Positions 1 to 31,104 of a stretch of 31,104 nucleotides of DNA are shown here, piece by piece. The stretch lies in the IMG/VR virus record IMGVR_UViG_3300035698_035404, positions 1-31,104 of that record. One strand, 5' to 3'. A program made the position numbers and the translations under genes. Source of the stretch: a virus. How positions within the stretch are numbered: the first letter of the stretch is position 1; each line of letters starts with the position of its first letter. A model generated the notes under the pieces. That model was given only the letters and a program-made list of their open reading frames with translations, ran no database searches and had not been told where the DNA came from.

Positions 1-576
1 ATGGATAAAAACACCAAGAAAAACTGCCCGCACCAGATTGTCGAAGATGATTTTTGGAGCTGCGCGCGCAATATTGCCAAGAAAAAAGCCAGGCTGTTAG
101 TTGGAAAGTTTGGTTTCACGGAACAAGATGTGCCGGATATCAAACAGGAGCTGTTGTTGGCATTGTTAAAGCGGCTCCGGCATTACGACCCGGAAAAGGG
201 GCGGGAAACTACTTTCATTCTGCGGGTAGTGGAAAGCAAAATCGCTGACCTGATTAATTACCGCCAAGCGGGCTGCCGCGACTGGCGGCGACATGGACCG
301 TCCCTGAACACGCCTGCGTTGCTTTCGGATATTGGCGCAACCGACCTGGTTGAAACCTTGAAATTCGATGACAACGATATTTATTTGACAATGGATATGA
401 CCGAGTTCATGGTGAAACTACCGCCTGACCTTGCCGCGCTCTGCCGGATGTTAAAGGATTACAGCGTTGCGGAGATTCTTGACGACCGTTCTATCTCCCG
501 CACCGCATTCTACCGCAAACTGCAAAATATCAGAAAAATCTTCAACCAAAGCTTTTCTGACGGGAAATTTCCTTAA
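1..576 (+). CDS. Sigma-70/ECF-like RNA polymerase sigma factor
   Basis: This 191-residue protein resembles a compact sigma factor that would direct host RNA polymerase to phage promoters. Residues about 14-93 look like sigma region 2: a basic helical stretch, then DIKQELLLALLKRLRHYD, then a helix ending in IADLINYRQ. Residues about 133-185 form a region-4-like helix-turn-helix (SVAEILDDRSISRTAFYRKL) that would contact the -35 element. There is no region 1.1 or 3, and the length suits the ECF class. The gene starts at the first base of the window, so its own promoter and ribosome site are not visible. A promoter-like repeat overlaps its stop codon and recurs at 16131, which makes an autonomous phage regulon plausible. 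It could instead be a sigma-like activator without sigma activity. The sigma-fold call is fairly secure; the regulon is inference. Confidence 0.7.
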   Translation: MDKNTKKNCPHQIVEDDFWSCARNIAKKKARLLVGKFGFTEQDVPDIKQELLLALLKRLRHYDPEKGRETTFILRVVESKIADLINYRQAGCRDWRRHGPSLNTPALLSDIGATDLVETLKFDDNDIYLTMDMTEFMVKLPPDLAALCRMLKDYSVAEILDDRSISRTAFYRKLQNIRKIFNQSFSDGKFP

Positions 577-650
577 AAAATGCTTCCACCCCTCCTTTGC
601 CTGTGAACAGATTTCTCTGTTTCCCCGTATGTAGAGAGTAAAAGGGCATT
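564..650 (+). promoter_or_regulatory. ECF-type promoter repeat, copy 1
   Basis: This stretch between the sigma-like gene and the RecE-like gene is repeated with few changes at 16131-16217. By hand alignment the first ~70 positions differ at about nine sites. Both copies keep a CTTCCACCCC upstream block and a TTTGCCTGTGAACAGATTT core. Both also keep CCCGTATGTAG at the same distance. GAAC (605-608) and CGTA (626-629) are separated by 17 bases, which resembles the GAAC/CGTC pattern of ECF sigma promoters. A start point near 636-640 would give a short leader before the ATG at 679. I infer it drives the replication operon. Confidence 0.6.
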
Positions 651-678
651 TTCTAATCCAGCAGAAAAAGGAAATTTT

Positions 679-1473
679 ATGGAAGCATTCGATTTTATCA
701 TCGCCGAACCCGCCGCCGAATATCACGCCAAACGCGACCGTTTTCTGTCAAGCCACGCGCTGGCGGATTTTAGGCGTTGTCCGGCACTGTTCCGCAAAAA
801 GGAAACCGGCGAAATCATTGACGAGGACCGGCCTGCTTATGTCACCGGGCGTGCCGCTCACACTTTGATTCTGGAGGGACGGGCGAAGTTCGACTCCGAA
901 TACACCATCGGCGAACCGATAAACGACAAAACCGGAAAACCCTACGGTAAAAATACCCAAGCGTATCAAAGCTGGGTCGAAGCTCAGGACAAAGCGGTAA
1001 TATCACCGGGAGATTTCGGCTTTATCCAACGGTTGCAGGCAGCGGTAAGTACACATATTGTTGCTGGAAACCTACTCCACGATGGTATCACCGAGGGCGT
1101 GGTACGCACAAAATACCGCAATATCCCATGCCAGATCCGCATGGACTTCTTCAATGCGGAATATGGTATTATCGACCTGAAAACCTGCGATAACCTTGAC
1201 TATTTTGAAGCTGACTTTCGGCGTTTTCAGTATGTTTGCCAGGCGGCATTTTACCGTGCTGTCCTGCGGGAGGCTTCCGGCGAAAGCTATCCGTTCCATT
1301 TGATCGCGGTGGAAAAGCACGAGCCGTTCCGTAGCGGTGTATGGCGCGTTTCAGAGGAGTCGTTAGACTTGGCCGAAGCGGAAAACTCCGCCGCCATCGG
1401 GCGTTTAAAAAGGTGCCGTACCGAAAATTCCTGGCCTACCGGTTATGAAGATATCCGCACCATCTTCCCTTGA
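679..1473 (+). CDS. RecE-like PD-(D/E)XK exonuclease (DUF3799 family)
   Basis: This is probably the phage recombination exonuclease that resects double-stranded ends before strand annealing. The N-terminus has the typical SSHALADFRRCPALFRKK segment (24-41) and the conserved histidine H61 of a GRAAHTLIL motif. The nuclease core follows: D156 in CQIRMDFF, IIDLKTC with D166 and K168, and the helix QYVCQAAFYRAV carrying Q188. That order (H, D, DxK, Q) is the RecE/RecB-type PD-(D/E)XK arrangement. The 264-residue length suits a stand-alone phage RecE C-terminal domain. It is the first gene after the ECF-like promoter and precedes a ParB-like gene and a Sak4-like ATPase. Exact end polarity cannot be read from the sequence. 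Confidence 0.8.
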   Translation: MEAFDFIIAEPAAEYHAKRDRFLSSHALADFRRCPALFRKKETGEIIDEDRPAYVTGRAAHTLILEGRAKFDSEYTIGEPINDKTGKPYGKNTQAYQSWVEAQDKAVISPGDFGFIQRLQAAVSTHIVAGNLLHDGITEGVVRTKYRNIPCQIRMDFFNAEYGIIDLKTCDNLDYFEADFRRFQYVCQAAFYRAVLREASGESYPFHLIAVEKHEPFRSGVWRVSEESLDLAEAENSAAIGRLKRCRTENSWPTGYEDIRTIFP

Positions 1474-1517
1474 TACCTAGTTTGGTGATTCTGCCGAAAT
1501 AATTAATCAGCCAAGGA

Positions 1518-2237
1518 ATGAGTATGTACGTTGGAGATATAAAAACCGCGTCGCCGTTCCGGGATTTGTTTCCAATCCGGAACCGGGTACTGGACGAAAT
1601 TTACTGGGACATGCAGCGAAACGGTTATGACAAGAGCAAGCCGATTGTCGTTTGGGAGGGACATAACGTGGTCGTTGACGGGCACACCCGGCTGCGTGCC
1701 GCGATTAAGGCCGGAATCGGCCAGATTCCCGTTGTTACCATGAAATTTTCCGATGAGAACGTTGCGTTGCAATACGCGATCAGGTGCCAGAAAAACCGGC
1801 GCAACCTCACTGACGGCGAACTGGTTGCATGTGTGGTGGAGCTGGATAGGAGGATGCCATCAGGACATCGATCTGATATTGATAATAACCTTGCGCAAGA
1901 TTGCGCAAGGTTAGGTAGATCATCGCAAAAAACGGCTGATCTATTGGGAGTAAGTGCTCGTAAGGTTGAACAAATCCGCACCGTTATGGACAACGCCCCG
2001 AATGATATCAAACAAATGGTCAAGACTGGCCGAATGACGGTGAATTCCGCATACAACCGGACAGTCAATAGCCAGAACGGCACAGCTAAACTTGAGCACA
2101 AGAAACTAAAGGAGTTCTGCGACATTGTGCTGAAGCGTTTTGACCGCGAACAGATGCGGATAATAATTGATATTTTTAACCGGGCTCTGGAAGTCTGGGA
2201 GACTGAAACCAAAAACTCAAACAACAGGGAGGACTAA
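1518..2237 (+). CDS. ParB/Srx-fold DNA-binding protein
   Basis: The first ~95 residues form a ParB-like N-terminal domain. They include PIVVWEGHNVVVDGHTRLRA (42-61), with the DGHTR motif at 54-58 that binds nucleotide in this fold. A helix-turn-helix follows at about 135-156 (SSQKTADLLGVSARKVEQIR), as in ParB/KorB proteins. The C-terminus is charged and helical. It sits between the exonuclease and the Sak4-like ATPase, four bases before the latter, so it is part of the replication operon. A phage ParB-like protein may act in replication control, as a regulator or as a nuclease; I see no ParA partner, so classical partition is unlikely. A 28-bp palindrome lies inside the gene. The fold is secure, the role is not. 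Confidence 0.75.
   Translation: MSMYVGDIKTASPFRDLFPIRNRVLDEIYWDMQRNGYDKSKPIVVWEGHNVVVDGHTRLRAAIKAGIGQIPVVTMKFSDENVALQYAIRCQKNRRNLTDGELVACVVELDRRMPSGHRSDIDNNLAQDCARLGRSSQKTADLLGVSARKVEQIRTVMDNAPNDIKQMVKTGRMTVNSAYNRTVNSQNGTAKLEHKKLKEFCDIVLKRFDREQMRIIIDIFNRALEVWETETKNSNNRED
1886..1913. repeat. Perfect 13-bp inverted repeat inside the ParB-like gene
   Basis: TAACCTTGCGCAA and TTGCGCAAGGTTA are perfect reverse complements separated by only GA. The site lies in the gene between the ParB-like domain and the HTH and encodes residues near NNLAQDCARL. There is no T-run, so it is not a standard terminator. A two-fold site of this size fits a dimeric DNA-binding protein, possibly the product of the same gene, but no binding evidence exists. 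Confidence 0.6.
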
Positions 2238-2240
2238 CAA

Positions 2241-3011
2241 ATGAGTCTGCTTGAAAACATCCAATCGGGAAAACAGCCGATGCCGCCGCGAATCGAAATT
2301 TACGGTCAGGAGGGAATTGGAAAATCGAGTTGCGCGGCTTCCGCTCCGAACGCCGTTTTTATTCCGACTGAGGACGGTTTAAGCGAAATCGACTGCCGCA
2401 GTTTTCCGCTGGCTAGGAATTACAGCGATGTTGCCGGCGCGTTGACTGCGCTGTATCAAGAGGAACATGAATTCCAGACTGTTGTGATTGATTCTCTCGA
2501 CTGGCTGGAACGGTTGATTTTCGATGAAGTCTGCCGCGAATATGGCGTGCGTTCCATCGAAAAAGCTGATGGCGGTTATGCCCGTGGCTATGTTCATGCT
2601 TTGATCTACTGGCGAAAAGTTTTGAGTATGCTGGAAGTGTTGCGAAACGAAAAAGGCATGGCCTGTGTTTTGATCGCGCACTGCTGTGTGGAGAAATTTG
2701 ACGATCCGGAATCGGCGGCTTATGATCGTTACGCGCCGCGGTTGCACAAACACGCCAACGCGCTGATTTCCGAGTGGGTTGACGCGGTTTTGTTCGCGAC
2801 TCGCCGTTTTCGGACGCAGAAAGAGGATGCCGGGTTCGGGCGCGAACGCACCATCGCCGCGCCGGTCGGAGCCGATGGCGGAGAACGGATTATTCGAACA
2901 GTCGGCGGCCCCGCCTGCGTAGCAAAGAACCGTTTCAATCTGCCTGCGGAACTGCCGTTGTCGTGGGAGGCCTTTATGGCGGCGATGGCAAACGCCGGAG
3001 CGGAAGAATGA
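2241..3011 (+). CDS. Sak4-like RecA-fold ATPase (AAA_24)
   Basis: This 256-residue ATPase resembles the Sak4/AAA_24 group of phage recombination proteins, which cooperate with single-strand binding proteins in strand annealing. Walker A is GQEGIGKSS (22-30), followed by the family-typical PTEDGL and a Walker B TVVIDSLD (80-87). The C-terminal half has a RecA-like strand order with VLIAHC after the sensor region. The ATG at 2241 is preceded by GGGAGGA. The gene is followed by a 3008 ATG overlapping its stop codon (ATGA). Together with the RecE-like nuclease, DUF669 protein and RusA resolvase it makes a complete phage recombination set. Sak4 and other phage RecA-like ATPases are hard to separate without a profile search. 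Confidence 0.75.
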   Translation: MSLLENIQSGKQPMPPRIEIYGQEGIGKSSCAASAPNAVFIPTEDGLSEIDCRSFPLARNYSDVAGALTALYQEEHEFQTVVIDSLDWLERLIFDEVCREYGVRSIEKADGGYARGYVHALIYWRKVLSMLEVLRNEKGMACVLIAHCCVEKFDDPESAAYDRYAPRLHKHANALISEWVDAVLFATRRFRTQKEDAGFGRERTIAAPVGADGGERIIRTVGGPACVAKNRFNLPAELPLSWEAFMAAMANAGAEE

Positions 3012-3250
3012 TCCGCCGGAGGTGGAATATTTACCAGCGGAAGTCGCGGCAGGTGGTCAGCGTCATTTACTATTTTCGGAAGGATGCTCTTAATGATCTC
3101 TGGCACCTGAATGATTATTGCGGCAAGCGCAAGTACGCGATGCAACTGACGCGAATCGACATGGAAAGCGGCAGGATCGTCAGCCATTATCCGGATATTG
3201 AACTAAAGCAACTGCAAAACCAAACAAAGGAGGTGGTTAAAAATGAGTAA
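3008..3250 (+). CDS. Small basic hypothetical protein
   Basis: This is an 80-residue protein starting at the ATG that overlaps the stop codon of the ATPase gene by four bases (ATGA). An upstream in-frame start at 2963 would overlap the ATPase by 49 bases and has no good ribosome site, so I prefer 3008. The N-terminus is very basic (MIRRRWNIYQRKSRQ). It is followed by a mixed region containing FRKDALNDLWHLNDYCGK and an acidic, glutamine-rich end. I recognise no family. Its coupling to the ATPase and the strong ribosome site for the next small ORF inside its 3' end suggest it is translated as part of the operon. Confidence 0.55.
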   Translation: MIRRRWNIYQRKSRQVVSVIYYFRKDALNDLWHLNDYCGKRKYAMQLTRIDMESGRIVSHYPDIELKQLQNQTKEVVKNE

Positions 3251-3347
3251 ACGATGCGGCAAGCCCTGCGAGGTTTACTCGCGAAGGCGTATGCGGCTAT
3301 TTCAGGCCGGTTGCAAGCTGGAACGAAGGCAAACGAGAAGAATTTAG
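3243..3347 (+). CDS. 34-residue Cys-containing ORF
   Basis: An ATG at 3243 is preceded at good spacing by AAAGGAGGTGG, one of the strongest ribosome sites in the window. It opens a 34-codon frame ending in TAG at 3345-3347. The peptide begins MSKRCGKPCEVYSRRRM and is rich in arginine and lysine, with cysteines at 5, 9 and 24. It overlaps the previous gene by eight bases. A CxxxC pair plus strong basicity could indicate a small metal- or nucleic-acid-binding peptide, but no family is recognised. The evidence is mainly the ribosome site and position. Confidence 0.45.
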   Translation: MSKRCGKPCEVYSRRRMRLFQAGCKLERRQTRRI

Positions 3348-3398
3348 AGATAGAAAAGTTTTTAACGTCCCCAATCAACCCGAAGGAAAAAAGTAACT

Positions 3399-3857
3399 AT
3401 GGCAACGCTCAATTTTAACGCAAATGAAGTTGAACCGAATGTCGGAATCGAACCTATTCCCGCTGGCAAGTATGTCGCGGTCATTACCGAATCAGAACTC
3501 AAACCTACCAAATCAGGCAATGGGCAGTTTCTGGAACTGACTTTCGGGATTACTGAAGGTGAATACAAGGGCCGCAAGGTCTGGGCAAGGCTGAATCTTT
3601 TCAACCCAAACACCACAGCGGAAAAAATAGCCAGAGGCGACCTCTCAGCCATTTGCCGGGCTGTCAATGTAATGATGCCGAAGGATTCCGCCGATTTGCA
3701 CAACCTGCCGCTGGAAATCACGGTCAGATGCAAAAAACGCGCCGATTCCGATGAAATTACCAACGAAATCAAAGGCTATGTGACCAAGGACGCGTCGATC
3801 AATCCCGCTGCTCCGGCGGCACAGAAAAACACCTCAACGCCGCCATGGAAAAGATAA
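3399..3857 (+). CDS. DUF669 family protein, probable ssDNA-binding role
   Basis: The 152-residue product has the DUF669 pattern: an early IPAGKYVAVITESELKPTKS strand-turn, then NGQFLELTFGITEGEYKGRK and VWARLNLFNPN. The family is regularly found beside phage recombination ATPases. It is thought to be an OB-like single-stranded DNA binding or annealing accessory protein. The C-terminus is disordered, rich in Ala and Pro, and ends in STPPWKR, which recalls the protein-docking tails of SSB-like proteins. It lies downstream of the Sak4-like ATPase and upstream of RusA, which is the usual setting. The family call is good; biochemical function is inferred from the family. Confidence 0.75.
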   Translation: MATLNFNANEVEPNVGIEPIPAGKYVAVITESELKPTKSGNGQFLELTFGITEGEYKGRKVWARLNLFNPNTTAEKIARGDLSAICRAVNVMMPKDSADLHNLPLEITVRCKKRADSDEITNEIKGYVTKDASINPAAPAAQKNTSTPPWKR

Positions 3858-3887
3858 AAGTTACAACTTTAAACGGAGTTTTTTGTT

Positions 3888-4232
3888 TTGGAATTTGAAC
3901 TGCCATATCCGCCTTCGGTGAATCATTACTACCGGCATGTCGGGCGGGTACTGATCAGCCGTGAAGGGCGCAAATATCACGAACGGGTAGCGGCAATTGT
4001 CCGGGCAGGAAACTGGCGGACGCTGAAGTGTCCGGTCGAACTGACCATTGAGTTGTATCCGCCGGACAGGCGAATTCGCGATGCGGACAATTGCATAAAG
4101 CCTGTTCAGGATTCGCTTCAGAAGGCGGGAGTTTTCGTCAATGACAGTCAGGTAAAAGACCTTCATGTGTATATGCGCGAACCGTTAGCCGGAGGGCTTT
4201 GCCATGTGGAAATCAGAGAAAAAAAGAGGTAA
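3888..4232 (+). CDS. RusA-like Holliday junction resolvase
   Basis: This is a 114-residue RusA-fold endonuclease that would cleave branched recombination intermediates before packaging. The N-terminus LPYPPSVNHYYRHVGRVLIS is the conserved RusA opening. The catalytic acidic cluster is seen in RIRDADNCIKPVQDSL, followed by VFVNDSQVKDL, so the metal-binding aspartates and the conserved lysine are present. The start is a TTG at 3888, chosen because CGGAG lies about nine bases upstream and no ATG precedes the conserved N-terminus in frame. Length is normal for the family. It belongs to the same operon as the DUF669 gene, 30 bases downstream. Confidence 0.85.
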   Translation: MEFELPYPPSVNHYYRHVGRVLISREGRKYHERVAAIVRAGNWRTLKCPVELTIELYPPDRRIRDADNCIKPVQDSLQKAGVFVNDSQVKDLHVYMREPLAGGLCHVEIREKKR

Positions 4233-4236
4233 AATC

Positions 4237-4449
4237 ATGCAATGCAGATGTAGAAAAATCATCATAACCAGAAGAGTCGTCAACAGCATAGCCGATCCGG
4301 GTATGCGCGAAATCTGCCATCTACTTATGGCCGGGCTTAGATTAAATGCCGTCCGCGCAAAATTGAAGCTTCCGCTTTTAATATTCGACATGTTTGTTTC
4401 AGAGATCAGGCGACTGCTACTTGAGGCAGGAATCGAAGCGCGAGGGTGA
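4237..4449 (+). CDS. Small helical hypothetical protein
   Basis: This 70-residue protein begins MQCRCRKIIITRRVVNSI. The ATG at 4237 has AGAGGT six bases upstream. An in-frame ATG at 4204 would overlap the RusA gene by 29 bases, so 4237 is preferred. Two cysteines near the start (CRC) are followed by predicted helices containing MREICHLLMAGLRLNAVRAK and IRRLLLEAGI. That could be a small helix-turn-helix, but no family is recognised. It ends six bases before the stop codon of the convergent HNH gene, marking the left edge of that insertion. Confidence 0.5.
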   Translation: MQCRCRKIIITRRVVNSIADPGMREICHLLMAGLRLNAVRAKLKLPLLIFDMFVSEIRRLLLEAGIEARG

Positions 4450-4455
4450 TATTTT

Positions 4456-4845
4456 TTATTTTTTATAATGTTTTAACCCTTCCTCAAAGATACGGTTAAG
4501 AGTAATAATTTTTCCAGAACAATCTTTTCCTTTGAAATTTTTTTGCAGAGACTGCAATTGTTTCTCATTGAAAACAGGATTATGGAGAACAACTTCATGA
4601 CATTCATAGCACATCGTTTTCGTTTCCTGAGGATTAAGTATGCCCATCATTTTCCAATAGTCTCCAAGGTTTATGAACTGTGAGCGTGACCTTTTTCCGG
4701 CTACATGTCCAAGATGAGCTAATGACTTAGCATTATGGTCATGAGTGTTTTTAGTTGTTTTTACATCTGGTGGAATATTTTTATTCGCTGCATTGTAACG
4801 GAGTTCCTGACCGCAAAGAAAGCATTTAGTTTCTAATTTTTTCAT
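4456..4845 (-). CDS. HNH endonuclease, antisense insertion
   Basis: This 129-residue protein is on the minus strand within a + strand operon. It has a zinc-ribbon CFLC (C8, C11), a THDHN motif (H35, D36, H37) and MCYECHEVVLHNPVF (C79, C82, H83). That is the His-Asn-His / treble-clef layout of HNH nucleases. The start at 4845 has AAGGTG six bases upstream; two further in-frame ATGs up to 4890 would run over the helicase start and lack such a site. Codon use is clearly more A+T-rich than in the flanking genes. Antisense orientation, composition and isolation suggest a mobile homing-type endonuclease. A terminase-linked HNH is less likely because it is far from the packaging genes. Confidence 0.75.
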   Translation of the reverse strand: MKKLETKCFLCGQELRYNAANKNIPPDVKTTKNTHDHNAKSLAHLGHVAGKRSRSQFINLGDYWKMMGILNPQETKTMCYECHEVVLHNPVFNEKQLQSLQKNFKGKDCSGKIITLNRIFEEGLKHYKK

Positions 4846-4884
4846 ATGTTTCACCTTATTAAGCATTTTCAGGTCAATATAATC

Positions 4885-6609
4885 ATGCAACTAAGAAATT
4901 ACCAGCAACAGGCGGTAGAGGCCGTCTACAATCACTTGCGAACCTGCGAGGACAACCCATGTGTGGTGTTGCCTACCGGATGTGGTAAATCCGTTGTGTT
5001 GGCGCAGATCGCTGCCGACACCGTTCAAAAATGGTTCGGTAGAGTGCTAATCTTGGCGCATGTGAAGGAACTTCTGGAGCAGAATGCCGACAAAATACGC
5101 AGGCTCCGCCCGGAGCTTGACGTTGGAATTTATTCTGCCGGATTGAATCGCCGTGATACTGGTCACGCAGTAATCGTTGCCGGGATACAGTCGATTTATA
5201 AACGGGCGTGTGAACTTGGCGCATTCGACATTGCGGCTGTAGATGAATGTCATTTACTATCGCATGAGTCCGATTCCATGTATCAGGCATTCTTTAAGGA
5301 TATGAAGGTGATTAATCCAAATTTGCGGATAATCGGTCTGACAGCAACGCCGTTCCGCCTCAAAGGCGGGCTGATCTGCAAACCGGAAAATATGCTCAAT
5401 CACATTTGTTATGAAGCGGGGCTTAAAGAGATGATCGCGCAAGGATATTTGTCGCCGCTGATTACCCGCGCCGGACGGCCCGAAGCGAAACTGGATAATC
5501 TGCATTTGCGCGGCGGCGAGTTTATCGCATCCGAAATAGAAGAGGCCATGGATAATGAAGTGCTGGTTGCCGCGGCCTGCCGGGAAATAGTCGAACTTAC
5601 GCGCACACGGCAAAGCGTGCTGATTTTCACCTCCGGAGTGGAACACTGCCAACACGTGGCCGGGAAAATCACCGCCTGCAGCGGTATGGAATGCGCCGTC
5701 GTCACTGGTGAAACGTTCTCAAACGAACGTGCCGAAATCCTCGCCAGGTTCAGGGGCGAAAAAGTGCCGGATGATTTTTTCTCCGACAAGCCGCCGTTGA
5801 AATATCTTGCGAACGTCAACGTGCTGACTACCGGGTTTGACGCGGCGAATACCGACTGCATCGTTCTCTTGCGCCCGACCAATTCCGCCGGGCTCCTGGT
5901 ACAGATGGTCGGGCGCGGAACGCGACTTTATCCCGGCAAGGAAGATTGCTTAATTTTAGACTACGGCGGCAATATTATGCGGCACGGACCGGTGGATATG
6001 ATCCAGGTCAGGGAACCGGGCATAACCGGCAATGAGGCCCCGGCTAAAAAATGCCCGGAATGCCTGGCGCTGATTCATGCCGCCTATCAAAAATGTCCCG
6101 AATGCGGTTATGAATTTCCCCTGCCGGAAAGCGTCAACATTAATTCCCATGCCAGTGCTGCAGGGATTTTATCCGGTCAATATAACGATGCGGAATTTGA
6201 GGTGAGCGAGGTTTATTATTCAACTCACCGCAAGCGCGGCGCTAATCCGGAATATCCGACAACCATGCGGGTGGATTACCAAACCGGCTTCTGCCAGGAA
6301 GCGTCGGAATGGGTCTGCCCGGAACACAGTGGTTATGCCCGGCGCAAATTCGAAAGCTGGTGGCGGGAGCGTTCCTATATGCCGCCGCCGGTGACGGCGG
6401 AAGAAGCCGTCAAACTGGCAAAAAGCGGCGCACTGGCGGAACCGGAGGCCATCACCGTGCGTGAAACCGCCGGAGAAAAGTTCAAGCGAATCATCAAATA
6501 CAAACTCAAACCCAGACCGGAGTTTTTTCTGGAGCCGGGTATGGACATAAACGAAGCTCCAGAGTCAATCCTGAACTCAGATGACGAAGACGATGAAATT
6601 CCGTTTTAG
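4885..6609 (+). CDS. SF2 DEAD/DEAH-type helicase
   Basis: The 574-residue protein is a superfamily 2 helicase that likely unwinds DNA during replication or recombination. It opens with MQLRNYQQQAVEAV, the Q-motif-like start of this group. Walker A is PTGCGKS (30-36), motif II is DECH (120-123), motif III is TATPFR (153-158), and motif VI is QMVGRGTRL. Near residues 390-407 two CPEC pairs form a zinc ribbon, and the C-terminus ends in a strongly acidic tail. The start at 4885 is preceded by AGGT at ten bases. An earlier in-frame ATG (4846) abuts the HNH start region and looks less likely. It is followed by the primase-helicase gene 41 bases later. Confidence 0.85.
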   Translation: MQLRNYQQQAVEAVYNHLRTCEDNPCVVLPTGCGKSVVLAQIAADTVQKWFGRVLILAHVKELLEQNADKIRRLRPELDVGIYSAGLNRRDTGHAVIVAGIQSIYKRACELGAFDIAAVDECHLLSHESDSMYQAFFKDMKVINPNLRIIGLTATPFRLKGGLICKPENMLNHICYEAGLKEMIAQGYLSPLITRAGRPEAKLDNLHLRGGEFIASEIEEAMDNEVLVAAACREIVELTRTRQSVLIFTSGVEHCQHVAGKITACSGMECAVVTGETFSNERAEILARFRGEKVPDDFFSDKPPLKYLANVNVLTTGFDAANTDCIVLLRPTNSAGLLVQMVGRGTRLYPGKEDCLILDYGGNIMRHGPVDMIQVREPGITGNEAPAKKCPECLALIHAAYQKCPECGYEFPLPESVNINSHASAAGILSGQYNDAEFEVSEVYYSTHRKRGANPEYPTTMRVDYQTGFCQEASEWVCPEHSGYARRKFESWWRERSYMPPPVTAEEAVKLAKSGALAEPEAITVRETAGEKFKRIIKYKLKPRPEFFLEPGMDINEAPESILNSDDEDDEIPF

Positions 6610-6650
6610 GTAAGATAAATCTTGAATTTTCCACCCAAAACAAGGTGTTT

Positions 6651-8990
6651 ATGAACCACGACCAAATAATCAAAGCCCTGCGGCTTTTCTTTCAGCCAGA
6701 TGATGTCTTTGAGGTACGAGCGTTGAATGCTGGCAGGAGCGGTTACGTCAAACCGCACACCGAGTCGGGCTATTTCGACTACGATCATCTTGAATCGGTG
6801 CCGGAGGCTTTGAACGAACTTAGAGAGTATTCCGGGGTGTATGTCACGGTCAATGAAGTCAACCCCGATCTGCTGGCGCGGGCCGCCAACCGGATTCGCC
6901 CGGTTTTACGGGAGGCGACCACCGCTGACGCTAACATCCTGTCGCGCCGCTGGCTCCTGATTGACTGTGATGCGGTGCGACCGTCAGGAATTTCTGCTTC
7001 AAATGAAGAACATGAAGCGGCGCTTTACAAGGCGATAGAAATCAGTGACGGCCTAACGTCGATGGGCTTCCCGGAAGGAGTAATGATTGATTCCGGCAAC
7101 GGCGCGCAACTTATGTATCGCATTGATTTGCCGGTAGAGGACGATGGGGTAATTAAGACCTGCCTCCAGGCCTTAGCTCCGGCGGGGAGCGATGAGGTCA
7201 CCATCGATCAGAGCGTATTCAACCTAGGCCGCATCTGGCGGCTTCCCGGAACTTGGAACCGCAAAGGCGACAGCATGCCGGAACGGCCGCACCGTTTGGC
7301 CCAAATCATTTCCGCGCCGGAAAAACTGGAAGTGGTAGCGCCTGAAATCATCCGGAAACTTACCGGCAAATCACAAGACAAGGCCAGTTCAAAGGAAATT
7401 TCAAGTTCAGGCTTTGACCTTGAATCATGGATAGCGCGGCACTGCCCGGAGGCGGAAGGTCCAACTCCGTGGAAAGACGGGCACAAATGGATATTCCCGG
7501 TGTGCCCTTTCAATGAAGCGCACTCCAACCGTAGCGCGGTGATTATCGAACAGACTAACGGCGCCATCGCGTTCAAGTGCCACCATAACGGTTGCACGGA
7601 CAACGACTGGCATGCCCTGCGGGCGCTCAGGGAGAACGTCATTCCTGTTCCCCGGCGGGAAACAGATTTATCTCATATACTTTATCCGGTATCCATAAAT
7701 GAACCGGAGTTTGAGCAGGAAACCAAACCGTGGCTGGATGTTAGCAATAAAGATATCGAAAAAGTCATTGCAGGAACCGTTCTTGGAGAAATGTGCGAGG
7801 AATTTCGGCAGGTAACGATTCCGCATCTGCCGTTGGAAGCGGGAATATTGAAAGCCATCGTTCTTGCAGGTTGTTCCTTCAGCGGCAAAGCGGAACAAGT
7901 TGATATGAGCCAACCCCTGTACAAACTCGTTCGCACGGGCGCGCCGCTGGCCAGGCTGTGCATTGACACCGCCGGAGGGCAGGTGGCAAATGTCTACTCC
8001 CTGCTGATTGGTAATTCCTCATCCGGCAAAGACATCGGCAGGCTGTTGAATCATATGACCCAAATGCGCAACTGGCAGCTCCCCGGACGGTCCAGCGCGG
8101 AAGGCTTAGCGGATGCAATTATGGAAAAGAATAACGGGCTTCTGTCTATCTCTGAATTTCAGGATTGGCTGAACCCCAATCACTGGCTCAACCGCGGCCT
8201 AAGCTTTCTAACCGATTCCTTTGACGCCGGATCGTTCGAGTACGGGCTGTCTAAACGCGGCGGGACTGAGAAGCGGATTGCGACATACAGCTATCCAAAT
8301 ATCCTGGCTAATATTCAGCCGGATATATTTGAATCGACGGTAAAGAAAAGCGATATCACCAGCGGTTTTCTCGCCAGGTTTCTGTTTTGCAATATGCCGG
8401 TATTCTTTGGCGACCCAGCGGATTTCGACCTGTGTCAGTCCTTGGCGAAGCTGAACGACTGCGTTGAAATTTTTCTGCATAAACAAGGTCTGGTCAAGGT
8501 TCATGTAAATTACCTGAATCACCTTTCCGCAATGTTCAGGCAACACAGTCCGGATAAGCTCCATCCGCATTGGCGCCGCTTGGTTCTGAGCTATGGACCG
8601 CGCTTCGCAGTGATGCTTTCGCCAATCCGCAAGACCTCCCATAGTTCAAATGTCGTTCTTGACGACCGTTGCTGGCTTGGCGCGGAGAAACTCATCCTCT
8701 GGTTCTTTGCTCATGCCGAGCGGGCGTTGTGCGACATAGAAGACGGCAATCCCATCCGCAAGGATCGGGAACGCATTTACCGGAAGCTGTTTGATATTAT
8801 CAGGAAAAATGACGATGGAAGCGGAGTGCTGACTCAGACTATTTCGCGACATGGGATATGGGGCACCAATGCCAAAGAGCGCACCGAAGGTTTAATTGAG
8901 CTTTGCGAGCGGGGAATAGTCAAATTTGAAAACGGCCATTACGCAATAGTCAGAACTCCAACAGGCTGGGATTCTGGCTTGGAGGTTTGA
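6651..8990 (+). CDS. Phage primase-helicase-like protein (DUF3987-like C-terminus)
   Basis: This 779-residue protein appears to be the phage replication primase. The N-terminal third resembles an archaeo-eukaryotic primase fold, with RRWLLIDCDAVRPSG carrying two aspartates near 105-107 and IDSGNGAQLMYRIDLP downstream. A Cys/His cluster (FPVCPF, FKCHHNGC) near 280-315 may bind zinc. Near 452-460 a P-loop-like GNSSSGKD begins a DUF3987-like helicase ATPase domain, although the usual final Ser/Thr is Asp. The ATG at 6651 lies five bases after AAGG; an in-frame GTG at 6645 has no ribosome site. The repeat-rich region just downstream is a good origin candidate. Domain order is clear, detailed family naming is tentative. 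Confidence 0.7.
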   Translation: MNHDQIIKALRLFFQPDDVFEVRALNAGRSGYVKPHTESGYFDYDHLESVPEALNELREYSGVYVTVNEVNPDLLARAANRIRPVLREATTADANILSRRWLLIDCDAVRPSGISASNEEHEAALYKAIEISDGLTSMGFPEGVMIDSGNGAQLMYRIDLPVEDDGVIKTCLQALAPAGSDEVTIDQSVFNLGRIWRLPGTWNRKGDSMPERPHRLAQIISAPEKLEVVAPEIIRKLTGKSQDKASSKEISSSGFDLESWIARHCPEAEGPTPWKDGHKWIFPVCPFNEAHSNRSAVIIEQTNGAIAFKCHHNGCTDNDWHALRALRENVIPVPRRETDLSHILYPVSINEPEFEQETKPWLDVSNKDIEKVIAGTVLGEMCEEFRQVTIPHLPLEAGILKAIVLAGCSFSGKAEQVDMSQPLYKLVRTGAPLARLCIDTAGGQVANVYSLLIGNSSSGKDIGRLLNHMTQMRNWQLPGRSSAEGLADAIMEKNNGLLSISEFQDWLNPNHWLNRGLSFLTDSFDAGSFEYGLSKRGGTEKRIATYSYPNILANIQPDIFESTVKKSDITSGFLARFLFCNMPVFFGDPADFDLCQSLAKLNDCVEIFLHKQGLVKVHVNYLNHLSAMFRQHSPDKLHPHWRRLVLSYGPRFAVMLSPIRKTSHSSNVVLDDRCWLGAEKLILWFFAHAERALCDIEDGNPIRKDRERIYRKLFDIIRKNDDGSGVLTQTISRHGIWGTNAKERTEGLIELCERGIVKFENGHYAIVRTPTGWDSGLEV

Positions 8991-8997
8991 GGTTTTT

Positions 8998-9200
8998 CCT
9001 CCAACCTACAGATGAAACCTTGGAGGTTCTCCAACCACCTCCAACCAATCCTCCAACCAATTAAATTCTTGATAATAAAATAGTTAAATATAAAAGTATG
9101 AGGTTTTATGTATATGTATATATCCCTGTAAAAACAGGGGGTTTTAGGGAGGGATTACGTGTGCGCGCGACATGACCTCCAAGCTTTTGTCCAACCAAGC
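8998..9200. other. Candidate replication origin: CTCCAACC repeats and AT-rich stretch
   Basis: CTCCAACC occurs at 8999-9006, 9029-9036, 9039-9046 and 9051-9058, three times with a leading C. TCCAACC recurs at 9190-9196, and inverted relatives (CTTGGAGG) occur at 8979 and 9019. Next to the cluster, roughly 9060-9125 is almost pure A+T. This iteron plus AT-rich layout directly after the primase-helicase gene resembles phage origins. The untranslated gap 8991-9312 (about 320 bases) also holds a small hairpin and a possible promoter. I see no gene in it. Confidence 0.45.
9124..9139. repeat. Short hairpin at end of AT-rich stretch
   Basis: CCCTGT and ACAGGG are separated by AAAA, giving a perfect six-base-pair stem with a four-base loop. 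No T-run follows on the + strand, so a terminator is unlikely. Its place at the boundary of the AT-rich stretch suits a structural element of an origin. Confidence 0.4.
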
Positions 9201-9226
9201 AATCAACGTGTCGTATTCATTCCATT

Positions 9227-9256
9227 TTGACAATTTCTTCTAAAAGACTGGATATG
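9227..9256 (+). promoter_or_regulatory. Possible sigma-70-type promoter
   Basis: TTGACA at 9227-9232 is a perfect -35 hexamer. An 18-base spacer leads to GATATG (9251-9256), a poor -10 match; TATGCT at 9253 is an alternative at a longer spacing. It lies about 57 bases before the preferred start of the HTH gene. Only the -35 is convincing. Confidence 0.3.
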
Positions 9257-9312
9257 CTCCAGAATCGGAGCTTATGAATAACAAACGCAAACTCTTAACC
9301 CAAGGAGATGCC

Positions 9313-9561
9313 ATGAGAAGTTACGCAAACGCAAAAGACGTCCTGCCGCCGGATTTGCTCGAACAGGTCAGGAAGCACTATACCGGGCCGCTCTACGTGC
9401 CGTCCGGAAGGAGTGCAAACGAAAAACGTGATCTGGTCATCGCCCTGGCGCAAAACAACACTTCCACCGCCGATATTGCCAGCATTGCCGGGCTTACCCG
9501 CCGTCGGGTCAACCAGATTCTCACCGGCAAACGCCGCCAGACCTGGGAATGGACCGGATAA
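9313..9561 (+). CDS. Small helix-turn-helix regulator (Mor/CD3324-like)
   Basis: The 82-residue product starts MRSYANAKDVLPPDLLEQVR, a segment I associate with small Mor/CD3324-like proteins. It continues with YVPSGRSANEKRDLVIALAQ and a C-terminal helix-turn-helix, TADIASIAGLTRRRVNQIL. The start at 9313 is set by AAGGAG five bases upstream; an in-frame ATG at 9274 has no comparable site. It lies after the candidate origin and before the noncoding region and late genes. A role as transcription activator of the next module is plausible. The HTH is clear, the family assignment comes from remembered motifs. Confidence 0.6.
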   Translation: MRSYANAKDVLPPDLLEQVRKHYTGPLYVPSGRSANEKRDLVIALAQNNTSTADIASIAGLTRRRVNQILTGKRRQTWEWTG

Positions 9562-9800
9562 CGCAATAAAAAGCGCCGCCACCGCGTGAAGCGGCTGGAG
9601 GCAATAAACGTGCTGGGTTACCATCAGAATGCTTCAGAAAGCCGTTTCTGTGCGAGCACGAGGGAGTAGGCCAAGAAGCTCAAAGGTATCGGCAATGGAT
9701 GTCGCGATGAAAGTTGGTTCCCCCTGCGGATCAACGACTTACATGGCCGCGGAAGGAGTCGAGCTGTTAAGCACAGTTTGTTTTGCTGTCCGCTTTTTAT
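9562..9800 (+). ncRNA. Possible structured noncoding RNA
   Basis: The 380-base gap 9562-9941 holds no convincing gene but several complementary arms. CGTGCT (9609-9614) pairs with AGCACG (9655-9660) and encloses the perfect hairpin CAGAAA-GCCG-TTTCTG (9635-9650). CCGC-GTGAA-GCGG (9582-9594) forms a small stem. TTGGTTC and GGATCAA near 9715-9735 can pair with two wobbles. The stretch ends in GCTTTTTAT after a weak hairpin near 9770-9790. It lacks the A+T bias of the other gaps. I cannot match it to a known RNA family, and it could instead be a packaging site or decayed coding DNA. Confidence 0.35.
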
Positions 9801-9862
9801 AATTCCACTGATTACCAAATACTTACACAGGCCGATTTGAATTTCGGTCCTGTCCGCTTTTT
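9786..9862 (+). repeat. Two copies of a 13-bp C/T-rich direct repeat
   Basis: CTGTCCGCTTTTT occurs at 9786-9798 and again at 9850-9862. Both follow weak hairpins: ACAG can pair with CTGT before the first copy, and GGCCGA with TCGGTC (one wobble) before the second. They may be tandem factor-independent terminators between the early region and the packaging genes. The remaining bases to 9941 hold a small CCCG-TATG-CGGG hairpin and the ribosome site of the next gene. Confidence 0.4.
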
Positions 9863-9941
9863 CTATTGAAAATCTATTTCAGCCAGCCCCGCTGCGCCCG
9901 TATGCGGGAGGCATAACAACACCAACTTTAGGAGGTTTTTC

Positions 9942-11159
9942 ATGCAAATCGAACAAAGAAACTTCAACGAAATCAGGCCTTATGCAAACAACCCGAGAAT
10001 CAATGACGATGCGGTGGACGCCGTTGTAACCAGTATTCGCGAGTATGGCTTTCGCCAGCCGATTGTGGTGGATGCCGAAGGCGTGATAATTGTCGGTCAC
10101 ACCCGCTGGAAGGCGGCGAAAAAACTGGGACTGGAAACCGTGCCGGTTCATGTCACTACCGATCTTTCCCCGGAAAAAATCAAGGCATATCGAATTGCCG
10201 ACAATAAAACTGGCGAAATCGCGGGATGGGATTATGAATTGCTACCGCTGGAATTGTCCGAGCTCCAGTCAATGGATTTCGATTTGTCATTGCTTGGCTT
10301 CGATACGGACGAACTGGATAGACTCCTTAACGGCGATGATTTGGCTAACGCCGGGCAAACCGACCCGGATGAAGTACCTGAAACACCTGAACAACCCGTC
10401 AGTAAGCGCGGCGAAATCTATCAGCTTGGCAAGCACCGGTTGATGTGTGGAGACGCGACCAGTTCTGTGGATGTTGAGGCGCTTATGTACGGAGAACAGG
10501 CTGATTTGTTACTTGAGGATCCGCCATACAACGTTAATTACGAGGGGGCTACCGCGGATCATCTTACCATCCGGAATGACGATATGCCGGATGGTGAGTT
10601 TCGGGCGTTTCTCACCGCCGCTTTCAAGTGCGGATATGAAGTGATGAAACCGGGTGCGTCATTCTATCTTTTTCACAGCGATACGGAAGGTTATAACTTC
10701 CGCGGGGCATGCCGGGACGCAAGCCTGAAAATCCGGGAATGTCTGGTCTGGGTCAAGGATACGCTGGTGCTTGGCAGGCAACCATATCACTGGCGGCACG
10801 AACCGATTCTTTACGGCTGGAAGGACGGAGCCGCGCACAGTTGGTACTCCGATCGTAAACAGACCACGGTGCTGGAATTTGACCGGCCCAAGAAAAGCGA
10901 CCTGCACCCGACCATGAAAAGTGTGGAAATGTTGATCTATCTGATTAAAAATTCTTCAAAAAGAGATAATCTCGTTGTCGACTTTTTCGGCGGTTCCGGC
11001 AGTACTCTTATTGCCGCCGAGCAGACCGACAGAAAAGCTTACCTGATGGAACTGGACGAAAAATATTGCGATGTCATCCGCAAACGCTGGGCGGAATTCG
11101 TTCACGGCGAAGAATGCGACTGGCAGGCATTAACCCCAGCTGTAAATGAACTCTCATAA
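9942..11159 (+). CDS. ParB-domain DNA methyltransferase fusion (N4/N6 type)
   Basis: This 405-residue protein joins a ParB-like domain to an amino-methyltransferase. Residues 1-~130 contain NPRINDDAVDAVVTSI and VGHTRWKAAKKLG (GHTR at 52-55). From ~155 the methyltransferase has motif IV DPPYNVNY (DPPY 193-196) and, later, motif I DFFGGSGST (347-355). This beta-type order and the DPPY active site indicate adenine-N6 or cytosine-N4 methylation. No restriction enzyme gene is near, so it is likely an orphan modification enzyme protecting phage DNA or marking packaging sites. AGGAGG lies about seven bases before the ATG. Such fusions are common in phages near the terminase. Confidence 0.88.
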   Translation: MQIEQRNFNEIRPYANNPRINDDAVDAVVTSIREYGFRQPIVVDAEGVIIVGHTRWKAAKKLGLETVPVHVTTDLSPEKIKAYRIADNKTGEIAGWDYELLPLELSELQSMDFDLSLLGFDTDELDRLLNGDDLANAGQTDPDEVPETPEQPVSKRGEIYQLGKHRLMCGDATSSVDVEALMYGEQADLLLEDPPYNVNYEGATADHLTIRNDDMPDGEFRAFLTAAFKCGYEVMKPGASFYLFHSDTEGYNFRGACRDASLKIRECLVWVKDTLVLGRQPYHWRHEPILYGWKDGAAHSWYSDRKQTTVLEFDRPKKSDLHPTMKSVEMLIYLIKNSSKRDNLVVDFFGGSGSTLIAAEQTDRKAYLMELDEKYCDVIRKRWAEFVHGEECDWQALTPAVNELS

Positions 11160-11176
11160 ACAGGAATGTACCAAAC

Positions 11177-11611
11177 ATGAATCAAAATAAGTTGACTGTT
11201 GCTTCTGCGGAAGCATTCATTTTGCGCAAAAATATCAGGGAAAACAAACTTCAAACCCCGAAATGGTTTGAGCTCCTGACCAACGCGGAACTGGCCGCGT
11301 GCTACAACGGCGCTGGCGGAGACCACCCCCAGAAAGTGGTGAGAAAAATCCTGACCCGGTTATTGGGCTTCGCCAGAGAAGCGATCCTGATCCACGATGC
11401 GGAATACCAGTACGCAAAGCGTTTCCATTCCATCGACTACTACAGCCAGGATAAATTCCACGCCGCCAATCGGCGCTTGGGAGAGAACGCCGAATATCTG
11501 GCGAAAGCAAGTAAACCGTGGTATTCGCCGTTGCGCTACTGGCGAATATTTGTTGCCCGGCATGCCAGGTACATTTGTGACGAATGGGGGTATGACGAAT
11601 GGATAACGTAA
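11177..11611 (+). CDS. Phage hypothetical protein upstream of terminase
   Basis: This 144-residue protein is not confidently recognised. Its centre, CYNGAGGDHPQKVVRKIL followed by AREAILIHDAEYQYAKR, has an HDxxY-type signature like that of some small phage structural or peptidoglycan-related families. The C-terminus is rich in aromatic residues (KPWYSPLRYWRIFVARHARY). It starts 17 bases after the methyltransferase gene and overlaps the following small ORF by 13 bases, so it belongs to the packaging operon. A small-terminase-associated role is possible but unproven. Confidence 0.55.
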   Translation: MNQNKLTVASAEAFILRKNIRENKLQTPKWFELLTNAELAACYNGAGGDHPQKVVRKILTRLLGFAREAILIHDAEYQYAKRFHSIDYYSQDKFHAANRRLGENAEYLAKASKPWYSPLRYWRIFVARHARYICDEWGYDEWIT

Positions 11612-11811
11612 ATTCGAACCAGCTGAAAATTACCGCCTTGGAAATACCTGACCTGATTAAACTGCTGAAGCGTTCGGGCAGTCGCAGCGTTTCTGATGAG
11701 GCGGTGAAAAACGATATCGCGAACGGCGCACCGACCAATCCGGACGGTACCGTCAACCTGATTTTTAATACCGCATGGCTGATAAGGGAGGCATCAGACA
11801 ATGGCAATTGA
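11599..11811 (+). CDS. Small protein sharing a domain with the terminase N-terminus
   Basis: The 70-residue product contains LIKLLKRSGSRSVSDEAVKN, then NPDGTVNLIFNTAWLIREAS. The first 65 residues of the next protein show the same pattern: ITRLLNSTPLGPVISDRQLR, then DDGGHTVNLLKYAAWIRDYS. The spacing of LL, SD, DG-TVNL and AW-IR is matched, so the two are probably homologous helix-turn-helix-like modules. I infer a small-terminase-type DNA recognition role. The gene overlaps both neighbours (13 and 11 bases), which indicates translational coupling. The homology is visible by eye; the function is inference. Confidence 0.6.
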   Translation: MDNVNSNQLKITALEIPDLIKLLKRSGSRSVSDEAVKNDIANGAPTNPDGTVNLIFNTAWLIREASDNGN

Positions 11812-14140
11812 TCCGTTCAAACTTCGACCGGTGGATATTACCCGGCTGCTCAACTCCACGCCGCTGGGACCGGTTATAAGCGACCGCCAGTTGCGGCGGC
11901 ACAGGGAGCGCGCCGGGTTCCGGATTTCCGATGATGGCGGTCATACGGTCAACTTGCTCAAATACGCTGCCTGGATACGGGATTACAGCCATTACCGCCA
12001 GGCAAGCGTGCCGATGGATTACGAGGCTATGAAGGAAGCCGCCAGGCAACGCAACCTGGAAAAATCCCGCACCGGGCGTGATATCGGTGAGTTGCCGGAA
12101 GTGGTTGATCCGGAACGCAAGGCGGCATGCGAGCGCAATTTTCGTTTATTCTGTGAAAGCTATTTTCCGGAAACCTATTCGCTGGAATGGTCGCCGGATC
12201 ACCTGAAGGTGATTGGCAAAATTAAACAGGCGGTTCTTGAGGGCGGCTTGTTTGCCATGGCAATGCCGCGCGGTTCGGGTAAAAGTTCAATTTCAGAAAC
12301 CGCCTGCTTATGGGCGATGCTGTACGGGCACCGGGACTTTGTGGCGTTGATTTCGGCGACCGAGACCGCTGCTTTGGAGATGTTGGATTCGATAAAGACT
12401 GAGCTGGAGAGAAATGAGTTACTGCTTGAGGACTTCCCCGAGGCGGTATTTCCGATCCAGTGCCTTGACGGCATAGCGAACCGTTGTTCAGGCCAGTTGT
12501 ATCAGAGGAAACGCACCATGATTAGTTGGACTGCCAACGAAATTGTCCTGCCGACAATCGCCGGTAGCCGGGCCTCGGGGGCAATCATTCGGGTCGCGGG
12601 TATTACCGGGAGAATCCGCGGGATGAAGTTTAAGCGCCCGGACAAAGCCAAGCCGGTGCGTCCCTCGCTGGTCATTATCGATGACCCACAGACCTCTGAA
12701 TCCGCTAATTCATACGAACAGACTCGGAAACGTGTACGTGTGCTGGTAGGCGACGTGTTAGGGCTGGCTGGTCCCGGACAAAAAATTTCCGGAATCTTGC
12801 CATGCACGGTAATCCGTCCCGGGGACATGGCCGACCAGGTTCTCGACCGGAAATTACACCCTGACTGGAACGGAGAACGCACGAAAATGGTGTACAGCTT
12901 CCCGGAAAACGAGAAACTGTGGGATAAATATGCCGACCTCCGGGCGGACTGCCTGCGGGAAAAGGGAGATTTTTCCGACGCGACCGAGTTTTACCGCAAA
13001 AATCGCGAGGTGATGGACGCAGGGGCGGTTGTTGCCTGGGAAGCGCGTTGCAATCACGATGAATTGAGCGCGTTGCAACATGCTATAAACCTGAAACTGC
13101 AGGATGAAGCGGCATTCTGGGCTGAATACCAGAACGAGCCGATGCCCGATGATTTGAATGAAGAAACAATTATGACTGCGGATGATATTGCCGCCAAATT
13201 CAACGGCATAAGGCGCGGTGAAGTTCCGGTCGGAGCAACATTCCTGACGATGTTCATCGATGTCCAGAAGGAACTGCTTTTTTATCTGGTAGCCGCCTGG
13301 GAGGAATGTTTTTCCGGATATGTGGTTGATTATGGCGTCTATCCGGAACAGGCGCGCAAGTATTTTCTGCTTCGGGACGCCAGACCGACTTTACAGGCCG
13401 CCGTATCCGGAGCCGGGCTTGAAGGAGCCGTTTACGCCGGACTGGAAAAACTGACGGACAATTTGCTTTGCCGGGAATGGCCGCGCGATGATGGAGCGAT
13501 GATGAAGATTGAACGCTGCCTGATCGACGCTAACTGGGGGCAGACCACCGATGTGGTTTATCAGTTCTGTCGACAGAGCCGCCATGCGGCGGTACTGCTG
13601 CCGAGCCATGGTCGCTACGTTGGGGCCGCTTCCAAACCGATGAGCGAATACCGCAAACAGCCGGGCGACCGGGTCGGTCATAACTGGATGATTCCGAATG
13701 TCCGCGGCAAGCGGGCGGTGCGCCATGCGCTGTTTGACGCCAACTACTGGAAAAGTTTCATCCATGCCCGTTTTGCCGTGGCGATGGGCGACAAGGGGTG
13801 TTTGTCGTTGTTTGGGAGGCAGGCTCTTGCCCACCAGCTACTGGCTGAACACCTGACCAGTGAGTACCGGGTAAAAACCGAAGGCCGCGGTCGCAGGGTT
13901 GATGAATGGAAGCTGCGTCCCGAAGCCAGCGACAACCACTGGCTTGACTGCCTGGTAGGTTGCGCGGTTGCCGCGTCGATGATTGGGGCAACGCTTCCCG
14001 GTATTGGGGATTCGGGCAAACCGCTCAGGCCGCGTAAGCGGGTTGAGCTGACCTCATATCAGCGCCGCAAGTTTAATCCAGTGATAGCCGAAAAACGAAA
14101 GTTACTCAACCCTTCAGGTACGAGAAAGAGGCTGGATTGA
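11801..14140 (+). CDS. terL: Terminase large subunit (GpA-like)
   Basis: This 779-residue protein is the packaging motor and headful or cos nuclease. A ~65-residue DNA-recognition-like domain comes first. The ATPase has Walker A PRGSGKSS (156-163), and Walker B LVIIDDPQ (290-297) is preceded by an RGMKFKRPDK loop typical of GpA proteins. The RNase-H-like nuclease domain has acidic residues in TMFIDVQKELLF (D487), CLIDANWG and DNHWLDCLVG near the C-terminus. The length and the presence of both domains indicate a complete enzyme. It is followed by an AT-rich gap and the AbiE cassette rather than directly by the portal, so the late operon is interrupted here. Confidence 0.9.
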   Translation: MAIDPFKLRPVDITRLLNSTPLGPVISDRQLRRHRERAGFRISDDGGHTVNLLKYAAWIRDYSHYRQASVPMDYEAMKEAARQRNLEKSRTGRDIGELPEVVDPERKAACERNFRLFCESYFPETYSLEWSPDHLKVIGKIKQAVLEGGLFAMAMPRGSGKSSISETACLWAMLYGHRDFVALISATETAALEMLDSIKTELERNELLLEDFPEAVFPIQCLDGIANRCSGQLYQRKRTMISWTANEIVLPTIAGSRASGAIIRVAGITGRIRGMKFKRPDKAKPVRPSLVIIDDPQTSESANSYEQTRKRVRVLVGDVLGLAGPGQKISGILPCTVIRPGDMADQVLDRKLHPDWNGERTKMVYSFPENEKLWDKYADLRADCLREKGDFSDATEFYRKNREVMDAGAVVAWEARCNHDELSALQHAINLKLQDEAAFWAEYQNEPMPDDLNEETIMTADDIAAKFNGIRRGEVPVGATFLTMFIDVQKELLFYLVAAWEECFSGYVVDYGVYPEQARKYFLLRDARPTLQAAVSGAGLEGAVYAGLEKLTDNLLCREWPRDDGAMMKIERCLIDANWGQTTDVVYQFCRQSRHAAVLLPSHGRYVGAASKPMSEYRKQPGDRVGHNWMIPNVRGKRAVRHALFDANYWKSFIHARFAVAMGDKGCLSLFGRQALAHQLLAEHLTSEYRVKTEGRGRRVDEWKLRPEASDNHWLDCLVGCAVAASMIGATLPGIGDSGKPLRPRKRVELTSYQRRKFNPVIAEKRKLLNPSGTRKRLD

Positions 14141-14239
14141 ATAGTTATACCGTTGTAAATATACTATAATTGTCAATATATTCTCCAGTATAGCCCAAAA
14201 ATATAAAGTAAAAACAAGGAATTTTATAGAGTATTTCTG

Positions 14240-14267
14240 TTGACTTTTGTAAATTAAAGGATAGAAT
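14240..14267 (+). promoter_or_regulatory. Sigma-70-type promoter of the AbiE cassette
   Basis: TTGACT (14240-14245) and TAGAAT (14262-14267) are separated by 16 bases, in a strongly A+T-rich leader. The start point would be near 14274, about 50 bases before the antitoxin ATG at 14327. It is of ordinary housekeeping type, unlike the ECF-like repeats of the phage operons. The rest of the gap 14141-14239 shows nothing else clear. Confidence 0.6.
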
Positions 14268-14304
14268 TACCTATAGATATAAATATGTTTAGGTAATATT
14301 ATCC
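14259..14304. promoter_or_regulatory. Inverted-repeat operator for AbiEi
   Basis: The 15-base arm GGATAGAATTACCTA (14259-14273) is matched by TAGGTAATATTATCC (14290-14304), complementary at 13 of 15 positions with a 16-base spacer. The left arm covers the -10 hexamer TAGAAT. AbiEi antitoxins are known to repress their own promoter by binding inverted repeats, so this is a strong operator candidate. Confidence 0.6.
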
Positions 14305-14326
14305 ACAACATAAGGGTGCAAATATT

Positions 14327-14926
14327 ATGTCTTCAACTGAAAACGCCATAAAGATAATTCGGAAACAAGGCGGAACTATCCGTACTGCATGCGCAATTAA
14401 ATCCGGAATACATCCACGCACCCTTTATGCTCTTTACGAGGCAGAAAAGGTTGAGAAAGTTTCTCGAGGGGTGTATCGCCTTGCGGCACTTCCGCCGACC
14501 TCTAATCCTGACCTTGAAATTGTCTCCTCGCGAATCCCGAATGGAGTGATATGCCTTATTTCAGCGCTTGCATTTCATGAAATCACTACGCAAATTCCCC
14601 ATGAAGTCAATGTAGCCCTTAAATATGGCTCGGAAACTCCTCGCATTGATTACCCTCCAGTCTCAATACATCGGTTTTCCGGGAAAGCTTTTGAGGGGGG
14701 AATAGAAGAACATAAAATCGATGGAATTGCTGTTCGCGTTTACAGTCCGGAAAAAACCATCGCCGACTGTTTTAAATTCAGAAATAAAATCGGCATGGAC
14801 GTTGTACTGGAAGCTCTGAAAATATATAAAAAAAGAAAGCGGGTCAAAATGGACGAACTGCTTAAATATGCGAAAATAGACCGGATGGAAAAAGTAATGA
14901 CTCCCTACCTTGAGGCCACGCTATGA
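14327..14926 (+). CDS. abiEi: AbiEi-type antitoxin (type IV TA)
   Basis: The 199-residue protein begins with a winged-helix segment, ENAIKIIRKQGGTIRTACAI, followed by SGIHPRTLYALYEAEKVEKV and SRGVYRLA, the AbiEi N-terminal pattern. The C-terminal part (LISALAFHEIT, VYSPEKTIADCFKFRNKI, ALKIYKKRKRV) is the AbiEi_4-like domain that neutralises the toxin. It overlaps the toxin gene by four bases (ATGA). AAGGG lies about ten bases before the ATG, and a promoter with an overlapping inverted repeat lies upstream, consistent with autoregulation. The composition is more A+T-rich than the flanking phage genes, suggesting acquisition as a cassette. Confidence 0.85.
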   Translation: MSSTENAIKIIRKQGGTIRTACAIKSGIHPRTLYALYEAEKVEKVSRGVYRLAALPPTSNPDLEIVSSRIPNGVICLISALAFHEITTQIPHEVNVALKYGSETPRIDYPPVSIHRFSGKAFEGGIEEHKIDGIAVRVYSPEKTIADCFKFRNKIGMDVVLEALKIYKKRKRVKMDELLKYAKIDRMEKVMTPYLEATL

Positions 14927-15831
14927 CCGTAAAAATTGTAAAGAACATGGCGGCATCCGTCAGGCAAAAACTTTTAAATAAAGCAAAAGCGGAAAACCGC
15001 CCGTTTAATGAACTGCTGCAATATTATATGATGGAACGTTTTCTCTATCGTTTAGGCAATTCTCCTTACGCGAATAATTTCATTTTGAAAGGAGGCCTGA
15101 TGCTCCGGGTCTGGAATGCTCCGGAAATTCGTCCCACAATGGACATTGACATGTTGGGGAAAATTGAAAACAGTACGGAAGCAATCATAAAAACGATGAA
15201 AAATATATGCGTCGTGAAAATGGAAATCCCTGACGGAGTTATCTTTGATGCTAAAAATATTACAGCGGAAGACATAACTGAAGACGCTGAATACCTGGGT
15301 GTAAGAATCAGGATTCCTGCCAGACTGGATACCGCGGTTTTGAAAGTTCAACTGGACATAGGTTTTGGCGATACTGTTTATCCCGAACCACAGAAATATT
15401 CAATGCCGGTTTTACTCGACTTGCCGGCTCCGGGGCTTCTCTGCTACAGTAAAGAGAGCAGCATTGCCGAGAAATTCGAAGCTATGATAAAACTTGGGAA
15501 GCTTAACAGCCGGATGAAGGATTTTTATGACATCTGGATGCTTGCAAGTCAATTTGATTTTAATGGCGCGCAATTTCGGGATGCGGTGTCTTGGACTTTT
15601 GAAAAACGCGAGGTTGCTATACCTGAAGAAATAATGGCTTTTTCTCCGGAATTCATAGAAGCCAAAAAGGTTCAATGGAACGCTTTTAGAAGAAAATTAA
15701 GACAAATCCATGTTCCTGAAAACATTGCCGATGTTATATTGGTTATCCAAAAGTTTTTAACTCCTGTCATTGAAAATCTACGCTCTGGTAAAAATATGCC
15801 GCAAAACTGGCATGCAGGTTCTTGGAAATAA
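14923..15831 (+). CDS. abiEii: AbiEii-type nucleotidyltransferase toxin
   Basis: This 302-residue protein is an AbiEii/MenT-like nucleotidyltransferase. The signature FILKGGLMLRVWN (53-65) is followed by RPTMDIDML (70-78), which holds the two metal-binding aspartates, and by the downstream lysine-aspartate motif RMKDFYDIWML near 195. AbiE systems cause abortive infection or slow growth when the antitoxin fails, through nucleotide transfer. On a phage this would most likely exclude competing phages from the lysogen or stabilise it. A factor-independent terminator follows at 15885, so the pair is a self-contained unit. All key residues are present, so it should be active. Confidence 0.87.
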   Translation: MTVKIVKNMAASVRQKLLNKAKAENRPFNELLQYYMMERFLYRLGNSPYANNFILKGGLMLRVWNAPEIRPTMDIDMLGKIENSTEAIIKTMKNICVVKMEIPDGVIFDAKNITAEDITEDAEYLGVRIRIPARLDTAVLKVQLDIGFGDTVYPEPQKYSMPVLLDLPAPGLLCYSKESSIAEKFEAMIKLGKLNSRMKDFYDIWMLASQFDFNGAQFRDAVSWTFEKREVAIPEEIMAFSPEFIEAKKVQWNAFRRKLRQIHVPENIADVILVIQKFLTPVIENLRSGKNMPQNWHAGSWK

Positions 15832-15884
15832 TCGGCACGTACAAACCAGCAAATTGCCCAAGAAAAAAACAATAATCTCCTGCC

Positions 15885-15907
15885 AAAGCCCTTATCGGGC
15901 TTTTTCT
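15885..15907 (+). terminator. Factor-independent terminator after abiEii
   Basis: AAAGCCC and GGGCTTT form a perfect seven-base-pair stem around the loop TTATC, followed immediately by TTC and further T-rich sequence. It lies 54 bases after the toxin stop codon and closes the AbiE transcript. Confidence 0.85.
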
Positions 15908-16016
15908 TTCCATCAGTGAGAGGATTCGGCTTGCCCCTGCTTTACTGCGTATCCACGCAAAAAAAACAATCATATTTGCATAATTCTAAAGTTTAACTTG
16001 AAAATTGTACCACATC

Positions 16017-16077
16017 ATTTGATGTTTTTTGTCAAAACCCATAGTAAATATATGGGTTTTGATTGATTTCATCAAAT
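16017..16077. repeat. Nested palindrome in the control region before dcm
   Basis: TCAAAACCCATA (16032-16043) and TATGGGTTTTGA (16051-16062) are perfect complements around GTAAATA. An outer pair, ATTTGATG (16017-16024) and CATCAAAT (16070-16077), encloses them. The whole element is symmetrical over 61 bases. It could be an operator, a strong hairpin or a recombination site. The untranslated gap 15832-16246 otherwise holds the AbiE terminator, another palindrome at 16107 and the second ECF-like promoter. Confidence 0.6.
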
Positions 16078-16106
16078 ATTTTCCGCATATATCCCATTAT
16101 TCGCAC

Positions 16107-16124
16107 ACTTTAGATTTCTAAAGT
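16107..16124. repeat. Short palindrome upstream of promoter copy 2
   Basis: ACTTTAG and CTAAAGT are perfect complements around ATTT. CTAAAGT also occurs near 15986, about 130 bases upstream. The site ends about 47 bases before the -35-like GAAC element, so an activator or repressor site is possible. Confidence 0.4.
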
Positions 16125-16130
16125 AAACGA

Positions 16131-16217
16131 GAAATTTTCTTAAAAAACGCTTCCACCCCCGGTTTGCCTGTGAACAGATTTTGGTGTTTTCCCGTATGTA
16201 GGAGGTAGCAGGGCAAA
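16131..16217 (+). promoter_or_regulatory. ECF-type promoter repeat, copy 2
   Basis: This is the second copy of the block at 564-650. GAAC is at 16172-16175 and CGTA at 16193-16196, again 17 bases apart, with the shared CTTCCACCCC upstream block. Positions that differ lie mostly in the spacer and between the upstream block and GAAC, as expected if the conserved parts are bound by protein. It would drive the 33-codon ORF, dcm and perhaps the head genes beyond. The run-up contains palindromes absent from copy 1. Confidence 0.6.
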
Positions 16218-16246
16218 CTCTGATCAAATTTCAAAGGAGGTTTTCT

Positions 16247-16348
16247 ATGCGGAAAGAAAAACAGGTGGACAATTCGCCACTACAGGAAGTCGCTGAAATT
16301 CTTGCCGCCGGCATCATCCGGATGAAAAAGAAGGGGAAACTGAAATGA
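16247..16348 (+). CDS. 33-residue ORF coupled to dcm
   Basis: An ATG at 16247 follows AAAGGAGG at ideal spacing. The peptide begins MRKEKQVDNSPLQEVAEILA, continues AGIIRMKKK and ends at TGA 16346-16348, overlapping the methyltransferase ATG (16345) as ATGA. The PLQEVAEILAAGIIR segment resembles short helices I recall from small phage and recombinase-associated ORFs of the EILAAGIIRL type. The strong ribosome site and translational coupling argue that it is expressed. Function is unknown; it may simply couple translation into dcm. Confidence 0.55.
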   Translation: MRKEKQVDNSPLQEVAEILAAGIIRMKKKGKLK

Positions 16349-17919
16349 TGCGGTACGGAAGCGTGTGCAGCGGCGTTGAAGCCGCGACTTTGGCGTGGAA
16401 GCCATTGGGTTGGCAACCGGCGTTTTTCGCGGAAGTCGAGCCGTTTCCGTGCGCGGTTCTGATGCAGAAATTGGGCGCGACCAAACCGTTGCGCCCGCTT
16501 GTTCCCGCTGAAACTCAAAATGAAAAAGAGAAAAAACAGCGTAAAAACTGGATAACGCAAATCGCCAAGTTCCCTGAAGGCGGTGAGATTCCGAATCTGG
16601 GAGACTTTACAAAGATAGAAGAGGATGATTATGATGGAGAAATCGACCTGCTCGTCGGAGGCTGCCCTTGCCAATCGTATTCTTGCGCGGGGCTTAGAAA
16701 GGGCCTTGACGACCCGCGGGGGGACCTCTCGCTTGAGTTTGCAAAACTGGCTCACAGAATACGTTCATGCTGGGTGGTATATGAAAATGTGCCGGGACTC
16801 GGCAGTCAGAACCATGGAGAAGCCTTCGCTGAAATACTATCAGCTTTGTGCGGATGGAAAGTTGAAGTTCCTGTTCTCAGAAGAAAGAAAAACGGGGACA
16901 TCGTCAGGGGCTGGAAGAATTCCGGCATCGTCACTCCCGCACCGGGATGTTACGGGCTGGCATGGCGAACTCTTGACGCTCAATTTGTGCGAGTGGACGG
17001 ATATCCGCGGGCAGTGCCTCAAAGACGAAGGCGTTTGTTCCTTGTCGGACATCTTGGAAACTGGGAACGTGCCGCGGCGGTACTTCTTGAGCCCGGCTGC
17101 CTGCGAGGGGATACTCCGCCGGAGCGCAAAACGCAAGAGGGAATTGCCCGCAATCTTACGGCAAGCACTGGAGGTGTTAGCGGAAAGGAACAGCAACACA
17201 CCTTCGTAGACGAACACGGCAGGCCACTGAATGCGTTATGTGTCGCCCACGGTCAGGGCAACGCGGAGGTGTGTGAGGGAAAATCCCCGACCTTAAACTG
17301 CAATCACGAAGCGCCCATAGTATACCGCGAATCCGGGCAGGGGTTCTGGCAACAGGATGAAGCTTCCGGCACGGTCAAGGTCAACGGGGTGGAACCGACC
17401 ACGGCCGTGTGTTACGATGCTCGCGGCAACGGTTCCGGCGATATCGCTCCCAACATTACCGGTGACCATGCCTCAAGGCCAAATGATTACATGCCGGTTG
17501 TACTTCAGAGGAAAAGTTACGGGATTTTGGAAAACATCATCAACCGCAAGGAGAAAAACGGCGGCAACGGGCTCGGTATTCAGGAGGAATTGCAGTACAC
17601 GTTGAACACAAGCGCTCCGCACGGCGTGTGCTGTTTCGTTAAGAATGACGCCGCGAAAGACTATTCTGAGAATGTCGCCATGACTTTGCGGAGCCGGGCG
17701 GAACACGCCGTCTCCTATCATTCGACTGTGAGGCGGCTGATGCCAGTCGAAACCGAAAGGTTAATGGGTTTTCCTGACAATCACACCCGGATCGAATGGA
17801 ACGGCAAACCGGCATCCGACTGCCCGGACACCCACCGCTACAAAGCCTGCGGCAATGCGTTCTGCGTAAATCCAGCCAGATGGCTAGGCATGAGAATTCA
17901 AAACTTGGAGGATTTTTAA
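16345..17919 (+). CDS. dcm: C5 cytosine DNA methyltransferase
   Basis: This 524-residue enzyme transfers a methyl group to cytosine C5. Motif I is MRYGSVCSGVEAATLAW and motif IV contains the catalytic cysteine in GGCPCQSYSCAG (PCQ 108-110). ENV (147-149) is motif VI, and AVPQRRRRLFLVGHLG is motif VIII. The target-recognition region follows, and VETERLMGFPDNHTRI with YKACGNAFCVNPARW forms motifs IX-X. An unusual charged insertion (about 52-98) separates motif III from IV. The ATG at 16345 has AAGGGG eight bases upstream. With the ParB-methyltransferase it gives the phage two modification activities and no visible endonuclease, consistent with evasion of host restriction. A second long ORF overlaps it in another frame. 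Confidence 0.9.
   Translation: MMRYGSVCSGVEAATLAWKPLGWQPAFFAEVEPFPCAVLMQKLGATKPLRPLVPAETQNEKEKKQRKNWITQIAKFPEGGEIPNLGDFTKIEEDDYDGEIDLLVGGCPCQSYSCAGLRKGLDDPRGDLSLEFAKLAHRIRSCWVVYENVPGLGSQNHGEAFAEILSALCGWKVEVPVLRRKKNGDIVRGWKNSGIVTPAPGCYGLAWRTLDAQFVRVDGYPRAVPQRRRRLFLVGHLGNWERAAAVLLEPGCLRGDTPPERKTQEGIARNLTASTGGVSGKEQQHTFVDEHGRPLNALCVAHGQGNAEVCEGKSPTLNCNHEAPIVYRESGQGFWQQDEASGTVKVNGVEPTTAVCYDARGNGSGDIAPNITGDHASRPNDYMPVVLQRKSYGILENIINRKEKNGGNGLGIQEELQYTLNTSAPHGVCCFVKNDAAKDYSENVAMTLRSRAEHAVSYHSTVRRLMPVETERLMGFPDNHTRIEWNGKPASDCPDTHRYKACGNAFCVNPARWLGMRIQNLEDF
16631..17209 (+). CDS. Overprinted ORF within dcm
   Basis: In the +1 frame relative to dcm, a 192-codon ORF starts at ATG 16631, six bases after AGAAGAGG; a same-frame ATG at 16625 abuts that site. 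The protein reads MMEKSTCSSEAALANRILAR and includes GWHGELLTLNLCEWTD, then VCSLSDILETGNVPRRYFLS, then ACEGILRRSAKRKRELP. That C-terminal pattern is one I recall as a conserved small phage protein often seen at methyltransferase loci, so it does not look like a random shadow. The dcm frame is also fully conserved across it. I cannot tell whether it is translated; a frame-specific conservation test would decide. Confidence 0.45.
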   Translation: MMEKSTCSSEAALANRILARGLERALTTRGGTSRLSLQNWLTEYVHAGWYMKMCRDSAVRTMEKPSLKYYQLCADGKLKFLFSEERKTGTSSGAGRIPASSLPHRDVTGWHGELLTLNLCEWTDIRGQCLKDEGVCSLSDILETGNVPRRYFLSPAACEGILRRSAKRKRELPAILRQALEVLAERNSNTPS

Positions 17920-18117
17920 ATGAGTGACCAGGCAATAGACCAGGCGATAAAGGACAATGCTTCCGGCCCTAAATCGGCGGAGAGCGACGGTCAGAAAGTC
18001 GAGCAGCATTCAATTCGCGAACAGATTGAAGCAGATCGCTATCTGAATTCGAAACAGGCGATGAAACAGCGTGCGCCGGGATTCAAAATAACCAAAATGT
18101 CATCATCGGGGGCATAA
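17920..18117 (+). CDS. Small protein between dcm and portal
   Basis: This is a 65-residue polar protein whose ATG immediately follows the dcm stop codon. AGGAGG lies close upstream, inside the dcm 3' end. It contains EQHSIREQIEADRYLNSKQA, and it ends GFKITKMSSSGA. Small proteins of this kind commonly sit directly before lambda-type portals (gpW-like position or DUF6148-like), so a head-joining or assembly role is possible. I cannot assign a fold with confidence. Confidence 0.6.
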   Translation: MSDQAIDQAIKDNASGPKSAESDGQKVEQHSIREQIEADRYLNSKQAMKQRAPGFKITKMSSSGA

Positions 18118-18120
18118 GAA

Positions 18121-19485
18121 TTGTTTAACTTTCTGAGTTCAATTTTTAAGGATAAATCCAGAGAAAATCCAGTCGCAATGGAGCGTTCCGGCAAAATTTT
18201 GCGAGCTCGCTATGACGCGGCGCAAACAACGCACGACAATCGCCGGCACTGGGCGGCGGCCGGGAATCTGAGCGCTGATGCGGAAGCTTCACCGGGTGTC
18301 AGGCAAATTCTGCGCAATCGGTCTCGTTATGAGATTTCGAACAATTCATATGCAAAAGGCATTGTGTTAACCTTGGCGAACGATGTTATCGGCACCGGGC
18401 CAAGACTGCAAATGCTGACTGGAGACGATGATTTCAACCGCCGGATCGAACAGGATTTCATGATGTGGTCAACTGCGGTAAGGCTACCTGAAAAACTCCG
18501 AACCATGCGCATGGCAAGATGTCAGGACGGAGAAGCGTTCGCGATTATGGGAACTAATCCCATGGTTCCGCATGAGATTCAGCTCGACCTGCTATTGGTA
18601 GAGGCCGACCAGGTCACCAGCGGGTTCGGGCTTTTGCTCGACGCCAATGAGGTTGATGGCATAGTGATGGACGACTTTGGCAATCCGCGCTTTTTCCGGA
18701 TTTTGAAGTATCATCCAGGCGGGTCTGGCTTCAGCCGTTACGATGATGCAGTGATTATTCCGGCTGAGTCAATGCTGCACTGCTTCCGCATGGATCGTCC
18801 GGGACAGCACCGGGGAGTGCCGGAACTTACTCCGGCGCTGCCGATTTTTTCACAGTTGCGCCGGTTCACGCTGGCGGTGCTTGCCGCAGCCGAAGCGGCG
18901 GCGGATTTCGCCGGGATTTTGTATACGGACGCTCCACCAAATGGCGAAGCCGACGAGGTTGACCCGATGGCGATAATTGAGCTTGAGCGCAATATGTTGT
19001 TGACCATGCCTGGCGGTTGGAAAATGGCTCAGCTCGACCCGAAACAACCGGCAACGACTTACGCGGAATACGTCGATAAGCTGATTGATGAAGCGGTGCG
19101 GTGTGTGCTGATGCCATCTAACCTTGGCCGGGGAAATTCGGACAAAAGCAGTTTTGCCAGCGCCCGTCTTGACATGCAAGGTTATCTTCGAATGCTCCGC
19201 GTGGACCAGTCCTTTATTGCTTCTGTGATTTTGGACAGAATTCTGGCTGAATGGTTGAGAGAATATTTTTTACTGCATTCACCGTTTGGCATGGCCGCTC
19301 GCTATTCGCCGCCTTCGCACTTTTGGTTTTGGGATGCTTCGCATTATTACATCGACCCGGCAAAAGAAGCTAATCTCAAGCCGCACGCCTCAAAAACCAC
19401 ACGACGACACTGGCGGCTGAATTCGCAAATCAAGGCCAAGACTGGGAAACCGAGCTCCGCCAGCAAGCGCGTGAAAAGAAATTGA
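18121..19485 (+). CDS. Portal protein (lambda family), C-terminus frameshifted
   Basis: This 454-residue protein forms the dodecameric DNA channel at the capsid vertex. It opens MFNFLSSIFKDKSRENP and has the lambda-portal core: NSYAKGIVLTLANDVIGTGP, QLDLLLVEADQVTSG, FRMDRPGQHRGVPELTPALP and the ring helix LDMQGYLRMLRVDQSFI. The start is TTG at 18121, chosen because GGGGG lies eight bases upstream and the conserved N-terminus begins here. The last ~30 residues (from THASK-like sequence at 19384) are not family-like. The expected C-terminus continues in the -1 frame from 19395 to 19559. So the natural product may be about 480 residues. Confidence 0.85.
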   Translation: MFNFLSSIFKDKSRENPVAMERSGKILRARYDAAQTTHDNRRHWAAAGNLSADAEASPGVRQILRNRSRYEISNNSYAKGIVLTLANDVIGTGPRLQMLTGDDDFNRRIEQDFMMWSTAVRLPEKLRTMRMARCQDGEAFAIMGTNPMVPHEIQLDLLLVEADQVTSGFGLLLDANEVDGIVMDDFGNPRFFRILKYHPGGSGFSRYDDAVIIPAESMLHCFRMDRPGQHRGVPELTPALPIFSQLRRFTLAVLAAAEAAADFAGILYTDAPPNGEADEVDPMAIIELERNMLLTMPGGWKMAQLDPKQPATTYAEYVDKLIDEAVRCVLMPSNLGRGNSDKSSFASARLDMQGYLRMLRVDQSFIASVILDRILAEWLREYFLLHSPFGMAARYSPPSHFWFWDASHYYIDPAKEANLKPHASKTTRRHWRLNSQIKAKTGKPSSASKRVKRN

Positions 19486-19559
19486 TGAGTGAACTTGGGC
19501 TTACCGACTCGGATATAAAAATTAACCAAAAACAAAAGGAAGGAAATGACGATGGGTAA
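19395..19559 (+). other. Out-of-frame conserved portal C-terminus
   Basis: In the -1 frame the sequence reads NHTTTLAAEFANQGQDWETE, then LRQQAREKKLMSELGLTDSD, ending GNDDG with TAA at 19557-19559. This matches the usual lambda-portal C-terminal pattern (TTTLA, DWE, LRQRA). The frames join at TCAAAAACC (19390-19398), where one extra A would restore a continuous ORF. Either slippage on A5, a real single-base deletion or a sequence error explains it. Confidence 0.75.
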
Positions 19560-21540
19560 CGAATTTCTCATTATCGAAGCTGCGAACGGCAACGACAATC
19601 CAAAAGTAATGGGCTTGGCCTACGGCGGCGGCAAAATGAACTTGCCGGGTTGGAAATACCCGGTGGTAGTTGACTTGGCGGGGATGGAAATCCCGGAACA
19701 GGTGCCGCTCTTAGCAAACCATGAAAACCGGGTCAGTTCACGGGTCGGCATGGTCGCGGCAAAAGTCGTAAACTATACGCTTGAGATTGAAGGCGACATT
19801 GTTGCTAAAGGCGATCAGGCTGACGGCATTATCACCCAAGCAAAGGCCGGAGCCGACTGGCAACTCAGCATCGGAGCCGATGTCAAACAATCCGAACTGG
19901 TCAAGGGTAAACGCATGGTCAATGGACAGGAGCAAACCGGTCCGTTTTATCATGTCAAACAATCGACTTTGCGCGAAATTTCGGTGATCCCGTGTGGAGC
20001 CGACGTAAGCACAAAATTAAAGGTTGCGGCCAGCTTCAACATCGGCGAAGAGCCCGAAACAAAAGCCGAAGATGTCCCAGAAGACACCCCCAAAGAACAA
20101 CCCAAAGAAAAGGAGACAACACCTGTGGATGATCCTAAAAAAGTTCCCGAAACGCAGGAAACGGAAAAACCGAAGGAAACCGAAACCCCGAAACAGACTG
20201 CTGGCAATGTGGATGTCGCCTTGCTGACCATTCGCGCCGAACGTGACCGTGTGGCAAGAATCCAAGCGATCTGTGACGGCGAATATAATGAAATCGAACG
20301 GCAGGCAATCAGTGCAGGCTGGAGCCCGGACGAAACTTCGCGGAAAGTCCTCAAAGCGCTACGGGAAAACCGCCCGGCGGCAGACGTTAATATTACGGTA
20401 AAACGTAAATCAAGCGGAGACCGTCTGCGCAAAAATATCGAAGCGGCTATGTGCCTGCGGGTCGGTGTCCACGCTGACGACCTGGTTGCCGCCTACGGCG
20501 AGGAAGTGGTCGAAGCCGGATCAAACGACATGGATATGCCGGTAAAACAGTTGCTGGTCGAATGTCTTCACATTGAGGGAGTTGAACCGCCGCGTTCGTT
20601 TGGCAACGAAACCATTCACGCGGCGTTTTCGACCGTTAGTTTGCCGGGTATTCTCAGCAACGTTGCCAACAAAAAACTGCTGGATTCATTCAAGGCACAG
20701 CCAGTCATCGCAACTAAATTGTGTAGCGAGGGTGACCTTTCTGACTTCAAGGAAAATCAGCGTTTCCGGCTGACCGATGTCGGTGATCTTGCGCCGATTG
20801 CGGCGGACGGCGAAATCAAAGAGGGCGGAGTTTCAGAAGAAAAAGCCACCAACCAGCTTGACACCTACGGGAAAAAGTTCTGCCTGACCCGTAAAATGGT
20901 GATTGACGATGATCTTGGGGCATTCATGAAAGTCCCGGCCGCGATGGGTAACCGGGCGGCACGGCTGATCGACCAGTTGTTCTTCCGGCGGTTACTGTCC
21001 AACCCGAACCAGTCCGATGGCAGCGCGCTGTTCGATTCGGAACACAAAAATCTGCTGACTGGGAGCAACAGTGTTCTTGCACCAGAAGGCCTACGCCTGG
21101 CAATCAAGCTGTTCCTGGATCAGATTGACGCTGACGGAGAACCGATCAGCATTGAGCCGCGTTACCTGTTGGCGCCGACCGCGCTAAAACATACCGCCAT
21201 CGAGCTGACCAAGGGCGCGACGCTGATTATGGCCGGCGGGGATGCGCCGTCAATCCGTCCCGCGCTGAATGTACTGGCCGATGAAAACCTTGAAGTGGTC
21301 AGTTCCCCGTACCTCTCGAACGTCAAGTACACCGGTCACAGCGAAAACGCCTGGTTCCTGTTCGGAAATCCTTCACAAATCGATACCTGCGAGATCGGGT
21401 ATCTGAAGGGCAAACGCACCCCGACGGTTGAACGCGGCGACACCGATTTCAACACGCTTGGGCTGTGGTTTAGGGTCTATTTTGACCTCGGAGTTCGTGA
21501 GCAGGACTTCCGCGGCATGGTCAGAAGCGCTGGCCAGTAA
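19546..21540 (+). CDS. Prohead protease-scaffold-major capsid fusion
   Basis: This 664-residue protein seems to combine three head functions. Residues 1-~165 look like a Mu/HK97-type prohead protease, with H59 in LLANHENR, S108 in WQLSIGAD and REISVIPCGAD. Residues ~170-225 are a Pro/Glu/Lys/Thr-rich linker. The remainder resembles a Mu gpT-like capsid protein: TVSLPGILSNVANKKLLDSF, FRLTDVGDLAPI, RKMVIDDDLGAF, LFDSEHKN and GLWFRVYFDLGVREQDF. ATG 19546 and in-frame ATG 19552 are both usable; AAGGAAGG (19536-19543) favours 19552 slightly. It overlaps the frameshifted portal tail. Self-cleavage is expected during maturation. An internal start at 20125 may make the capsid part separately. Confidence 0.85.
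   Translation: MTMGNEFLIIEAANGNDNPKVMGLAYGGGKMNLPGWKYPVVVDLAGMEIPEQVPLLANHENRVSSRVGMVAAKVVNYTLEIEGDIVAKGDQADGIITQAKAGADWQLSIGADVKQSELVKGKRMVNGQEQTGPFYHVKQSTLREISVIPCGADVSTKLKVAASFNIGEEPETKAEDVPEDTPKEQPKEKETTPVDDPKKVPETQETEKPKETETPKQTAGNVDVALLTIRAERDRVARIQAICDGEYNEIERQAISAGWSPDETSRKVLKALRENRPAADVNITVKRKSSGDRLRKNIEAAMCLRVGVHADDLVAAYGEEVVEAGSNDMDMPVKQLLVECLHIEGVEPPRSFGNETIHAAFSTVSLPGILSNVANKKLLDSFKAQPVIATKLCSEGDLSDFKENQRFRLTDVGDLAPIAADGEIKEGGVSEEKATNQLDTYGKKFCLTRKMVIDDDLGAFMKVPAAMGNRAARLIDQLFFRRLLSNPNQSDGSALFDSEHKNLLTGSNSVLAPEGLRLAIKLFLDQIDADGEPISIEPRYLLAPTALKHTAIELTKGATLIMAGGDAPSIRPALNVLADENLEVVSSPYLSNVKYTGHSENAWFLFGNPSQIDTCEIGYLKGKRTPTVERGDTDFNTLGLWFRVYFDLGVREQDFRGMVRSAGQ
20108..20127 (+). promoter_or_regulatory. 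Internal ribosome site and GTG start for scaffold-capsid product
   Basis: AAAAGGAG (20108-20115) is followed nine bases later by an in-frame GTG (20125-20127) in the linker, opening with DDPKKVPETQETEKP. Translation here would give a 471-residue scaffold-plus-capsid protein without the protease. This copies the known internal-start strategy of lambda C/Nu3 and Mu I/Z, although there it makes scaffold rather than capsid. Confidence 0.5.
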
Positions 21541-21555
21541 CTTTCAACTTTAAGG

Positions 21556-21576
21556 GAGCGAAAGCTCTCGCTCTTT
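21556..21576 (+). terminator. Hairpin between capsid and decoration genes
   Basis: GAGCGA and TCGCTC form a perfect six-base-pair stem around AAGCTC, followed by TTT. The decamer CTTTCAACTT flanks it as a direct repeat (21541-21550 and 21573-21582). The short T-run suggests partial termination or RNA stability control that would lower expression of downstream genes relative to capsid. Confidence 0.45.
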
Positions 21577-21600
21577 CAACTTAAAAACCGGAGGTTTTAC

Positions 21601-22209
21601 ATGCTTGCAAAATATGTGCAAAGAGGTCATGACATCGATTACGTTCCCGAAGTCGACGTGGCGGCGGGAGATGTGGTAATTATTGGCGATATTGTCGGGA
21701 TAGCTAAGCTCGATATCAGGGCCGGGACGCTTGGCGCTCTGGCGCTGGTCGGGGTATTTGATATTCCGAAAGCGACGGGAGAAAGTACAGCGATTGCCGT
21801 TGGAACCATAGTGTTCTGGGATACTGAAAACAAACAGGTAACTACAACCGGCGGGGAAAATAAATACCTCGGCAAGACGATCACCGCAGTCGGGGACAAT
21901 GATTCTTACGCAAGGATAATTATCAATGTTTCCCGTGACGTGCCGATTAGCGCGGCGGCAGCGATTGCCGATCCCGAGGCTAACGCCGAGGATATCGACG
22001 ACCAGTCCGGTGGCACGGCCAGCGGCACCCATCAGTTGGCGGCGGTTGCCGATACTTCCGCATCCGATCAGTCGGGGGAGATAAATAATAATTTCGCCAC
22101 CATCGGGGCGGAGTACAACACCCTCAAGACGGATGTGGAGACTAACAACGGCAAGCTTGACACCGTGTTGGCGGCGCTGCGAACGCTGGGTTTGGTCGCT
22201 ACTGAATAA
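21601..22209 (+). CDS. Head decoration protein (DUF2190-like)
   Basis: This 202-residue protein has a beta-rich N-terminal half (MLAKYVQRGHDIDYVPEVDV, VAAGDVVIIGDIVGIAKLDI, GVFDIPKATGESTAI, KYLGKTITAVGDNDS) typical of DUF2190 capsid decoration proteins. The C-terminal part is low-complexity, then helical (EYNTLKTDVETNNGKLDTVL), which could form a coiled-coil. GGAGG lies seven bases before the ATG. Its place directly after the capsid gene supports the role. It shares one base with the next gene (TAATG), so the two are translationally coupled. Confidence 0.75.
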   Translation: MLAKYVQRGHDIDYVPEVDVAAGDVVIIGDIVGIAKLDIRAGTLGALALVGVFDIPKATGESTAIAVGTIVFWDTENKQVTTTGGENKYLGKTITAVGDNDSYARIIINVSRDVPISAAAAIADPEANAEDIDDQSGGTASGTHQLAAVADTSASDQSGEINNNFATIGAEYNTLKTDVETNNGKLDTVLAALRTLGLVATE

Positions 22210-22577
22210 TGGACATGCTGAAAAACGCGATTGCCTGGCTGGAATCTCAACGGAAAAGTCACCTGACCGTGCCGGTAATTTACCGGCGCGGCGGTGATGC
22301 CGCCGAAGTTCCGGCTACCATTGGTAGGACCGTGTTCAAAGTTACCGATGATTACGGGCGATTTCAGTATATCGAGAGCCGGGATTACCTCATAAGCACC
22401 GCCGATCTGGCGCTTAACGGAACTCCCGTTTTTCCCCGGCAGGGCGATGAAATCATCGAGGACGGTTTCGTTTATGAGGTCATGGCTTCCAACAATGAAC
22501 CCGAGTGGAGGTATTCCGACAGTTACCGGCAAACTTTGCGAATACACACAAAATTTATAGGAGAAACAGATGCCTAA
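22209..22577 (+). CDS. Head-tail joining or head completion protein
   Basis: The 122-residue protein contains TVPVIYRRGGDAAEVPATIG, FQYIESRDYLIS, PVFPRQGDEIIEDGFVYEVM and WRYSDSYRQTLRIHTKFIG. I recognise that layout as a conserved small head-completion type protein encoded after capsid and decoration genes. Beta-strands dominate, which suits a stopper or connector. It begins in the stop codon of the previous gene and overlaps the next by eight bases. No enzymatic motif is present. The assignment rests on position and remembered pattern. Confidence 0.6.
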   Translation: MDMLKNAIAWLESQRKSHLTVPVIYRRGGDAAEVPATIGRTVFKVTDDYGRFQYIESRDYLISTADLALNGTPVFPRQGDEIIEDGFVYEVMASNNEPEWRYSDSYRQTLRIHTKFIGETDA

Positions 22578-22812
22578 CGGAAATGACAACCTTGATCTGC
22601 GCGATGTCTGGAACGCGGTAAACGAGTCGCGGCGCGAACTTGCGGAGATGAAGGGCATGTTGACGATTCATTTTTCTGACCGCAATATTCATCACAGTCC
22701 GCTCTGTCATGCCGCGGAGGATATGCGCAAGACCATGCTGTCGGCGGCTGGAGCGGCAATTCTGGCGTTACTTGCTGCTATCGGTTCAATCCTTGCAACG
22801 GTATTGAGGTGA
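22570..22812 (+). CDS. Small coiled-coil membrane protein (XhlA-like layout)
   Basis: This 80-residue protein has a polar coiled-coil half (DLRDVWNAVNESRRELAEMK) and one hydrophobic helix at the C-terminus (AAGAAILALLAAIGSILATV). That layout resembles XhlA-type and holin-associated proteins, but similar small proteins also occur within head-tail operons. The 3' end is important: a second, diverged copy of its last codons lies at 23463-23504, beyond the antisense cassette. The cassette therefore appears to have inserted at the end of this gene. No partner lysis gene is visible in the window. Confidence 0.6.
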   Translation: MPNGNDNLDLRDVWNAVNESRRELAEMKGMLTIHFSDRNIHHSPLCHAAEDMRKTMLSAAGAAILALLAAIGSILATVLR

Positions 22813-22839
22813 ATAGATAAAAATAAGTAATTGAGGATA

Positions 22840-23379
22840 TTACTCGAGGATCAAATTGTTTATTTCACTTTCAGACAATATGTATTTGGGAATGTAATTC
22901 ATAGAACTACTTAAAAACTTAGTTTGATGCGTCATCATTGCTCCGGGCAATTTTTCCTGATTTTTTTGTTCAATATATCGTTTGGTTGAGGATAATGGGC
23001 TTACGTTATCTAAAGTTCTGAAAAGAGAAATTTCAATAATGTAATTTCCGCCAATAGCAACCCAACAGTGCCCATCAAATGGCTGTGATCTAGAAAAAAC
23101 ACTTGAGTGATTCGTGCTGTCATCGCCAAATATCCTGTGGTTATTAATTTCCAGGCACCCGGCAACCATATAAACTGGGAGTGACAATTTATTTCTAATT
23201 TCTTTCCATAGTATAGCATTTAAGTGTACGCAATAATAGGGATTATAAGGCAATCGTGAAAGAGCGTTGCGCATACAGTTTTGTACGAGTTGCTTATCAT
23301 TTTCTGATAGGCAATAATCCCGAAAGTTATTGGCATCAGATTTAGAAAAGGTTTGCTCTATAATATCTATGGTGTCCAT
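22840..23379 (-). CDS. Antisense cassette gene, transglutaminase/papain-like fold candidate
   Basis: This 179-residue protein is on the minus strand inside the head operon and is clearly A+T-rich. AAGGAGAG lies six bases before its ATG. C50 opens a helix-strand unit (YYCVHLNAILWKEIRNKLSL, then PVYMVAGCLEI), and H104 stands in FDGHCWVAIGGNYIIEISLF with E116. A cysteine, then an HxWV-x-G motif, then an acidic residue is the transglutaminase-like order Cys-His-Asp/Glu. That suggests a cysteine peptidase or acyltransferase, but this is inference from spacing alone. It has no phage structural neighbour in its orientation, so it behaves as a moron, perhaps with a role in lysogeny or defence. Confidence 0.5.
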   Translation of the reverse strand: MDTIDIIEQTFSKSDANNFRDYCLSENDKQLVQNCMRNALSRLPYNPYYCVHLNAILWKEIRNKLSLPVYMVAGCLEINNHRIFGDDSTNHSSVFSRSQPFDGHCWVAIGGNYIIEISLFRTLDNVSPLSSTKRYIEQKNQEKLPGAMMTHQTKFLSSSMNYIPKYILSESEINNLILE

Positions 23380-23444
23380 TTTTACTCTCCTTTAAATTCT
23401 ATAAACAATAGCATGAAAAAGAAAATTAACAATGAGATTACCTG

Positions 23445-23504
23445 ATGAATAGGTTGACTAAACTTGCCGCTATCGGTTCAATCTTAATTAGCATCCTGAG
23501 GTGA
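23445..23504 (+). pseudogene. Duplicated 3' end of the 22570 gene
   Basis: A 19-codon ORF reads MNRLTKLAAIGSILISILR and ends TGA. The intact gene ends LLAAIGSILATVLR at 22812. The DNA of the two ends shares CTTGC-GCTATCGGTTCAATC and TGAGGTGAAT around a diverged middle. The remnant therefore comes from a related but different allele. Its position just beyond the antisense cassette indicates that the insertion duplicated or imported the gene end. Confidence 0.65.
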
Positions 23505-23507
23505 ATT

Positions 23508-23930
23508 ATGCCGTTACTTATGGATATAGCCAACGCCGTGGCTGCGGAACTTGACAATGCGGAAAATCTTTCATTGGAATTCACCGCGGAAGTGAACCTC
23601 AAGCCAGTGTTTGAATTGCGGGACTTGAAGGAACTGAAAGTGACGGTAGTGCCAAAATCGCTGAAGTTTTCCGGAGCAACCCGCCAGCAATCAGGCCGGG
23701 AAGTGCAAATTGACATCGGTGTACAGCGCAAAACGGCCGCTCCTGAGCAGCTTGCCGCACTGCTACAATTGGTTGAGGAAATCGCGGGACTGTTCGATCG
23801 AAAACGCCTGACGGAATACCCGAAAGCAGTGTGCATCGGAATCGGAAATGATCCGGTTTACGACCCCGAACACCTCAGGCAAATGCGACAGTTTACCAGC
23901 GTAATAACACTTACGTTCAAGGTGGTCTGA
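23508..23930 (+). CDS. Tail terminator-like or neck protein
   Basis: The 140-residue protein has an N-terminal helix (MPLLMDIANAVAAELDNAEN), then beta-strands (TAEVNLKPVFELRDLKELKV, TVVPKSLKFSG, EVQIDIGVQRKTAA) and a final YDPEHLRQMRQFTSVITLTF. Small alpha/beta proteins of this length at this site are often tail terminators or head-tail connectors. No motif fixes the choice. TGAGGTGAATT precedes the ATG, where the GAGGTG is shared with the stop region of the duplicated gene end. It lies two bases before the next gene, with which it is likely co-translated. Confidence 0.55.
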   Translation: MPLLMDIANAVAAELDNAENLSLEFTAEVNLKPVFELRDLKELKVTVVPKSLKFSGATRQQSGREVQIDIGVQRKTAAPEQLAALLQLVEEIAGLFDRKRLTEYPKAVCIGIGNDPVYDPEHLRQMRQFTSVITLTFKVV

Positions 23931-23931
23931 G

Positions 23932-24324
23932 ATGTTCGGAATGAAATGCCGTTCCCGGTTCGACGCACGGAATATCAGAAAAAAGGCCGAAGCCGGTACG
24001 TTTAAAAGTCTGAATCATGCCGCCGCCGCAATCCGGCTGACCGCCAGAAGGAGCATCAGGCGCCGCCCGGTGAAATCAGTTGCCGGAACCCCGCCTCATA
24101 CTCGGTGCGGCCTGCTGAAACGAGCACTCCTTTACAACGTGGACAAGGCGAAAATGACGGCGGTAATCGGCCCGGCTTATTCAGTTGCGGGACGATCCGG
24201 CAGCGCCCATGAGTTCGGCGGCAAATACTACGGGAGGAAATACCCCAGGCGCGAGTATATGGGCCCAGCTCTGAAAAAACAGGAAACACGGATTCCAAAA
24301 TTCTGGTCAGATTCAATAAAATAA
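23932..24324 (+). CDS. Tail completion protein (HK97 gp10-like)
   Basis: This 130-residue basic protein carries the HK97 gp10-type pattern: many arginines and lysines early (RLTARRSIRRRPVKSVAG), GTPPHTRCGLLKRALLY, a VIGPAYSVAGRSGSAHEFGG turn, and YPRREYMGPALKKQE near the end. HEFGG followed by PRREYMGPAL is the conserved core of this family, which acts in tail completion or head-tail connection. Length is typical. It is followed by the tail tube gene 13 bases later, which suits the standard siphovirus order. Confidence 0.8.
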   Translation: MFGMKCRSRFDARNIRKKAEAGTFKSLNHAAAAIRLTARRSIRRRPVKSVAGTPPHTRCGLLKRALLYNVDKAKMTAVIGPAYSVAGRSGSAHEFGGKYYGRKYPRREYMGPALKKQETRIPKFWSDSIK

Positions 24325-24337
24325 AACGGAGTTTTTT

Positions 24338-24772
24338 ATGTACAAGATAGGTTTTGAAGCGAAGATTTTTTATGGAGCCGCAGGCGCCAAAGCCGCGACA
24401 GAGCTCAAGCATGTTGCTGACTCGGTGTCGCTGAACATTGAAAAAGGCAGCGCCGAGGTTGCGGTGCGATCGTCCAGTTGGAAAAAAGTGTTGTCCGGGC
24501 TGAAAGACGCGTCGGTGGAATTCACCCTTGCCGGGGACACCAGCGATGCTGGATTCCAGGCAATCCAGAATGCGTTTTTCAACGATACGTCGATTGCGTT
24601 GTTTATTGCCGACGCGGAAACTGGTGGAGTCGGGCTGGATGCTGATTTTGAAGTGATTTCATTCAACCGCACCGAAGGTCTGGAGGAAGTCATCAATTAT
24701 GCCGTAAACGTCAAACCATCCGCCAATTCAACACGCGAACCCAACTGGGAAGGCGCAACCGAAGGGGAATAA
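24338..24772 (+). CDS. Major tail tube protein
   Basis: This 144-residue protein has the compact beta-sandwich profile of a tail tube: MYKIGFEAKIFYGAAG, VADSVSLNIEKGSAEVAVRS, ASVEFTLAGDTSDAGFQAIQ, NDTSIALFIADAETGG and FNRTEGLEEVINYAVNVKPS. Disordered N/G/E residues end the chain. The gene lies between the completion protein and the tail chaperone, exactly where tube genes are found. No sheath gene separates it from the chaperone, so the tail is probably non-contractile. Confidence 0.75.
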   Translation: MYKIGFEAKIFYGAAGAKAATELKHVADSVSLNIEKGSAEVAVRSSSWKKVLSGLKDASVEFTLAGDTSDAGFQAIQNAFFNDTSIALFIADAETGGVGLDADFEVISFNRTEGLEEVINYAVNVKPSANSTREPNWEGATEGE

Positions 24773-24774
24773 CC

Positions 24775-25266
24775 ATGAAGTGTTTTAAGGATAATCAGAA
24801 TCGCAACTGGACGATTGTGGTGAACGTCGCTGCGGTCAAACGGGTGCGATCGCTGCTAGACATCAATATGCTGGACGTGGTCAAACTCGACAGCAACAAT
24901 AAACCAAATGTGGATTTGCTCGAGCAATTGGCGGGCGATCCGGTACTGTTGTGCGATGTCATTTATTGCATCTGCAAGCCGGATGCGGACGCTCAGAATA
25001 TTTCCGACGAGGATTTTGGGGCGGCAATGGGTGGCGATGCCATCGAACATGCCACCACTGCGTTACTGGAGGAGCTGATCGATTTTTTCCCGGAAGCGAA
25101 GCGGCTAGTGCTTCGCAAACTGATGAACGCCGGGGAAAAGGTCAAGCTCCAGATGGAAAAGGCCCTGAAACTGGAACTGGACAACCCGAAACTCGATCGC
25201 GAACTGGAGAAACAGGTGAAGGAATATATAACTTCATCTACCAGCTTGCCGGAATCATCGGGATAA
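24775..25266 (+). CDS. Tail assembly chaperone G-type protein
   Basis: The 163-residue product resembles the upstream partner of a phage tail assembly chaperone pair. It is helical and acidic-basic (MKCFKDNQNRNWTIVVNVAA, KRVRSLLDINMLDVV, HATTALLEELIDFFPEAKRL, KVKLQMEKALKLELDN). Chaperones of this class guide tape measure folding and always precede it. The stop at 25264-25266 lies inside the next coding frame, in which a conserved domain continues, so a -1 programmed frameshift fusion (G plus GT) is expected. Two bases separate it from the tube gene. Confidence 0.7.
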   Translation: MKCFKDNQNRNWTIVVNVAAVKRVRSLLDINMLDVVKLDSNNKPNVDLLEQLAGDPVLLCDVIYCICKPDADAQNISDEDFGAAMGGDAIEHATTALLEELIDFFPEAKRLVLRKLMNAGEKVKLQMEKALKLELDNPKLDRELEKQVKEYITSSTSLPESSG

Positions 25267-25505
25267 ACCCCGATCCGTTTACGCTTCGGGAACTGCTGAT
25301 CATGGCCGACGCCAGGGGCCGGGACAACTGGAACCATACGTCAAGTCTCCTGGCGATGTTGTTCAATATCAATCGTGACCCGAAAAGGCAACGTGCGGTT
25401 TCACCCGAAATATTCAACCCTTACACAACTCGCAAAGTAAAAAAAGACACCCACATGGCTTTCGATTTCATGAAACAACTTTGGATTAAGGATCGAAATG
25501 AATAG
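25221..25505 (+). CDS. Frameshifted C-terminal part of tail chaperone (GT-type)
   Basis: In the -1 frame, from about 25221, the sequence reads GIYNFIYQLAGIIGINPDPF, TLRELLIMADARGRDNW, SSLLAMLFNINRDPKRQR and ends FMKQLWIKDRNE at 25505. The LAGIIGINPDPFTLREL core is typical of the downstream half of tail chaperones. No ATG or good ribosome site begins it, so it is probably reached by frameshifting from the 24775 gene. The frame is open from 24951, but the early part is only a shadow of the first gene. I find no canonical X-XXY-YYZ heptamer; GGAAAAG occurs twice near 25135-25160 and is a weak candidate. Confidence 0.65.
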   Translation, partial: GIYNFIYQLAGIIGINPDPFTLRELLIMADARGRDNWNHTSSLLAMLFNINRDPKRQRAVSPEIFNPYTTRKVKKDTHMAFDFMKQLWIKDRNE

Positions 25506-25516
25506 ACTTGAAGCAA

Positions 25517-25978
25517 CTAATGATTATTTATTTTTATCGTCTTATGGACAAACGGCGTTCCTTTAACTGGGGAAATTGAAAAAGCCCAAATTTTCCCTGT
25601 TTGAGGAGCTTTGTCATCAAATTTGAATTTGTTCCAAAATTGAAATCTGATTTTTCCGAAACTGGCAGAGGGAGTATTTGATATCTTTCCTGAAAACATA
25701 TTTTTCAGGAATGGCTTTAGACGTTTTGCATCAGTTAAATAGATACTGGTTATAATTTTTTCCCCGTTAATTTCTGCGTATTCAAGTCTTTCAACTTTTC
25801 CAGCCCAGATGCTTGGAGGACCAAAGAAGTTTTTTTTATTGTCTTGGCAATATTTAACTTGCTTTAAATACCACGATGAAGATTCAAATTTCTCTAAATC
25901 TATACGCTCGCAACCTGTTATTAGATAAACACAAATAAAGCTCAGCAAAATAAACTGTTTGGACGGTAATATCTTCAT
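25517..25978 (-). CDS. Antisense cassette lipoprotein
   Basis: The 153-residue protein starts MKILPSKQFILLSFICVYLI and then TGC, with a lipobox at C23, so it is an exported lipoprotein anchored to a membrane. GGAGG lies five bases before the ATG at 25978; an in-frame ATG at 26014 has no such site and would add residues before the signal. The mature part has no recognised domain (YCQDNKKNFFGPPSIWAGKV, SAFSISPVKG-like end). It is A+T-rich and lies antisense between the tail chaperone and the tape measure. That suggests a lysogenic-conversion moron, perhaps a superinfection-exclusion lipoprotein as in other phages, but this function is only an analogy. Confidence 0.65.
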   Translation of the reverse strand: MKILPSKQFILLSFICVYLITGCERIDLEKFESSSWYLKQVKYCQDNKKNFFGPPSIWAGKVERLEYAEINGEKIITSIYLTDAKRLKPFLKNMFSGKISNTPSASFGKIRFQFWNKFKFDDKAPQTGKIWAFSISPVKGTPFVHKTIKINNH

Positions 25979-25984
25979 TTTTCC

Positions 25985-26019
25985 TCCAATAGGTATTGGA
26001 CCGATATCATGCATTTATA
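25985..26019 (-). promoter_or_regulatory. Promoter-like box and palindrome upstream of lipoprotein gene
   Basis: On the minus strand TATAAA (26019-26014) is a fair -10, though the -35 is poor. Between it and the start codon lies a perfect palindrome, TCCAAT-AGGT-ATTGGA (25985-26000), whose 3' end abuts the GGAGG. It could be an operator or a 5' leader hairpin affecting translation. Confidence 0.35.
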
Positions 26020-26081
26020 CCTAATCTAACAGTAGTTCTCTTAAAAACAAGATATACAGCTATCAAAGAGGATCAAAAATA

Positions 26082-28415
26082 ATGCTGTCTAGTGCAAACA
26101 TTCGCGCCGGTGCCGCTTACATCGAGCTGACTGTGGAAAACAGTAAGCTTCTCCGCGGTTTAAAAGCCGCGCAGGCCAAGTTGAAAAACTTCAGTCGCAG
26201 TGTGACCGCCGCCGGTAAAAAACTGCTGGGAATCAGCGCAGTCCTGGCAATGCCGTTTGTCGGCGGCGCCACGGTTTTCGCTGACTTCGAACAGCAGATG
26301 GCGAATGTTTCGACGATGCTGGACGAACCGGCAAAGCACATGGAGTCTTTTAAAAAAGGCATCCGTGACATGTCCATTGAGTTCGGTGAAGGCACGGACA
26401 CGCTGGCTAAGGGGTTGTATGATATTCTCTCGGCATCTATTGATCCTGCCAAGGCGCTTGATGTGCTGGCGGTCTCGGCGAAAGCCGCCAGGGCAGGGAT
26501 TACCGATACCGGAATAGCAGCGGATGCCATCACCACGATTCTGAATTCTTATGGTTTGAGCGCCGATCACGCTGGCAGTGTGTCCGATTTGCTGTTCAAA
26601 ATTGTTAAGAAAGGTAAATTAACGTTTGCGGAACTGGCTCCGTCGATCGGGATGGTGGCAACCACCGCCGCCAGCGCCGGGGTAAGTTTGGAGGAGCTGG
26701 GCGCGGCCATTGCGACGATGACCAGAAACGGGGTAAAAAGCGAAAGAGCCGTTACCGCGCTCAACGCTATAATTATGACTTTCCTCAAACCGACCGACGA
26801 AGCGGCAAAATATGCCAGAAAGCTGGGATTCGAGATGAGTTCGGCGGCAATAAAATCCGAAGGTTTGGAAAGCATTTTCAAGAAGATCAGCCAGCTCCCG
26901 CCGGACGCAGTAAGCAAGCTTTTTCCGAATATCCGGGCTCTGCGCGGCGTGTTGCCAGCATTGCGGAACATGCAGGGTTTTGCCGCTGATGTGGAAACAA
27001 TGAAAACCCGCGCCGGGGCAACTGAAAGCGCTTACGCCAAGCTGGCGAAAACACTGATCATGGCGTTTGCCCGACTGAAACAAGCAGGCATGCTGGCGCT
27101 GGCGGTAATCGGCGAGGCTTTAGCCGAGGATCTGCGGAAAACGGCAAATGTCTTTATGCGGATAATCAGCGCGATCACCACTTTTATCAAGCAGAACAAC
27201 AAGCTGGTGGTTACGGCGGCAAAGGCGGTCGGGGTTGTGGCGCTGGTCGGGGTTGGACTGCTGACGCTGGGGGCGATTGCCGGGACTGTGTCGTTTGCCA
27301 TCGGCGGATTGCTTTCAATCATATCAGCGGTCACCGGAACGATCAGTCTTTTAATCGGGATTATTGGCGGGGTTGTTTCAATTCTGACCGTAAGTTTGTC
27401 GGTCTGGTGGCTGGTTGCCGCAGCGGTCGCGGCGGTCGGGGCGACATTCCTCGTGCAGAGCGGCGTTATCGGTAAGGTCATCGACTGGTTCGGAGCGAAA
27501 TTCTACCAGCTCAAACAGTTTGCCTGCACGGCATTTGACGGCATCAAGGCGGCGCTGGCGGCGGGAGATTATGCTCTGGCGGCAAGGATTCTCTGGCTGA
27601 GTTTGCAGGTCGCCTGGCAGAAAGGCGTCAGTGTGCTTCTGGGATACTGGATCGGCTTCAAAAAAGCATTTATGACCGCAACCCTGGAAACGTTCTACGG
27701 CGCCCTGAGCATAATCACTGATTCCTGGGCGAGTTTAAAATCCGCCTGGGTGAGTGTGGTCGGCTTCCTGAAAAAGTTCTGGCTCGGGTTTACCGGCGCG
27801 ATCATGAAGGCGTGGAACAACACCTTTGCCTGGCTGGCGAAAAAGTGGATCGCAATCAAAGGCATGTTTGATGATTCTATCGATGTGGAAGTTGAACAGC
27901 AAAAAATTGATACTGAAGCGGCAAGGAAAAACTCAAACGAAGACGCTGCCTATAATCAGATCGATTCCGACTCTCAAAAACAGAAAACGCAAATCGAACA
28001 GCGCCGTCAGGCAGAACAGGAAGCCATCGGCCAACAGATGGCGGATGACCTGAAGCAACATAACAGTCAATACGCTGATGAACTGAAAAAATCCCGGCAG
28101 GCTCTGACTGACGCCCGGAAGGAATGGCAGTCGGCAATTACCGAAGCAAAAAACAAAAAAGCTGATACTAAAAAGCCCGAAGGCAGCCCGGTAAAAAACG
28201 CTATGGACAAACTGAAAAACGCCGGGAACACGGTTTCAGCGGCACAGGCCAAAGTCCAGGTTCAGGGCTCGTTTTACGCGGAATCGGCGCGGTCATTGTC
28301 CGCCGGGAATGCCGCCGAACGCACCGCTGCCGCAACCGAGAATATCAAGAAGAACACCCGCAAAACCAACCAGCTCCTGAAGGATAAAGCATCTACAGGC
28401 TTAACTTTTGAATGA
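26082..28415 (+). CDS. Tape measure protein (TP901 family)
   Basis: This 777-residue protein sets tail length and assists DNA injection. The TP901-type N-terminal domain is evident: KLKNFSRSVTAAGKKLLGIS, FADFEQQMANVSTMLDEPAK, AADAITTILNSYGLSADHAG, SDLLFKIVKKGKLTFAELAP and NGVKSERAVTALNAIIMTFL. A long hydrophobic segment at about 376-460 has several potential membrane helices (VVALVGVGLLTLGAIAGTVS, IGIIGGVVSILTVSLS). The C-terminus (600-700) is a charged, Gln/Lys-rich coiled-coil. At about 1.5 angstrom per residue, tail length would be near 115 nm, a rough estimate. AGAGGA precedes the ATG. Confidence 0.85.
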   Translation: MLSSANIRAGAAYIELTVENSKLLRGLKAAQAKLKNFSRSVTAAGKKLLGISAVLAMPFVGGATVFADFEQQMANVSTMLDEPAKHMESFKKGIRDMSIEFGEGTDTLAKGLYDILSASIDPAKALDVLAVSAKAARAGITDTGIAADAITTILNSYGLSADHAGSVSDLLFKIVKKGKLTFAELAPSIGMVATTAASAGVSLEELGAAIATMTRNGVKSERAVTALNAIIMTFLKPTDEAAKYARKLGFEMSSAAIKSEGLESIFKKISQLPPDAVSKLFPNIRALRGVLPALRNMQGFAADVETMKTRAGATESAYAKLAKTLIMAFARLKQAGMLALAVIGEALAEDLRKTANVFMRIISAITTFIKQNNKLVVTAAKAVGVVALVGVGLLTLGAIAGTVSFAIGGLLSIISAVTGTISLLIGIIGGVVSILTVSLSVWWLVAAAVAAVGATFLVQSGVIGKVIDWFGAKFYQLKQFACTAFDGIKAALAAGDYALAARILWLSLQVAWQKGVSVLLGYWIGFKKAFMTATLETFYGALSIITDSWASLKSAWVSVVGFLKKFWLGFTGAIMKAWNNTFAWLAKKWIAIKGMFDDSIDVEVEQQKIDTEAARKNSNEDAAYNQIDSDSQKQKTQIEQRRQAEQEAIGQQMADDLKQHNSQYADELKKSRQALTDARKEWQSAITEAKNKKADTKKPEGSPVKNAMDKLKNAGNTVSAAQAKVQVQGSFYAESARSLSAGNAAERTAAATENIKKNTRKTNQLLKDKASTGLTFE

Positions 28416-28423
28416 GGAAATAA

Positions 28424-28453
28424 ATGGAAACAAAAATTGCTTTGAAAATATAG
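28424..28453 (+). pseudogene. Remnant 5' end of the 28914 tail gene
   Basis: Nine bases after the tape measure stop codon, a ten-codon frame begins ATGGAAACAAAAATT and stops at TAG (METKIALKI). The real tail gene starts ATGGAAACAAGAATA at 28914. A GAGG lies six bases before the remnant ATG. It looks like the old start of the downstream gene, left behind when the antisense membrane-protein cassette was inserted. Confidence 0.6.
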
Positions 28454-28457
28454 AAAA

Positions 28458-28835
28458 TTATTTGTCTCTATTTTTATAGGTTTTCATTTTCTTAGCTGTA
28501 TCAGCTGCTAATTCATCGTAATTACCCTTAATTTCATAGGTAACTGGCATTTTGTCACGCAATATTTTCAATTCTTTAATGACAAATTTTGTTTCTTTAT
28601 TTTCAAGTTGGTTAATTGTTGAATCCAGCAATTTTGCCGTGGCACTGCTATACCAAATATTGTAATTCAAACGAACTAATTGAGCAGCTAAAAATGCAAC
28701 GCCAAAACAAGATAATATTGCTAATATCCCCAAAGTACATCGTACGGATTTTTTAGAATTTTTAATTTCTGAAACAAGCCATGCAATTGGCATTATTGCC
28801 ACAATTAATAATAAGAGAAAAACAAGAATACTCAT
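28458..28835 (-). CDS. Antisense cassette two-helix membrane protein
   Basis: The 125-residue protein has two hydrophobic segments, MSILVFLLLLIVAIMPIAWL and LGILAILSCFGVAFLAAQLV, followed by a soluble part rich in lysine and glutamate (LLDSTINQLENKETKFVIKE). AGGAGG lies four bases before the ATG, and a TATAAT is upstream on the minus strand. The gene is A+T-rich and antisense within the tail operon. No family is recognised. Membrane location and cassette setting suggest a superinfection-exclusion or lysogenic-conversion factor, but a holin-like or other role cannot be excluded. Confidence 0.6.
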   Translation of the reverse strand: MSILVFLLLLIVAIMPIAWLVSEIKNSKKSVRCTLGILAILSCFGVAFLAAQLVRLNYNIWYSSATAKLLDSTINQLENKETKFVIKELKILRDKMPVTYEIKGNYDELAADTAKKMKTYKNRDK

Positions 28836-28861
28836 ATATCCTCCTGCGTTTAAATAAATTA

Positions 28862-28867
28862 ATTATA
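28862..28867 (-). promoter_or_regulatory. TATAAT box for membrane-protein cassette
   Basis: On the minus strand TATAAT is a perfect -10 match, about 27 bases before the start codon. No good -35 hexamer is found at 16-18 bases. It suggests that the cassette carries its own promoter rather than relying on the phage operon. Confidence 0.4.
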
Positions 28868-28913
28868 TAGAAAAGTAACATTGAAAATAATACTTTTCAA
28901 GTGGAAGACACTT

Positions 28914-29744
28914 ATGGAAACAAGAATAGAACAGGGCTTTTTTGACCGCAGCCAGACGGTCGACGCTTACGGCATTCATACGGATGCCGAGGTGCCGTAT
29001 TTTATTTTTGACGCCGAGGATGAGGATGCGGTTCTGGAGTTCGCGCACGCGAATATTCCGGACTCCTTCAATAATATGGCGCTTGAAGGTATTGAGATTG
29101 ACGAACGGATAAATGCGACAGTTTTTAAAGTTGTCGCAAAATACAAGATTTCAACTTATTCTCAGCTTTCTTCCGGAGATGGCGAGGAGCCGGAACCGGT
29201 CTACACGTTCGACACCGGAGGTGGCGCACAGCATCTGACGCAGTCGATAATGACGGTCGGAAAATATCCTGCCGACGCGCCGGACTATGCCGGGGCAATC
29301 GGCTATGACGGGGAGAACGTCAATGGAATCGATATTGTCCAGCCGGTGTCGAATTTCGCGGAAACCCACTATCTGGAAGACCGGAAGTTCACCACCGCCT
29401 ATAAGAAAGGCGTGGCTAAAATTACCGGGACTATGAACAACGATTCCTTCCGGGGCTATGAAACCGGAGAGGTGTTGTTCTTGGGCGCGAGCGGCACGAA
29501 AAAGGGCGACGATTCAAACTCTTACTGGGAAGTGACCTATAAGTTCGCTGTCTCGTTCAATCGCAAAAACTTCAATGTCGGCGACATCACCGTAAGCGAA
29601 AAATACGGCTGGGACTACATGTGGATCAGGTACGCCGACGAAGTCGACGACGAGAAAAAATCGTTGGTTAAAAAACCCGTCGCTGTCTATACCGAGCGGG
29701 TCTACATGGTCGCGAATTTTTCAGCACTGGGAATAGGTAGATGA
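28914..29744 (+). CDS. Tail structural protein
   Basis: This 276-residue protein starts at ATG 28914 (METRIEQGFFDRSQTVDAYG). An in-frame ATG at 28881 would begin with an unlikely MKIILFKWKTL segment lying in the cassette edge. It is acidic and beta-rich, with repeated DG, TF and YE turns (YTFDTGGGAQHLTQSIMTVG, NGIDIVQPVSNFAETHYLED, YWEVTYKFAVSFNRKNFNVG). No family is confidently recognised. Its place directly after the tape measure suggests a distal tail or tail-hub component. It overlaps the following gene by four bases (ATGA). Confidence 0.6.
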   Translation: METRIEQGFFDRSQTVDAYGIHTDAEVPYFIFDAEDEDAVLEFAHANIPDSFNNMALEGIEIDERINATVFKVVAKYKISTYSQLSSGDGEEPEPVYTFDTGGGAQHLTQSIMTVGKYPADAPDYAGAIGYDGENVNGIDIVQPVSNFAETHYLEDRKFTTAYKKGVAKITGTMNNDSFRGYETGEVLFLGASGTKKGDDSNSYWEVTYKFAVSFNRKNFNVGDITVSEKYGWDYMWIRYADEVDDEKKSLVKKPVAVYTERVYMVANFSALGIGR

Positions 29745-30673
29745 AAAAGGTAACACCAGGACAAAAATTCAACCCGCAGGCAAACGCGTGGAACTCCTTT
29801 ATTGACGCGGCGCTTTACGTCAAACAGCGCCAGAACGATCTCAAGGTTCCGATGCCGTCCGGGGCTTCGCGTCCGATCGCAGTCATGGTGCGCAACGGTT
29901 CCGATGCGGTTATGGAACAGTTTTCCGCAGTTATGCTTGGCGACCTGCTCATAAAACCACAGGACAACGCGGGGGATTTTCGCGGCAGGGCGCCGGTCTT
30001 TGAAGCCGAAAACATCTCAGTTGATAATCTGGACAGTCAGCTGGCGAGCCTCCAGGAACCATTGGCGGTGAACCGCTGCGGCAGGGCGCTGACCATCGGC
30101 GTGACTCCAGCCCGGCTGACTGTAGCCGATAACGCGCACAAATACGCTACGGTCACTACTGCCGGGCTGTTTTCGGCAGTTTCTGGACCATGCCGGATTC
30201 TCTGGAAAGAGGCGGAAACGGGTGAAAACAAGTGGGCCGTGCTCCAGTTGGGAACGTCGGGAAGTAATGACGCCTATAGCGGTTATTTCAAAGCGGTCGA
30301 TTTGAGCGACGCAGAAGTCGGCATCGTCAACGGTGCGATCAGCGATGAATTGCTCCGGTTCATTGAGCCTGCCGGGCATGCGGTAGTTAACGACATTTAC
30401 ACCGCAATTGATCCGGCTACGCTCGTTCTCTCCGAGGGGGATAATTTTATTTATTTACAGCTGGCTATAGACGAGGGAAACGGTGTGGTACTAAGTGAGT
30501 TCAAAATATCGGCTACCTTTCCCGAGCCGGAAAATCTGAAAGCGAAAGTTCTGATCGCTGTTGCGGCAGTGACAGATGGAATAATCTCCAATCTGGCCCA
30601 GCAGCAACACGGCGTAATCACATCATACATCTTTAAAAGCTGTACGGAAGATTCCGGGAGCGGGAGCGCTTAA
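29741..30673 (+). CDS. Tail-associated structural protein
   Basis: The 310-residue protein opens MKKVTPGQKFNPQANAWNSF, then IDAALYVKQRQNDLK. It continues as a largely beta, glycine-rich chain (RPIAVMVRNGSDAVMEQFSA, RCGRALTIGVTPARLTVADN, WAVLQLGTSGSNDAYSG, FIYLQLAIDEGNG) that ends in a Ser/Gly run. Such N-termini and alternating beta-turns occur in tail-tip or fibre-associated proteins of similar phages. No domain is identified with certainty. Overlap of four bases with the previous gene and one base with the next indicates coupled expression. Confidence 0.55.
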   Translation: MKKVTPGQKFNPQANAWNSFIDAALYVKQRQNDLKVPMPSGASRPIAVMVRNGSDAVMEQFSAVMLGDLLIKPQDNAGDFRGRAPVFEAENISVDNLDSQLASLQEPLAVNRCGRALTIGVTPARLTVADNAHKYATVTTAGLFSAVSGPCRILWKEAETGENKWAVLQLGTSGSNDAYSGYFKAVDLSDAEVGIVNGAISDELLRFIEPAGHAVVNDIYTAIDPATLVLSEGDNFIYLQLAIDEGNGVVLSEFKISATFPEPENLKAKVLIAVAAVTDGIISNLAQQQHGVITSYIFKSCTEDSGSGSA

Positions 30674-31104
30674 TGGCGAAAATATGTTTTCCAATAAAGT
30701 GTGAAATATGTCCCTGCGGATGCTGCCCGGACGTCACAGGCGTTGAAGTGATCATGGCGGAAGCCATGCTGGGTCACGAGGAACGGCCAAACACTTATAT
30801 CGGGTTCAATCACACTTACCATTTGAACAACCGGATTGTTATCCCTGACACCGTCGAGATGCTGGGGTATGGCTGGGCCGGAGGCGGGGTCGTTTTTTAT
30901 AATATTGGCGGCACGGATCCATACAACTGTCAGGTTGTGGTGAAGGGTCCAATGTGTGAAACCATCGAAGTTATGATCTGGGGTGTTTTAGATGACACCA
31001 ACTGCCTGATTCGGGCAGTCGGAACGCTTGAAGCTGTGTCCTGGTGTGATGAAGATCGGGCCATAGTTGCCGGGGAGCCGCTTGGTTTTGAATATGTGTT
31101 ATAA
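30673..31104 (+). CDS. Cysteine-rich tail-region protein
   Basis: This 143-residue protein begins MAKICFPIKCEICPCGCCPD, with six cysteines in the first 18 residues, and has four further cysteines later (YNC, PMC, TNC, SWC). The remainder is beta-rich (NHTYHLNNRIVIPDTVEMLG, NCQVVVKGPMCETIEVMIWG). The cysteine cluster could bind metal or form disulfides in an extracellular virion part. It shares one base with the previous gene (TAATG). The stop codon is the last base of the window, so the gene is complete. No family is recognised. Confidence 0.55.
   Translation: MAKICFPIKCEICPCGCCPDVTGVEVIMAEAMLGHEERPNTYIGFNHTYHLNNRIVIPDTVEMLGYGWAGGGVVFYNIGGTDPYNCQVVVKGPMCETIEVMIWGVLDDTNCLIRAVGTLEAVSWCDEDRAIVAGEPLGFEYVL

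Follow-up and report, generated by a model that had tools for sequence, protein, structure and literature searches.

Genes nested in a second frame of a phage methyltransferase gene have precedents. McDonnell et al. (2017; PMC5601072) described an 'apparent total overlap' of two predicted C5 methyltransferases, in different frames, in Streptococcus thermophilus phages of the 5093 group, and, as cited in that paper, overlaps have been reported for pneumococcal phage MM1 and the conjugative transposon Tn5252 (Obregon 2003; Sampath & Vijayakumar 1998). Mycobacteriophage methylase genes of the ShiLan type carry an out-of-frame HNH endonuclease, an inserted mobile gene (PMC11855218). We have analysed a viral DNA of 31,104 nt (IMG/VR record IMGVR_UViG_3300035698_035404; hereafter the window) in which the gene for a C5 cytosine DNA methyltransferase (MTase) contains, in its +1 frame, a candidate overlapping gene that we call OV. 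The nested arrangement is that of the 5093-group phages; there, however, the authors regarded the overlap as a curiosity and took each of the two products for an MTase, whereas here the predicted second product represents a separate family. OV resembles the ShiLan type in that a second frame is used within a phage methylase gene, but the ShiLan second ORF is a mobile HNH insertion, whereas OV covers the MTase's own motifs with no insertion. What is new is the recognition of the second frame as a separate, widely conserved family, the precedent being a streptococcal annotation curiosity. In the open-licence literature we found no description of OV as a separate family under selection that spans many phyla and includes P1; older subscription papers may say more. 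The features of the locus are:

16345..17919, + strand: host gene, C5 cytosine DNA methyltransferase, 524 aa, frame 0 (PF00145, E = 9.9e-33; PHROG 116/363/864)
16618..16625, + strand: Shine-Dalgarno-like (SD) GAAGAGGA, 5 nt before the ATG at 16631; read from the sequence, with aligned starts and stronger SD in relatives
16631..17209, + strand: putative overlapping gene OV, 192 aa, +1 frame inside the MTase; N-terminal and middle parts stop-free in 14 relatives, synonymous constraint ending at the OV stop
16631..17019, + strand: OV N-terminal part, weakly conserved and predicted mostly disordered (synonymous observed/expected 1.2-1.7; pLDDT mostly 40-70)
16666-16674, + strand: MTase motif IV, PCQ, frame 0, read from the sequence, inside OV
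16783-16791, + strand: MTase motif VI, ENV, frame 0, read from the sequence, inside OV
17020..17034, + strand: MTase motif VIII, QRRRR, frame 0, read from the sequence, overlapping the start of the OV C-terminal domain
17020..17206, + strand: OV C-terminal conserved domain (SLSDILETGNVPRRYFLSPAACEGILRRSAKRKRELPAILRQALEVL; synonymous observed/expected 2.2-2.7; pLDDT up to 98)

A preliminary description of this DNA had claimed a 192-codon +1 ORF inside a cytosine methyltransferase gene, with motifs of the dcm frame encoded over the same bases. Both parts were confirmed: the host gene has the PF00145 match and motifs IV, VI and VIII of a C5 MTase, all three motifs lie within the OV span, and the ORF runs for 192 codons from the ATG at 16631 (taken mechanically from the first ATG it spans 16625-17209, + strand, 194 aa). 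The first base of each OV codon is MTase codon position 2, the second is the MTase wobble base and the third opens the following MTase codon (position 1), so that conservation of the MTase alone would fix OV bases 1 and 3 and leave base 2 free. Synonymous re-coding of the window MTase gene yields a +1 ORF of OV length with P = 0.003-0.008, and OV is the longest same-strand shadow ORF among 16 compared genes of the window. In our reading the length by itself is modest evidence, and conservation in relatives is what decides.

Such an ORF might be a passive shadow of MTase residue conservation and codon bias, with nothing made from it; OV homologues are indeed confined to MTase frames, and motifs VI-VIII favour part of the OV pattern (e.g. 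GKTSP from WENVPG). Relatives of the locus (L001-L080) were gathered with the MTase protein and not OV as query: the +1 frame matched OV wherever the MTase core was present. In 79 non-redundant, diverse MTase homologues no +1 stop was observed in the OV C-terminal domain, against about 104 expected from synonymous re-coding. The real OV score exceeded all 200 of its own shuffles in 79/79 loci, with profile scores of 58-118 bits where the shuffles averaged about 4-24 and never exceeded 53. Some of the tested loci had contributed to the training of the profile, on which, however, neither the stop counts nor the synonymous-identity and positional tests depend. Stops in the +1 frame of relatives, which the preliminary description had named as evidence against OV, did not materialize: real and expected counts by region within OV in 14 relatives were 0/23, 0/17 and 1/20, the last being the C-terminal part, which leaves none against about 40 expected in the N-terminal and middle parts, while outside OV there were 30 (22 expected) before it and 125 (99 expected) after it. 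Excess +1 identity in the same relatives, taken region by region from before OV to after it, gave z = 5.9, 12.9, 11.6, 51.9 and 5.4, the values of 5-6 outside OV being a baseline from shared descent; the pairs and loci are phylogenetically related, and these z-scores and counts overstate independence.

The proposed check of synonymous change in aligned MTases gave a concordant result, the host gene showing reduced synonymous change over the exact overlap. MTase synonymous codon identity was.77-.82 over 17065-17199 (expected.30-.36), about 0.4 upstream, and.33 (expected.30) directly past the OV stop. Expressed as observed/expected for 22 MTases, it was about 1.0-1.4 upstream of the ORF, 1.2-1.7 over 16615-17019, 2.2-2.7 over 17020-17199 and 1.0-1.3, once 0.8, past the OV stop. 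Substitutions in the second frame also follow a period-3 coding pattern. In the OV core blocks position 2, the MTase wobble base, is the least variable and position 3 the most, with differences of.24/.16/.50 at OV positions 1/2/3 in the CEGILRRS block; identity in the CEGILRRS / GILRR block is.82 for OV and.43 for the MTase, and between the most distant groups compared it is.40 and.18, respectively. The re-coding tests, the end of synonymous constraint at the OV stop, the greater conservation of the OV core than of the MTase, and the positional and regional stop and identity tests all contradict a passive shadow, which we now consider scarcely credible. A constrained nucleic acid (RNA structure, binding site or recombination site) would lower synonymous change too, but would account neither for the codon rhythm in a frame free of stops, nor for amino-acid-level conservation at nucleotide identity down to 45-47%, nor for a hairpin that folds confidently in AlphaFold2 models. 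We regard this reading as very improbable; the codon rhythm led us to reject an RNA or DNA element, and the constraint on the OV core is, on these comparisons, protein-coding.

The selection tests agree with one another and their effect sizes are large, though all ignore phylogeny. Sequence comparison as a whole establishes protein-level selection on the +1 frame and its borders, as well as its confinement to one MTase subfamily, and we conclude that this is very probably a true dual-coding locus, with OV a genuine overlapping gene whose frame is kept open in relatives beyond chance. The earlier claim that one stretch of DNA carries two conserved proteins is thus supported by re-coding, synonymous constraint, codon rhythm and stop counts, with the qualification that conservation of the N-terminal ~110 residues of OV is weak.

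The predicted OV protein is basic (about 21.5 kDa, pI 9.3). AlphaFold2 models of two proteins, the window OV and a P1-type OV, both show a C-terminal helix together with a helical hairpin with pLDDT of 94-98, the remainder being of low confidence; predicted helices span residues 140-146, 157-170 and 176-191, numbered from 16625. The C-terminal pattern noted in the preliminary description (SLSDILETG, YFLSPAACEGILRR) proved real: it forms the core of a family that hundreds of phages and prophages carry. The window OV had no family match in Pfam or NCBIfam, a sequence search of the PDB gave no match, and Foldseek found no structural relative there; sigma-A domain 2 was set aside as a relative, the best VIA-align Z of 3.8 over 44 residues being uninformative for a helical hairpin. 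A search of a viral structure library returned gp104 of Mycobacterium phage Thibault (G1FGG9), which is an OV protein as well, along with a 521-aa record labelled 'methyltransferase'. Gp104, annotated 'hypothetical protein', is the OV domain alone, in shortened form, behind an HNH gene that splits the MTase. At the Thibault locus (L084) the HNH endonuclease ORF, 2369-3004, is inserted in the MTase just ahead of the OV domain and leaves OV as the separately annotated gp104. OV itself was rejected as a ShiLan-type HNH endonuclease, since it has no HNH match in Pfam, PHROGs or NCBIfam and overlies MTase motifs.

The second ORF of the 5093-group overlap, the nested CDS P0092_45 (139 aa), is recognised by the OV profile (E 4.7e-9), and synonymous shuffles fall far short of its +1 ORF. 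The OV versions of S. thermophilus and S. pneumoniae have divergent or missing last helices; L031, L032 and L038 likewise keep the OV ORF without the last helices. PHROG 16143 ('DNA methyltransferase', 139 aa, the same length as P0092_45) has a profile that matches OV proteins: the match to the OV of Lucky2013 is good but partial (E 5.1e-11, positions 57-133 of 139), that to the window OV is weak (0.01 over 24 residues) and that to P1-type OV is also weak. This PHROG carries a methyltransferase label, yet by sequence OV is not a methyltransferase. The window OV has no PF00145 or TIGR00675 match, which led us to reject it as a C5 DNA methyltransferase, and no typical member of the OV family matches PF00145, the two entries that do having MTase sequence fused in frame.

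OV searches by tblastn hit 132 phage records with the window sequence and 147 and 151 with two other seeds, including the dmt genes of P1 and P7 and phages of Vibrio, Caulobacter, Mycobacterium, Streptococcus, Faecalibacterium and Akkermansia. With a profile-derived pattern, viral contigs yielded at least 597 relatives and bacterial genomes at least 581, and 530 plasmids also had relatives; a scan of viral contigs with the single window OV protein gave no match, its search patterns having fallen in the variable part. P1 dmt DNA is present in 493/5426 complete Escherichia coli genomes, mostly on P1-like plasmids. The bacteria whose phages, prophages and P1-like plasmids carry OV include Proteobacteria, Firmicutes, Actinobacteria, Nitrospirota and Chloroflexi, among others. 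Where the MTases are only 26-30% identical the OV C-terminus is still 38-46% identical.

The phage tblastn matches overlap MTase genes or unannotated sequence. An open MTase frame covers OV in 157/159 and 87/87 loci, the remaining two being cut by contig ends, and no stand-alone OV copy occurred among these 159 + 87 loci. The suggested search for homologues outside dcm therefore found none beyond this MTase subfamily. It had been argued that homologues arising only as unconstrained shadows of dcm would speak against OV; they are indeed confined in this way, yet they are constrained, because over the core conservation is greater in the +1 frame than in the MTase frame. A PF00145 search of nine bacterial genomes separated the MTases into two clear classes, one that has OV (about 100-114 bits) and one of canonical enzymes that lack it (e.g. 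L259-L262, L268 and L270). At a few loci, selected by OV, the MTase frame is broken by a stop or frameshift while OV is intact (L236, L223, L252, L202, L215, L134 and L105), which is suggestive of an independent value of OV; recent decay or assembly error is also possible. Because the MTase fold is far older than OV, which is absent from ordinary C5 MTases, the most likely origin of OV is overprinting in the ancestor of a single phage/prophage MTase subfamily, after which it would have been retained.

As to how OV would be translated, the start at 16631 is better supported than that at 16625, because the SD lies 5 nt upstream and the corresponding codon is the start in relatives (L001 and L003, AAGGAGGATTATG; L027, AGGGAGGATTATG; L071, AGGAGACAAATATCGTG). 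Loci of the window's group have AAGGAGGATT-ATG or similar at the OV start, and L034-L060 have AAGGAGA followed by an ATG 42 codons ahead of the OV domain; in P1-type loci the methionine of MPNTSEW was rejected as the start, since that position alternates between Met and Thr. Group means of SD energy were -6.3 and -7.8 kcal/mol, against -3.6 and -3.4 kcal/mol after re-coding, an advantage that is explained in part by MTase residues. Two groups have a strong initiation signal; it is weak in the window and in many loci of the P1 type. The spaced ribosome site claimed for OV is present in the window, but its strength is no better than that of synonymous re-coding (P = 0.58). Ribosomes would translate the MTase from 16345, and a second, independent internal initiation at 16631, using the SD and ATG, would yield OV in the +1 frame; such separate translation is the leading route, and a likely one. 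OV could instead result when ribosomes shift or slip into the +1 frame while translating the MTase, the product being an MTase N-terminal half fused to an OV tail, as suggested by Faecalibacterium phage Toutatis and L105, where the N-part of the MTase is permanently in frame with OV, and by poly-G tracts that set the frame in two otherwise near-identical Faecalibacterium phages (9 vs 14 G) or directly follow OV (G10 in L202). At most loci, however, in-frame stops lie upstream of OV, near a conserved start codon with an SD; non-systematic inspection noticed no conserved slippery sequence; and the OV of Thibault is a small ORF of its own behind the HNH gene. We therefore think frameshifting an unlikely source of OV and retain internal initiation.

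The poly-G tracts are of interest in themselves. Toutatis and Lelie (L086 and L171) share a long identical stretch over a permuted, split MTase and differ there only in the poly-G at about 2975-2990, the length of which determines the frame, that of OV or a third one, into which the N-part of the MTase runs; this may represent a phase-variable phage MTase or a homopolymer assembly error. In L202 (position 3761) the MTase frame is broken at the poly-G10 just past OV, and the OV frame continues into the MTase C-terminal part.

P1-like plasmids offer a natural experiment on selection for OV. The dmt alleles of P1 and pO111_2 are near-identical to about nt 722, inside OV, and unalignable at the DNA level beyond it. 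Over the 60 nt past this exchange point (47% nucleotide identity) OV is open and 40% identical and the MTase is 15% identical. P1-type alleles (L168 vs L082) swap the region past motif VIII, and some have an extra ~1 kb near nt 234. These differences are consistent with swapping of target-recognition modules. P1 dmt was non-essential in a CRISPRi screen (PMC10695390), and OV is therefore not needed for plaques on that laboratory host.

In the window, an AbiEi/AbiEii toxin-antitoxin pair (14327-14926 and 14923-15831; PADLOC E 6e-77 and 6.5e-94) sits between the terminase and MTase genes, ahead of the portal gene. A 33-codon ORF (16247-16348) with a strong AAAGGAGG site may be translationally coupled to the MTase, because its TGA overlaps the MTase start (ATGA). 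A second MTase (9942-11159) combines a ParB-like N-terminal domain with an N6/N4 DNA methylase.

Our working proposal, which we put forward tentatively and at somewhat less than even confidence, is that OV is an accessory protein acting with its own MTase: it would bind the enzyme or its DNA via the basic helical hairpin and tune methylation of incoming phage DNA. Such a role fits because OV was never found without the MTase and is dispensable in P1 on a laboratory host. Small basic phage proteins are often inhibitors, and OV might instead be independent of methylation, for example a counter-defence or host-takeover protein merely carried on the MTase gene. OV is phage-specific, lies beside AbiE genes in the window and is dispensable in P1 (PMC10695390), as an independent role would allow; but it never occurs apart from this MTase subfamily and has no PADLOC, Pfam or NCBIfam match, the PADLOC search having offered no model for it as a known anti-phage defence protein, and we consider an independent role rather doubtful. 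The accessory proposal in its fullest form, to which we attach an equally guarded degree of belief, is that a hidden accessory protein in the second frame of the whole phage C5 MTase subfamily, including P1 Dmt, works with the enzyme and imposes much of the conservation past motif VIII, so that an exchanged target-recognition region would have to bring a matching OV tail with it.

Phages are known to have nested same-strand genes, most of them lineage-specific, whereas OV recurs across many phyla, has a core that is more strongly conserved than its host enzyme gene, and is almost always missed by standard gene callers. Since it is present in P1, a phage with complete genetics, it is directly testable there. 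Mutant phenotypes assigned to such MTases may include the loss of OV, and the conservation just past motif VIII should not be attributed solely to the function of the enzyme.

Follow-up and report, generated by a model that had tools for sequence, protein, structure and literature searches.

The stretch of DNA analysed here (the window) is virus record IMGVR_UViG_3300035698_035404, 31,104 nt in length. Its late genes follow an order that is kept in relatives: capsid-protease, cement protein, head-tail joining protein, g80, nxt, a tail-completion-like gene, tail tube, two chaperone-type genes, tape measure and further tail genes. The names of the two chaperone-type genes and of the tape measure are presumed from their position. 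g80 encodes a protein of 80 amino acids with a hydrophobic C-terminus, which in the window ends in LLAAIGSILATVLR before the stop codon. No named family was found for it in Pfam, PHROGs or NCBIfam, and the alleles of 11 relatives are 65-91% identical. In the window, 695 nt with a GC content of about 0.34 separate g80 from nxt, and this interval holds one antisense gene and a second g80 end. The features of the region are as follows.

22209..22577, plus strand: head-tail joining protein gene, the upstream neighbour of g80 (Pfam Phage_H_T_join_3, E 1.5e-40)
22570..22812, plus strand: g80, complete copy (alleles in 11 relatives)
22770..22791, plus strand: left copy of a 22-nt direct repeat, inside the g80 end (21/22 identical to 23462-23483)
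22813..23461: cassette 1, inserted AT-rich DNA (GC 0.336, against 0.531 and 0.513 at its sides)
22840..23379, minus strand: 179-aa gene with a probable transglutaminase-like fold (C50, H104, E116), assigned from its Shine-Dalgarno sequence, bacterial homologues and a structure model
23462..23504, plus strand: remnant of the end of a second g80 allele, in frame and with its stop codon (profile match, 22-mer test, register test)
23499..23505, plus strand: GAGGTGA, likely ribosome-binding site of nxt, inside the remnant (GAGGT lies upstream of nxt in relatives)
23508..23930, plus strand: nxt, a 140-aa gene of the head-to-tail region and conserved neighbour of g80 in relatives

The original prediction described an antisense gene lying between two copies of the g80 end. 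That gene is present, is preceded by a strong Shine-Dalgarno sequence (AAAGGAGAG) and has homologues in bacteria. The relatives with an uninterrupted locus that the prediction had proposed to look for were recovered by scanning IMG/VR with the joining protein, nxt, the tail gene and an alignment of g80. At all 19 loci measured, only 2-10 nt separate g80 from nxt and nothing is inserted between them; two pairs among these loci are identical in g80 (L005/L042 and L055/L056), and seven more loci with g80 gave no distance, as their nxt start could not be placed. Cassette 1 itself was found in none of the relatives. It is a single-gene insert of 0.65 kb with neither an integrase gene nor a transposase, and the inverted repeats found in it are not at its ends. 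DNA similarity across it gives no clear change of closest relative.

The second g80 end is equally real. The last codons of g80 had been said to recur at 23463-23504, and an in-frame second end does occupy 23462-23504. It translates as LAAIGSILISILR followed by a stop, and its g80-type ending, which closes on ISILR, is AAIGSILISILR. Both copies contain a 22-nt core, ACTTGC[T/C]GCTATCGGTTCAATC, that is 21/22 identical, after which 10 of 18 positions differ. As a control, the 22-mer from the g80 end was compared with 570 further, mutually overlapping 695-nt stretches from either strand of the window, where its best match was 16/22. A profile HMM was built from the g80 proteins of the 11 relatives, the window's own excluded, and searched against six-frame segments of the window. 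g80 itself ranked first and the remnant second, with E 0.0079 on the whole profile and 5e-4 on the last 17 columns alone; the next-best segment had E 2.1 on the whole profile. Since this window-free profile retrieves it, the remnant derives from the end of g80. The prediction would have been refuted if the stretch beginning at 23445 had come from an unrelated gene; by profile, 23445-23504 belongs to the g80 family.

The two copies in the window agree at 29 of 42 nt, the ends of g80 from different phages at 25-38 of 42, and the remnant and the relatives' g80 ends at 24-29 of 42. The differences between the window copies cluster outside the core (1/22 vs 10/18, Fisher P = 0.0007). Such uneven divergence is better explained by two alleles that were joined close to a common core than by an old copy decaying evenly. 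The test does not decide the matter, however, since constraint on the protein also keeps the core alike in different phages. The proposal that the downstream copy came from another phage allele is thus well supported as regards allele-level divergence, but no phage carrying the donor allele was recovered: a degenerate DNA pattern for the ISILR ending gave 0 matches in viral contigs, and the phages collection held no DNA similar to the region. The same figures bear on a tandem duplication of the g80 end within one genome, with decay of one copy and later entry of the cassette between them. This would place the copies in frame and on the same strand, as observed. It is nevertheless unlikely, given that the differences are unevenly spread, that those of the remnant match between-phage differences in both size and place, and that none of the relatives' loci measured has a doubled g80 end without the cassette.

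The surroundings of the remnant indicate which copy is in its original place. Beside it, the junction with nxt reads TGA-ATT-ATG (TGAATTATG), the same as in relatives L005, L007, L008 and L015. This is the native junction; therefore, the remnant has kept its native position, and of the two copies it is the complete g80 that is joined to the cassette. The two repeats are also in register. Exchange between them would give an intact g80 of 80 codons followed by ATT-ATG, as in relatives, and the cassette could therefore leave without a scar.

Integrative elements bring a substitute gene end when they insert at tRNA genes, and a site-specific integration at an att-like core in the 3′ end of g80, with the cassette supplying a substitute end, would likewise account for the near-identical core with its abrupt 3′ divergence, the restored gene end and the repeats in register. 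It is improbable here: a cassette of this size has no integrase, the core is kept by protein constraint in cassette-free phages as well, and a mirror case further along the window (cassette 3, below) doubles a gene start with another sequence.

One property of the remnant may explain why it was retained. GAGGT is found just 5′ of nxt at 22 of 25 listed starts, and it is there in L002 and L003 although an unrelated 71-aa gene stands in the position of g80. That gene (L002 5372-5578; L003 about 2115-2329) is of coiled-coil/membrane type and also ends in GAGGTGA before nxt. As GAGGT precedes nxt even where g80 is absent, the last codons of the preceding gene are likely to serve as the ribosome-binding site of nxt, and in the window this site falls inside the remnant. 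Judged from these sequences, an insert that leaves both g80 and nxt working would have to double the edge or supply another site. Such a reason for a doubled edge was not found in print in a limited search of open papers. The likely nxt site within the remnant, together with a second cassette of the same kind, goes beyond the original prediction. That the remnant is instead a working short gene or leader of 19 codons from the ATG at 23445 (MNRLTKLAAIGSILISILR), resembling g80 through shared function, is very unlikely: it has an open frame, at whose end the likely nxt ribosome-binding site lies, but no clear Shine-Dalgarno sequence precedes 23445, and the synonymous positions of the core are also common to both copies (21/22 nt), which points to descent at the DNA level.

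Cassette 1 is, then, probably a moron that entered at a gene edge when two alleles recombined there. It lies between genes that are adjacent in relatives, its base composition is unlike that of the host phage, and its direct repeat derives from a flanking gene and is single-copy in relatives. An accessory gene, oriented against the late genes, would have been inserted between two morphogenesis genes when two phage genomes carrying different g80 alleles recombined, whether homologously or illegitimately. One parent would have given the left part, with the complete g80 and cassette 1, and the other the right part, with the last 13-14 codons of its own g80 running into nxt. The recombinant may have been retained since g80 stays intact and GAGGTGA is kept for nxt. 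The 179-aa gene is predicted to be expressed during lysogeny from its own strand and possibly protects the host. The original reading of the duplicated end as a footprint of how the cassette came in agrees with the empty relatives and the homology of the remnant.

Duplications of this kind have been described before. In its passages on these phages, PMC3029335 (Pope et al. 2011) compares Island3 with Brujita: genes 67/68 of Island3 include an inserted gene that shares its 3′ end sequence with the gene before it, Brujita has a single recombinant copy, and recombination between short sequences is proposed. As in cassette 1, the inserted gene is missing from a relative and gene-end sequence (60 bp in Island3) is common to two 3′ ends. 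However, the inserted gene of Island3, as described there, is collinear and the repeated end is its own C-terminus, whereas in cassette 1 the gene is on the opposite strand and the remnant is a separate piece in front of nxt. Another example from that report is LRRHood, where a 1.35-kb immunity insertion of four genes is bounded by a 29-bp direct repeat from a gene end that is single-copy in relatives. Both cases have extra DNA within a gene-end direct repeat and accessory, possibly protective cargo; they differ in that 29-bp repeats surround four genes in LRRHood, while cassette 1 has one gene and a 21/22 repeat with a diverged tail. Morons in the same account usually have a flanking promoter and terminator. 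Scans of cassette 1 found neither above chance: there were no terminators, a scan by consensus alone gave 3 promoter-like sites against 3.5 expected by chance, and a scan of 23340-23520 gave none. The duplication at cassette 1 is thus of the kind published for Island3 and LRRHood, a known route by which phages trade genes, rather than a system of a new kind. To that kind, the window adds a doubled gene start, antisense cargo and the proposed ribosome-binding-site reason. In our judgement, junctions of mosaicism are rarely seen with both parental edges visible, and two cassettes here keep them. This suggests a rule: a doubled edge is to be expected where a cassette sits at a gene pair with overlapping signals.

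The protein encoded by cassette 1 is related to unnamed proteins of bacteria. Homologues 26-30% identical over 91% are found on three Novosphingobium plasmids. A first genome scan found none, and a later scan with an alignment found homologues in 14 sphingomonad contigs. Among Pseudomonadota, 4 of 398 genomes have homologues, one of these being the centre Novosphingobium and one a weak 25-residue match. No relatives were found in viral contigs with either the single sequence or the alignment, and the phages collection gave only a weak partial match. By sequence, there was no meaningful match to solved structures and no family above cut-off; Transglut_core3 reached 11.7 bits against a cut-off of 26, and PADLOC anti-phage defence families gave 0 hits at E <= 1. 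His 104, within the motif GHxW, is kept in 14/14 sequences of the sphingomonad alignment, and most have an acidic residue at 116. Cys 50 is present in the window and 5 of the 13 other sequences, as well as in L066 and L067, and is absent from the remaining 8; both Cys and GHxW are conserved in the most distant members.

A structure model of the protein has a pLDDT of 84. Its fold matches are weak, the best with VIA-align being 2hly (Z 7.0), 9crn (6.8) and 5mhn (6.1), none at Z >= 8. Transglutaminases, N-acetyltransferases and cysteine enzymes like them take the top places, and the tool warns that values in this range, up to Z 7.0, may reflect a common arrangement. Neither Foldseek nor the BFVD fold search gave a match at E <= 0.001. 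Among the leading rows is 4dmo, described with a Cys-His-Glu triad. In the predicted fold, the protein would resemble transglutaminase-like and arylamine N-acetyltransferase-like enzymes (PDB 2hly, 9crn, 4dmo), with the same residue order of a Cys at the start of a helix and a His and an acidic residue on the following strands. Unlike them, it matches no sequence family above cut-off, and some homologues have lost the Cys. On the model, a transglutaminase-like Cys-His-Asp/Glu fold is quite likely and enzyme activity is possible. A protective role is suggested by analogy, because other slots hold toxin-antitoxin-type and similar cassettes. The gene is a lead to an undescribed protein family in bacteria and, here, in a phage.

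Two further cassettes lie downstream in the same window.

25506..26081: cassette 2, AT-rich, with an antisense ORF at 25517-26014 (lipoprotein-like)
28416..28438, plus strand: left remnant at cassette 3, native spacer and duplicated start of the next gene, ATGGAAACAAAAATTG (16/16 identical to the gene start in L043)
28458..28835, minus strand: gene of cassette 3, 125-aa membrane-type (Shine-Dalgarno sequence AGGAGG; no family above cut-off)
28914..29744, plus strand: complete downstream gene at cassette 3, another allele (groups with L052 and L057)

Cassette 3 (28416-28913, GC 0.29, antisense) is the mirror arrangement of cassette 1, with a duplicated gene start instead of a gene end. The start copy follows directly after the tape-measure gene, and the null maximum for this match was 13/16 in 580 stretches. 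The duplicated motif, ATGGAAACAA[A/G]AAT, occurs at 28424 and 28914. A tree of nine downstream-gene proteins places that of the window with L052 and L057 against six without an insert (99/98 support); L044, with only 54 aa in its contig, and L040, whose start was not found, were left out. Both L052 and L057 carry antisense toxin-antitoxin pairs in the same slot between the tape measure and the next gene. The gene start of L044 resembles that of L046, yet a toxin-antitoxin pair is inserted in L044; the link between the cassette and the lineage of the gene is therefore not strict. No gene-edge repeat was found at the edges of cassette 2. An internal start at 25980 in its ORF would give a lipoprotein-like product (ITGC).

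The original prediction also asked whether similar repeats flank cassettes elsewhere. One such case occurs in the window (28424/28914), but 14 of 16 inserts have no convincing doubled edge, and the duplicated edge is therefore not a general rule. The scan covered two edges of each of the 16 inserts, with scores compared against 200 shuffles. Scores of 29 in L005 and L042 (0/200 shuffles; the match needs a gap), 25 in L047 (3/200) and 25 in L043 (9/200) were read as chance, because these matches lie in antirepressor coding sequence and start from g80 codon 5, not from the edge. L061 scored 22 (4/200) with an 11-nt match. An apparent gene-start copy in the tape-measure/next-gene slot of L037 and L044 was rejected, as it codes for the C-terminus of an antitoxin.

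Related phages fill their late-gene slots with accessory cassettes, often toxin-antitoxin pairs. It is conceivable, if rather doubtful, that late-gene edges act as reusable docking points that leave no scar, where short in-register repeats of gene ends or starts allow exchange, only edge-doubled recombinants survive owing to overlap with ribosome-binding sites, and the slots rotate antisense genes for lysogen protection. Were this so, the transglutaminase-like protein would be a new member of the rotating protection set.

Antisense pairs in the late region of relatives include Gp49/HTH_3 at the tape-measure/next-gene slot, HicA/HicB and DUF4160/DUF2442. The Gp49 (HigB-type)/HTH pairs of that slot are found in three contigs (L037/L052 5367-6003, L057 11565-12213 and, by likeness, L044 6414-7124). 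L004, L005, L007, L008, L011, L015 and L037 carry one or two antirepressor genes of P22_AR_N type on the plus strand between the joining protein gene and g80, within the cluster of head genes, where antirepressors are unexpected; three of the proteins were assigned by scan and the others by likeness. Between the tail-completion and tail-tube genes, L058 has at 2485-4212 a presumed reverse transcriptase gene of group II intron type. The window itself has an AT-rich island that encodes, at 14327-15831, the type IV toxin-antitoxin pair AbiEi/AbiEii, followed by a C5 cytosine methylase at 16345-17919.
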